DNA of 64,000 bases, from assembly GCA_918026815.1 (NCBI GenBank), contig CAKJVC010000150.1, positions 992,001 to 1,056,000 on the forward strand. Reading direction: 5' to 3'. The notes beneath the pieces were generated by a model. That model worked only from the letters and a program-made list of their open reading frames with translations. It was not told the origin of the DNA and did no database searches. Source of the DNA: Chalara sp. BL73. Taxonomy: Eukaryota > Ascomycota > Leotiomycetes > Helotiales. Shown here one piece after another: positions 1-64,000 of this stretch. Every line of letters starts with the position of its first letter. The first letter of the stretch is position 1. The position numbers and the translations under genes are program-made.

Positions 1-186
1 ATTGGGCAGATTCGCCAGGCTTTCATCCTTCGTAGATTGAAAAGCGCGTTCCTGGTTGTCGTATAATCTCCATGATTTGTAGTGTATGGGGAAGTGTATA
101 TGCGACCTCGAAAGCGTGTTCCAGGAGCCTTAGTTAGGTAGGGAATAAGGAGGAGGGTCTCAAAACTAGAGGCCATTCAGGAATTC

Positions 187-436
187 TGTTGAACAGGCTA
201 GGTCTAAGGATCATACCTAGCCAATTGGGGAAGTTGCAGGTATGCTTGCGCAAGATGCATACGTACTTTTGCCTTCAATGATGAATCTACCGACGTATGT
301 GATACTCACGTGTGAGTATCACGCCTCTATAAGTAGAGACTCTCTCCCGTAGTTCACGTTCTACAACCTTCAGCAATTGATGCGTTTTATCTCATACTCT
401 CTGAAGGCCCCGTGACTTTCTTGTTCTATTTCAATA
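187..436. mobile_element. Solo LTR, copy 1 (Copia-like)
   Basis: A 250-bp element starting TGTTGAACAGGCTAGG and ending TTCAATA. It is flanked by the same 5 bp, AATTC, at 182-186 and 437-441, which is the target duplication expected of an LTR insertion. A diverged second copy lies at 16753-16982. Inside is a near-palindrome ACTCACGTGTGAGT followed by CTCTATAAGTAGAGAC, which looks like an LTR promoter. No internal retrotransposon sequence adjoins it, so it is a solo LTR. Assignment to Copia is an inference from the 5-bp duplication and TGTTG start; Gypsy is not excluded. Confidence 0.8.
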
Positions 437-441
437 AATTC

Positions 442-1016
442 GGCTAATTTAGCGTATCTGGACAGGTTTGATACCGCCTGGTGATCATATCTACTCTTCT
501 CCACAATTTCACGCAAAGCTCTGTTAAAGCTACGAACCACATCATACTGCAGAATATAAAGAATCGTGTCTCCGACCCGCAAGTGCTTCTTACATCGGAG
601 TTGGCGAGGACGGGAGTGGAGTGTTCTGCGGCGTATGCTTAATTTCCTACTCTCCTTTCTACAATAAGCTTTTGGTCGGCGCTCAATCTGCTTTCAGTCC
701 TTCCTATCAACCAGGCATCTCTAAAATACATTCAAAGGCTGTTCGTCTTATACAATTGCCACAACTTCGACTTTCTATTTCGTCTAAGGCATGTGATTAG
801 GCTGCGATAAGCAGCGCGTGTCACATTCTTCCTACTTTGTTTAGGGCCGACCTACAAGATACTCTGGAGTAGCATTTCCCAGCATCTTATACCCTCCCAT
901 CCCTCCCACCACTTCAAAAGACCCTACAGAATCATCCCTGTTGCCTCCCGCACTCCGGGGGACTAGCTGGAAATCGGAATGCCATCTTCCGCAACATATG
1001 AGTATCTGGAAGTGAC
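442..1016. other. No gene seen
   Basis: Only short unsupported reading frames are present. The LTR at 187-436 interrupts a minus-strand open stretch (about 437-582), but neither side resembles a family I recognise. Confidence 0.5.
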
Positions 1017-1741
1017 CTATGATTCTTCCCAATAAGAGGGCTCTCCAGGAAAACGAATGGAAAAAAATCCCAATCTACAGCGTATCCCGCGCGTGTTCAT
1101 TTTCCATTCTCGAAGGATACCCCGACAGCTACGCTTTGTGGGTAAGCATAAAACATCTCCTGCTATTTCCATAATCCGACGCAACTCGAACCAATTGGGC
1201 CTACACATAGATCAGTCGATAAGTATTGAGATCTCATCCATGCCTGCTTTTCGGGCGCCTGGACAATTTCAGTTGGCTTAAGCCCCGTAATGCGATTGTT
1301 GCTTGGATGACCGAGTACCTTCACAAGCGTATAGTGCCTACAATCGAAAACCTTACGCGTAGAGTATTGTTCGAAAATTTTGGCAACAGTTAAGCCATAG
1401 TCGATGATTGTGTCTATTATGACCTGACCGTTGCCAACCACAACACTGATCTCGATTGGTTCAGCTCTAACGCCCGTAAAGGGGATTGAAGTTTCAGTAT
1501 CTATAAAAAAAAACACAGCGTTGGAGTCTGTTTCCATCTTCATTTTAACTGTCCTTGCGAAATCACTCATCTCAAAGAAATGGTGGTGAGAAATGCGTTC
1601 ATCGACTTGGCATCCTCGCTGCTTTTGGGCAACCAACCTTCCATGCATTTTATCGAAATGATCTCGAACTTGAAGGAAACCGTCCAAGATAGTTCCGCAT
1701 CTAACTAGGTAGGTCATGGTAAAATTCCAATGCAGACTCAA
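1017..1741 (-). pseudogene. Broken DEDD-type 3'-5' exonuclease-like gene
   Basis: A minus-strand frame contains FFIDTETSIPF, then EPIEISVVVGNGQVI and DTIIDYGLTV. This is the usual opening of DEDDh exonuclease domains, where the DTE carries metal-binding acidic residues, followed by the 'EIxVVxxxG..I..TII..G' pattern. After GLKPTEIVQ the homologous reading shifts frame to ARKAGMDEISILID, then a TGA stop, then SMCRPNWFELRRIMEIAG; families of this type have W at that stop, so TGG>TGA is likely. One frameshift plus one stop indicates a dead copy. Start and end are approximate. Family placement rests on motif pattern, not on a search. Confidence 0.55.
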
Positions 1742-2249
1742 CCCATGACCAATAAAACCACCAATCCATTTGTACGTGGCAGTGCATCCACCATATTAAC
1801 ACTTGAAGCTTTCCTGGTTGCCGAGCTTTAGTATTGCCATGGAAGATATAGCTTCAATAATTCCGTGATGGGTGGGTTCTTGTGTTTTCCTATCAATCCA
1901 CAGCATCGAGCCGAATGGTAGCTGGAGTGATCCTAAGCCCTTTCGTGATTGCAAGTGATCGTCAAGGGTTTATGGTGTAGCAAAACGGACTTCTTCCAAG
2001 CTTCTTCAGCATCCCCAGAATGTACCGTTCCCACATGCTTACCTTAGTAAGAGGAATGCCGCCGGCGGGGGTCGAAGGTATTGCTACCTTCAGGGCTATA
2101 AACGCGGTTCCTAACCCTGTCAATGACGATTGTTTCAAAGCATCCACAACTGTCAAATTTGCTTGGGCCACAACTATATTACGGCGACTGATCAGCCAAC
2201 GTGAAATGACAGATGAGACTTTGTGAATACGTACGATTTGTTCTCGCCG
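1742..2249. other. No firm feature between two relics
   Basis: Short minus-strand open stretches here could belong to the same dead gene as the zinc-finger relic at 2250-2616 or the exonuclease relic at 1017-1741, but nothing diagnostic is visible. Confidence 0.4.
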
Positions 2250-2616
2250 TTCCGTTCTTCATCCTTCAACTTGTTCTAACACATTCTCCTTCGTCAGAGA
2301 CAATTTATACTTGTATTGCTCACATGCACCGGTTGTATTCTCGTGGCGCTCAAGGTTACCTTGCCTTAGGAACTGCATTCCGCAAGTGTTACAGCTGACT
2401 TTTTTCCCCGAGTATAATTGCATGTGCTACTCCATATTGCTCTTGAGTAGTGATTTTTGGCACACGGTACAATTTGTGAAGGGGCGAGGGCCATGTATCA
2501 AACGCTTATGTGCCCTTAAACTATTAAGTAAATACGCTTGCCACATTTTAGACAAGGATACTTTTCGAACCTTTGTTGAGATCGAGGATATTGATGCTGT
2601 CTGTTTCTGGCCGTGA
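2250..2616 (-). pseudogene. Remnant of a C2H2 zinc-finger gene
   Basis: Reading the minus strand in shifting frames gives three finger-like segments in order: YPCLKCGK near 2540-2570, NCTVCQKSLLKSN near 2430-2490, and SCNTCGMQFLRQGNLERHE near 2321-2396. Each has the C-x2-C knuckle and the last has a downstream H. Stops and frame changes separate them, so no intact protein can be made. It may once have been joined to the exonuclease relic downstream on the same strand; that is a guess. Confidence 0.5.
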
Positions 2617-2779
2617 ACGCCGGCTGCCTCTCCAGAAAATAGGCCGCAGTTGTCCTATACCAGAGCCATCGTGTGCGCGCTTGATATCAATTCAATAACA
2701 TGGTTTCATGCGAAAAGTATGGTGGTGATTTAACCCGTGTGCGAGGCTAGCTAGCTGGGCGAGTACTTAGGCACGCTCA

Positions 2780-2862
2780 CCCTCGACTCAGGGGTTTTCA
2801 TCCGCGACTCAGGTTTATTTGTCCTCGACTCGGGTTTATTCACCCCCAGCTCAGGTCAAAGG
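2780..2862. repeat. Imperfect 20-22 bp tandem repeat, about 4 units
   Basis: Units share the core CGACTCAGG or CGACTCGGG followed by TTTATT or TTTTCA. The units drift, so this is a short minisatellite without obvious function. Confidence 0.6.
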
Positions 2863-3511
2863 TGCTGACTTAAACGGAACTAGCGAGGGTGAGGTTAGAG
2901 TCTGGCTGTGGTAAAATTCTTGATAATGATTTTAATCTTTCACTTTCAAATACTTAAAACATAGTTTGAGATGCGTTTTGATTCATATGTTACTTTTGCT
3001 TGCTAGTTAAATAAGCTGTTTTTTTAATCTCATTAAACTTTTTTGTAATGGCCACAGAACTAATCTATGATAGAAGAGTACAATAATGTAGGGGTTGGTG
3101 TATGAAGTAGGTGTATCATGTATCACTTATAGTATAACCCGTTACCAAATATATAAAGGATACTATTTGGGTTGGGCTTATATCTAAGAGTGTTTCTATC
3201 CTTATATAGAACCTTTGGGGGCTTTGAGGGAAAAGGCAAGTCTGTCTTGCATCCAGTATCTAGGATCGCAACTCGAATTGGCTTTGCGATCTTCGCCAGT
3301 CGTCGACAGCGTGTGATGTGTCCGGCTATAACCTGAAGACCATTGAGGAACTCCTCCGTACGGCCTGAACAGCGAGAAAAGAAGGAAGGGTGCGTGCAAG
3401 TTTCATTCCAGAAGCATTGAAGCTCCTCATTGTTCGGGTAATGTTGATTTGTGGCCTATTTCCTACCGAATTGGGGCAAATTGCACTTCTTCCGAGTCGT
3501 CAAATCGCTAA
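2863..3511. other. No gene seen
   Basis: AT-rich to about 3200 and then of mixed composition. No supported coding region. Confidence 0.5.
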
Positions 3512-4169
3512 TCAAAACAAGAGCGTGACAACCTTTTGGTACAGAGCATTTCTCCTTTCTAAGAGCGGTGAATCAATTGCATCTGTATTAACATCATTCG
3601 AATCGCCTTGGCGTCGGAATACCTGGTCTTTTAGAGTCTCTTTAAAGTTGACGGAGTCCATGCAGTTCTTAACGGCTTTAATAAAGTAGTTCTCCGCCAG
3701 AAACCATCCCACTTCGCATTCTTCAATTCCTTCAACTTCGTCTTTGCTTTAGCATAGCCTGTGTTTGCGTGTGCGAGAAGACTGAGTTTTGAGTTGCGTT
3801 CCAGTCTCAATACCTGGCCGAGGCCGATTTCTAGAAGAACGATCCCCAAGCAGAGTATCCGTGGATACTGGTGAGCACACTGTTCCTTACCGTAGAAATC
3901 CGCAGGCGGTATCTCATATTGGGGGCCAAAAGGGAACGAATGAAGGCTCTTATGGGAATACCTTTTAATGGGGAGAATTCCTTGCTGAGAGGGTTGAGCA
4001 TGATGTCTTCACTTGTCCATCTAATATTCATTACTTCCGAATTGTAAAACTGCCAGAAGGCTCGAGCAAAGCGTAAGACAACCTGATCTTCTACTCGACC
4101 GTAAGTTCGCTCAGTTTTAACCATTCCGCAAGTTGGACGCCACAGCCTGACAAGATATGCTGAAATCCT
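3512..4169 (-). pseudogene. Broken DUF7580-type (HeLo/kinase-like) gene, C-terminal part
   Basis: Minus-strand pieces in order read VVLRFARAFWQFYNS..W, then HQYPRILCLGIVLLEIGLGQ, then NYFIKAVKNCMDSVNF, then RRNALYQKVVTLL. That order is typical of the fungal DUF7580 domain, a degenerate protein-kinase-like C-terminus often fused to HeLo-type prion/cell-death domains: 'A.A..QFY..W', 'YP.I..LGI.LLEI..G', 'AV..C', 'R...Y..VV..L'. The pieces lie in three frames, and no plausible introns (at least 40 nt) explain the shifts near 3840-3890 and 3700. No N-terminal HeLo domain is visible upstream. I read it as a truncated pseudogene. Confidence 0.6.
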
Positions 4170-4701
4170 TCAGGATCTGACTTTTTGCAGAGATTGCAAT
4201 CTTTATCTATATTTAACTTAACTAGTAGGCCCTTTAGACGTATCAAGGGAAGAAGGCTTTCCAGGAGTTAGTAATGTGAATTGTGGGTCTTCTATCACTT
4301 ATATATACCTGGCAATAGATCATAGCTTAGAAAAAGAATCAACGAATACCAGAACCACACCAGCAAGAGCGTAGTTACAACTACTACACCTTTTGCTAGG
4401 TGGTAGGTATTCCGACACATACGGGCTCTTAGAATTACGTTAATGCTATTGGATGGGAGGAATTTGATGAAGGGACCACCAGCGCATCATCTCAAATTAA
4501 AACAGTCACCTGTTCAACATGAACGACACCGAGTGTTTGCATTACAATGACGATCTGAGTGATTCTGTCTATCTGTTATGCACCATGTTTAAATGAGTCT
4601 AGTATAAGACGTGAGAGCCAGCGCCTTGTTAATGCAGCCTACGCGTTGCGGATCAAATGAGAAACGCACTTATGAAAAGGACCACCAATCGCACTGCCTT
4701 T
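4170..4701. other. No gene seen
   Basis: Intergenic sequence downstream of the transporter; it probably holds its 3' UTR. No motif recognised. Confidence 0.4.
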
Positions 4702-6156
4702 TCAAGCTTTCTTAAGCAGGTGGAAGCCTGTTCTTACGATTCGACCGCCAACCAGCAGGGCCGCTCCGCAAATCATAGTTGAGCCTCCGAACATCTGTGC
4801 GTGCAAATAGCCACCATGGTTTGCTTGAATGACTGCACCAGCAATCGGTGGACCTGTAAGGCAACCGATACTGATAACCGAGAAGACCATGCCAATCCTA
4901 ATACCTAATTTGCTAAGATCGGGTGTCAAGCTACCTAGAGCAGGTGGGAATAGACTTTGAACGCCAGCTCCGAAGAAACCATAGATAATTACAATAGCCC
5001 ATAGCGCGTTGATTGTATGGGCAGCGGCCCAGCAGTATACGAGCAGGCCCGATGAAATCACGAACAGAATGAGAGTGTTCACAGGACCGAGCCACCTGTC
5101 CGCGAGGATTGCAGGAACAATGCGACCTGGGATACCGATGGCGTTCATGACCAGTAACAGATTGAGAGAATCTGTTGGGGACATGCCAATAACATCTTTC
5201 GCGAAAGTGGCAACCTTGATGAAAGGAAATGTCAGTATCATATACGAAAACGTGGAGTGACTACTTTGGCTTACATAATAGTAGGCAAAGTAGACCCCCA
5301 TGAAAGTAAGGAACATGCCGGAGCTGAAAAGGACGTAAGATGCTTCCTTAAAGGCAGCAAACTCGATGAATGGGCCTGTAACACGTGGAGGGATACGTGT
5401 GCGAGCGAGACTTAGAATGATGACACCGTTGGCGAGAATGACGAAGCACATGACTCTCAGAGTCCATGGGAAACCAATCTTATAAAGTAGCTGCCTCGCG
5501 ATGGTGGTAAAGACGATGCCACCCGTGACAAAGCCGTTTGCAATACCAGATATTGCCAAGGCTCGCTTCTTCAGAAAGTACGTCGATATTAACGTGACGG
5601 TAGGACAGAACACTAGGCCATCACCTAAGCCAACACAGATGCCTTGGGCAAGGAACAACTGCCAGTATTGAGTAGCAAAGGAAGTTGCAAACACACCGAC
5701 TAGCTGCAATGTCAAGCCTGCAATCAAGACATGGCGGTAATATCCAGCATCTGTTGCGCGACCGGAGAAGGTGCTAATGAAGTATATGAGAAATACTTGA
5801 ACCGAGCCAATCCAGGAGATATCTGAGGGTGACCTATCCAAGGTAGTGGCATAATAGGCTTGGAAAACCCCAAAAGCACTAATATATCCCCAAGAATTGA
5901 ACACCACCAAGTGGCCAACCAGAACTTGGAGCCATGCTCTGGTGCCTCCGTCTGGAGGTGGCCCTACAGCATCGGCCTGATGGGATCGCCGAAAATATGC
6001 TGGAAGGCGCTTCTCTAGGGCAGTAGCCGAGGGCTTTTCGCTAGCATCCGCAGGAAAATCTGCGATGTCGGAAGTGGAAGTATGTTCAGGCACATTTGCT
6101 GCACCGCTTCCCATCGACGGGGTGGATGATGCCGGCTTGCTTTGGCCATCCGTCAT
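4702..6156 (-). CDS. MFS transporter, monocarboxylate (SLC16/MCH)-like
   Basis: A plasma-membrane major-facilitator protein with a hydrophilic N-terminus of about 65 residues and about 12 membrane segments. PPDGGTRAWLQVLVGHL at the first membrane segment is the hallmark of fungal monocarboxylate-permease-like (MCH) proteins; GRIVPAILADR is the half-2 loop signature. The reading frame is open throughout at 484 residues. A 60-nt in-frame intron at 5215-5274 (GTAAGC...AAG, with branch-like CTGAC) is very likely: removing it joins YFAYYYV to ATFAKDVIGMS, which restores the usual family sequence and gives 464 residues. The start lies just before a Ser/Pro-rich tail, as in relatives. Substrate is unknown; many members are orphan transporters. 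It stands alone between relics. Confidence 0.9.
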   Translation of the reverse strand: MTDGQSKPASSTPSMGSGAANVPEHTSTSDIADFPADASEKPSATALEKRLPAYFRRSHQADAVGPPPDGGTRAWLQVLVGHLVVFNSWGYISAFGVFQAYYATTLDRSPSDISWIGSVQVFLIYFISTFSGRATDAGYYRHVLIAGLTLQLVGVFATSFATQYWQLFLAQGICVGLGDGLVFCPTVTLISTYFLKKRALAISGIANGFVTGGIVFTTIARQLLYKIGFPWTLRVMCFVILANGVIILSLARTRIPPRVTGPFIEFAAFKEASYVLFSSGMFLTFMGVYFAYYYVSQSSHSTFSYMILTFPFIKVATFAKDVIGMSPTDSLNLLLVMNAIGIPGRIVPAILADRWLGPVNTLILFVISSGLLVYCWAAAHTINALWAIVIIYGFFGAGVQSLFPPALGSLTPDLSKLGIRIGMVFSVISIGCLTGPPIAGAVIQANHGGYLHAQMFGGSTMICGAALLVGGRIVRTGFHLLKKA

Positions 6157-6759
6157 GATGCCTTTACGTTTGCTTTTGATACCCGGAGAAACTTTGACTT
6201 CTACGTGGAGTACTCTACAAGGCGCGTGTTACTTCCACTCGTACTTGTTTTCTGGGGTGAGGAATACTTACCACGTGGTATTTCGAGTGCTTTCTGTCAA
6301 ATCGACAAAGCTCTGGTTCAGCCAAGATCAAAGGATAGTGAACCTTTATAAACATTTGGGCGGACTGTTTCAGATCTGAGAGAAGAAATGGGAAGGTACG
6401 CTTAATGGGGCGGTCCAGTTATCAGCCGACTAGTGTATGCCGAGAGAGAATGAACGAGATCTGTGGTAGGCACCTCTCAAACGGCGTATGGGTATGTCAT
6501 GTCCAGAAATTCTTCGAATTTCTTCAGCACGGCTGGCCCATTAAGCTAGTCAATTTCAAGCTCCTCTTATAACAAGTGAGGAATATATCTCCAGACTTCA
6601 AATTAGTCCTGCCAATGCTAGACCTTTGCTAGTCAAATCCGACCGGATCACGTTGCATTTTGGAAAGTGCAAAAACAGCACCCTGTTTAACCGCCTAGAA
6701 GGCACTATAAATAGAACGCGATCAACGTATAGATGGAACATGAAGATGGGAGAAATGCA
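6157..6759. other. Upstream region of the MFS gene; no gene
   Basis: Probably holds the MFS promoter and 5' UTR (CACGTGG-type boxes near 6205 and 6270). The rest shows no coding support. Confidence 0.4.
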
Positions 6760-6976
6760 GGGCAGTGTCCGCAATAGTATTTGCATAATACTATACAGTG
6801 TAAGCAAGACCAGTACAAGGCCAGTGTTTGTCTTAATAAAGTAATTTTGACAGCAACAAATGTTGCATTGCTGTGCTACTTATCTCAATGCTACAGCAAC
6901 TATTGCACACGGGCCTTTCACTGGCCTTTGCTTACGTTGCATAGTATTCTGCAAATATTATTGCGAACACTACCCC
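6760..6976. repeat. Long imperfect hairpin (about 70-bp arms)
   Basis: The arm at 6760-6830 pairs with the arm at 6904-6976. Shared cores include CGCAATA, TATTTGCA, AATACTAT, GTAAGCAA and GGCCAGTG, read in the same order on opposite strands. The loop is about 73 nt and contains a smaller ACAGCAA/TTGCTGT stem. It could be a degraded MITE or a transcribed hairpin. No target duplication was found. Confidence 0.7.
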
Positions 6977-7553
6977 ACGAATTCTTTCAGGAAAATAGGC
7001 AAGGTACTCACTTCTCAACGTAGATGGTATCCGTCTAACGTCCCCTTCGGACATGTTCTGCTGACGGTGTGCCCATCCCAATATGTGCAAGGTACATTGT
7101 TTCTCATGGTAAGCCTGTTTCTATACCTGCGCTCTTGGTTAGTAGTATTAGACTAGTGCTTATGTAGCCAACTACGATATCTCCGGATTAATATTCGAGG
7201 AATCTGTTGCCTTGAAGCCTTGTCCTCTGCACTATGTATTTGTATAAGAAGCATCAAGATGCCGATAGATTTGCGATCTTTTTCCATTGGTGGAATTCTT
7301 TACAAGGTTCATTTAGCCCGTTGGAGGATTCATGTGGGGTGGTGCCGGGTAGACCCGCAACGAATCGCGCCATTTTCTCGCAGATGGATGTTTACAAGTC
7401 AGTCAACCAATGGAGGATGAGTTCAATCGTGTCATACAGTATTGTACTTACCGAAAGATAGAAGCCAAGATGAACTTAAATTACGTAGGGGACCATCGTC
7501 TAAACATGAATCCAGATGAGGAAAGTATTTGTTCCCCCGCCCCCGGCTCGGTA
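6977..7553. other. No gene seen
   Basis: Short open frames only; nothing recognised. Confidence 0.4.
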
Positions 7554-9071
7554 CAACTACTTCCCCCCTTGTTAAAGGTTAAATGTAATGTCTATATTTG
7601 TGGATCAGCCAAGGCCACCACTTCCAGGGGGGTTCTAACCAATAGTTCAGGGGACGTATAAGTTCACCGCTTCCGATTTAAAACACAAAAGAATATTCTT
7701 CCTAATTAAATTCTAGTATTTGGTACGGCCACCACTAGCTTGTATCATAGCCCAATGTCTGTTATACGAAATATTATAAATCTTTTAAATGAAAGCTTCC
7801 GAAATCGTATTCCATACTTTTCAGACTATATTTCTTAATCGGTTAAGTAGCACTTTAGAAGCATCATAATAAGCTTAGAAATAGTGATTTTGTACATATG
7901 TTATCACCTATGTTTAAACGTGTTTTATACGGTTTAAAAAAATAGAATAAGGAAGCTATTATATCTATAGATAGTTCTGTCGATATAAGTTATCTTTAGT
8001 CATTCTAAACTAGAGGCAAAAGGTGCCATCTTGCTGCCACCAAAGTTCTATTCCTTGTTGTCGATAAAGATTCAAACCATGGCTTTATATTCCTGAGAAT
8101 GTACTTGTTGAATTTCTCACTATTTCCAGTACTTTGTTCCTGCTCCCAAAACACTGTATAGCCCTCTTTTCATTACAAATAGTCCTATATAACACCCAGG
8201 CCGGTCATTTAAGATATTTGTGTTGCATGCAACCTTCAGCGTATCGATCTAAATCCACTCCTTTTAAAGTGCCTTCAACTGAACAAGTAATACACAGTTA
8301 AGTGAAAGCACCTCCAAAAGGTCGAATCTCATCCAAAAAACGCTTGGTTTGAAGTCTTTCAACAAACAAGATTGAGCCCTGCTCTGCAAAATTAACCTTT
8401 TGCCTTTTGTATACTACATTGTCTAAGAACCCTTTTTGATTTCACAACTCGTTGACTATACCATTCGGTCTTAAAAGCGATCTTAATGGCTTTTTCCTTG
8501 TATCCAAAAAAAGCTAATTAGAGAGTGGATCGAAGGATATAGCAAAAGATATGCCGGTGTGGTGGATCCGATAGCATCCAACTAACTACCTCTTTTCTTT
8601 TCTTCTCCTTTATTATTGGCTTGCCGCAGCAACGTTCTTTTTGGAGCGTTTGCCAATGCTTTGCTAGTTGTATTTATTGTAACGTATAACCGTATCGACA
8701 GTGTATCGTGGGAGGAGAGACTCAATCAAGAGCAGGAGCTGCATTCAATATCAAATAAAGGTCCATTCTGAATATATTCGACCCGTATTACTATAAAAAC
8801 AAATCCACACTGGTCCGAATAGCTTTGTATAGTCATGGCTAAAAGGAGCAAACGAAATGTCAAAATAAGTAAGTTAAAATCGAAACAATAAGTGACCAAT
8901 TAAATAAAGCGTTTCTGCCAAATTGAAATATTTAGCGATGTTAAATTAGTAAGAATTTAGCCTGTTTTTACATCGCAGCTGTGTTTTATTAGCTAGAATC
9001 TCCCTGAAATAGTAGCCTTGGCCGATCTATAAATCCAGGCATTTAACCATTAACAAGGGGGGGAGGTGGAG
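7554..9071 (-). mobile_element. Degenerate Tc1/mariner element
   Basis: About 1.5 kb, bounded by inverted ends of about 80-90 bp: 7554-7645 and 8985-9071. Both contain C-rich tips, TTGTTAA.GGTTAAATG, GATC.GCCAAGGC and TTC.AGGG..ATTCTA-like blocks in mirrored order. TA dinucleotides lie just outside (7552-7553 and 9072-9073), as expected for Tc1/mariner insertion. Coding sequence on the minus strand is ruined (see 7713-8090). The interior is AT-rich with many C-to-T type stops, consistent with repeat-induced point mutation. The outermost 15 bp are only about two-thirds matched, so the exact tips are uncertain. Confidence 0.75.
7713..8090 (-). pseudogene. Tc1/mariner transposase remnant, C-terminal half
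   Basis: Translation with stops gives NLYRQQGIELWWQQDGT, the second catalytic-Asp block of DDE transposases (usually QQDGA..H). It continues through KDNLYR, IKHV, VQNHYF.AYYDAS, LNRLRNIV and ends WAMIQASGGRTKY followed by TAG. The 'AVI.A.GG.TKY' end is characteristic of fungal Tc1/mariner proteins. At least six in-frame stops and one frameshift are present. The N-terminal DNA-binding part should lie at 8090-8900 but is too eroded to assign. Confidence 0.75.
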
Positions 9072-9073
9072 TA

Positions 9074-10542
9074 TCCGTGGAGCATCAGGATAGTATATGC
9101 AGAGCATCGGTGTTTTATCTATCACCCTTATCCTTATTGAGCCGTCGACGTGGTTACCAACTAATATATCTTGTGATGTAACGCCTAAAGCAGACCGGCT
9201 GCGGAGGAGCTAAAACATATTTGTATTAATTGTATGGAGCCGGGTATACTACGAGTTCGACGCAGAAGCGCACCATCCGAAGCTTCGTTAATACAATGCA
9301 GCAATGCGGCGAAGTTACGACATACGATGCGTATGCCAAATATGTCCCTTTTTATCCTCAGCCCCCTACAATCTACACCTGTTTCTATATTGACACTCGC
9401 AGATAACTTATAGTAGCGAAAGCCGACGACTATTAGCGCTGCTCATGGTGCAGATTACAGTTAGTGTAACCACCCAAGATTCAGACGTCGACTTTAGCAC
9501 CGTTTCAGGAATCCGATCCTTGGGCTGTAGAGGGTATTCCCCTTTAACTGGTCCTGATCCTAGGAAGCTAAAGTCAACAGCTTTGTTGTGGCTTGCGGGG
9601 ATTAGATCTTCCCTGCCATACATCTTCCAATATCCCCTAGCTCCGAAAAGGAGCCACGCAGTCTAGCGGCAGGTGAAAATGTACCAGTGATGGCTGAGTT
9701 GTGGATGTTGCCCCCCCGCCTTTCATATTCGTAATGTGAAGTCATTATGAACTCATACCTGTAATAAAATAACCAGGGTGGCGCTCAAAGTCCGGGGAAC
9801 GCTAATCCGAACAAAGTTCCGTAATTTGTGGCTTCTCAAAGCCAGCACAGAGACACGATGCCCCGAAGCTACATGGCCGAAAATGGTTTAGTCATGATAG
9901 AAGGTGCAGCAGGAAGGCACTTCTGGTATTGATATTGATTGAGATAGAAAGACCAAGCATTCATACTTCTCATCTGTGTACCGAATTGATTTTGAACAAG
10001 TATGTTCTTCATTTGGTCATGTAAGCTGGGTACCAAGGAACACTCCTCTTCTTGCTTTCAGACAATATGTTTTCAGCTGTTTAAATCACATTGAATGGCG
10101 TTTCAGTGTTGCTGAGGCATAGCCGTGATAGGAAAGCTTATTAGTTAGGTAGAAGCAATATAGTCTAAATTCAACAAGACCTACGGTAGATAGGAATCGA
10201 GGTGGGGAATTAGAAAGTAGGCGAGGCACATCTTTCTATTGAGTTGAGCATAAAGCTCCTAAGCTATGAGAATAACGGTGCTAAGCTATGGTATGAGAGT
10301 AAAGATTTTGGTAGGGACTGTATCATTTCTTAAGGGTTCCAGGAACCCTCTGGCGTTCCTCCATGATGAATATTTGTCCTCAGTCCAAGTTTCGGAAATC
10401 TGTTGCCAAGGTAACGTGTTAGCGAAGTAAACTCGGATATTGAAGAGAAACAAGCAAGAGAAAAATCGAAAGGATGAAGTTACCGACATTGGAGTAGACT
10501 CCCACCTCTAGGGCAGGTCAAAATGGGGCATATGTTGTGTGT
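9074..10542. other. No supported gene
   Basis: Moderate-GC sequence between the dead transposon and the repeat-precursor gene. A 71-73 residue frame is open on both strands near 9408-9666 with no recognisable family. It probably includes the precursor's 3' UTR up to 10542. Confidence 0.4.
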
Positions 10543-10962
10543 TCATGCGCCAACAGCTCCAACTTCACCGACTTCACCAACTGCCCCAACGTCACCAACC
10601 TCTCCTACAGCGCCGACTTGACCGACAGCACGCCTGTAGCCTACTTGGCCGACCTCACCAACTGCTCCAACATCACCAACCTCTCCTACATCACGCTTGT
10701 AGCCTACTTGGCCGACCTCACCAACTGCTCCAACATCGCCAACCTCTCCTACATCACGCTTGTAGCCTACTTGGCCGACCTCACCAACTGCTCCAACATC
10801 ACCAACCTCTCCTACATCACGCTTATAGCCAACTTGGCCTACTTCACCGACTGCTCCAACATCACCAACTTCTCCTACAGCGCCGACTTCGCCAACTGCG
10901 CCAAGCGGCGCAGCCGAGACGACGAGGATGTTGAAAATGAGTGCAAGAGTAGCGAGCTTCAT
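10543..10962 (-). CDS. Secreted kexin-processed VGx-repeat precursor (KEP/RiPP-like)
   Basis: 139 residues. Residues 1-18 form a signal peptide (MKLATLALIFNILVVSA, then AP). The rest is almost wholly a three-residue rhythm V-G-x with x = E, D, A or Q. Four 21-residue units end in GYKR, GYKR, GYKR and GYRR (basic pairs at 47-48, 68-69, 89-90 and 110-111), ideal kexin (Kex2) sites. Cutting would release DVGEVGDVGAVGEVGQVGY three times, a longer first peptide and a 28-residue tail without Tyr. Each repeat has a single Tyr just before the basic pair. Signal peptide plus identical KR-bounded cores is the architecture of fungal KEPs, which include dikaritin precursors (UstA type) and structural repellents. 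I chose the start at 10962: an upstream in-frame ATG at 11124 lies beyond the TATA box at 11107-11113 and would bury the signal peptide. Product and fate are inferred. Confidence 0.8.
   Translation of the reverse strand: MKLATLALIFNILVVSAAPLGAVGEVGAVGEVGDVGAVGEVGQVGYKRDVGEVGDVGAVGEVGQVGYKRDVGEVGDVGAVGEVGQVGYKRDVGEVGDVGAVGEVGQVGYRRAVGQVGAVGEVGDVGAVGEVGEVGAVGA
10630..10881 (-). repeat. 63-bp tandem repeat, 4 units (inside precursor gene)
   Basis: Units 10819-10881, 10756-10818, 10693-10755 and 10630-10692 each encode 21 residues ending in a basic pair. Units 2 to 4 are almost identical in DNA, so recent unequal exchange or selection keeps them alike; copy number is likely to vary between strains. 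Confidence 0.85.
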
Positions 10963-11106
10963 ATTGAAAAGTAAGTTGGGGGCTGGGGTCAGAAAGACAA
11001 ATATAAATGGATATGAAGATTTATGACTGTACTGGTAGTTAAGCTGTTGAACTATGGAGCTGCGTTTGTTGATGAAGATAAATATGACCCGGGAGATGGT
11101 TGAGGG

Positions 11107-11113
11107 ATTTATA
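11107..11113 (-). promoter_or_regulatory. Probable TATA box of the repeat precursor
   Basis: TATAAAT on the minus strand, about 145 bp upstream of the chosen ATG. A start site about 30 bp downstream would leave a 5' leader of roughly 115 nt. Sequence match only. Confidence 0.5.
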
Positions 11114-11124
11114 GACTTCTTCAC

Positions 11125-11819
11125 TGGTGGTCTCTATCTGCGAAGTGATGAGATATCTGGTTGAGGTTGCACCATCGCCACCGAGGAAAGGGGCGTTTTT
11201 TCCAAGTGCGAGCAATCTATTTTGCGTGACGTAAGCCCAAGCAGCAGCTTATGGTCATGCAAATAGGCGTGTGCATTGTTAGGTGTGATTGCGAGACGGA
11301 GGGTGAGCCTGATATTGATGTCGTCTTGGTTCTGATTTATGAGATGCTATCTTTCTCCGTAGAATTGCATTAGCATATGCATTGCCAGGTTTCATTCCGA
11401 CCAGCCACAGCGGCCTTTCTATTCCTCCGTCTGGGCCTACCTCCTACGAAATTCCATCTTGTTGCCTCTTTCGGTGGTGTATACTGCAACCGAGGGTTGT
11501 AATACAGGCTACGAATCATTAAAGCAAACTACATCAAGTGATAGAATGCTTCAAATTCACCGCCATTTCTCCCGCGCGTTGTGTCCCGGCTTGATATGCG
11601 GAGAAGAGAGTGTTGTTCGTGCGGTTCCTTGATCTGCCTCAATCTATTTTTCTCCACTTCCCTAACAGAGTGGTCGTCAGCAAGTGAGAGATAAGGCTAG
11701 CTGAGAGAAGCCTATAACCAGAAATTGCCATCCTCCCCAGATTTCTTTGACCACAACCTCTCTTCTACCTAAACTCCCCAGGAGCAAAGTGCCGGACTTC
11801 AAATTCATAATCCTCTCAG
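11125..11819. other. Shared upstream region of divergent gene pair
   Basis: Lies between the minus-strand precursor and the plus-strand HxxHC membrane protein. It should hold both promoters. No coding support and no distinct operator recognised. Confidence 0.5.
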
Positions 11820-11887
11820 GTATGTGGGCGAGATATGTAGAGTTTTCCTATCCTAAGATACTGAAGATTGACTGACTTGATATACAG
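11820..11887 (+). other. Likely 5'-UTR intron
   Basis: CAG/GTATGT donor, CTGAC branch-like sequence, and ATACAG acceptor 12 nt before the ATG at 11900. Removing it gives a continuous leader for the next gene. Confidence 0.5.
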
Positions 11888-11899
11888 AGATTCTTCAAT

Positions 11900-12646
11900 A
11901 TGTTCACTGCCCGCCGCTCTTCAGAGTCCCAGACCACGCTGGGAAAGAAGGGGGAACGTGAGCTCAACAGTGGCGCATATGATGTGTTAGCTGATGACTC
12001 TGACCTTGGGCTTCTCAGCGAGCAACTTAAGCTTCGCCGGAAAGCTTCACGTTGGCCAAGAGCCCTCACCAGCCTCTCGGTTGCCTTCGGTCTAGCCTGC
12101 CTGTTCATAGTATACCTCTCATTTGAACTCTCTAAAGTCAATTCTGCTCATAGCAGTCATCCTACCATACACCGGACCGGCAAGGAGCTTGGGGACTGCG
12201 GAAAGACCATTCCTGAGGCTCGTGCCGCCGGGTGTCACTTCGACCCTATGAGCTGGCTATGGATTCCTAAGGCGTGTTGGAACCCGCACCAAGACCTGAT
12301 TGATAGCTGGAAAGCCAGTACAGATTGGCATTTCTATGACGACGTGGGTATGAGACCTGAAAATGAGGTGTCAGTCGAGTCTACATATAACGGCGACTAT
12401 CCCGTGCTATTCACGCCATACAAGTACCACAAAATCCATTGCAGCTACATGTGGAGGAAGACACAAGCAATCCTCACTGAGCGGCTACCAATGGATAGCA
12501 ACACACTTAGCAATCGCCATATGAATCATTGTCAGATGGTTCTCCTGAACGAATTCTTCCACCAGGACGTCAACTGTACTGAGTCTGAAACTCAGATCTG
12601 TCCAATCCGATTGACGCAAGAGTACACGACTTGCGGGTATTTCTGA
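11900..12646 (+). CDS. UstYa/DUF3328-like type II membrane protein (two HxxHC motifs)
   Basis: 248 residues, single exon. Cytosolic N-terminus, one membrane helix at about 52-75, then a lumenal Cys-rich domain: CGKTIPEARAAGCHFDPMSW (100-119), C126, then HKIHC (177-181) and HMNHC (207-211). Two HxxHC motifs about 25-30 residues apart on a type II membrane protein are the defining feature of UstYa-family (DUF3328) enzymes, which oxidise and cyclise fungal ribosomal peptides such as ustiloxins. The extra 'CG.T..EAR..GC.FD.MS' block marks a widespread fungal subgroup whose activity I do not know to be established. It is transcribed away from the KR-repeat precursor, about 0.9 kb between coding starts, which suggests co-function. 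It could instead be an unrelated membrane protein with convergent motifs. Confidence 0.7.
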   Translation: MFTARRSSESQTTLGKKGERELNSGAYDVLADDSDLGLLSEQLKLRRKASRWPRALTSLSVAFGLACLFIVYLSFELSKVNSAHSSHPTIHRTGKELGDCGKTIPEARAAGCHFDPMSWLWIPKACWNPHQDLIDSWKASTDWHFYDDVGMRPENEVSVESTYNGDYPVLFTPYKYHKIHCSYMWRKTQAILTERLPMDSNTLSNRHMNHCQMVLLNEFFHQDVNCTESETQICPIRLTQEYTTCGYF

Positions 12647-13418
12647 TCTGATATTCATGCTCTTGTTATAAAACACATGTTCTCATTCGCTTAGAAATGT
12701 TACAGCTGGGTGGTCAAGGTGGGGTTTAGGATTTGACTCATTTTCAGTTCATTCTCAACACCCCCTTCGATGAAGGAGTATGTGTTGCACCCAACGAATT
12801 TAGTCAAAACCGCAGTTGATATTGCCCGACCACTCCTGTGATTTGTTTAAGCGGTTCGTGTGAAAATTCGTTAAGTTGTTCGTTCGCGTAAGGGCTCGCC
12901 CGCCAAATGTGTTCCATTATCGGCAGCTCGAATCTTATACAGTCGAAATCACAAGGTGGTGTTCCACAAGTTGAAAGAGATAAAAAATAGCGATGATGCA
13001 GTGAGTTGGGAGGATGATGGACATCCATGCAGCAGCCCCTTGTTGATAAGTTTGGACTAGCGGCATGAATTGCGGGAGGTGGGGTGCGGGGATGGTAGTA
13101 GCGTACTTCCGAAGCAGTTACCTACCAAGACCGCATGGATAATAGTAACGGCGTGCTAAACATGCCACCCCAGCTATAAATTGTCTCCTTGGGTTTCCTA
13201 CCACCGCTAGCACTGTTCAGGTTTAGCGTGCTTTTCTTGGTAATCGAGTTGGAGCAGCTAATAGAGCGCCGCCCTGCTCCCCCTCCCCTGCCCCACCAAC
13301 TTGGCTCTTCTTTTCCTCTCGCAAGCTCTTTCTAAAAATTTACTATCATTTATCATTCAATCACTCCCTTCCATACATACAATCCCAACTAATCCTATAC
13401 ACGCTTACGATATTCAAA
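12647..13418. other. Intergenic; promoter of isoleucyl-tRNA synthetase
   Basis: Contains TATAAA at 13175-13180 and a pyrimidine-rich leader (CTCC, CCTCTC runs at 13270-13380), the usual make-up of a highly expressed fungal promoter. No other gene seen. Confidence 0.5.
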
Positions 13419-16400
13419 ATGTCGATCAACTTCGTCAACGAGGAGCACGTTGTGCTGAAATATTGGGACGAGATCAAGGCCTTCGAAAGGCAGGTAGAGC
13501 TCTCGGAGGGCCGTAAACCCTTCACCTTTTACGATGGGCCGCCTTTTGCGACAGGACTACCCCACTACGGGCATCTTCTCACCTCGACCATTAAAGATGT
13601 CATACCGCGGTACTGGTCGATGAAGGGGTTTTGTGTGGAGCGACGCTTTGGTTGGGATACGCATGGGCTGCCGATTGAATACGAAATTGACAAGAAGTTG
13701 GGCATGTCAGGCAGACTGGCGGTAGAGAAGATAGGTATTGAAGGATACAATGCAGAGTGCCGAGCTATCGTCATGACGTTTGCAAATGAATGGAGGCAGA
13801 TAATTAGTCGGCTGGGTAGATGGGTTGACTTTGATAATGACTACAAGGTGGGGCTTGTTGAACATTTACGAGCGCAGGCAAGCAAAGACTAACAGCTAAT
13901 CCATCTTCCCTAGACTATGAACGTCGAGTTTATGGAGTCTGTTTGGTGGGTGTTCAAGGAACTGTGGGATAAGGATGCCATTTATCGAGGTTATAAGGTC
14001 ATGCCATTTTCCACCACCCTCAATACACCGCTCAGCAACTTTGAAGCAGCGCAAAATTACAAAGATACTGTGGACCCCTCAGTTGTAGTTAGTTTCCCAC
14101 TCATAGACGATCCGCAGACCTCTCTTTTGGCTTGGACAACTACCCCTTGGACATTCCCAAGTCATCTTGTATTGACTTGCCACCCCGATTTCGAATACGT
14201 CAAGATATTCGACGAAGCTTCTAGTAAGAACTACATCTTACTAGAGGCGCTCTTGAAGTCAATCTACAAAGACCCCAAAAAAGCAAAGTTCAAGATTGTC
14301 GACCGCATCAAGGGTAGTGCCATGGAAGGCTGGAAATATACACCTCCTTTCAACTATTTCTACGAAAAGTACAAAGACTACGCATTCCGAGTCCTCCTTT
14401 CTGATACTGTCACTAACGATACTGGAGTGGGTATCATTCATCAGTCGCCAGCCTTTGGAGAGGAAGACTATCATATTTCATTCAAGGCAGGTGTGATCTC
14501 TCATGACCGACTCCCTCCAAATCCCGTGGACGACTTTGGGTGTTTCACCTCTGAGGTGCCAGAATATCAAGGCTTACACGTCAAGGCGGCTGATAAACTA
14601 ATCATCAAACGCTTGAAAGAGATGGGCCGTTTGGTTGTTGACACTCAGATAACGCATAGTTACCCCTTTTGTTGGCGGTCGGATACTCCGTTGATCTATC
14701 GAGCCATACCTTCTTGGTTTGTCAAGATTGGCCCTATCATTCCGCAAATGTTGAAAAATATCGAAGGGTCGCACTGGGTTCCAAACTTCATCAAGGACAA
14801 ACGATTTGCGAACTGGATTGGAGGCTCACGCGATTGGAACATCTCGAGAAATCGCTTCTGGGGTACCCCAATCCCCCTCTGGACTAATGAAGATTTGTCA
14901 GAAATAGTCTGCATTGGTAGTATCGAGGAGCTGAAACGATTAAGTGGCCACGAGAGTAAGATAAATGATATTCATAGGGATAAGGTTGACGACATCACGA
15001 TTCCTAGCAAGAAAGATGGGAAGCCGCTCCGTCGCATTAGTGATGTCTTCGACTGCTGGTTCGAGTCTGGAAGTATGCCTTATTCGTCACAGCACTATCC
15101 TTTTGAGAACAAGGAAAAGTTTGACAACTCCTTCCCAGGAGATTTTATCGGTGAAGGCATTGACCAAACCCGCGGATGGTTCTACACCCTTCTTGTTCTA
15201 GGGACTCATCTGAAGGGCGTCATCCCATTTAAGAATTGCGTTGTCAACGGAACCGTGCTTGCAGAGGACGGGAAGAAGATGTCAAAGCGATTGAAGAACT
15301 ATCCTGATCCAAGTTCTATCTTGGAGAAATATGGATCAGATGCTCTTCGGTTGTACATGATCAACTCTCCTGTAGTCCGTGCCGAGTCTCTCCGCTTCAA
15401 GGAAGCCGGTGTCAAAGAGATTGTGGCCAAGGTCCTCTTACCGTTATGGAACAGCTATAAATTCTTCTCTGACCAGGTCTTGCTCCTCAAAAAGAATGAG
15501 AATGTCGACTTCGTATTTGATCCTACAACCCATAATGTAAATGTTATGGACAAGTGGATCCTGGCAAGTTGTCAAACTTTGTTGAAATTCATCAATCAGG
15601 AAATGACTGCATATCGACTCTACACAGTTGTCCCGCAGCTCCTTGGCCTCATTGATAACTCCACAAACTGGTACATCCGCTTCAATCGACGACGTCTTAA
15701 GGGCGAGCTTGGCCTTGAAGATACCCAACATGCGCTGAATACTCTGTTTGAGATTCTCTTCACGCTTGTTCGCGCATTGGCGCCGTTCATCCCATTCCTC
15801 ACCGAGACGATCTACCAACGTATTAAGATTTTCTTGCCGGAGTTTCTATACTCTGAGGACATGCGAAGCATTCACTTTTTGCCATTCCCCGACGTCCGTG
15901 AAGAGTTATTCGATGAGGAGGTAGAGCGAAGGGTCGGCCGTATGCAACGTGTTATTGAGCTTGGACGCATCTCACGTGAGAGGAGGACCATCGGTTTAAA
16001 ACAGCCACTCACAAAGCTGATTGTAATCCACCCAGATCCAATTTATCTCAAAGATGTATTGTCCCTCAAGACTTATATCTGCGAAGAGCTTAACATCCAG
16101 GAGCTCGTAGTCTCTTCCAATGAAGCGGAATTCAACGTCCAATACAGTGTTAGTGCTGATTGGCCAGTGCTTGGTAAGAAATTAAAAAAGGATGCACAGA
16201 AAGTTAGAAAAGGATTGGCAAATCTTACAAGCGAAGAGGCTCGTGGCTACATACAGAACAAGTCCATCATCGTTGAAGGCATTGAACTAGTTGAGGGGGA
16301 TCTTGTTGTTAAACGAGGAATCAAGATGGATGCTGACGCGCACCTCGAAGCAAACACTGACAACGATGTCCTGACTATTCTTGACACGGCCATCCACGCT

Positions 16401-16712
16401 GAACTCGCAAAGGAGGGTTTGGTGAGAGAGGTCATAAATCGCGTGCAGCAGCTGCGAAAGCGCTCGAAGCTTGTACCTACTGACGACGTCAAAATGGAAT
16501 ACAGAGTTCTCACCGATCCAGACGATATTGGACTTTTGAACGTCTTCCAGAACCACAGCAAGGCGTTTGAGAAGGCTTTACGACGGACCTTGGATCATGT
16601 TGTTATGCTAGATGGAGGCGAGATACCCGAAAATAAAAAGAGGGAAGTCATTGCAGAGGAAGAACAGGAAGTTCAGAAGGCAACTTTCTTGCTAAGACTT
16701 GTGAAACTTTAG
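13419..16712 (+). CDS. ILS1: Isoleucyl-tRNA synthetase, cytoplasmic
   Basis: Charges tRNA-Ile in the cytosol. Exons 13419-13847 and 13914-16712; the 66-nt intron (GTGGGG...CCTAG, branch ACTAAC) joins DFDNDYK to TMNVEFMESVWW, giving 1075 residues, the normal size for the eukaryotic cytosolic enzyme. Class I signatures: HYGH (HIGH box) at 49-52 within GPPFATGLPHYGH, GWDTHGLP, the editing-domain region, WFESGSMPYSS, and KKMSKR (KMSKS box) near 600. It has no mitochondrial targeting leader. The first exon ends after about 143 residues and the donor GTGGGG is weak, so some retention is possible; the retained form would stop after 157 residues. Confidence 0.97.
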
Positions 16713-16752
16713 ATCTCTTTCCTTTCCTACCATTTGTATGCTCTATTGAATG

Positions 16753-16982
16753 TGTTGAACAGGCTAGGTCTAAAGATCATACCTAGCCTATCGGGGAAGT
16801 TCTAGATACGTATACGTATGACGTATGCGTTACGTTGTATGTAATACTTACGTGTGAGTATCACATCTCTATAAGTAGAGAGATCCTTTCCTGTAGTTCG
16901 TAGTTCTACAACCTTCAGCAATTGACTTGTTTGACCCCAAACTCTCCGAAGGCCACGTGACTCTCTTCTTCTATTTTTAATA
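16753..16982. mobile_element. Solo LTR, copy 2 (Copia-like)
   Basis: 230 bp, starting TGTTGAACAGGCTAGG and ending TTTTTAATA, flanked by GAATG at 16748-16752 and 16983-16987. Same family and orientation as 187-436, with a deletion in the 5' third. It sits 40 bp past the stop codon of the synthetase and may supply or disturb its polyadenylation region. Confidence 0.8.
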
Positions 16983-16987
16983 GAATG

Positions 16988-18957
16988 AATAAATAAACAA
17001 TTGAATAAAGGAGGGCTATAAACTGAAGAGACTTGCCATTAATAGATTGCATATCCTTGTTCTAGCACCATGTTATGTTTGTTCACAGAATTCTACATAT
17101 AAGCTAATGACGTGGGCTAAACTGCGCTCTTGGCAAGTGCAGACGTGAGACATTGCCGGAACAATTGAGACACATAATACTGAAATGTTCTATTTGGTGG
17201 CTGGCCCACATCCATTGTATGCAGATAATGTACTATTCTAGCTATTCAATTAATCCAGGTTAGGTAAGGCTGGGCATCAACAAAGCGTCCACTTTGTTAA
17301 AGCCTCCCCTTTGTTATATCTTCCCGTCTACATGAGAATGACCGTTATTAAGCGCTCGCTCCCGGAAGGAATTCCCGTGTGGGACAGCGCCTGATGCATT
17401 TGAACCAATGATAAACGAAGGCCGCCCTCCCTTCTTGAGGCAGCCCCCAAATTTTCTACATGGGATCGTTGGCCGTAAGAAAGCCTCGCTAACTGACAAC
17501 CATGCGAGGCGAACATCCCGTAGTATATTGCCAAAGTGCAAAAATCTCAACACTGGGTGATGAATTCGCTGGTAAGAGTTTGGCGGCCCGGGATTCGATA
17601 CTAAAACTTCAATCAGTACAAGCATTATGTCCGTAGTCCCTACAGTCGGTTAATTGATCGTGATGAAAATGATATTCTTCCAACTATATTATTCACAAAT
17701 TATGTCACGCTTTATAGTCTTACTTTGCCCAAACCTTTGTGGGAACCAAGTAAATACGATCAGCTTTCAGAACAGGTGCTTTTTCAAATACTTTAATCAA
17801 CAATGTGGTGGGAAATGGCATAAAGGAGCTTTGAACTAGAAGTATTCTTGGCTGCTATTGCCAATCTTATACTCTTGTCAGCCACAATGTGAATCTATAT
17901 ATGTTCATGCTTGAGTGTAGGAAGTAGGGGTTTACGGGTCAGCGTATGACCCACCGGGTCACGTGGTCAGCACAACCCCCATTTTGTAGAATCTAGAGTA
18001 GAACCTAATACAACAACAATCATTACCATATCCATCAAGAGCAAGAGCGTGGCCTACAAAGTAGAGCTACGCCTTTTGCCCCGTGGAAGGTAAGACCCGT
18101 ACCAATACTACCTTTCTCTAGATTAGTTGTGGTCTGTGATAGAAATTCGCTATAAGATTCAGCATGCCGTACCTAATTACCACCCTAATATTCTCGTATT
18201 GAAATGGTTCATTCTGGGATATCACGGCATGCATTCGGTTATCTGGGCGTGAAACGTGAACTATAGCGGACCTGACCCGAGACGCATATTCAAACTTGCT
18301 TATCCTGACTGCGCTCCCCACCGCGGGGTATATGAATGAGCCTCCTATAGATTTCCCACGAGGCTGTAAAGTGTCATGGCAAAAGGAGCTCCAGTGGGGG
18401 CCAGCACCAAAAAAAGCAAAAACAGAAGCAAAAATAGCGCGCGAGAGTACGGATCCGCGTGTGCGCTTCACAATCTACGCCTCTGTCGCAATCGCACTAC
18501 ACCTATCTACTCGTTCACGAATTAGCAATATTTTCTGTTGTGAAACACGGCGGTCTTGAGAAATGGCCATGTATCGATTATCCACCACTTGAATCGCCGG
18601 TCCTATCTGTTTGAGAGCCCGACATTGGCTGGAACATTAGATTACGCCTCCAGGTAGGTGTTATGGCCTTTGCTGTGATAGACTTTCGTATATGATCATT
18701 GGTTGCCGTACGAGAAAAGGAAATGTGGAGTATCTAAGCTGAGAGCCACACAATTGCACCCTGGGCAGTATTGTACTACATTGAGAATGTTATTTCAGGA
18801 ATCAGTTAGCCGCCTGGGTTCTGCTGCCGTTGTCCCGTTACTGTGGCTGAAACAGCTTTGTACAGGCAGCCCTAAGGGATATAAACTCCAGTCAGCCTCC
18901 TCTATCCAGAGTCATCGAATTTGTCCAGGTCACTAGGTACAACTGGGGTCCTTTTTA
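16988..18957. other. No gene seen (about 2 kb)
   Basis: Mixed, mostly AT-rich. Short frames at 17314-17625 and 18118-18471 have no recognisable content. A stretch near 17940-18100 looks like generic retroelement debris but I cannot place it. Confidence 0.4.
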
Positions 18958-21150
18958 ATGCCAAAATCCACGATGGCATCCACCCGCCATTTGACCTGGC
19001 GGATCCAGAACATCCCGTCTAATTTCAGTGAGACGCGGCTGAAGTCTTGCTTCCACAGCGATGATAGAAAGTATATCAATATCAAATCGTTGGCTCCAGA
19101 TGTGAACAACTACGATGGGGACGGCACGCTGACGGCGACAATGCTGTTCACTTCCCCAGAGCCCCGAGAACCTCGCACGGATGACTCTACTGAGTTGGAT
19201 ATCGACAAAGATTTCATCGGATTTACACCACTTAACGCCCCAGACAGAGATGTATGTGCAGAGTGAGTAGCGTTGACGTTTCTTAGCACCCCTCACCTCC
19301 TTAATTAAAGTACCCCTTCCTGATATTCAAATGCTATTTGCAGCATTATTGCAGTCACTGGCCTTGCTGGGCATGCTTTTGGCTCTTGGGCGCAAAGCGA
19401 ACAGAAGATGTGGCTTCGAGACTACCTCCCCAAAGACATTCAGAATCATGCCAGAATCCTTATTTACGGTTACGAGTCCCAGTTGTATGGTATACATGCC
19501 CCCAAGGCGATTGTTTCGGACTATGGAAACAGTTTTCTCCAAACCTTGATGGACCTTCGAGATCACCCATCGGTGTGTTAACTTGTAGCGAAGACGGTTT
19601 TATATATCAATTACTGACCTACTTTTACTTTATAGTGCAGAGATAGGCCACTCATCCTGATAGTTCGTGCCTCTCCTCAAACCTTTGATAATATTGCATT
19701 AGACTCATGGGTAACTAGGGTCATAGTTTAGGTGCCTTGATTATTAAACAAGTAGGGTGGGACCTGCCTGCATATGGATGTCTTTTACTTTTCAAGACAT
19801 TTGCTTACTTTTGTAGGTTATTACCGATCTAAATCCCACCATTCGTTCGCGACTCCCCGTCCGCACACTTCTTTTCTTCGGAGCCCCCCACAATGGTCTT
19901 GAGGTCGAAGCGCTCGAGACACTTGTCAAAGGTCGCCCGACTCAGACGCTAATCAGTGAGCTTAAATCCGAGTCACCAACACTAACCGGACTTTCCGATA
20001 GATTTAGGCACGTTGCAAAAGACCTCATCATTCATACATATTATGAATCGAGACCCACAAAAACCGTGGCACAAGTAAGGACCCTCCAAGGTGCACTCCC
20101 TACCTGTAACTGAAAGCTTGGTTCTAACAGACTCAAATCAACCAGGGGACTGACGGACAATGGGAGCGGATAGGAGAACCATTGGTAATGGTACAGAAGT
20201 CGTCTGCTCTGCTGAATATGGATTCCGAAAAGACACGAATGAAAGTGGATGGGGATCACAAGGACATTGCCAGGCTCCGACGTGGTCAAGGGAGTGTATA
20301 TCCCAATGTCCTGCGAATCATCAAAGACGCCTTGCAAAGTGCCTCAGAGCAATTTACAGCTGCCATTCGGATATCTGAAGCAAGGCAGGAGAACAACCAG
20401 CAGGAGGACAACCAGCAGGATACAATAGGCAGCCATGATCAGAATCAGGATCAGGACGTGGAGGCCGAAGGAGAGTATGATGAGAGTAATTTAATCTGCG
20501 ACGTCTGCTACGATGAGTTTCCGAAATATCAAAAGCACTACCATTGCTACATATGTGGAGACGGGGACTTCAACATCTGTCAATCATGTAAAACATCAAA
20601 GAGCCTGTGCCCTGGTAAGCACGACATGATTGAACGACAACTAGGGAGCCCAGATGAATCGGATGATGCGTCTTCAGATGAAGATGATGATGACAACTAT
20701 CTCATGTGTAACGCTTGTGAGGAGTGCTTTTTGAAAGACCAGATCCACTTCCACTGCGTCATTTGCAACGATGGGTCATACGATATCTGTTTGTCTTGCA
20801 GAAAGACAGGGAGGATCTGTCCCAAACGACACAAGTTGGTCAAGCGACAGCTACCCCTTAACGCATCGAATACAGCAACCACCAACAGCGACATATCTCA
20901 GACATCGCCGTCATCAGGAGGAAGCAGCAGAGCTAAACACAGCGTTTCTCTGCGTAGCTCCGGGAACAGCTCCTATCAGAACCTAACGACCACTTCATCA
21001 CCAAGCAAGACGCCTACCACCGCAAGTAACAAGAACAAGAGGCGTGGTTCTCAGAATGACCCTAAGAGTTGTCGAGCTTGCGGGCGTTCCTTTAATGAAA
21101 GAAACGAAATCTTCCGGCATCTGAGGGAGCAGGGTCACATGGTCGACTAG
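18958..21150 (+). CDS. SesB-type alpha/beta-hydrolase fused to zinc fingers
   Basis: Six exons by eye: 18958-19262, 19344-19572, 19636-19662, 19719-19751, 19817-20074, 20131-21150; all junctions keep frame, 623 residues. The N-terminus LTWRIQNIPSNF is the usual lead-in of fungal SesB-like effector domains; then DIIAVTGLAGHAFGSW (oxyanion loop), RPLILI/GHSLGALIIKQ (nucleophile elbow, Ser of GHSLG) and LLFFGAPHNGL. SesB-type serine hydrolases are N-terminal effectors of many fungal NLRs. Here, instead of NACHT, the C-terminus has an acidic linker, two near-identical Cys/His modules (CDVCYDEF..HYHCYICGD..ICQSC and CNACEECF..HFHCVICND..ICLSC, ZZ-like), a Ser/Thr-rich stretch and a final CRACGRSF..RHLREQGH finger. 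Two exons of 27 and 33 nt encode the elbow. A role in self/non-self or stress signalling is inferred. Confidence 0.85.
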
Positions 21151-23133
21151 ACGCCCGTGACAGAACAGAATTTGGTCGATTTGCGTAAGGAGGCTGCGGG
21201 GGCCGTTTCCTGATTTCCTGGTCCTTCCGCATGAATATCGTTTATGGAATGTAATTATGGAATATTATACTGTGTTACACATCTCTACTTTCTGTTTATG
21301 TAGCTCGGTTGCTGAGAAGCGTTACACTCAATGTATGTCGCCTGCGATGACCTTGTCTACTGGCCAAATCACATGACTAGTATTGCTTCCTCAGTCGTGA
21401 CTTAAGAGTAATTTTTAAGGGTTTTGCAAAAACCATAGCGGTTTTCCTATTCCATAGTCGTTTAGCTTAGAATGCTAGCCTTGTTCTTATCGATTTCCGC
21501 GGTACATGTCAATTGGCACAGTATTCCACCAGATGTCATGTACCTTGGAAATACAATTCATTTTTAGTGCAAAGCGGGAGTGTAGTGCCGTTATAAAATC
21601 ATGAATTCCAACTTAAAAACGAAGCTATTTATACATCCCAATTAAGTGGGAGTTGACGGAAATTTTCGAGCCCACCAGAAAACTATCAAAAGTATGTGAC
21701 AAAGGATCGGCCTGGGTTTTTTATATACCAAACTGTCAGTGTCCAGTTCATCCAAGCTAGCTGCTTGGCAATGCTTGATTTTGTTTTGGATGGAGGAATA
21801 CGGTATGGAAAGCTTACATACCTCCGGGGGCGAAATAAATGAGGGGGCCGACCTGACTGGCTACGCATTGAAATGAGCCGAGTGAGCAGTTATCAAGTCA
21901 TAGCTGGGTTCTAGCATCAACATACCTCGTAGCCTCATGGGACTGTGCCTTGTCTGTACTGAAATCGCAGTTAGTTGATTGCAATGTGATCTTGCTCCAA
22001 GAAATACACCGCAATCGCCAATCGCTGGGCTCAGGGAAGTACCATCTTTTATCAGCGACATGGCATTTTCAGAGGCTGCGATGTAACTTAAGTGAGGCGG
22101 ACTTCAGGCGTGAGGTGGTGAGGACGCACAAATACTTCGTATGGAGGTACCTGCTCCACTGCAATTTTAGTAGAGACAAAAATAGGACTCTACCGAGTGA
22201 GCAGATGGGTGAACTGAGCCATGATTTGATATCTCTTTGCATGAGGTAACCCTGGTTCGAAAGCACCTATTTCTCAACGCTAAAAATTGCAGTGCATACT
22301 AGCAAACGAAAGCGGGTGACAGGCTTTACTGGCCTGTCCCCCCGCAGGCTGCATATATATCCACAGCACTGCAATTTTGGTGTGGATGGAATTATTGGCA
22401 CTGAGATTTTGATTACAGAAGAGGTTGCTCTGTCGAGACTTCGAGGCTGAGCTGCAGCCCGCAGGTGGATTATGCTGAGATGGTCCTCCTTTGCACTGCT
22501 TATTCAATAGTGTTTCTAGAAACGAGAAACGTGGACTTGGAGGGGGGGTGGGGTGGTTCCAGAACCACAGCATGGTGTTTGGGTATAGCCGCTACATGAA
22601 GCGAGCATTGGAGTGCGAAAAACCCAAGTCTGAACACATAACGTGTCTTTGCCAAGCTCTTCTTTCCCACCGAAAATTACTTTATATATTGAACTAAGTC
22701 GACTTCAACTTTTTTTTAAGAACTGTGTAGTGCTCCGAGGAATTTCTCCTCGAGCTTCCGCCTCTGGAAGACTATTTCCTCATTAGGGTATATGTTGAAG
22801 CCGATCGAAAAGGAAGGCATCGTAAACATTTTGTTGTAGATCCGAACAAGCAACGTATTATAACATATTATGTAATCAAGGCGGTAACAATCTCACCGAA
22901 GTCTTTTATTTATTCACAGCATTAACGATCATCTTCATACTACTGCCTCCAAACTAGAAAGTATTAAAACCAACCCGTTCACTAAATGTATTCCGATGCC
23001 TCTTTTAATCGACATGTATAGATCTGAGCGTCGCTGCCTCTTCCGACGCGCTACAGGTCGTCTTTTCAACAGCTGCTATTACAGTTATAGCCGAATTTTC
23101 GAATATACGTTTGATCTCAAATTTCATTTCACT
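21151..23133. other. No gene seen (about 2 kb)
   Basis: Contains 3' UTR of the preceding gene and AT-rich debris. Frames of 60-100 residues occur but show no family resemblance and no consistent exon structure. Confidence 0.4.
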
Positions 23134-25088
23134 TCATTTCTCTTCTTTGGAGAGAACCTCTTGAACCTGGGTAACCGTACCGTCGCCGATAGCAGCAGAT
23201 GTTGCGGAAATCTCAGAGCTAGGTCGTTCACGGTTTGTTAGTACTCCTTTTCTGGCTCAAGTGATGTCATTCAGGAGAGCCAAACTTACTCTTGCACTAG
23301 CGGCGGACCCGGCCGCTCTGCCTTTCTTTGCTTGGGCAACCAATAATACCCCGCCTTCTTCCCGTCCGACCGCTCCTTGTAAACCGGTTCGAGCCGAGCC
23401 TCTCCTTTCCGCAGACTAAATGCCACAACCCCCTCCCGGTCCCACTCCGCGTCCTCACCATTCTCCTTCTCCTCCCGCTCGTGCAAGTGACTATACAACA
23501 CGGTCGCATTTAGCGCATTGCTCACCCGCCACGGACTCGGTAGTAACCCAAGCAACAACACCGTCCCTACTGCCGCCACCATCGCGACTGGCATCGCGAT
23601 AAGCGCGCGAACGGATAACGTTGTGATCCCTGGGTCTGTGACTACGAAATCCCCTGTTCCGGAGCGTGGGGGACCCGAGTTATCAACCGTCACAGCGGAG
23701 GTAAGGGAGCGCGCGATGTCCGGGATCTCGTCGCGGCCGCGGGACGGGAATCGTGTGCTTTCGACATACAGGTTCTTCGTGGCGATGTACGAGGCCATAA
23801 CGAGGTATTCAAGGTCTTCGAAGATGCTCGAAGTGCCTGCGTTGAAGGCGACGCCTAGAGCGGAGCTGGATGCGCTCCTCAGGGCTGAGCGGCCAAGGCC
23901 GGTGCCCAGGTTGACCATTAACGGTAGGGCAAACGGAGATTGAAGGATATCTGTAAGGAAGGGAGTTTGTATGTTGTCCGGGGAAGCGAATCCAGAGAGG
24001 CCAATCTCGTTAAGCTGATACATGTCGACGGTCTTGCCATGGTAGTGGAATTTATTGGTCTCCCAGCAGGAGAGGGCAGGACGGCCGACCTTGACTTTGT
24101 TTCTGAACCTTTGTTCGGGGTCATCAAAGGGTTCAGTTAAGTACCAGGGGTCAGAGCTTGCGGTGTAGGAAGGGCGATTGAGAGATGAGACCACGATGGA
24201 GTAGCTAACATTACCAATACCAGGGTTGCTGATGGCGTAATTGGCTGCGAAAAACGGGAACGGCGGTCCGCCGTCATATCTTCCAGAGACGTTTACCTGG
24301 TTCGATGGATCGCCCCATCGATTGTAAGTATCCTTAATATCATCCCCAGTTTGATCCGTGGTATTTGCCAACCACCCGTACTCAGTGTAACAAGACCCCT
24401 CTACGTAAAAGATGAGTCCCGATGCGTGCTGGAGTCCAAACTCTGCGGCGGTGACGTTGTACCGGTAGTTGACCCGCACGAAATTCGGGTCGGAGTTCCT
24501 CTCCTGCTCGACGACGATGCTATTCCGTGCAGTTACCCCGACCTGGCCGGCTGAGCGCAGATAATATGGCACTGTCAGGGCAAACGCCCTAGCGAGTGTA
24601 GTGTCGTTCTCCAGTTTTACATTACTGAGGAGGCCTCCAGGGAAGTACACCGTCGAAGCGTTGACCGGTGCCGCATGCCCGATCACTAAGAGCCTCGGAA
24701 TGAGTATCGAGGCGGCCGAAATGCCAGCAAGTGCCAGCACCGCAACGACAGCCCAGAAGATTAGGTACCAAACCTCGTGTTTCATGGGCTTGAGGTACCT
24801 TATGAGAAGCATCAGGACGCTGGTCTGGGATGCCGACGCATTGTAGATCCCGGCAGTGGCAGCAGCGCGGTTGTATGTATGGGTTTTGCGCATAAAGAAG
24901 GCGACGCCGATAAGGACGGAAGCGGCCCAGACTTGCGAGATGGTGACTTGGATCATGAGCGTATAGAGCGAGACGAGGGTTAGGCCGTTGGAGCTGGTAA
25001 CGGCGATGGCATCTTTGGTTGTGTTGCCGGTGGGGAATTGAAAACGCTTGAGAAGTAGGTAGCTGTTGTTGACTGCTTGCAGGTCCAT
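23134..25088 (-). CDS. Fungal membrane glycoprotein of unknown function
   Basis: Two exons, 23290-25088 and 23134-23218, with a 71-nt intron (GTAAGT...CCTAG, branch TACTAAC) that adds a 28-residue tail in frame; 627 residues in all. Membrane segments at about 36-65, 103-135 and 503-530. The region between the second and third is extracellular-like: several N-x-S/T sites and scattered Cys (SCYTEYGW, LSCWETNKF). The C-terminal tail is charged and cytosolic. The layout resembles a lineage-specific family of fungal plasma-membrane proteins often annotated only as hypothetical; I cannot name a reaction. Without the second exon the frame would end after ...LVQE, but the donor and branch are too good to ignore. 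Confidence 0.8.
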
Positions 25089-26493
25089 GGTTGGCGAAGC
25101 ATAGGCTTGTAGGCAAGGGTTCTCGTGGGTTGGAGAAGAAGGTGCGTAAAATCAGTGGCAAGAGAAACTCCAGATACGACTTGAAATACGAGACAGAATA
25201 GATTAGAACAGCCAAATATTAAGTCGTGGCACTACGGTGGGATGGATAGACGGCGTTAATCCCTAAAGCTATGAGGAGGGGTCACCAACACTATCAAAAC
25301 AATCGCGCATCCAAAGTAAATATACTGATTGCCATGTGTAGAAAGTGGACTTATGTTTTCAGCCTCTCAAGCCTCATACACATCATACACCACGTCGCAT
25401 AATAAAGGAAAGCAGGAAGGTTGTCTGGGGCTGCACTCGCTCTGCAAATCGTAACGGGTCATGCCATCGAAGCCAGCAAAAGATCACAAGGCCTCATGGG
25501 CTTTTGACCTAGCGTTGCTTCGCTCCAACCATCACCTCGCCAGCGATCCCGCAAAGTCAAGAGCCCGCATACCGTGGCGCGCAATTTGTGCTTCACACTA
25601 GATCCCTCCGGATGTGGTTGGATGGTGGAAAGAGGCGTTTTGATGACAAAAGTAAAACCGCGGAGCTCGTATGTGCCGGGTAATCCAGCCAGTAGATAGT
25701 ACCCCTACGTCCTCCATAACCACAGCCGCACCTCATCATTTCCCTCCGCCAATTCTACGGCCCCAAGCTCTCAGTGGTGTGCAACGATAGGGAGATGCAT
25801 ATGCAGTTGTCTTCTCAAAAGAATTTATTTCCTCCCATGCATCGACCCTCGCGGACATATCATGCCCTATCAACCCTCCACCCCCCTAACCATTACCTCT
25901 ACTGTTATTATCCTTGGGGGCCGAAACCAGCAGGGAAAGCAAGTGCGCTCACCGACCTGCAATGATACTAATCCAAACGAAGCCTATCGTGTAGCTCGGA
26001 GCAGGCTGATTTTTTGATTTTTTTTGAGCGCTTGTAGTATATTTGCCTTTGGCGAGGGGTTGGGAAGGGAGCGGAAGACGTAGGAAGTCGCGATGTCAAA
26101 TAGTTCAATATTAGCTTTCAGGGGCATGAATTTTCCCTTTGTATATGATGCCCTAGGATGAGCCCTCGTTGCTGCAATTTCAGGACGGAAAATGCTTCTC
26201 TTGCAGGCGAACAGGCTAGCTGGTAAGTTACGAAAGGTATTGATTAAGCCAGAAAAACATTATGATATTAAACTCCCCAATCTCCAATCCCTTTATCCTC
26301 CGAATAGAATAATAGAGAAGCTTACGATATTTGTCTCCACCTAACCATTAGATTATCGTACCCCAATTATTTAATCTAAGAAGTTTCAATCGATCTGTAT
26401 ATGAAGATGGAGAGATAAGAGTAAACGTGTTAACAATCCCGTCCCGTTCTACGTTTCAGTTGAGCCTTCCTAATGATATCTAGCCAAAACCCA
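25089..26493. other. No gene seen; upstream of membrane glycoprotein
   Basis: GC-balanced, with promoter-type CT-rich tracts near 25700-25760 and 25860-25900. A 63-residue frame at 25774-25965 lacks support. Confidence 0.4.
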
Positions 26494-27722
26494 TCACATT
26501 ATGAACCTTGCAAATCCTAACGAGACAAGGACGCTCAACGTCGTTACGACTATCGAGTGCGACTTCCCCGCTGTAGCAGCGCCTGTGAATGGCACAACCG
26601 GTGTAATGACCTAATTCCCCATTACGGGCCAAAATAAGTATATTCTCCCGTAGATATAGAAACGCGTTCTGGGGGGATGAAGAACCAAGAAGAGGGTGGG
26701 GGTGGCGAAGAAGCAATACAGAATACATATAGAATGGGAAGGGGCGTTACGTACCTTGTCAATAACCTGAATAGCCCCATTCGACGTAATAAGATCATTC
26801 GCCTGAATTCTTGCCTCACCGAGGAAGATCTCTTCTCCCCTAACACGTACCGTAAGCTTCGTCCCCGCCTGCGTAGTTAACACAACCCCGTCCTTGAGGT
26901 TTGGCGTCACCCCCAAGAAATTCGGGACAATATGGGACGCGAGATTGACATTCGCCGCACCCCCCGCGGCAGAGAACGCTGCATCTGAGGGCACGAACAC
27001 CGTGACACCGGCCTGGAGAGGCGCCGCAACGGTGCTAGTCAGGTTCGTGGAGTTCAGCGCGGAGGCAAAGGCAGTGAGGCCCTTTGCGGCAAGAGTGGCA
27101 GAGAGGGAGAGAGGGGCAGTGAAGAAGCTTTTTGATGCAAGTTAGTCTCGTGAATGGCAGAGACAATACCCAGGATGGACTGGACTCACCCATCAACCGT
27201 CTGTATCAACCCGGCATCATACGGCGTATCCCCCTTCACGAGCGTGACATTATTCCCTAACCCTGAAAACAGACGTACTTGTCCTCCAGATACCTGTCTC
27301 TTCGTGGTCGCGTTTCCTGGAGGTGGTACCGCGATTGCCTTTGCGACGATTGGACTGTTTCTCCCGCCATCCGCTGGGAGATTCGATTGCACGACAGCGC
27401 CACCTGGAGCTTGTTGTGTTGCAACATCGGCTACCTCATTAGAGCATTGTTGGCGCCCGTTCCTATTTGTACCCTGCCGGGCGAAGAGGTGGAGGGAGCG
27501 GCGGAAATCAGCCTCGTTGAAGCCTTCGACTGCGTCGTCGGTAGGGGCAAAGACAGTTTTCACATCGGGGGACGTGAATATAGCAACTAGGCTAGGGTCG
27601 GCTTGGATGAATTCGGCGAACCTTGAGGCGTTGGCAGCGATGAGACCTTCAAAGAGGGTAACCGCCTGGACGGAGGCTGTGAAGGACACGGCGAGGAGGG
27701 TCAAAGAGGTTGGGAGATGCAT
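26494..27722 (-). CDS. Fasciclin (FAS1) protein with GPI-anchor signal
   Basis: Cell-surface adhesion-type protein. Exons 27190-27722, 26755-27127 and 26494-26610; introns of 62 and 144 nt keep frame, 340 residues. Residues 1-20 (MHLPTSLTLLAVSFTASVQA) are a signal peptide; an upstream in-frame ATG at 27836 would hide it. Two FAS1-like halves: one begins TLFEGLIAAN with TVFAPTDDAVEGF, the second begins FASALNSTNLT with VFVPSDAAF and ends GAIQVIDKVITPV, the classic FAS1 closing strand. The last exon gives PFTGAATAGKSHSIVVTTLS plus a hydrophobic tail, fitting GPI attachment at the small residues. The retained second intron would truncate before the anchor. Confidence 0.9.
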
Positions 27723-30305
27723 CTTTGCTTTGGGACGATTAGGAGTACGCGTAAACGAATGACTGACTGTGTGGACGAAGAACAAACGATAATGTTGATG
27801 GAGACGTATGTAAAAGACGCATGAATACAAGTGCAATAAGAAAACTGTGTGTTCCTAGGAGGTAGGAACCGGTTTAATACTTCCCACCTCCCCTATGTAA
27901 GTTTCACGAAGTATGTGTACACGACGCCTCTTGATCTAAGACGGGGAAGCAGATTGGAGGACATTCTGTTCTTGGAAAATGAGACGTGAAGATTTGGAAA
28001 TTGCAATCATGCAGTTGATCCGTGAATGAATTAGGGTCGAAAAGGCGGCTGCTTGAGGCTGACAACTTACAGACGAACACACGTTTAGACAGACGCGGCT
28101 GCAACTGTATTGGATAGTTCAGAGGTGCTGACAGAAAGCCGCTAATGACGGCTGGGGATGCAGAAGCGTGTATGAATTTTCACGCTGTTCAACTTTGTCC
28201 AGGGCCCCTTGCTGATCACCAATAGGTGTGCATGCATGTATCGGACCATCTGTGGACGTATCCCGACGTGCTCGGGCATGTTGCAAGGGGTGTGCGGGTC
28301 GTAGTGTGTTCCTGGCTGAGGAGCAGCCGCTCAATTTACGTTCTCGGTATCCCCCGCCCCTGAACACAATAATAGTACCGTTGGGGTGGTACTGTCAGTG
28401 CTCTCCCTGGAAGATCATTCGGGAGTTCCAGCCAATCAATTGATACAACCTTCTAGCGTGTCAGGCGTCTGTGTGTCACGTGCTAACGGCAATAAAAAAG
28501 GTTCGGTAAGAACTTTAAGTTTGGGCATGGAAAGGGTTGCCAAAATTACAAAAAGCATAAGTAGAAAGTTCGAGGCGTAGTAAAAGGGTAAAGATTAGCT
28601 TCTGTATCAATAAAAGCTAATTTGTGCCTCACTACTCCAGCACTTTACACAGCAGGCACGCTCACAGCATCATCAAACTTCTTTTCTTTTCTTTTAAACT
28701 CGCTGAATTCTACTTGAATAACTCCTGTATTGGCCTTTGTTATTATTATTTTTAAATCAAAAAGAGTGTTCTACTGGATCAAGGGATGGCTATTCAAAAG
28801 TTGCTCTAATTTAAAATTCCTTATAGCTAAATTCAAAAAGTTTTAATATTACTTTGTATATACCCAAATATTTTACCATTTTACGTCCGTGCGCTCGCCA
28901 CAAAATTTATCGCGACTCTCGAACTAAGTATATAGTATATGATATTATGAGAGCCGCCATTATCGGCCTTGTCAGAGAACAACTTAATCTATACAATATT
29001 ACAATATCTCCCGGAAAATAATTATATTATAGTGTTTTCACAGAAAGAACTATTCAGAGCATTCGGAATTCTCAAAGGCAGCGCTGTCAAAGTCAACGTG
29101 CACAGACGCAAAATAGTGAATAGGCACGTACTCCGTACATTGGCCAATTGTCGATGCTCGCACCCATCCAAAGACGCTGGCTGGCGATCCCTCTTGAGAG
29201 CCCCTAATAATAAATCCCTGGGGCGCTCACCGCCGTATACCCTTGTATACCCTTTTGCGGATCTAACAGGTTGCGCCAGAGCTTGCCGGAGTAGGGGAAA
29301 AGGCTGCTTACAGCCTCCTTGGCAATTGCCAGGCAGAGGTCAAATGGGGCTCTCTAATGACTCTACTATACAGTGAGGCATGAATTTGTTGAGGAGTGAA
29401 TCAGTTGGGCACGGTCAAGGATCCCGTGCCAGATATTCTATAATACAGCAAGACCCCGGGCGATAGGAAAGGCACACTCAGCCTCATATACACAGGGAGG
29501 GAAGACGGTGCCAATAGATATATGCCTGTTCTGATCGATTTTCGCTTAATATTAACTAAATAAGAGAGTGTGGAGAGCGCGATCGGGATCGAAGGAAAGA
29601 TCGCGGTCCGCAGAGTTAAATGGATGATGACAGACCCAGGAGCCAATATATTGGTACACTGTTCGCGGCCCGAAATGAAATACAACCCTCCATTGGAAAC
29701 AAACTCATTGGCAGAACAACAAAAAGGCGTCAACACCCTGTATGTTTCTTCACTCCCCTGGTGCCAAGTGATGATCATCTGCGAGCTTCATGCTTCCAGC
29801 ACCCCACTTCCCGTGGCGACCCGCTTCGGATTGCCAGGTTTCAGCTGTCAGCCAAGAAACCCTTTAAGGATTTGGTGTCGCTGCACGGAGTGACACGTTG
29901 GTTGGCTCTGTGATGACATTACAATCGTACGTTTGTAGTCGGCGCTACGGATAGGTGGGACTTCGACGTTGCTGGCCCACTCAAAAGGCTGACTTCCCGA
30001 ACCCTGGGCTTAATTGCTAAGTTATTATACAAATTGGAATTACTGGTTTGGGGGCGGAATTTGGCTTTGGACGCCGATATTTTTACGTGTAGGGTTCTGC
30101 ATAAACCTCACCATTAGTATCAACGAACGATGAGCATCGCTATAATTGCGGAAGAAAACATCAAGTAAGGATTTTCATACCCTTGGAGAGGTCTGGTGCC
30201 ACGGCACATTGAAGTATTCCTGAGCCTCTTCTAGACGTGAAATTAGCTAGGAGGCTCTGATTTTTTCTCATACAACCTGCACATCTCTATGTATCAGGTG
30301 TGACA
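27723..30305. other. No gene seen (about 2.6 kb)
   Basis: 27723-27900 is promoter/leader of the FAS1 gene. 28600-28960 is strongly AT-rich. Frames near 29400-29900 (up to 125 residues, both strands) have no recognisable motif and look like eroded repeat sequence. Confidence 0.4.
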
Positions 30306-32296
30306 ATGGAGAGATACGGGATCTGTATCTCTCTCTTCTACGTTTGCTTTCTATCTCTGGTGGGCATTAATGACGCAGCTGCTGTAGCGCCGGGTCAAGT
30401 GGCTGTATCCACAGGGTCTTCTCTTCTCGGCACCAGATCCGACCTGAACCTTACCTTGCTCAGTAATGCTACTACTATTATTCAAAACTTGGACTTCATC
30501 GCCAACTGTACCGTGGCCATATCGTGGCACGATAACCTGCCGACTCGCGGGGCAGGATTTGGGAATGACACCATCAACGTCGCATTTCTGCGAATGGCGT
30601 TGCCAGCGCAATACCAAAACGATAGCGATGACCAGATTGCTAGCTTCTACGATGAGATGTCATTTGGGGTCCTTTCAAGCGCTGCCTGGATTGGCACGGC
30701 GAAGAATGTTATCGAAATAGGCTGTATTGCACCACGGCTCGAGAGACAAATCTCGCTCACGAACCTCGACGCCACTCAGAATTGCACAGCAACTGCCATA
30801 TTTCTGAGTAGCCTGGGCTGGATTTCTGGGCCTCAAAATTATACCACCGGTGGGCACAATGACAACTCTTGGCTCGAATTCTTGCGCGCCACACTGCCAG
30901 CAGTTGTTCAGAATGTCACGGACCTAGAATTATTCTCTTATCGCAACTACTTCCTGGCCAATGAAGCCGCTGATGAGATAACCAACTTTCTCAAAGGGGG
31001 CTACGAGGCATGCCAAAGAGATATTTGTGAAGTCCAGGGGTATACTGGCAATCCGGACATTGGTGGCATTGGCGTAAGTCCTTGAGTCTACTACCAGTGC
31101 TTAACGATTAACTAATGAAAAATTGCCTAGGTAATCTCATCATATACAGTAGAGGCAGGGCTCGTTACCTTGTACTTCGCCGCTATCAACTTTCAACTCT
31201 ATATGAAAGGAATTGGGCGGGAGGATAAGATTCCCGAGAAATTCCGACTGGCGCTTCAAAAGGCCTCAGATGGGCTGCTAGATGGCGCTTTGTTTTTCTC
31301 GTTATCCATCAGCTCTGCCGGGTGGATATCCTTTCAATACGGGCAGTCTTACTACGAGAAATTAGTCTTCACCTCTGCCAACGTTCTGGCGCTCAGTGCC
31401 CTTTTTGCATTCCTCGGCATATTCACCCGCGAAGGACGCAAGAAGCGAGGAGACTATATATTGGTTGCGGTGCTGCTCGGCATACTGACTGAAAGCGCCA
31501 TTCAATACATTGTCTACTTGAGGGAGCCTAACCAGAGGTATAATGATTATGCTTGTCTCCATGCCCAGTTTCAGTACCAAGGCTATCACCCCGAGGTCTT
31601 CGAGGCTCTGTTCTTTCTTCTGCTAGCGCTCTCCATTATCGCTGGAATTGTGGCTCTCATTCGGATGAAATATTATAGGAGGGGTCAGAGTAAGGTACAC
31701 GTAGTCTCAGGAGCTGATACGAAAGCGGCGGAGAAAAAACGTGAAAGAATCGACTTCTGGGTTACTTTGACACGCATATTCATCCAGACCGTAGCCATTG
31801 TAGTCGTGTGGGTCGAGCTGGTTTATCTCTGGAAGATCCGGAAGATCATGGCGAAGATTGCCGGAGACACCTGGTTAGAAGATGAGTGGGGTTTCGGGCA
31901 GATTCTCGCACTCTTCGTTTGGGTTCCCCCAATAATAGATATGGTCGGCTGGCTAGGTGAGTTCGAGTTCACTTCTTTTCTCAATAATGCCCATGCCTAA
32001 GACTTTTGACTCCGTCGAAAAGAAAGCTTGGATAGTTTCGCTAACTTTCTGTAGTATTGAAGAAAGAATGGCTAGGAGAGGGGGAGTCGGATGAGCCGTG
32101 CAAGTGCAAAGTCTCGGAAAAAGGTACTGTCTCCTGGTGTAGTCGCCTCTTCGTCCTTACTGACAGGCATTCAGGTCCTTCTTGCCAATGTTTAACCATG
32201 TCGTCTCCCCACACCGAAAGCGACGGGAAACTTGGAGCGCAAGTTACTGCTACCCCTGTCGCCACTACAGGTACCGAGAAAATAAATGATGCTTAG
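30306..32296 (+). CDS. Seven-TM fungal membrane protein with N-glycosylated ectodomain
   Basis: Exons 30306-31073, 31131-31956 and 32055-32296; introns of 57 nt (GTAAGT...CCTAG) and 98 nt (GTGAGT...TGTAG, branch GCTAAC) keep frame, 611 residues. N-terminal signal peptide (MERYGICISLFYVCFLSLVG), then about 240 lumenal/extracellular residues with many N-x-S/T sites and paired Cys (NCTVAISW, CIAPRLE, NCTATAIF, CQRDICEVQG). NPDIGGIGVISSYTVEAGL leads into seven hydrophobic helices from about 258 to 530. Ectodomain plus 7TM resembles receptor-like proteins, but no known GPCR class signature is visible. A further 51-nt stretch at 32122-32172 (GTACTG...TTCAG) could be an in-frame intron. If the second intron is retained, the protein ends at 32000. 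Confidence 0.75.
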
Positions 32297-32716
32297 TTGT
32301 GAATCTTTGCTTTTCGTCCAATGTTGAGTGCTAGCCGATGACTCTAGAAACTGTCTTGGAATTGGGCTGATTCATCACGGAGGTACTGGAGCTCAAAATG
32401 CACGAACAATTTCTGCTTCCGTGTAACTTAAATACCTGAACGGTGGTAAAATGTTATAAATAGCTAAATTTTGAGAATATCAGACAATAGAGCAGAATGA
32501 GCCGCGAGTTAAAACAACCCGCGGCCAAAAGAACGAGAAGTCACAAATTAGATGCCGTCATCAATGCATTGCGAGGTTGCCTAAAGAGGGAAAGGATGAT
32601 GCAATTTGAAGGGTGGAAAGTCTATCATACAAAAGCAGAGACATGGAAATATCTGCGTTTGTTGAGAATTGGTGGTGTAGCCCACCCGTGAGGCATGGGC
32701 CGTAACTCTACGTAAT
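32297..32716. other. Intergenic, ends in MULE target site
   Basis: A 64-residue frame at 32497-32691 has no recognisable family. 32708-32716 (CTACGTAAT) is the target duplication of the next element. Confidence 0.4.
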
Positions 32717-35700
32717 GGGTCCCGGTACACCTACCCCCGGGGGTAGGAATAAGTTTTCTGACTAAGCACAACGCGTACCCCCCAACCAGGCCTGTAAATA
32801 CAGCGTGACCAGCCTGTACGCACGCGATTACGAGCCTGTAGGGTGTTTAACGCATTTGTAAAGACCTGTAACCGTACTTTGTTAAAAAAAAAATGCAGTA
32901 GCATAAGTATACAAGCAAAAAACAAAGTTATTCAAGCTTTGGTTGTACAGGCTTGTTGCGTTGTGCTTACAGGCTGGTCGCAGTGTGTTTTAGGGCTGTA
33001 AAATTGCCCGCAAACACGACTACAAGCCTGTAAATGTAACAGCCAGGGCCGGTTAGGGACGGATATCACAACAGCTACAGGCATACAACTACAGCAGCTA
33101 CAGGCATACAGCTACAGCACAGTTGAAAGGATATAAGGAACAGCTAGAGTTTTCAGAAGGAAAGCAAGCTTGAGTTTATTTGCTAGACGGACAAGCATAC
33201 TTTTGATATTAATACATTACTATTTCTATTCTATTGCAGTCACGTGTTTTTACTTGTTATATTGCAATTTTTTCTGTTGCTTTTTATTTGTTACAGTAAA
33301 GCAACTAAAACTTTAGTGATTACTATTTTTTAGTTGTAAAATAACCTGTAAAATAACCTGTGAACTTTAAATTATATAACTTTACATAATATATTTCTTT
33401 TGATTTTTAGCAACATCGTTCGTAATTGCTTTTTATACGTCGTTTACACTCCGTAAGTTATACTTTTTCTCGTTTACTTCAAAGTCCGATTCTATTTGTT
33501 TTTCAGTTTGGTTTTCAAGTTTTTTTTTATTATTTAGCTATATCGTAATTTCTTTAAGTGTCTAGTTAGTTTTGCTAGCTATAATATTACCCTGAAAATT
33601 CCGGCGCTTTTTTGGCATAAGCTATAACTGTTCCTGTAAGATTTTGAGCCGTAAAGTTTTCTATTTCCGGGCTTTACGGTAGTTTGCAGACTGTACACTT
33701 AAGTGGGCTTTTAGCTATGCTTTTTTTTCAGCTATATAGTTTTGTATTAAAACTTCCGGGCGGTTTGGTGCTAGTTTTTTTGGTAATTCTACAATTATAA
33801 AATTAAGTTCCGGTTCTAGTTCTAGTTCTGGTTTTAGCTTTGATTCCGGTTCCGGTTCCGGTAGTACTAGCTCGATTTTTTGATTATACTGCTCGTAAAA
33901 GTTTTTTTGCGAGCTAAGTATATTTCCTAGTATATTTTCCGGAATCCGGAAAGTCGGTATTAAGCTAGTAAACACTTTTACGGATATCTGAAAGTCCGTA
34001 ACTAGTAAAAGCGCTGGAACTGGAGCCGTATTCCGTAAAACAGCTTAAAACTGTGAAACTTCAATATTTTAAAGTATTTGGCTTTGTATAGCAATTGAAG
34101 CTTGAAGCTTAATTGGGCAATTTCGACTTGTACGTGAATAGCTTTTGTTATAACATGCAAAACAAACTGAAGGCTGTTTTTTTGGTTGTAATTTTTCGAC
34201 GGATAAAATACGGCTTGTATTTCGGTTTGTAATAGCGAAGCGGCCTGGTTTTTTAACTCGTAAAGAGTCAAGAAGTAGTTGTAAAGTGTTTTCGCAGTTC
34301 CAATACTAGTAGTTATAGAAATCTGCAGGAATAAAGCCGGTAGTATTTTTTTTTATGTCACAAGTATATGCACAAAGTAATCTTATTGTTCGTGTAAAAG
34401 CTTTAGTACACGGCTTTAACGGACGAAACACAGTTTTAATATAGCGTTAAACAAGCCGAAGTGCATACTAAGTAATAACTCCAAAAACACTACGGTATAG
34501 TTTACGGTCGAGATTTAAAAGTATAGAGTTTCGCTCGCTACTTGTAAAAGTCCGAATCGAAATAACTTAGTTAATAACTGCATTCTCGATATTTAACTAA
34601 GTTGAGTATAAGTCTTTTTTAGTTTTTTTTCTTTTAAAGTACTGTTTAAGATATACATAAACACTTTCGCTTTTACGGGTCGAATTTGAGTTAGTTATAA
34701 CTTATAAATAGTAATTACAAGCTCGAATATATTTACCGAAACGTAGTTTAAGTTTTAAAATGCATATAAGAACTCGTCCAAGCCGTAACTAAACGTTGCT
34801 TTTGGCCGTTTTTTAACTACTTATTACGGAGATAATTAATACACTTTTGGTACTTTAAAACAAAATACTTAGTGTGTAGTTCTAACCAACGTTTTTTATA
34901 TTGGTCGACTGTCTGAGCGTAAATAATACTTTGCTATAAAGTATTAAAAGCCGGCTAATTATCGCTTAGAATACTTTTATAGTAAACTAGTACACGCTGA
35001 TTTACATGCTAAACACAAAGCATAATAAAAATATTCGGAAATACAGCTTTAAATGCATATTTTACAGCATTATTTTTATTTATAAGTATTACTTTCGGGC
35101 TTATTTTAAGCTGTTGAAATTGTTGAAATGCCTAAATATAGTCAACTGTAGATTCGCCAGGAAAAAAACAAAATTCAATTAAGAATGTTTTGCTAGAACT
35201 CGTAATTTTTAAATATTAAATTAAAAGTTAGAATTTAAGTTTACAGTTTATTGTTATAACGTAATCTAGCTATATAGCCTGTAAATAACCTGTAATTTAT
35301 TTACTAACTATATAAACAAGCAGCATATTAAATTTGTTTGTTTTGTAAGTACTATTAATTATAACTATGTCTTGATTTTAGTATACTAGTTGAATAGATT
35401 CTGGGTAAGCAATAAAAAGATATTCGGCCTTATTTTGGTCCGTAACTTGTATTCGGAAATGTATTTTTCGGTCTGTAAAGTGTTTAAGTAGTGCATTATT
35501 AGCTGATAGTTTATGTAATCGTTTTCGCTTAAAACTTTTGTTCAAATTGTATATATTTTAAGTTTGAAAAGTATTCGAAGTATTGTGTCGAAGAAAAGCT
35601 ATACAGTTTCGTGGTTTAATTCTTAATACTATTAACTCGCTGTAAATTACTCGGAAATATATATACTAGCATTATAAAGCTGTCGAGCTTTATTTAAGTT

Positions 35701-36337
35701 TTTTTGAGCAAGCTTACAGTGTACTGAGTGCGAAGTTGCTACAGAGCTAAAAAAGTGGTTATAAGTATTATATTGAGCTTTTTCCCGATGTCGAATCTTT
35801 TATTGTAACTTAGCTTTCTTTATTGCTTTAATCGAAAATTGACATTCTGTTTTACGAGTGTTTGTTTGTCGTTTACGGGCGCGTAACTGATTTTGCGAAT
35901 TGTTTTCTGGCGGAGGCTGTCTACTACAGTCGCATTCGTAAACTAATTTCTTCCGTAAACAGCTGCTTACTGTTTTTGATCGACTAATTCGAAACGTATA
36001 ATAATGTTGTGCTGTTTAGGCTTGTATTGATTGGTACAACTGTTTTTGAGAGTTATATATAGCTTCTGGCGGTAGTGGCATTAAAGGCTTTAGAATAGGA
36101 AGCAAGGACGGCGTTGGTGATATCAACGCTTTTGTAGAAGGAGATATCGACATTGATGATTGGCTATCCATTGTTGTAAAGTAAAAAATGAGATTGTGAA
36201 AGAGAATCAGTTAGTTTACAGGTCCGTAACACGTTCTACAGGCGTTCTACAGTTCGCGTTAAGCCTGGTTGGGGGGTACGCGTTGTGCTTAGTCAGAAAA
36301 CTTATTCCTACCCCCGGGGGTAGGTGTACCGGGACCC
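32717..36337 (-). mobile_element. Dead Mutator-like element (MULE) with intact ends
   Basis: 3,621 bp. Terminal inverted repeats 32717-32791 and 36263-36337 appear identical over 75 bp and begin GGGTCCCGGTACACC. Flanks are the 9-bp duplication CTACGTAAT (32708-32716 and 36338-36346), the MULE hallmark. Next to both ends are many short CCTGTA/TACAGG words, likely transposase-binding subterminal repeats. The interior is very AT-rich and its transposase is ruined (33433-36171). Ends intact and core dead suggests it could still be moved in trans by a related enzyme; that is inference. Confidence 0.9.
33433..36171 (-). pseudogene. RIP-mutated MULE transposase
   Basis: Begins MDSQSSMSISPSTKAL and aligns by eye with the intact protein at 46798-49841 along most of its length. 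Examples (stop = *): QA*TAQHYYTFRI vs QAWAAQHYYAFRI; FFPGESTVDYI*AFQQFQ vs FLPGETQQDFVWAFRCFQ; CV*HVNQRV vs CIWHVNQCV; NYRKARK*KTLR vs EYRKARKWSTPR; PNRPEVLIQNYIAEKKA* vs PDRPEVLMQAYLAEKAAW. Nearly every tryptophan codon of the relative is a stop here, the mark of G-to-A changes on the coding strand as made by repeat-induced point mutation. Numerous other stops; no product expected. Confidence 0.9.
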
Positions 36338-36346
36338 CTACGTAAT

Positions 36347-36449
36347 AGGCTTAGCCATTAGCCAAAGGGTCAAATCCCTTTTACTGGGTAACCTCTTAAA
36401 TAGTTCTTAATCAAGTCAATACATCCTCCCTGAAGCACTGCAGTAGGGC
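36347..36449. other. Short spacer
   Basis: Sequence between the MULE target site and the dispersed repeat at 36450. Nothing recognised. Confidence 0.3.
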
Positions 36450-36790
36450 TGTCACGACACGCGCTGTGGATCTACAGATACAAAGGGTAACGGTGGCATC
36501 ATATAGAGAATCTAAAGCTAAGGAGGGAAGAGGAGCTCGGGGAGAGCAGGCTATAGAACAGCCTGTGCTGTCTCTGCACAATTTCTTCTTGGCGGCAAAT
36601 ATCGTAAGCTATTGTACTTTCTAGTAGTTGTAATGAAAGTCAGCTACAACATTACTTGTAACTTATTACTTATTGTCTTTTGGTTTTTACTCGGTTGCGA
36701 TTTAAATTGCTAATTGAAAGAATAGCGTGAAACAAAATTTTATTCTTAATATTTTTGGACTAGAAAAGGCAAACCCACTTTCCAAAACGC
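36450..36790. repeat. Dispersed LTR-like repeat, copy A
   Basis: Starts TGTCACGACACGCGCTGTGG. Its first third matches 60367-60480 and its last two thirds match 40511-40740 (shared GCTATCTCTGCA-type block, CTTGGCGG, GTTAGCTACAACAT, TAGTGTGAAACA-like end and AATATTTTTGG). This looks like parts of one retroelement terminal repeat, but no element with two ends was found. Confidence 0.5.
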
Positions 36791-37855
36791 TCTTGAAAAT
36801 GCCCTTGCAGCCTAAATATGCGCGCTGTCATGATTTCTTCGTTTGGGGGAACTCGTTTTTCTTAGCGCATTTCAGCCAAGATTAAAAGTTTGCGAGTAGT
36901 TCAGCATAATCAAGATTACTTTTATGAAAAATCCAAGAGTTAAAAAACTATTTGTGAGAAGTTCTTTCTCGAGCAGCCTACTCTACCTGGAAGATATGGC
37001 CTACCAATCAAAGTAATAATCTCGTGGGCATTGATAAATGCCAATACATTAATGATCTTCGCCTATGGCGCGACAACCTCAAATCAAATCTGAATACAAG
37101 AACACGACAGCGCAGTGTATGCCAAAGACACATACGCATGTAATCCAGACAATGTCACCTCTCTAATGTCAGAGTAGGAGGCTGTGATATAGTTGTAATT
37201 GTCGCCGTTGTCCATCCCATTTTGGAAATCGAAGATGCAGCGCAAGAGGAATATGGCATTCGTAATGAAGTACATTTCTAGGTCTCGAGGTCTTTGATCT
37301 CAGGAAACAAACGAACATTTCCTCACAAATAAATTCTGTTTTTCGACACTAACAAAGGCTACTTCAAGCTAGACCCAGTCTCTGAAATTCTCGATGGCAA
37401 ATCACTCTTCTCCTTTCAATATCTGTATTCCAACCTTGCTCCCTTAAGACCTGAACCCGCCTATCTCTTGTGCTCTTCAGACTCAATCCCCGACCGTTAC
37501 CTAACTCCACTTGCAGCAAGTCGTTTTCCTCATCCCCAACGAGGACACTTTCCCAGATATCACCTACCAATCCCAGCTTCGGTACAACCCTTACGCCCAT
37601 CTCTTCAGCCCCGGTTTTGACTCTTTCAGGGCATGCCCTACAGCGCTACCTCACGCCTAAGATCTCCGTCCCAATCTCGTAAAGCGACATCGCGCTCCAA
37701 CCGTGGCGGTCGCTGCGCACCGTACTCCCAAGTGGTCAGGATCTGACTGATCATCCGTGGATGAAGCGTATTATGTAACATAGACTAATGCCCTCTAGGC
37801 TTAGCAGCGGAATTGACTTTCATCAATACCATGTGCTTCCCTATTATCCAGACTA
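36791..37855. other. No gene seen (about 1 kb)
   Basis: Small frames at 37084-37275 and 37364-37682 lack recognisable content. Includes the 3' flank of the next gene. Confidence 0.4.
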
Positions 37856-40109
37856 TTAATATCGTTTCCGTTTTTGCCGGTGTGCCAAACTTCTAGTTGA
37901 GCGCGTGGACGTCAGTGACATCTCATCACCTTCGAGAAGAATTTTTTTCTGTGCTAGATTTGCAGGAAGCGGCTTAACGAGATAAAGACCTTTATCAGCT
38001 TCGGTTAATGGAAATGGAAGATGGTTTCCAAATACCACCCTCGCAGAATGGCACATCCCTGCGCTGTCAACAGCACCGTTGGTTGAAGCAGCCTGCTCCT
38101 GGTTCCTTACAGCTGCACCATCCAATAGCCAGTACTGAAGCACTGCTCTTGCCCACTCCTGATCATCGACATCGGCACTCGCTCCCAAATAAGAACGGTG
38201 GCGAATCGCTTCGTTTGGAGATCCTCGTAATATTTCGAGAAGCCAGAGACTAATCTGGTCTTGCTTTGAGGCCACCATTATTATCATTTTCCCATCCAAA
38301 TCTCTCTGAAGAGCAGGAATCTCGTCTTCCTGTTCTATCATTTTCGTTTGCGGAGGCTCCCAAGGAGTGTTCGTGCTGTATTCATCCTTGATTTTCAGGA
38401 GGATCTCGATATCATCAACGTTTTCACCTGCGGCCCAACAAGCTTTTCGTGTGGTATCGATTTCGCTCTCTACTCGCTGCAGCTGCACGACTAAGTCAGC
38501 ATCCTGATTAATTCCCCCTTCTTCTTCATTCTCGGAAAATATCCAAGGCATGGCTCCGATTCCTTCGATCCATGTCTTCATTGTTGATCTCAAATGAAGA
38601 AGGCGAATATAATCATTCAGTCGGGAAGATAGGCAGTTGCGAGCCTTTCGGGTTATGATAGCGTTGAAGTCTAGGAAGCTAGGTTTCTTAGTGGGTTGGC
38701 TATCCAGCCTTGAATCCGCCTTGCGCTTCCCGCCTTTCAGAGGGAGGTTTGAAGAGCTGTCGGGAGGTTCTATATCATTGCGTACACGCCTCATATGATC
38801 ACGGAGTTCCCAATGACGCGGAAATCCATTGCCCGGAACGGCTCTGTCACACTCTTCATAGGTACAAAGTAATATCTTATCACCATGTCCATGCATATTA
38901 TGTGCTTCGCGTTCATGGCAGAGGAGACAGGCGGTAGATGGGAAGGAAAGCTCCTCACAACCTGTTACCTTGCAGCGATATGGCTTAAGGTGCGAGTCAA
39001 CGAATTTGCTTAAACAATGCATTAGTACAGCAACCAAGAGAAGGAGGTAAAACATCCATACTTGTAATTGTCCCTAAGTTTTTCGGGTTTGTGCTGGAAA
39101 GGGTGATAGTCATCCCGTTGGCAGTAGCGAAGTCCGTCGGCCTGAACGGACACATTTTGGTTCAAGGGATGGTCCGGGGTAGTGTCCCCAATCTCAAAGC
39201 TAGGGCTAATATCTCCGCAAGAGTCACCGAAAAGTTCACCAGTAAGCAGTGTATTCTGAAACAACTTATAACGTGACTCAGTGAAGCTATAGAACAGACG
39301 ATGTCGTCAGCTCCGCGGCTAAAAGAGAGGGATGCACTTCATACCTGGGTAACTCTAGCTCGTAGGTTGTAGATTGGAAACTGGCATAAGATTCCGCTGA
39401 TCCATTCCGAGAGCCCAGAGCGCTCTCTATTCTATTCAGACTGCCGGCGATACTCGCAAGACTAGCGGGTCCATTGTTGAGATCTGGATTGTTAAAGAAA
39501 AGATACGCGTCTCTCCGCTCAAATGCTTCAGTAGTTAACTTATGTGCTTTGGCAGCCTCATCGATCTTTGTGGATATTTTCTCGAGCGCAGTTGACTGGC
39601 TTATGTCTAAGTGCCTAATTGTATTAGTACATTCGTAAGTCATTTGCAAGAGATTTGAGTTACCTGCCAACAACCGAGAGCTTGGTCGTGATATTGCCCC
39701 TATGGTTCGCAATCTCTTGATAAATATCCACGATTTTTCTCTGCTCAAGTGCGACCAAAAACTTCCTAAAGGTTGCTCTTGTCCCTGATCCGAACATGGG
39801 TTGACAAGCACTAGCCTTCTCTAACCACAAACCCACATCTTTCCCGCAGTCGTTAATTTGTATCTGTAACGATGCAAGAATATTCTGGTTGGCATCTGCA
39901 GCCGTAGTATTCTCGAGCTTTCTCATGAGATCACGGACATCCTCGTGGATTTGAATGAGTCCATTCAGCGCTTTTAGAAACCGTCTCACTGACCCTGAAG
40001 CTTCAGAGCACTCCTGGTAGAATCCACGAAGCTTGGCGATTTGTCCCAGAGTTTGTCCAACAAGGCTGACGATGCCAGCAATACTTGCGATAGCCGCCAC
40101 GGCCTCCAT
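37856..40109 (-). CDS. Fungal STAND-type N-terminal domain plus C2H2 zinc-finger protein
   Basis: Four exons: 39664-40109, 39345-39614, 39062-39286, 37856-39008; introns of 49, 58 and 53 nt with CTAAT/CTGAC branches keep frame, 697 residues. Start chosen at MEAVAAIASIAGIVSLVGQ, the normal opening of the helical N-terminal domain (HeLo-like/STAND-N) that precedes NACHT or ankyrin modules in fungal NLR-related proteins; a longer in-frame start at 40274 exists. Then a linker with SFTESRYKLFQNTL, and a middle region with Cys/His pairs (YRCKVTGCEELSFPSTACLLCHEREAH and CTYEECDRAVPGNGFPRHWELRDHMR), C2H2-like fingers. A basic patch GGKRKADS and tail HRQKRKRY could direct nuclear import. No NTPase is present. 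A signalling or transcriptional role is inferred. Confidence 0.8.
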
Positions 40110-40510
40110 TCCCTCGTCTGTGAGGCCGTCACGCGGTAGGTAAGAGGCAATTGGGGTTGCGTCGGTGTGGAAAGCATCGAAAGAAGGAGCAATTAAATCG
40201 CGAAAATAAATGATTTGGAAGAAAACGGTAAGCCTCCTTGGGTTCGCCCTACTAAAGTGCACCGCATGATTCACTTGGTGTCCTATGTTCAGCCACGATG
40301 CCCAGCCTTACTGCCAACGCATCAAGACCACCAATAAAGTGGCAACATACCTCAACGGCGCAAGAGTTCACGAATAGCATTGAAAAAAAAAGTGGTGAGA
40401 GAGACGGCGTGATAGGCAGTTTTGCGGGCGTTTTTAAGGAGCTAGAAAATCTCTTAACCCATATATTTGGCCAGATAGATCATGTGACCCGTCAAACAGG
40501 CACCAGAGGA
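40110..40510. other. Upstream region of preceding gene
   Basis: Promoter and leader of the minus-strand STAND-N/C2H2 gene. Nothing else recognised. Confidence 0.4.
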
Positions 40511-40740
40511 CGGCCAGTGCTATCTCTGCAGAATCTACTCTTGGCGGTGGAATCATAAGCTGCCTTCCCGGGCTGTGACGAAAGTTAGCTACAACATCAT
40601 CATCTGTAACTCATCTACTCATTGTTCTTTCTGTTTTTCACTCAGTTTCACTTTAAATTTTAATTAAAAGGGATAGTGTGAAACAGCACTATACACTCAA
40701 TATTTTTGGGCCAAGGAAAGGGAACCGGCACTCTTTGAGT
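40511..40740. repeat. Dispersed LTR-like repeat, copy B (partial)
   Basis: Diverged match to 36559-36790: shared CAGTGCTATCTCTGCAG, CTTGGCGG, AAAGTTAGCTACAACATC and AATATTTTTGG blocks in the same order and spacing. Confidence 0.55.
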
Positions 40741-41246
40741 CCCGCTGCGGCTAATTATTTGCTGGCCTCTTTGACAAGTTGAAGTGCAACAGGCAAAACA
40801 ACGCGTTGGAAACAAGAGCCAAACTCATAATATCAGAGGGAACGCGAGCGCTGTCTACCATCACCCGAATTGCCACCCAGTATGGTAGCGGTGTATAGAC
40901 ATCTACTTCCTGAATCATAAATCTAAAGATGTGGGTGAACCATCTGATGGCGTTGCAGCTACGGGATATGGAGGCACCAAACGCTCTGTTACGATTACTG
41001 AGATCTTCAGCCGCGTTAGACCACAGCGACGAACTCCCACCGGCATTCGTGTGCACAATATCTCGAAGTCTTACTTTGAATGTTCAGTAAAGCCACTAGA
41101 TTGAGAGCAGAACAGTAAATATAAACATGGGTCCTTTGTATTTGGCTGTCAACCCCTAAACATGAAGGTTACTAGCCCCGCGTTTCAAAGACAAATACTC
41201 TAATCCTAGAACCTCTTGCTTTTTTTCTAAGAATTTAACAGTATCT
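40741..41246. other. No firm gene
   Basis: A 101-residue minus-strand frame (40751-41056) is open but unrecognised; it may be a fragment of a decayed gene. Confidence 0.35.
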
Positions 41247-41480
41247 TTAGATATTCTTAGATTTTGGAGTGGAGGGAGGGGTAGCCGGAACTGTAGATGG
41301 AGAGCGCGTGGATGAAATCGAAGGATTCCCTACGTAAGGCCGAAGTCGATGGCCTAGATTCCAGCTCCTGTGCCTAAATCGAGGACGCGTTTGGGGTGGG
41401 GGGACTGCCGTGGGTGAGCGTAAAGATGTCATTGCTGACTGGTGACGCGCAGACCAGATAGCCGATCCACACACGGCCTT
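41247..41480 (-). pseudogene. Fragment of LaeA-like SAM methyltransferase
   Basis: The minus strand near 41340-41392 reads KRVLDLGTGAGI*AIDFGLT, which is motif I (SAM-binding GTGTGIWAIDFA) of LaeA-like methyltransferases, with the tryptophan codon replaced by TAG. A second stop follows within ten residues. Upstream a HxIFTLTHG-like segment may be the preceding 'H...L.L.G' block. Only a remnant of the N-terminal half is present. Confidence 0.5.
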
Positions 41481-42324
41481 AGGTCTTGCATCGAACATTG
41501 CCCAACTTTGTCACGTTTACCAGCGATCTGATTTCCAAAGGTCGTGAGATCTATAAATCGGCGGATGGAACTCTGTAGATCTTTGGCAAGTTCCCTGCAG
41601 GACGCGGCCCGCAATGGGTGGAGGAGGCTGGCAGATGCATGGGTGGAACACCACCAAAAATATAAAAAATGAAGAGGTTAACATCGGAAGAAGACAAGAT
41701 GGTGAAAGCCCTTCACCGCAATTCATCAGCCACAATATTACTTAAATCACAAACACAGTCTCCGACTGTTCTCCAAACGATAAGAATTTACCTTGGATGA
41801 CTGTCACACCAAGCCTGTGACATACTTCAACCCCATATCCTCGTTCGCAAGCCGGCTGTATGACAACCAAGACGAAAAAAAGGATTGCTCAGCTTCAACT
41901 CCTCACTCCAAGAAACGTCCGCAAATTTTTTCCAAGTATCTTAGCCAGATTTCCTCCAATTATGGGATTTATGCTGCGCAATTACAATGAACCCCAGACG
42001 ACCAGTATCAACCTCGTCTTTGTCGTCAAATATGATCCACCCAACCCAAGTGTTGTCCATCTTTGATTTTACAATCCATGTCTGAACAAGGCTCAATGTG
42101 ACAGCCTTGCAAGCTCCTTACCACTTCAACCTCTAATACGCATTCTACACACTGTTTTGGCTACCCGAACTGGGAGAGCATGTAGAGGTGAGCTTGAGAT
42201 CTCGATTCCATCTAATGTTAAGCTCAGGAACATTCCCATAACGGATACTCCCTTCGTATTTCATCCAGGATCATGACGGGACCTAGCTAAGTGCTCATAT
42301 GCAGGGCATATCGTCTGTCATCTT
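41481..42324. other. No gene seen
   Basis: Includes the 3' flank of the SNF2 gene. Short frames only. Confidence 0.4.
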
Positions 42325-45300
42325 TTAGTGTTGCGAGACCACTGTGATAGGTCCTTTGGTCGAGACTCTAGATTCGACGATTTTGCTGAGCTCCTGAAGA
42401 CGCTTGATCGCCCCGTCATCCCCCGAGGACTTCTTCCTATCTGAAGATTGAAGGCCGCCTTCCAGGGCCAACCGTATCTTCACCATTTGACGGGTCTTTA
42501 CAGCCTGTCTAAGTGTTAAATAATTGTTTGAACAGACTCATGAATGATTGGTCCAACTTGCCTCTTCAATTGTTCCACTCATTATATATCGAATAATGCA
42601 GACCTTTTTGTTTTGGCCAAGGCGTAAGACGCGGCCAATTGCTTGATCTTCCATAGATGGGTTCCATTGTGGCTCAAGTATATGAACCCGACTTGCAACA
42701 GAAAGATTGTTGAGCCTGCATATAAAATGTGAGTCGTACAAATCGGTAATTTAGAGAATAGAAGGCCTTACCCAACTGCGCCCGTTCCTAATGTCATCAA
42801 AAGTACTCTAAGAGAAGGGTCGTCGTGAAATTGCGTGAGTATCTCCTGCCGTTGATGCAGGGAAAGATTGCCATCAACTTGACCAAAGGAGATACCATTT
42901 TCACGCAGGAATTGGGCGGTAAGATCAAGACTCCGCTTCCAAAATGAAAAGACAATACTAGCCATACCGTTAGCAAATAAACGAAGCATCTTGTTGCGGT
43001 TGCAGCAACCTCTTGTCATGAGAATAGTGCTCCGTTATGTCGGAGAGCAAGGCCGTCAGTTTCGATGGATATGTACAGCGATCAGATGTACGGCTGCCTC
43101 TATCAGAGTCGTGGTAATTCCCACTGTCCTCTCTTTGCAGCAACCTGTGCTGCCTGTCGATATTCTGAGCCAGATCTTGACGATCTCCGAAGGAATTTCC
43201 ACCTTCATGTAAGCTGGCAACCTCCGGAATGCACTCTCGACATTTGAGACGACGACAAGGATTATTAAGTTGTTCTACCGAGCCGTCTTTTGAATTAAAA
43301 GACAGTATGTTGGAATTGCACTTGACGCAGACGTCCTCACCACTTTGCTGATACAGGCTGTTGATTTCGTCTGGGTGGAATTGCTCTATCGAATCACTCT
43401 CCGTTATTCCCATGCTCGTAAGACCAGTATTGCAAAAGATCCGCAACCGCAATATGGCGGTTAAAAGCGCTCTGTTTGCTCGTGATGCTCGTCGGTTATT
43501 TACTACCGTATCAATGGATTGTTTACACGATTGCTGGAGATGTTCGTAGGCTTTTTTTTCAGTATCTGACAGCTGAATTTGTTTTTCAAGGCATGTAACC
43601 ACAAGGGGCAGGGTTAATATGCTTCGCCTTAAGCATATTGACCCAAGAAGCAATTTGAGGTTTTTATAATCTGGCTTCGACCTCTGCGTATTGCCCTCCA
43701 TTCTCTGTTTCCTCCCAATCCGTCTTCGAAAGGCTCCTGTTTCGGATAGGAGAGGGACCTGAAGGAACTTTATGAGCGATCCAAGATCTTCCAAAGAGTT
43801 CTGTATAGGTGTTCCTGTCATGCACCATCGGATATTTGCTGAAAGATTTGTCACAGCCTTAAATTGCTTTGTAGACGAGTTGCGGATAATATGTGCTGTT
43901 AAAGTATGAAGTCAGCCTTGTACGATAATTCTGTCTTCATCGACATTGATCATTTCTACCTTCGTCTAGAATGAGGCGATACCAGTGAAAGCATTTGAGA
44001 ACACCACCTCCACGATTGGCATCCGCAACCACTGTGCCATAAGTGGAGAATACTATATGATATGGCAGAGGTGACGATGACCCGAGGTGTCTGCTGGGTC
44101 CATGATATGTATAGTGCTTCAAGGTTCCAGGAAGAACATGCCTGATTTAAGTGAGAACGCGAAAATGAGATAGGGTACTTGGGCTTACTTCTTGACTTCA
44201 GCAATCCAACCGTTTAATAGCACTGAGACTCATCAGCGACTGTAGAGATTCGTCGGTACGAGGGATACTGACTGGCAGAGGGTACAATTACTAGTGTCGA
44301 CATGACAGGAATTATGGCAGACTTGGTCCCTTCGTCGTTCAGACATTCCCTTGCCGCAAAATGTTCTGCACGAGGAATACTGGCCACAATGGTTGCAATC
44401 ACGGTCAATGTTTTGCCTAGACCCATGTAATCAGCAAGGATACCTCCGAGAATGTCGTCCGGCGTTTTGCTCCTCGAGCCAGTGATTTTATGTGTATATC
44501 TTGTTTTGAGGCTTAGCTGATTGTCTTGTCACGAAAGAGTGATCAGATTTACATACTTTGGGCCGTCCGAGGAGAGCTCGTCAACTTCCCATAGCATTCT
44601 CCGGGCTTTATCATCAATTGATTCTCGGCTCCTCACGAAATTGACGGCTTCATTTTGATGGCTTCAAAGTATAGTTAGTCTTTCCCCCAAGATCACTCTT
44701 GATTAGATAGACTCACCTCATCAGGTCGGTTAGAATTCTTTTGTCGACGTCTACTTCCCTGCCATAGTCCTGCCCGGGCAGATCATTTATTACAGCCATT
44801 ACTTCGTCTATACGGTGGTCCAGGTCGTCAGAGGAGGGGTGCGATTCGACCGGCCCCTGGGAAGCCTCGGCAGAGATTGGAGGTAAAATAAAACCGTTAG
44901 TGAACGAGGATCCAACTTTACCGAAGTACTGGGGATTCTCATAGGGAATATCAAAAGGCATTGGGGAAGGGTGCTGTAAGAATAGGCGGTACTTTGACAG
45001 TCCCTTTGCGATAGTCTCGGCAGTGGATCGAACGCCAAACATATGTACATCCATTGACCAAACAAGCTTGGATACGTCAACACTGAGAGACTGCGTAATT
45101 GCATATAATTTTTGCTTGAATTCTGTCCGGGGAACTAGTGCCTTGTAGCGAACTTTCTCCTTTGAAGGTAGGCACGTAAGTGCCCGATGCGTCATTGTGT
45201 TCATGGTAGCAACATTTATGCCCTTAAATTGTATGTCACAACGATCCTGCGCAAAGATTATATCTAGGTATGCGAAGGTGTCTTGTTGATCGCTTTCAAT

Positions 45301-45841
45301 CTGTTCCAGAACCTTTGACTCTTTGCTCTGATTACTATTGATTTTGATTTTGACCTGTCTTAACTGGATCATGTTAACGGCTCCTCTGGGAGGCAGTTTG
45401 CAGTAAAAGAGAAAAGACACTCATGTACGCACCATTCCGAAGCATATTTCCTCATCCTTTTGAGATCCGGCGTCAACAGTCAATGAGCAGGATGGGATTC
45501 CGGCCAAATGAAAGTCAGAGGTATTTGCCAGGTCTGGTAATGGTGCTAAGTCTTCTCATTTTAGACGGTGACCATGAATGGGTAATTCGGAGCTTACAGT
45601 TCCTCCCTTGGGGTTCTGTGACTCTCTCCTCAGAGCCAACCAACATTTTCTGTACCTCATCGCTCAGAATTTTGACACTCGAAGCTCTGCTGTAGGGACT
45701 TCGAGATGGCGACCGTGATGCAGAAGCGGAGGTTGCATAGGCGTCATGCTTGTGTTTCCTTATCTTCAACCGATAATGTTCGCTCAGAGAGTCTTCCTCG
45801 TTTGCTTCGAGTAACCGTTTTGGGGTTGAGCTACCAGACAT
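42325..45841 (-). CDS. SNF2-family ATPase, RAD5/HLTF-like
   Basis: Eleven exons by eye: 45598-45841, 45433-45533, 44717-45363, 44557-44661, 44273-44511, 44189-44222, 43960-44141, 43010-43895, 42772-42957, 42562-42715, 42325-42504. Frame is kept throughout; 985 residues. ATP-dependent DNA translocase. Motifs in order: ADYMGLGKT (Walker A, about 394), DEAH across the exon 7/8 junction (about 518), MTGTPIQN, SIVFSFWKRSLDL, LGTGAVGLNN, EPQWNPSMEDQAIGRVLRLGQ. A Cys cluster (CVKC..CRRLKCREC) lies where RAD5-type proteins carry a RING finger, but the later metal ligands are missing, so ubiquitin-ligase function is doubtful. The N-terminus is Ser/Arg-rich. The last intron (42505-42561) uses a GC-AG donor, AG/GCAAGT. 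A role in DNA-damage tolerance or chromatin remodelling is inferred from family. A MULE and MITE sit just upstream. Confidence 0.88.
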
Positions 45842-46183
45842 AATGGATCAGATGCACATGGGAAAATATCTCGGTCTTGAAACTCCGCTTGAGTTGCAGA
45901 GAGGGCTACAGTTTGACGGGTTTATGATCTGCAGTCTGCCTTGGATTTATGACAGATGAATGTATATGCACATTTTAAGCGTGGGATATTGAATCTTCAG
46001 AAGTCAGGTACTCAGTATACCAGAATTCGTGACGCATTTCAGGATCATTCTCATCAGCTGTTGAGATTTCCTTTTGATTTTGTGAACTGAGAGCATGGTG
46101 CGAAGTGCCGTTCAGTGTTAGTCGGCGGAAGCCCTTCTATGAAGGTTCTGCTCAGCTTTGGATTACATAAGAAGGCGCTTGGC
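45842..46183. other. Promoter side of SNF2 gene
   Basis: Upstream sequence of the minus-strand SNF2 gene, cut off at 46184 by the MITE. No motif identified. Confidence 0.4.
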
Positions 46184-46613
46184 GTAACGTACTTAATAAA
46201 CAACTTGCTCGTCTAAGCAACTTGTTTTTTGGAAAACACACCAAAAATCGCGATTTTGGCATGTTTATATTTCAACTAATACTTTACCTAACTTTATAAA
46301 ACTTTATATATAACAATTTAGCTGTGATTCTTATACAAAAGTAAAAATTGAGACTATTACAATTAATAGTTATTTAGAAATAGAAATTGTACAGGTTATT
46401 TTAAAGTGAAATGCTATATTTGAATCTATATAATACTAAGCATTTTGAAACTTATAATACTGCTTATTTAAATACTTAGAAAACTAAGTTTCGAGTTTTG
46501 ATCGATTAAAATAATTAATAGTTGAAATACAAGCATGCCAAAATCGCGATTTTTGGTGTGTTTTCCAAAAAACAAGTTGCTTAGACGAGCAAGTTGCTTA
46601 TTAAGTACGTTAC
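46184..46613. mobile_element. MITE / foldback element, 430 bp
   Basis: Arms of about 90 bp (46184-46273 and 46524-46613) match almost perfectly, starting GTAACGTACTTAATAA and including CAACTTGCTCGTCTAAGCAA and AAAATCGCGATTTTGG. AT-rich core without coding capacity. Its ends differ from both MULEs in this window, so its mobilising family is unknown. No clear target duplication. Confidence 0.85.
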
Positions 46614-46797
46614 ACGACATTGGGTTTCAATACGTTTACCACCCTGGTAGGTTTATAATTTTGGCTTAGGTAAGCTCTCAAAACCTACCACCCCCCTGCC
46701 ACCCCACCAAAAATGATCGCGCGTCGCGTTCTGCATCCATTTGCACTGTAACTTTGCCTGCAATTGATGCATCACCAGACGCAATTACATTACAACA

Positions 46798-49700
46798 ATG
46801 GATATTCGACTTTCACTGTCGCCGCAGCCTTTGCCAATATCGCAATTGCCCACTACACCTTCTATATCTATGCCACTGCCCCCGGAAGCTACGTACAGCT
46901 CTAAAGAAGAGCTATATGCTTCAATTCAAGCTTGGGCAGCACAGCACTATTATGCTTTTCGTATAGAGCGGTCTACAAAAAAAGGCAACAGTGCACTTAC
47001 TAGGATCTTATATAGTTGTGACCGTGCTGGGCCAGCACCGCCCGAAAACCATTCGCAAAATAGCTTACAAGACCGCAAACGCCGTACAGCTACTCGAAAA
47101 ACAGGCTGTCAGTTCTCAATAATAGCCCGTGAACAAATAGATACACAATGGGAGCTTCGCTATAGGCCTGGCAAAGAATACAGTACACATAATCACCCCC
47201 CAAGTCAATCAATTAGCTCTCATCCAGCACACCGAAAACTAGCACAAGCAGAAATAAATCAGGCTAAATCTTTACACAATGCAGGTAAGTTTAATACTAT
47301 ATAATACTTTTAAAAACAAAAGGTTAATATATTTGTAGGAATTAAGCCAGGCCAAGCAATTACGTACCTTCGCGAAATGACTACTATTCCACTTCAACCG
47401 TATGATATATACAACTTAAATGCTTCTTTTAAAAGAGAGCAAAAGCATGGACTTTCCGCAAATGACGCTTTAATTCAACATTTGAAGAACAATAATACTC
47501 ACTTCAAAATCAATATTACGCATCAAAATCAAACTCGCCATCTTTTTATTGCATATCCACAATCTATTCAGCTTGCACAAGCTAATCAAGATGTTGTATT
47601 AGTTGATAATACATATAAAACTAATAAGTTTGATATGCCACTTCTTCATATGATTGGTAAGTAAAGCTTTATTGTGTCGTACGATTATATAGCTAAAATT
47701 TTACAGGTATTACAAGCTCGGGAATGACTTTTTCAATTGGTTTTTGCTTTCTTCCGGGCGAAACACAACAAGACTTTGTATGGGCATTTCGTTGTTTCCA
47801 AGAGCTTGGAATCAAGCCTGCAGTTGTAGTTATGGACGGTGACCAAGCTCAAAAAAATGCTTCAGAAGAAGTGTTTCCGTACGCTCCTACACCACTTTGT
47901 ATTTGGCACGTTAATCAATGTGTTTTTGCCAAGTGTAAAAAAATAGTTGGGGACGAAAACTGGCCCGCATTTGAAGCTGCTTGGCGTACAGTTATTCAAG
48001 CACGTACAATTGAGGAATTTGATAAGCACTGGCTTGAATTTCAAATTCAATACTCAACACCTAAAACTCAGCAATGTGTAACGTACTTGCAAAATGAGTG
48101 GCTAAAAAAAGGTCAAAAAGAGCGTCTTGTTGAAGCTTGGACAAGCCAATACTTACACTTTGGAATACGAGTTACTTCTCGAGCTGAAGGTGCTCACGCT
48201 TATATTAAGCGTTACCTTGGAGGCAAAAAAAGTAAAGGAGACTTATATTCGTCATGGCTACATATTGAAGCAGCAGTAATTAATCAAATTACAGCTGTAT
48301 TTAACCGTACAACTATACAACAAGACCGTATACCTATAGATATAGACAAAAAGCTATTTCAGGGTTGTTTAGGAGTTATTACTTGGCATGCATTACGACT
48401 TGTACAACGACATTTAAAGCTTGTTTCTTTGCCTTTACAGCCTTGCACAAGTAGCTTTACACGGTCAATGGGCTTACCTTGTGCACATATATGTGATATA
48501 AAAAAGTCTACAGGTGGCCTTATTCCGTCAGACTTTCACGAGCACTGGTACTGGGACCGTCGAAGTACTTTACAGCCACTTCTTGACCCACTGCGAGCCG
48601 GTAAACAAAATACAGCTAACTTGCGAATAGCTCGTACGGGCCGTATTCTTTCTACGAGTGAAAAGCTACTCGTAAAGCAGCCTCCTAAATGTTCAGCATG
48701 CCATAGGAAAGGGCATACAATGAACAGCTCTAACTGTCCAATAAAGCTACAAGCATCAATTGCCAAACAAAATCAAATTCTTCTTGATATAGACATAGAA
48801 GCAAGGCAGCCACTAGCGCTTACAGCGCCTACAGCGCCCAACATGCCTGTAGCATCCCCTGTGCTTACAGCGCCTACAGCGTCCACCATGCCTGTAGCAT
48901 CCCCTATGCTTACAGCGCTTACAGCGTCGACTATGCCTGTGGCATCTCCTGTCTTTACAGCGCTTACAGCGTCCAACATGCCTGTAGCATCGTCTGTGCT
49001 TACAGCGCTTACAGCGTCCACCATGCCTGTAGCATCCCCTGTGCTTACAGCGCTTACAGCGTCCACCATGCCTGTAGCATCCCCTGTGCTTACAGAGCAT
49101 ACAGCGTCCACCATGCCTGTAGCATCTCCTGTCCTTACAGCGCTTACAGCATCCACCATGCCTGTGGCATCTCCTGTCTTTACAGCGCCTACAGCATCCA
49201 CCATGCCTGTGGCATCTCCTGTCTTTACAGAGCCTACAGCGTCGACTATGCCTGTGGCATCTCCTGTGCTTACAGAGCTTACAGAATCTACGATAACTGT
49301 GGCATTTCCTGTGCTTACAGAGCCTACAGAATCCATGATAACTGTAGCGTTTCCCGTACTTGCAGAGCCTATAGAGTCCACTATAATTGTAGCTTCTCCT
49401 GTATTTACAGCGTCTACAGCGTCTACAGTGTCTACTGTGCTTAAACAGCTATCCCCAGACAGGCCAGAGGTTTTAATGCAAGCCTATTTAGCTGAAAAAG
49501 CAGCCTGGCTAGCTCAGCATTCTACTGTACGACTAACAGAGTACCGCAAGGCCAGGAAATGGTCTACTCCGCGACCAAAAGTCTTAAAAGAACAACTATT
49601 TTACATGCCTAAAGAACGACGCGACCTTATGGGTAATATTATAGCAAATCAGGCTAATTGGACTTCTGAAGAAATTATAGTATGGCTAGATAATGAAGAA

Positions 49701-49841
49701 AAGAAAGAAGAGGACGAGTATAATAAGCTAGAATCGGAGTTTGTAAGAAATAGCAACAAGCACACGGAAAACAAGCGTAAAGAAGTATGGGGTAGAATTG
49801 AGGAAGAGCATGCACGAGATTCGGAGCGGTACATTCTATAA
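46798..49841 (+). CDS. MULE transposase
   Basis: Exons 46798-47284, 47339-47656 and 47707-49841; introns of 54 and 50 nt (GTAAGT donors) keep frame, 979 residues. The N-terminus has a FAR1/WRKY-like DNA-binding region (QAWAAQHYYAFRIERS...CDRAG...TGCQFSI...HNHPPS). Catalytic MULE core: VLVDNTYKTN (D252), VVMDGDQAQ (D312/D314), CIWHVNQC and VTSRAEGAHAYIKRY (E429). A SWIM-like CTSSFTRSMGLPCAHIC and a zinc knuckle CSACHRKGHTMNSSNC (about 595) follow. Then comes a 15-residue tandem repeat and a C-terminus (PDRPEVLMQAYLAEKAAW...KEERD-type charged tail) shared with the dead element at 32717-36337. All expected catalytic residues are present, so it could be active. Confidence 0.93.
48819..49440 (+). 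repeat. 45-bp tandem repeat inside transposase
   Basis: About 13-14 units encoding LTALTASTMPVASPV-like 15-mers (residues about 638-845). Early units are nearly identical and later ones drift (TITVAFPV, TIIVASPV), which indicates expansion from the 5' side. The equivalent region of the dead MULE has a short PEPEPESK-type Pro/Glu stretch instead, so the repeat is specific to this lineage. A long antisense frame here is only a by-product. Confidence 0.85.
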
Positions 49842-50032
49842 AATTGATTATTACAATGCAATTAAGTCCAGCGTGCATCAATTGCAGGCAAAGTTACAGT
49901 GCAAATGGATGCAGAACGCGACGCGCGATCATTTTTGGTGGGGTGGCAGGGGGGTGGTAGGTTTTGAGAGCTTACCTAAGCCAAAATTATAAACCTACCA
50001 GGGTGGTAAACGTATTGAAACCCCACGACATT

Positions 50033-51186
50033 TTGTGATCTACGTGATTTTGCTTGGCATGGCCTCGCCACACCAAAACTTCACGATCAAGTAGGTCCAT
50101 GTCAAATGTTTTCTTCGTGGTGGCTGCCAGCAAGGGTTCTCCTGGAATTAACTGAGGCCTACCTTCAGAATCCTCCTGCCAGAACAATGCGATCCTCCTT
50201 GCCTTTGATCATAAATCGTGAAAATTCTCAAGAAGCTGCTTCAGGTGGTAACTAGCCGGCTACGGCAATACCCGTCGCAAATAACAAGACTGTTCCCTAC
50301 TCATCGAGATGGGTGAATCCTTTCTGTCGCTGAATGATGAAGATGACAGCATCCCGATCTTTATCATACGGGTACCAACATGCGACCATATATGGATGCG
50401 GCTATAGCTCGCTCTCGGGACGCAGAGGTGACCCGTTCGGTAATTCTAAAGCCGCGAAATCTTGGCATGGACCCGATAGGTGCCCGGTAGGGTTCAATGG
50501 AGACTGTGCAACGAGTATTCCCGATTGCGTACATGAGCAAGCAAACTAATAAAAACCAGAGTAGGTCAAGTTCAAGCAAATATGAAACATCTCTAGATTT
50601 CACTATTTAAACAGGAGTGAAGGCAAATGTATTGAGTATCACGTGACCCTTCTGTTCCAATCACCACACACCGCCTATTGGAATTGCAAAGGGTGGAGTG
50701 GCAAGGTCGAATAGCAACTCCTTCAAGTGAATATCCTTGTCCAACATCTGCCCTACGGCCGCTCAGACTTGTTCTCCCATATGACTGTTCACACATACAT
50801 ATGTCAAGTCGTCAGTCATGGGTTGGGCATCTCTTCTAGCCAGACTTATGAGATCACACTTCGACCTAGACAGAATGTGGATAAGGGATGCTCTGACGGT
50901 CGCCTTGATCAAACTTACATATTCAGAGTCTCCTCTCTAAAAAATAACATTATCAAACGAATGCGATTAGTGCAATAAAGTCTCCAGGCTAATACATATA
51001 TATATGATATAGCTCTTTGTCACTGTTTTCTGCTAAGCGGGATCTTGAGTGTTTGGGCCGTGGCCTGTCCTGTGGGGCAACCGTATGTTTCCTTGAACCT
51101 GGGTGCAGGAGTGCCTCAGGGTGAGAATGTTAGAACTGAAACACACAGCAATGATCAGAAGGTATTAGTGATGCAATTCAGGCTCT
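50033..51186. other. No firm gene
   Basis: Just right of the MULE, a minus-strand stretch up to 50187 (LFWQEDSEGRPQLIPGEPLL and onward) reads like real protein cut by the insertion, but I do not recognise it. The rest shows nothing. Confidence 0.4.
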
Positions 51187-51344
51187 CTATCCCCTTAACC
51201 GCCAGAGCGTTCAGATACATAAAAACTCGCTTAATTATTACATTTCAGCCAATGGTTTTCTAGCTCAGCCAACAAAAAGGCTCTATTTTGCTAAAACTGG
51301 AGCCATTTTACAAGGTCCGAACGCTCTGGCGGTTAAAGGGATAG
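51187..51344. repeat. Small MITE, 158 bp
   Basis: Inverted ends CTATCCCCTTAACCGCCAGA (51187 onward) and its reverse complement with one or two changes, ending at 51344 (TCTGGCGGTTAAAGGGATAG). Arms about 28 bp; AT-rich core without coding capacity. Confidence 0.75.
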
Positions 51345-51483
51345 CACGTGTCTAGCATACAGTGAGAAAAGCCTTCCGCGCAAGTGTCCTTTGCTTAGTC
51401 AGAGACGCGTCAGCTACCCAGGTCTTGACAGAGATGATATGCATCTCGGCCTGATTATGTCCCGACGAGCTTGGGCTAGGACG

Positions 51484-51814
51484 GGGAGTGATACACATCC
51501 TCCCCTCCTTACTATACGTCCTCCCCCCTTGTCCTTTTCTCCAGTTTTCTCGTGATTTTGCAAAGTATCATGTGATTTTTTTAAAATAAAAGGTACAATT
51601 TCAACTGCTAAGTAAATAAAGTCAATGGTTAGGGTTAGTGGTTGGGGTTTGGGTTAGTTTCAGGGGGGTTGGGGGTGTCTGACCCCCCTATTGGTATATA
51701 TCTTAACAAAAATTGAAGTTGATGTTGGAAGGTGACGAAAGACAGGGGAGGGGGAGGACGTATAGTAAGGGGGGGAGGACGTATAGTAAGGGGGGAGGAC
51801 GTGTATCACTTCCC
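51484..51814. repeat. Foldback element, 331 bp
   Basis: The left end GGGAGTGATACACATCCTCC with CCTTACTATACGTCCTCC mirrors the right end, where the block GGAGGACGTATAGTAAGG is duplicated (51740-51800). The outer tip ...GTATCACTTCCC ends at 51814. The right arm carries an extra internal copy of the ATAGTAAGG unit. Confidence 0.7.
51627..51688 (+). other. G-rich telomere-like tract with hairpin
   Basis: GGTTAGGGTTAGTGGTTGGG continues into GGTTTGGGTTAG and then a run of six and five Gs, followed by a matching CCCCCC run (stem GGGGGG/CCCCCC with TGTCTGA-type loop). It lies inside the 331-bp foldback element. It could form a G-quadruplex; it is too short and degenerate to be a telomere. Confidence 0.5.
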
Positions 51815-52913
51815 TAGAAAGGAAAGCTGCGTAATGAAAGGCGCGACCCCCAGGGATATCCAACGACGCTAACTCAAATTTCCACATTGGCATGAAAAGT
51901 TCTGAACAGCCCTCAAAATTGAATAGAAAAAACTCCTTGCTCATCGAAACGTGACTCTCAGCACATGATAGAGGCACGTGATCAAAGCGGCAGAATTACA
52001 ACATCGTTGTCTACACTTAGACAGAATTGAAGCTATTCAGAGTCTCGTAAGAGCACGGTCATGGACTTGTCGTAGGAAGAATTTTTAAAGTACTTTGGAT
52101 TTCTCCTGTATTCGCCTCACCGCTGCCTTTGCACTTCCACGATCTCAGTTGCACTGCACGTGATTATCGAGCGGTGAAGTGTATGGGGTGAGAGGTGGGT
52201 TAATATACAGGCGGAAATACCGTGGCCAAAAGGTAGCAAAATGGCTAGTCAACCGGGGAGGGGTAGTACGTTGAAGAATAACACAGTTATCACAACGCCA
52301 TGTTAGCACCTGTATCACGTGGTATTCAGTCAAGCGCTAAGTCACATGCTCTGTGAAACATCCGTAACAAAGGCGCTCGTTAGGTGTAACGATCGAGAAT
52401 AGAAAGGTTGCTTTTATTAGTGATATCACGTTTTTATATGGGGGCAAGCCCCAAACCCCCGAGCCTCGCTGCGCTTGAATATAAGGTGTTTTAAAAGGTT
52501 TATAAGGGGGTAAGTCCTCAAACTTCGTTGTGCTCAGTTTTTTCAGTAACGCACCGACCTGTAAATGGTCCGTGAAAAACCCACTATCACGTGAAAGTGG
52601 TTTTAAGTCACATGATTCCAATTCTGCCCCGAGCTGTCAGGAATTGGCTTACGTAATAGGTCAAGGAACAGGAAAATCTCTTACAGGTCTACAACGTAGA
52701 TACAGATCATACAATTCAAGCACTCAACAACCCGTAATCTATCGACGCGATACCTCTCTTAATATCATATTTCTGACAAGAGCCCTCTTAGTTGGGTATC
52801 ACGTGCACACCCACACTGTGTCCTGACTTTAGTAAGAAAGCAAGCTTTCTAATGATGCCGGATGTGTAATATAAGTCAGGTTATTTCAAAATACTCTGCT
52901 AAGGTCAGTAATT
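51815..52913. other. No gene seen
   Basis: Contains two imperfect copies of a block with GGGGGCAAGCCCC/GGGGGTAAGTCC and GCTGCGCTT/GTTGTGCTC near 52435-52535, and the 3' flank of the NLR gene. No coding support. Confidence 0.4.
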
Positions 52914-55900
52914 TTATTCCGAGGCCTGATTTTCTGAGGATGGGGATGGCTCTGTTGCCTCTGAAGTAAGGACGGATTTATCAATCCCGCACAGCCGTAA
53001 AAATTCGCCAAAGCTTGGCAACAGTTTGCCAGCAGCCAACAATGCGTCCGCATTTGTTCCCAACTCATCGCTCAACATATTCTTTGTAGAGTCTCCCTCG
53101 CCGTTGTCTTGTAGATTCTGTAGTATGAGTGGCCGTATGCATTTTTGTCCAGTCTTGCTTCGAAAATGATCCGCCAGTTTATCGGCCCGCCAAAAGGCAG
53201 ACGTGCAACCCCACGTAGACCCATCCTTCAAATCCCCAAGGCAAATGAATTTCTTATCCCCATGAACTTGCTCGTGTCGGTTACAGTCACTCCTGCGTGT
53301 GAAACTGTGCCCACATACACTACACACAAAGCCCTTGATGCCGGCATGTGCTCGTATATGAGACTTCAAGTTGTGGTTTGCAGTATACTTCTTAAGACAT
53401 ATGTGGCATTGAAAAATCGCTGGATTCTTCGTTGTGCTGGGCTTCTGTGGTTTCGGCGGTTTTGGGAATTGTGCCAGTTCTCTGTCCTCAGACACGTCAA
53501 TCCCGTGCCAGTCAAAGACATGTTTCCTCAGCTCATCTTTCGTAGGACAACCAAAAAGCTTCACCTGGCACCCATCGAAGACACAAAGGAAGGGGCGGTC
53601 ATGCCTATCGACATGATACTTCCTCTGACTAGCGCTGCTAAATCCCTGATGATAGTAATGGCAGCTGATACGGGGGCACTTGAACCAATTACTGCCATAA
53701 AATTGATCAAGTTTCTGTGCGTCGGCCTCCGGAAGAGAACGAGAGACTCGCCGACGATGCATTTCCTCAAGAACGGATCTAATTTTGTCTGTAACTTGCC
53801 ATAGATCCAGGGCTTCGTCTTGACTTGGGCGCTGACAATTAGGACCAAGTTGCTTCCTGGACCATTCGACAGCTTGGGCGATTTCATCATATAGTTCCGA
53901 GGCTTTCATGGGAGATAGATTGGTCTGGACTTTTTTGGAAATCGCTAGAGTTTTAGACGTTGAGGCTGAATGCAAAGGGATGAATGCCTCTAGAGTTTCT
54001 AGCAAGGGGATTAGTTTGTATCCTGATTCCGGCTTCGGAATTCCAGTCTCCAGGTGTATGGCCCAGCACGCTGACGCGTAGTCATAAAATGCGTGGATAC
54101 CACTTATAAGATCAGTCGCAATGTTATCGTCACTAATCTCTTTGTCGACCTGGGGGAATGCAAGATAGGCGAGGCTTAACATAGATAGTGAGTAGTCTAT
54201 TTCAAGAGGTTGGACAAAATTCGTCCGAATCAGATATCTGTCTGGTCAGCTCATCATCGCCGAGGAAGGAGAAAGGCTTTGTCTCAGACTTACTCGCGAG
54301 CAGTTGCATGGATAAGCTGAACAGTCCCATCAGAATCCAGCTCGACGAGGGATCCAAAGAGTTCTTTCGGTGATGCTAAAAGCTTCTTGTCGTAATCGAT
54401 ATGCTGTTGATCCAGGTTAATAGATAAGGCTCCTTGTATCTCGCGCCATCTTAATGGTCTCTTGGCACAGACAATCCAACCAAGGACCAGGCGAAGCTGG
54501 TCGCTAATGTTACCACTTCTCAATTGGCAGATGCGGTTAAGAATCCGTTCATAACTGTGTTATAATAGTCAGTCATAATGCTAAAAAGCCCTTTTAAGGC
54601 CACCTACACTTCATCTAACTTGATCGGTAGCTTATCTGGATGGAGTTCTTCGAGTAGGGCCGATCGAGTTAGTTGAGTCTCCAGATATTTCGCCAGCACC
54701 TCCGCAAAGATAAACATGCCTGGTGGTGTAAGCATTGTATTCTCTGCAACGGGTTGGTTATCCATTTGGCCTACCTTGCGCCCTAGCAGAGATAATATTA
54801 GCAATATGGTAGTTCGAGGGCAATTCGCCGAACCTGGCTTCGAGTTTCTTATGATATACCGCAGCAAATTCTTTGAGGTCTTCTTTGTTCTCAGTAGTAA
54901 TCCTGATAGTTGGAAGATCCCTCAGTGTCTTTCCGGTAAACCCATCATCCTGGCTGACGAACAAGCATCGAATTTCTGTGATCGCTGAAAAGCTACCTAA
55001 TATATTTTTTCTTTCTTTTGGCGCGCACTCATCAAGCCCATCGATGATGAGATAAGTTCTTCCACAACTATTAAGAGTCGTCTGCAACATTTCGTTCGCG
55101 ATTTCAGCTGATGACAGAACCGTGTCGCCGCTTGTACATGCTTTTTCATCGAAATAAGGCAAAAGGTGTGGATTTTGAGAGAGAATCTGCGCTAGGATCG
55201 ATCTTGCAACAGCCAAGAATGAATTTCGTGATTCACCATCGTGCTTGCAGTAGAAGAATGCGACCATGGAACTCTGAACACGTTGTGCCTCATCTACAAT
55301 TACGGAAGCGAGTATAGTCTTGCCTTAAATGTAAGTCAGTAACTATGGCTCTTATATTGCAATAAGATTGATGAACATCATACCTGCGCCGGGAATCCCA
55401 TTCAACCAAAGCAAGGGCTCCGGACAGAAATCTGGGTTAAGCCAATCTTGGATCAGAGGGTGGTCGAGAAGCCAACGACCAGGATCTCTGCAAATTGATC
55501 TCGTGTCTCGATAAGATTCTTGTTGTCCTTTACAATCGAAATGGCGGAGCCATGTCTTAACTGTATCTTGACGAAGGGCGTTATGATCTTTCATTTGTTT
55601 CTCAAAAGCATTGGTGGTGGTTTGGCGATGATTCTGGATCGCCTCAAACTCCGTGATAGACACTCTACTCGTAATCAGCCGTCTGTAATGTTCCAGATTC
55701 CGTTCAATATAATCGATAGCAGGAGCAAAGGCTTTCCACGAGGCTTCGAAGAACTGCTTCCAGTCTGGAGTTCATTTAAACCTGACACGATTTTAGACCA
55801 GAGCTTCAGGCTACTTACGCCGTTGTTTGAAATGCGGGATAGCGTCCCTATGAAAGCAAAGGATGTCTTTGTACATCATAACTAAGACATCTCTCATATG

Positions 55901-57824
55901 AGGCGTTGATATAAAGAGCTGTTCAAAGCTCAAATAAGCAAGCAACTGCAGCCCGAGCTTTTGGTATGCGTCTAAAACAAGATCGAATGCCTCCCAAAAC
56001 TCCTGGGCAAACTAGAAGCATGGTCACTATGAGCACATAAATTAGACCCAAGTTAGTAGAATCCCTCCACTTACATGAAGGATGTATTTCATCGGACCCT
56101 GCAACACCTTGTAAACCAATGTGCTTGTAAACCTTCCCCGGGGGATAAACGGTGTCACTTACCCATAAATAGGAGATAGCATCTGCAACATCGACAAAAA
56201 GCTCAGTCACTTCAACAATTTCAACATATTCCTTCATGGAGTTCAAAAATGGTTCGAGTCTCTTCATGTACCTCATACTCTTAGTCTGCTCCTGTTCTGC
56301 TTGGAGATTGCGGATGAAATCTTGGAGCGAAGCGAAACTTGTGCCTTTGAAGTCGGATTTTTCGGCATCGGTGAGGCCCGTCGTTCGTTTAAACGCATCC
56401 AGTTCAGCTAAAATTCATGTTCATTGATGCTGGATTATTGAGAGGTTTGGTTTGCTTACCTTTCAGGCTATTTTTATACTTGTTCTGGTATTTCTTTGAT
56501 GTCGAAATCGGGGAAGCCTTTACCGCCAACCCGTCACTAGCCCCCTCAGTGTCGAGAGTTGACTGGTGTATGCTTGTTGGATTGTGATTTGTGTTGTGCA
56601 TGGCAGGAGGCTGTAGTCCAAAGATAATATTCAGCCTTGAAACTACAATGTGGTAGTACTCAGAATCTTTTGTGAACTTCACCATGTCGGAATGTGTTTC
56701 ATTTATCGGGAAGGTCATAGATGGGATTGGAGTTCCACATGTCGCAGAATCTTTGCTCACTAGGATGGTAGGCATCCCATTACGATCTATTGTGCCATCT
56801 GGCCTCTTCTGTTCCGTGTTAGGATTAATCTTTCACTGTGATGGTTGACTGACCATGATCGTGGGAGACTCTGAGGTCTCCCATGCCCAAAAACATTTTA
56901 GTTGACTGTGAAGCGAAGTTTCATTGAAAGAACGGTTGAGTTGACGGAGATAGTTTGAACCGCGTGCAATGTCATCGACCAAAAGCCCATTGGGATTATC
57001 GTGAACGACTATTCGGAAATGGGACTGTTCCATACCCAGATTTGGGACGCCAAAGAAAACAGCTCCTCTCAAAAGGCTAAGGACGCCTTTATATCCCTCG
57101 TCCAAACTGTCGTTAAGCTGTACCATAGCTTCTCTAAGCACAAGCCCGCCGAGACTGTGAGCAAGAAAAGCAACAGGCTTTCCAGACTGCGAGTCCCAGC
57201 CGTACGTCTGGAGTTGGCTAATAAGTGCTTGAGCGAGGTCCGGGATACGTTGGAATGATGGACTGCAATCGAGTTTCGTGTCATAGCCGTAAATGACTGC
57301 CCTGACACCTTGTATGTGTTTTGTTAGTGCATCACGAATCCACATAAATCTTTTATCGCCTCCTTTTGGCTGCCACGAGCCGAAAGGATGGCTTGCCAAA
57401 CCCGAGATCGCGATGCAGCTGGTACTAGTCAGCGTTCATAGAATAATTACAAATAGAGCCATGCATACTCAAACGAATGAATAGAGTCCGCATCATTCAG
57501 TGGTGTCATGCCCTTAAAATGGGTGTCCAGCGTAAGGCTATTAAGATCATGGCGACCTTCAACCGGGATACGCCACTGGTCTTTCCCATCGCTATTATGG
57601 GTAAGTGACGGAAGGGTCCGAAACATCACGGTCGCCACTTTAGAGCGTGGGTTCTCCCAGGGCAGCAGTGCGGTGGCTAACGAGTATACTTGAATGTCGT
57701 CGATTGAGACGTCACCCATCCCCGGGCAGAGAAGGAGTGCAGTGTCCTTGAAAGTTTTGACATCGTTTGGTATTCCACGCACGCGGAATACTGTTCTAGA
57801 CCATGTGTCTCCGTCTTTCCTCAT
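52914..57824 (-). CDS. SesB-NACHT-C2H2 NLR (STAND) protein
   Basis: Eleven exons: 57469-57824, 56854-57418, 56460-56808, 56163-56407, 56075-56107, 55819-56011, 55384-55764, 54775-55323, 54608-54719, 54294-54554, 52914-54237; every junction keeps frame, 1455 residues. Domains: SesB-type hydrolase (lead-in VFRVRGIPNDV; GLASHPFGSW; nucleophile elbow AHSLGGLVLREA; GVPNLGM); a linker with the helical domain common before fungal NACHTs (residues about 425-650); NACHT with Walker A LNGIPGAGKT (about 701-710, split by an intron) and Walker B YLIIDGLDEC (about 798-807); winged-helix LGWIVCAKRPLRWREIQ; and a C-terminal run of at least four C2H2-type fingers from about 1200 (e.g. FQCHICLKKY..HIRAH, FVCSVCGHSFTRRSDCNRHEQVH) in place of the usual WD or ankyrin repeats. 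Family knowledge: NLRs sense non-self and trigger responses; here the fingers would be the sensor, by inference. Confidence 0.92.
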
Positions 57825-58449
57825 TTGAATATGCTGAACCTTGGACGGATCGGGCTGTGGGGATGTCTTGGCGTTGGGACAATGTCAGCATAAGATGTGA
57901 GTAAAAACGTTCAGATCTGATTCGTGCTGACGAAGAAGCCGATCTGTGTAATTTGTGGCGTATCCAGGTGATAAATGGAAGTCAGGTAAAAAGGGGAAAT
58001 TTCAGCTAAATTCACGCTCTGAGATTTTTTTTCTCGGGCTTATAACAGCCTTACAGATCGGGCGTCTTACCATCTTGTGCGAGCTGAGTATTTGCTTCCT
58101 CTTCTTCCCCTTCCTCCCCCCCCACACAACTATCACTCTGCGAAAGTCCAACTATAAAAAATATATAAAAAAACGTCGCATCGACATATGGCATACGTAG
58201 CTTATTCTAAGGAGGCATCTAAAAAGTAGTTTCTCTGGAAGATACGTTATTTCAAAATTCGCACGGGGCAAACTCGGCCCAATGACCTACCGTATGTCGT
58301 CTTATTCGCTACAATAGGGAGGCTGAGAATATCCCATCATTTGCCTCACCCCCGATACAGTTTCACAACCTTGTGCCTCTGGTATTGCGGCTGTCCAGGT
58401 GCGATGAGAAACCCTTAAAGTTGCTCTAATAATATTCTAATCCTCGCAA
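57825..58449. other. Shared upstream region, NLR and DUF6601 genes
   Basis: The two genes diverge from here. An AT-rich stretch lies at 58140-58200. No coding support. Confidence 0.45.
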
Positions 58450-59463
58450 ATGCTGAAACCCCCTTTCTCTCGACCCCTCGCTTGCCTAGCACCTTCAATT
58501 CCGTCGCGCCTTGGCGAGCCTATGTCTGATGTTTTAACTCCCTCAGCCGCGACCCCCGTGCACTATACACTACCTGCTACTATAAGACGTGGAACTACTC
58601 TTGCGAGAATCGCGGATGACCCGGATGCATATTATACAGCCGAACTACGGACGACACGCCTTGACAAGATCAAGTCGTATCTCTGGCTAGCAGGCGTTCC
58701 CACCTGTGCGAGGCCGTTGCATCGACAACGGTTATTGGGCCGCGAAATAGTCATCACCGAGGACCCAACCGAACACCTCGTTTGGCACGAAACACGAATA
58801 TTCATCAAGCCGCTCCCGATGTTCCTGGTCGATCTCGATTGCTGGAACCGGAAAATTTGCAAATCTAAGCAGCTACACGAGGCTGCTTGTGGCCTTCTGC
58901 TCTCGTACGCATGGCTTGTCAGGCATGAAAGCGACCTCCGGATTGCACACGAGAAAGGGCTCCTGCCGGACTTCATCCAGTGGGCGACCTGGACGGAGCT
59001 TATCGGTGATTTCCTCGAACACATCGACCTGCAATCTCTGAATGGGCTTTCGCCTAGATATCAATACGGAGAGTTGCGGCTATCCAGGTTGAACAAGATA
59101 TACTATATCACGCGTTTTACATGGATAGATTTCGTCCGAGGATATATGACTACATCGACATGGTACCAGGACTTCTTCGCTCGCAATTTTGCATGGCTGC
59201 TGGCAGTCTTTGCGGTGATGTCCGTGGCTTTGTCTGCAATGCAGGTCGCTCTCGTTGTTAAAAGAGGTGGCACGGAGTTTGAACACGCGTCCTATGGCTT
59301 CTCTATTGCCTGTTTGTTCCTCACCGCTGGGACTGCTTTGGCGCTTCTGCTTGTCTGGGCAGTCCTATTCGTATATCATGTGGTGAGTGCTCAGATGAAC
59401 AACCGACACGTTATACAGGAGCGGAGGCGCGTTACAGATCCTCAAGGAGGCACCAGGTGTTGA
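58450..59463 (+). CDS. DUF6601 family membrane protein
   Basis: Single exon, 337 residues from the first ATG (58450); MSDVLTPSA at 58522 (residue 25) is an equally good start. Core YLWLAGVPTCARPLHRQRLLGREI..TEDPTEHLVW is the signature of fungal DUF6601 proteins. Two C-terminal membrane helices (about 248-268 and 283-310) follow a conserved RLNKIYYITRFTWIDFVRGYM segment. The function of the family is unknown to me. Divergent from the NLR, about 0.6 kb apart. Confidence 0.88.
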   Translation: MLKPPFSRPLACLAPSIPSRLGEPMSDVLTPSAATPVHYTLPATIRRGTTLARIADDPDAYYTAELRTTRLDKIKSYLWLAGVPTCARPLHRQRLLGREIVITEDPTEHLVWHETRIFIKPLPMFLVDLDCWNRKICKSKQLHEAACGLLLSYAWLVRHESDLRIAHEKGLLPDFIQWATWTELIGDFLEHIDLQSLNGLSPRYQYGELRLSRLNKIYYITRFTWIDFVRGYMTTSTWYQDFFARNFAWLLAVFAVMSVALSAMQVALVVKRGGTEFEHASYGFSIACLFLTAGTALALLLVWAVLFVYHVVSAQMNNRHVIQERRRVTDPQGGTRC

Positions 59464-59530
59464 GATATATAGCAGCTCAGTTTCTATAGCTAATCTATTA
59501 TATCAAGTCTATTATCCTCGAATATACTAA

Positions 59531-60210
59531 TCAACTTATACGATTGAAGAAGCTCTCCTTCAGTAAGTGTAGTCTGCGGCCTGGGAAATGCCGTCCTATC
59601 TCTGGCTGGTTCTTGTCTCCATAGACCATCTTGACTAATAGACTCTCTTACTCCTTGGCCAATTCCTTGCCCGGCTTCCATGTTGATACGGTCCGGCGAG
59701 AGACTGCAGCCTTTACTGGCGACTCCTCTGAGACAGACCTCAAAACTTCTGAATGGAGTGAGTGGTGGACGTGCTCAGACTTACGTGGCAACGTAAACTC
59801 GATATCGTATGTCGTCGGATTGCTAATCGTGATACATTTTAGGAGACCTTGAAAGGGCTATTCCAGGTACTCTGCAACAGGCGCCGACTCCACCGTAATG
59901 GAGGGACTTTGAGAGGTTTGTGGAGTAGGTGTGGGGGTAAGCTTCCGACGTCTCGCAGGTCGCAGATTCTCGTCATCCTTGTCGCTTGTGTTGTGACTGC
60001 AATCGCTGCATTTGGGGTGGTAGTTGTCAAGTCTGATATTTTCATTCCTGTCTTGGCATCACCACTTTTCTCCGTGCGGTTCTTACTCCGCATCATCGCT
60101 GTCATCTACCTCCTCCCTTATCGCTATTAATAGTGACACATGTTCCGCATGCTTGGCTTGGTTGACGATTTTTCGAACTCTACCATTTTTTCTTAGTTTA
60201 GAATCCTTAC
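59531..60210 (-). pseudogene. Decayed SANT/Myb-like dispersed gene
   Basis: Shifting minus-strand frames give, in order, KIVNQAKHAEHVSLLIAIRE, EEVDDSDDAE*, RPARRRKLTPTPTPQ, EYLE*PFQGLLKCITI..TTYDIEFTLPR and KE*ESLLVKMVYGDKNQPEIGRHFPGR..LLKESFFNRIS*. The last block has a Myb/SANT-like pattern ('W..EE..LL..M...N..W.EI...FPGR'). I recall a repetitive family in fungi with 'EY.EWPFQGFLK', so the stop after EYLE is probably TGG>TAG. A short piece of a second copy occurs at 63943-64000. Confidence 0.55.
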
Positions 60211-60366
60211 AGTAGAACCCTTTTACTAGTTTCAATAGAGCCAGGATTTGGATTCGCGAGATTGCCTAGCTTGTTCTGCAGGTGAGAGGAGATTCATTTT
60301 GAACCTTCACTCAAGAGTCCTGTTTTGGTTGTAGGTACTTATCTATTAGGTGCATTTCTTTAGAGC

Positions 60367-60480
60367 TACCACGACACGCGCTATGCATCTACAGTTACAG
60401 GGGCAACGATAGTATAGGTAGTATAATACGAGAATCTAAAGCTAAAGAAAGAAAAGGAGTTTAAAGAAAGCAGGCTATAT
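60367..60480. repeat. Dispersed LTR-like repeat, copy C (partial)
   Basis: Matches the first third of 36450-36790: CACGACACGCGCTATGCATC, then GAATCTAAAGCTAA and GCAGGCTATA in the same order. Probably a retroelement terminal fragment. Confidence 0.5.
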
Positions 60481-60929
60481 ATACACGAGGAGCTCTAAGA
60501 GCTTGGCTAATATAAGTCATGTGTGTTCCAGAGGGATATGACACTTATTAACAAATAAGCCATTTTTATGCCTCGTAAAGCATAAGCTTTAAAAAAACAA
60601 AAAGTGGTATACTAAGTATTGAAATGTGCCTTTTTGATTTTCATATGTATGTATTAGTATTAGTAACTTTGTATTGTACATAGTTTTATAGAGAATTGAA
60701 GTATTTATATCTAAAGGGACCATGATGGGGTGGATGGTGGGGCTTGCACAACAATTAATGGCCACTAATTTTACGACGCTAGCTGCCGAATCGCTGCATC
60801 ACGCGATCGCGTGTATGCCATGCCGACTTCGCATCACAGTTTACTGTCTCTCATCTTCTTGTTATGCTGCTGGATCGCTATCTTCCTTATAACCCGACAC
60901 CCATACCAGGGCATTGGTAAGCAGAAATT
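60481..60929. other. Upstream of HET gene; no other feature
   Basis: AT-rich to 60710, then a GC-richer presumed promoter up to the ATG at 60930. Confidence 0.4.
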
Positions 60930-63186
60930 ATGTCACTCTGGAAGACTTTATCCAATATCGCCGAGGATATCGGCGACGGGATAGAAGAGGCTGCTGTGGG
61001 CATCGGCCGAAGGATAGGAACTGTCCTAGAGGATGCTGGCCAAACACGTAAAATTCCAGATTCCGCAGTCCAGGTGACAGAATCACTTGGCGTGAGGCGA
61101 TGTTCGACCTGTGAAAATATAAGGTATCTGGACAAGATCATCAAATTCACACTTTACAAGTTATACGACTCTGGCCAGGCGGGCTGTACCTGTTGCTGGC
61201 TCTTATATTCCGGGGTATCAGCGTTGCTGAAAAACACAGCGAACTCACTTGAGCCAGTGGAGCTGAATACAAGTTATTGCGAGAAGTCGATCCTGCTCAT
61301 GTTCCCAGACAGAGCGACGATATATCCGCCTGTTGTTTGGAAAATCGAGTTTACGTTCCCTGATAGTATGGCCGTGATTTTGCTTAGTGCATTGGGGGTA
61401 TGACTGACTTGTTGCAAGATCTCCTTCTCCCAATTGCTGCATTCACCGTGCAAAAACATCCCACCGATTACTCTCATAATCAGAGCTCGAATCATGTGCT
61501 TCGTTTGGTCAAGAAATGTAACGACGAACATCGCTGTGTTAAGGACTGGCGGCCCAAGCTCCCCAAGAGAGTGATCGATGTGGGCAATACGGGTAACGGA
61601 GTGCTTCGCCTCTGCTGTTCGGATGGCGACCAGAGAAACCAGTACACTATCTTGAGCCATTGCTGGGGCGGTTCATCTCCTCTTATCACTCGTGCGGATT
61701 CGTTGGAGGAGCGAAAGAGGGGGTTTCCACTCAATGCGCTTCCAAAAACTTTTCGTGACGCTGTCGCCGTTACACGCCTATTGGGTATCCGGTACTTGTG
61801 GATTGACTCGCTTTGTATTTTACAAGAGGATCGGTATGCCCAACACCATAAATTAAGTACTCAAGCCCGAGAGTGACAACAATCTGACACTGTGCCCGCA
61901 GACAGGACTGGGAAATCGAAGCTCCCAAAATGGCTGACTACTACTCTAATGCATATATTACAATTGCAGCCTCTCGAGCCGAGAACTGTGAAACAGGATT
62001 TCTCCTTCCGACAGAAAATCGTCGAGTCGCCACTGTTCAGTGCGAGAGTGGCCAGTCACGTTTTGATGTTATTGTCCAAGAATCACACAACACAGCAGCG
62101 ACATCAGAGCTGGAAAACAAACTCTACACACGAGCGTGGGTCTTTCAAGAAATGACTGTAGCGCCGCGTGTCATATCGTACGGGGCGAAGGAGCTAGAAT
62201 GGTACTGCCGCGAACACAACTGGTGCGAGTGCTCCTACTTGGTGCCAGAGTCTTATGACCAACCCGTTCATTCCGGTCACTGGATAAAGTGCAGAGAACA
62301 GTACATGAACAGGGATTACCAAGACTGGCTTGACATGGTAACGGAATTCACTCGCCGGAATCTAACACAGCGAGGTGATCGTCTGCCCGCTATTTCGGCG
62401 CTTGCAAAACAGTTCAGTTCAAAGTTAAACGCGCCATATATGGCGGGCATCTGGAATTTAGAACCAATGGTATGGCGCGGTCTGAGATGGAAGCCTTGGA
62501 CAGTGGGCACATATCTGGCCGGCACTGAGGTACCTTCATGGTCATGGGCATCTGTAGAATGCCTCAATGGCGTTGAATATGGTCATCCCATTCCATCTGA
62601 CGGTATTGAGTACCGAGATACTGGCGTGAAGCTGCTTAAATGGGAGACATACCTCAAGAGCACTAGTTTGTTTGGCGAGGTATCAGGGGGGATTTTGAGA
62701 GTCACAGGTCCTCTTCTTCATGTGAAACTCGAGATCAAGCCAAACCCTGAATCAAACTGGAGGAGGAATACCACTTATCGGTTTTCCATGCTCTCAACTA
62801 GGCGTGCAAAGTTGAAGGGAGTAGATCATACCATCGAGAAGTGTCGGACCAACCAGTATCAAGAACTCATTGACTTTCGTCCCGACACGCCCTTGGAGCT
62901 GCATTCGATTCGTTCGTCTTCTCAACGAGGCCGATGGACATTTAAGAGGTCTTCGGATCAACCTAATGAGCACCCGAAAGCCGTCTTCGGGGAAGTTTAC
63001 TGTCTTCGCTTTATCGATCACACGATCTATGATCCGGACGAATTAAGCATTTGCATGCTCGTACTTGGATGCCTGGATGCAAGGATGCAGACTTATCAAC
63101 GAATTGGTTTCGCATACTTCAAAATGGTGGAACAAAATATTCCGTTCTTTAGAGAGGTCGATTCGCAAATATTGACTATTGTCTAG
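60930..63186 (+). CDS. HET (heterokaryon incompatibility) domain protein
   Basis: Exons 60930-61365, 61419-61833 and 61902-63186; introns of 53 and 68 nt (branch CTGAC in both) keep frame, 711 residues. The N-terminal half has a Cys motif (RRCSTCENIRYLDK...GCTCCWLL). The HET domain starts YTILSHCWGG..PLITRADSLEERKRGFPLNALPKTFRDAVAVTRLLGIRYLWIDSLCILQED and runs on through QDWEIEAPKMADYYSNAYITIAAS to LYTRAWVFQEMTVAPRVI, the canonical order. The C-terminal half is the variable region (W..VE..YSxR-type blocks absent). HET proteins trigger cell death on fusion of unlike strains; its partner is unknown. It is the third allorecognition-type gene in the last 25 kb. Confidence 0.93.
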
Positions 63187-63942
63187 ATTGATTGGGTCGC
63201 AATAACAAGATTGAGATGAAGAGGGACACTATAGCTCTTTTCCTGAGATGCATTAAATTTCTAGTTGAGCGAGGAAAAGTGGCGAAATTGATGTAGGTCG
63301 AAGAAAGGTGTATATAAAATACAAAGCAGAAAGAAATTTCGCTAGCCCTTATTATAGCAGGCGAGGCCAAAAATGGATGCGGAGTGAACATGACTGCGAC
63401 GCTGAAAATGCATGTGAGGTCAATGAATATGAAGACCAAATCCTGGCGTTGGCCTGGGTGCCAGCATCCTGTGGCTGTGTATACAGCAAAGTCTAAAATA
63501 AAATAAAATTTGTAACTATCGAAAATAAAAAGTCGATATACACGTTTTGTGTCACAAACAGGGTCCTATAAGCCTGGAAAGGTAGCTTGTAGGTGCTTCA
63601 ATACGAAAATAGTAAACTAAGGAGGGAAAAAGCAAAACTCGGGAGCTATCGGCATAAGTCAAGCTCACAGGTCATTGTCCACTAGTCCCAATTAAGGAAT
63701 ACACGCGAGCTGGTCACGTGCTAGCCCTGATATTTTGTACACCATTTTGCATATTTTTTAAATACGTTTATAAATTATATTAAACTTAAAAGAATTACTT
63801 GTCTAGTTTTTTTCGTTGACAGCAGTTAACTGATTTAAAGGTAAATTAATTGTGTACTATATAAATATATTTTTTTGCTTTCAAATATAACTGTTACGGT
63901 TACCACGTGATCGTCTCGGATATGCTTTCCTATTTAGGATTA
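63187..63942. other. No gene seen
   Basis: 3' flank of the HET gene, then AT-rich sequence with the weakly LTR-like block AACTAAGGAGGGAAAAAGC near 63617. Confidence 0.4.
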
Positions 63943-64000
63943 GTGTTCCGCATGTTTTGACTTAGTCGACGATTCTCTGCTTTACCTTTTCTCCTTAGTT
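63943..64000 (-). repeat. Second copy of dispersed gene fragment, cut by window edge
   Basis: Diverged direct repeat of 60132-60200: both read GTTCCGCATG, then GGTTGACGAT or AGTCGACGAT, then TTCTTAGTT-like. It corresponds to the N-terminal KIVNQAKHAEH-type segment of the relic at 59531-60210; the rest lies beyond the window. Confidence 0.5.

Follow-up and report, generated by a model that had tools for sequence, protein, structure and literature searches.

The window, by which we mean the whole stretch of 64,000 nucleotides of Chalara sp. BL73 that was analysed (contig CAKJVC010000150.1, positions 992,001 to 1,056,000), carries on its minus strand an ORF of 139 amino acids plus stop (10543..10962, with the ATG at 10962 and the stop codon ending at 10543) that has the architecture of a KEP precursor built on a VGx rhythm. 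Its N-terminus, MKLATLALIFNILVVSAAPL, is hydrophobic, with a 9-residue mean hydropathy of up to 2.9, and approximately residues 1-18 (10909..10962) form a putative signal peptide whose cleavage, as read from sequence and hydropathy without a predictor, is plausible after VSA or SAA. It is followed by a first unit (10819..10908, residues 19-48) that ends in GY and then KR, by three 21-residue units made of DVGEVGDVGAVGEVGQVGY plus KR, KR and RR (10630..10818, residues 49-111), and by a C-terminal tail of 28 residues, AVGQVGAVGEVGDVGAVGEVGEVGAVGA (10546..10629, residues 112-139), which runs from AVGQ to AVGA and contains no Tyr. The 35 Val-Gly pairs keep a period of three that is interrupted only at four sites (GY-KR three times, then GY-RR), and Tandem Repeats Finder reports 63 bp repeated 4.0 times with 94% matches. 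The signal-peptide-like start, the Gly-Tyr plus basic pair at four sites and the VGx rhythm are all as the preliminary description had them. It had also counted four 21-residue units and, while the four GY-[KR]R sites are there, cutting would release three and not four identical 19-mers, since unit 1 is longer (28-29 aa once the signal peptide is removed) and its last 19 residues equal DVGEVGDVGAVGEVGQVGY except for the first, A for D. The 19-mer, identical in units 2-4, holds one Tyr and six Val, with a charge of about -4 at pH 7 and a computed MH+ of 1805.86 when unmodified. Tyr occurs in four units of the precursor, and the mature protein has at most one Pro.

Codon usage within the repeats points to a protein that is being kept. 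In the codons of the 35 Val-Gly pairs, none of the 140 first and second positions departs from the commonest base, whereas 39 of the 70 third positions do (Fisher p 1.7e-23); leaving out the copied units 3-4, the figures are 0/92 and 26/46 (p 6.5e-16). Units 1 and 2 show five synonymous and no non-synonymous differences over the 15 residues compared, units 2 and 3 do not differ across the compared 45 bases, and the only change that separates unit 4 from these two is that of KR to RR. Two plus-strand ORFs are also open across the repeats, but fixed first and second codon positions combined with variable third positions favour the minus-strand frame. Because the variation of the Val-Gly codons is confined to third positions, which is not expected of a free-running repeat, the precursor protein in this frame is kept by selection.

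For its repeats, the published definition of KEPs (PMC7329392, methods section) asks for three or more in tandem, each of 8 to 100 aa and lying between KR, KK, RK or RR, and the VGx precursor shows five similar segments, four of them with a GY[KR]R end. The genome also holds one P_proprotein match, a match to the kexin P domain, on contig C63 (E 3.1e-21). Together, the published repeat criteria and the P-domain match give good support to the earlier proposal of a kexin-processed repeat precursor. Like the KEPs of PMC6339444 and PMC7329392, as these are described in the main text, the precursor has tandem units set between basic pairs, a single type of repeated motif and a start resembling a signal peptide, but its unit differs in being 19 aa of almost pure VGx. 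Alpha-type pheromones of Ascomycota are recognised by XA/XP Ste13 dipeptides after the Kex2 sites (PMC6339444), whereas three of the units here start with DVGE and the tail with AVGQ.

The precursor had been called new-looking, and it is so within reach of the genome, protein-database and literature searches. In its own genome the search returned only itself and one other match (L010, contig C86), rejected as a relative for being a microsatellite that reads (LAE)n in the matching frame. In a set of 5.8 billion proteins no relative was accepted among 7,990 scored candidates (proteins of 76-243 aa), scoring being restricted to candidates that share most words with the precursor. Searches with the precursor gave three rows at E up to 1e-5 and 59 rows, including those three, at E up to 10. 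At least eight VG are present in 28 of the 59, and in their full sequences basic pairs after three or more VG number at most two (P0004 and P0033), versus four in the precursor. P0004 and P0033 do not have the look of signal-peptide-led repeat precursors, and all 59 rows were rejected as low-complexity or collagen-like. Four strings of the precursor sequence had no occurrence in a literature text search, nor does a motif like the VGx 19-mer appear in the main-text KEP sections of PMC6339444 and PMC7329392.

The precursor lies head-to-head with a second gene, across an intergenic region of 937 bp (10963..11899) in which a TATAAA stands 151 bp before the precursor ATG. This neighbour (11900..12646, plus strand) encodes a protein of 248 aa and belongs to what we refer to as a second HxxHC family. 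Besides a predicted membrane helix, the protein carries paired HxxHC motifs (HKIHC and HMNHC), a pair that marks the copper site in UstYa/DUF3328 peptide oxidases. In the database 14 homologs were found, of which the nearest (97% identity) is a protein annotated as hypothetical in Bisporella sp. PMI_857, Bisporella being placed in Helotiales. Thirteen of the homologs were aligned, at 52-97% identity, and the paired HxxHC is invariant in all 14 aligned sequences (the window protein and the 13 homologs); the remaining one, P0018, is a fragment (164 aa) that stops short of them. The Pfam family PF11807 (UstYa/DUF3328) gave no match to the neighbour at E 0.1, and a genome-wide search found none in the window and 89 exon matches elsewhere in the genome (E up to 0.001). 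The best AlphaFold2 model reached a pLDDT of 66.8 and a pTM of 0.53, the other four models 45-55; in it a helix spans residues 54-86, which we read as the membrane helix, and each of the HxxHC motifs opens a further helix (176-194 and 205-220). Neither a fold search of the PDB with this model (best E 5.2) nor PDB sequence searches with the neighbour alignment (best E 0.8) and with one classical UstYa frame (0.59) gave a credible match. The gene that follows the neighbour, with its frame from 13227, encodes a class I aminoacyl-tRNA synthetase; on the other side of the precursor an MFS transporter frame occupies 4705-6159, and no Pfam domain was found at E 0.01 in the six frames of 6200-10500. 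Four of the neighbour's homologs lie on contigs of 16-62 kb. The protein-database searches, which covered proteins of 76-243 aa, revealed no VGx precursor accompanying the homologs; one outside that size range, or not predicted, would be missed by them.

When the genome was searched with the neighbour, it returned itself and 14 further matches at 10 other loci. We aligned 13 members, namely the window protein, 11 of the 14 matches and a frame found by its motifs (L040), leaving the matches at C14:193448, C3:337860 and C112:564614 outside. A CG, an A, two further C and both HxxHC motifs are invariant in 13/13, and both motifs are present in each of the 11 own-genome matches whose DNA was read. 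PF11807 matches only two of the 13 members when E values as high as 1 are allowed (0.059 at best), and NCBIfam has 0 families for the 13. When their profile was compared, without a negative control, with that of 10 frames that bear the motifs and come from stretches around UstYa matches, the similarity was weak, with a local probability of 51% (P 1.6e-4, 54 motif columns) and a global one of 56% (P 1.7e-5). As for location, five of the 10 other family loci lie within 5 kb of PF11807 matches, a zone that makes up 0.87% of the genome (binomial p 1.2e-8), and six lie within 10 kb (1.57% of the genome, p 3.0e-9), the background being random positions rather than random genes and near-identical loci being counted separately. 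The family therefore clusters with UstYa matches and is not randomly scattered. In the titles and abstract beginnings of the literature on HxxHC/DUF3328 we found no description of a second HxxHC family, which is no proof of novelty.

KEP-like repeat frames are present in eight of 20 stretches (195 kb) taken around classical UstYa matches, mostly the strongest ones; after merging, the genome has about 44 UstYa loci. Counting the near-identical loci L013/L021 and L014/L015 once each, these represent six distinct precursors (the other four at L023, L025, L029 and L030), and their units include EEVAAEPAASWAAA, TNIYPSVSFLGDPEAEKV, DAEPEAAPSWYYD and LATYALSDGELE. Frames in L014 and L015 that merely shadow repeats already counted were dropped; no signal peptide of their own was seen in the repeat frames of L013, L025 and L029. 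The scan reads single open frames, so that intron-split KEPs can be missed. Among the loci of the second family, 8 of 11 were scanned, the window included, and a KEP was found at three of the eight, i.e. at two of seven besides the window. One, on contig C97, has TNIYPSVSFLGDPEAEKV units, with PF11807 matches also nearby. The other, on contig C3 (972000-981999; L039:3088-8017), carries AALNAVKPDSE six times between two family members, one of which is head-to-head with the KEP in a window-like layout, the first in-frame Met codons being 1.3 kb apart; this unit is without Tyr, and there is no PF11807 match at that locus. The five other scanned loci (the C129 end, C121, C165, C132 and C84) hold no KEP, not even two-unit candidates. 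Over the remaining 63 kb or so of the window no KEP was found beyond a frame at 48816-49448 on the minus strand, which was dropped for being antisense to a MULE-type transposase ORF. Six distinct KEP-like frames in 20 stretches amount to a large RiPP-type repertoire for one fungus. The UstYa loci also include near-identical pairs (C41/C107, C86/C60 and C62/C181), two of them also with a KEP, which could be duplicated clusters or haplotype contigs.

The dikaritin precursors UstA, PhomA and AprA (asperipin-2a) share with the VGx precursor the KEP plan, a Tyr in the unit and an adjacent HxxHC gene, and asperipin-2a also shares the small gene group. Dikaritins are marked by a core whose Tyr is cross-linked to a beta-carbon. 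On the other hand, the HxxHC protein beside the VGx precursor is unseen by PF11807 and, in contrast to ustiloxin and phomopsin, there is no EDYXI core, the Tyr being preceded by Val-Gly repeats. Of the earlier suggestion of a RiPP precursor of UstA type, the RiPP role draws support from the HxxHC neighbour, whose family clusters with UstYa matches and some KEPs, whereas dikaritin membership is unsupported, since PF11807, the family that defines the class, is absent at the precursor locus and the neighbour fails the Pfam UstYa test. The C-terminal position of the Tyr is likewise confirmed, but it is less odd than it had appeared, since FYYTGY, the core of asperipin-2a, has a C-terminal Tyr as well (PMC6514808). 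The putative asperipin-2a cluster, as described in the same paper, consists of four genes and contains a single UstY homolog, which was shown to be essential, and thus one HxxHC enzyme can suffice. A tyrosinase and an S41 peptidase are not required in dikaritins, as neither is listed for the asperipin cluster there. On the precursor contig (C129) we found no tyrosinase, with 39 matches genome-wide, and near the precursor no S41 peptidase, the single genome match being on contig C82.

In CctR the HxxHC(x)nHxxHC motif binds two coppers, and its His and Cys are needed for activity (PMC12435403). UstYa/DUF3328 oxidases (UstYa, AprY, CctR) are characterised by an N-terminal membrane helix, by motifs on adjoining helices and by a homodimer with two coppers. 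The neighbour has HxxHC(x)nHxxHC in common with them, and its modest model, with one candidate membrane helix and the motifs on two helices, resembles the published description of CctR. Further invariant Cys are found in its family as well, not mapped onto the CctR cysteines. The family differs in an upstream signature of its own, CG...A...C...C, the similarity being at the level of the motifs only.

Given the repeat architecture, the selection on the protein, the head-to-head HxxHC gene and the association of its family with UstYa, we consider the use of the VGx precursor for a RiPP probable but unproven, and give a somewhat better than even chance to the full reading in which it is cut to DVGEVGDVGAVGEVGQVGY and oxidised by the HxxHC neighbour; it would then work like a dikaritin, its membership of that class being unestablished. 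We infer that the precursor is expressed and would enter the ER by its signal peptide, which signal peptidase would remove. Kex2 would cut behind the four basic pairs and a Kex1-type carboxypeptidase would trim the basic residues, yielding three copies of DVGEVGDVGAVGEVGQVGY along with two other peptides, a longer one from the N-terminus and one without Tyr from the C-terminus. The HxxHC membrane protein would oxidise the 19-mer in the Golgi lumen as a dinuclear copper oxidase of UstYa/DUF3328 type, the likeliest reactions being a cross-link from the C-terminal Tyr to the beta-carbon of a nearby Val and the hydroxylation of Val. The product would probably be a small secreted bioactive peptide. 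More tentatively, HxxHC copper oxidases of a second family, one that Pfam does not see, may act on KEP peptides, possibly without a classical UstYa and on Tyr-less cores such as that of contig C3, and may here modify a Val-Gly peptide of extremely low complexity, possibly with several Val oxidations or Tyr-Val links per repeat; we hold this broader proposal to be possible but doubtful.

The KEP peptides could instead be secreted unmodified as linear signals, the HxxHC gene being there by coincidence or for another substrate. DUF3328 genes lie near only 22% of 7878 KEPs (PMC7329392), which makes an unmodified linear peptide a real rival, and the same source names several KEP products as linear peptides. 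N-terminal pyroglutamate is the modification named for detected KEP peptides in passages of PMC9769878. The conservation of the neighbour at 52-97% identity, with no VGx precursor in the protein searches, goes in the same direction. However, chance adjacency is rare: some 0.06% of random positions fall within 1 kb of a family member, and about 0.3% do so when PF11807 matches are counted as well; the second KEP on contig C3 stands in a similar head-to-head layout, and the units begin with DV, without the Ste13 signature of alpha-type pheromones. We rate a linear signal as rather unlikely, though to be reckoned with.

A secreted structural peptide, in which period-3 Gly-X-Val strands would assemble at the hyphal surface in the manner of repellents or of elastin and collagen, appears improbable. 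Such a role would suit the strict period-3 pattern with its 35 VG pairs, and there is a precedent in Ustilago Rep1, likewise a Kex2-cut repeat precursor of secreted peptides, in that case water-repellent ones of the surface (PMC7329392). A collagen-like protein would call for a long run of Gly-X-Y, richness in Pro and a triple helix. The Pfam collagen model scores 54.8 bits (cut-off 27.2) and DPC4_N, a diatom pyrenoid motif, scores 27.8 (cut-off 27), but the best stretch of the collagen match is 2 residues long, and we take both scores as low-complexity effects. Against an assembling strand speak also the near absence of Pro in the mature protein, the mere six or so Gly-X-Val triplets that a Kex2-cut peptide keeps and the negative charge of the 19-mer, and an oxidase-like neighbour would not be expected. 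That the locus is nothing but an expanding 63-bp/9-bp repeat, open by accident and with no expressed gene, would agree with the lack of any homolog found in the genome or the protein database, yet it is very hard to reconcile with the third-position-only variation of the Val and Gly codons, which persists with the copied units removed, with the hydrophobic start and in-frame stop and with the TATA box upstream of the ATG, and we give it very little credence.

Fungal RiPP surveys lean on DUF3328/PF11807 as the marker of KEP-modifying clusters. If a conserved HxxHC family missed by Pfam works beside KEPs, with or without a classical UstYa, part of these pathways would have been overlooked. The VGx 19-mer, with its one Tyr and six Val, would be an unusually simple candidate substrate, whose modification could easily be read by mass spectrometry.

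Elsewhere in the window, FAR1-like and MULE transposase-like ORFs occupy 46768-49841 on the plus strand, the latter with a 45-bp tandem repeat of 13.5 copies (LTAPTASTMPVASPV-like units) in its C-terminal half. An AT-rich segment at 34001-36000 (GC 0.31, versus 0.40 and 0.43 in the flanking 2-kb windows) is possibly a decayed repeat. The window also encodes an NPHP3_N (NACHT-like) protein at 54761-55324 on the minus strand and a HET-domain protein at 61891-63183 on the plus strand, both of types found in fungal self/non-self recognition.
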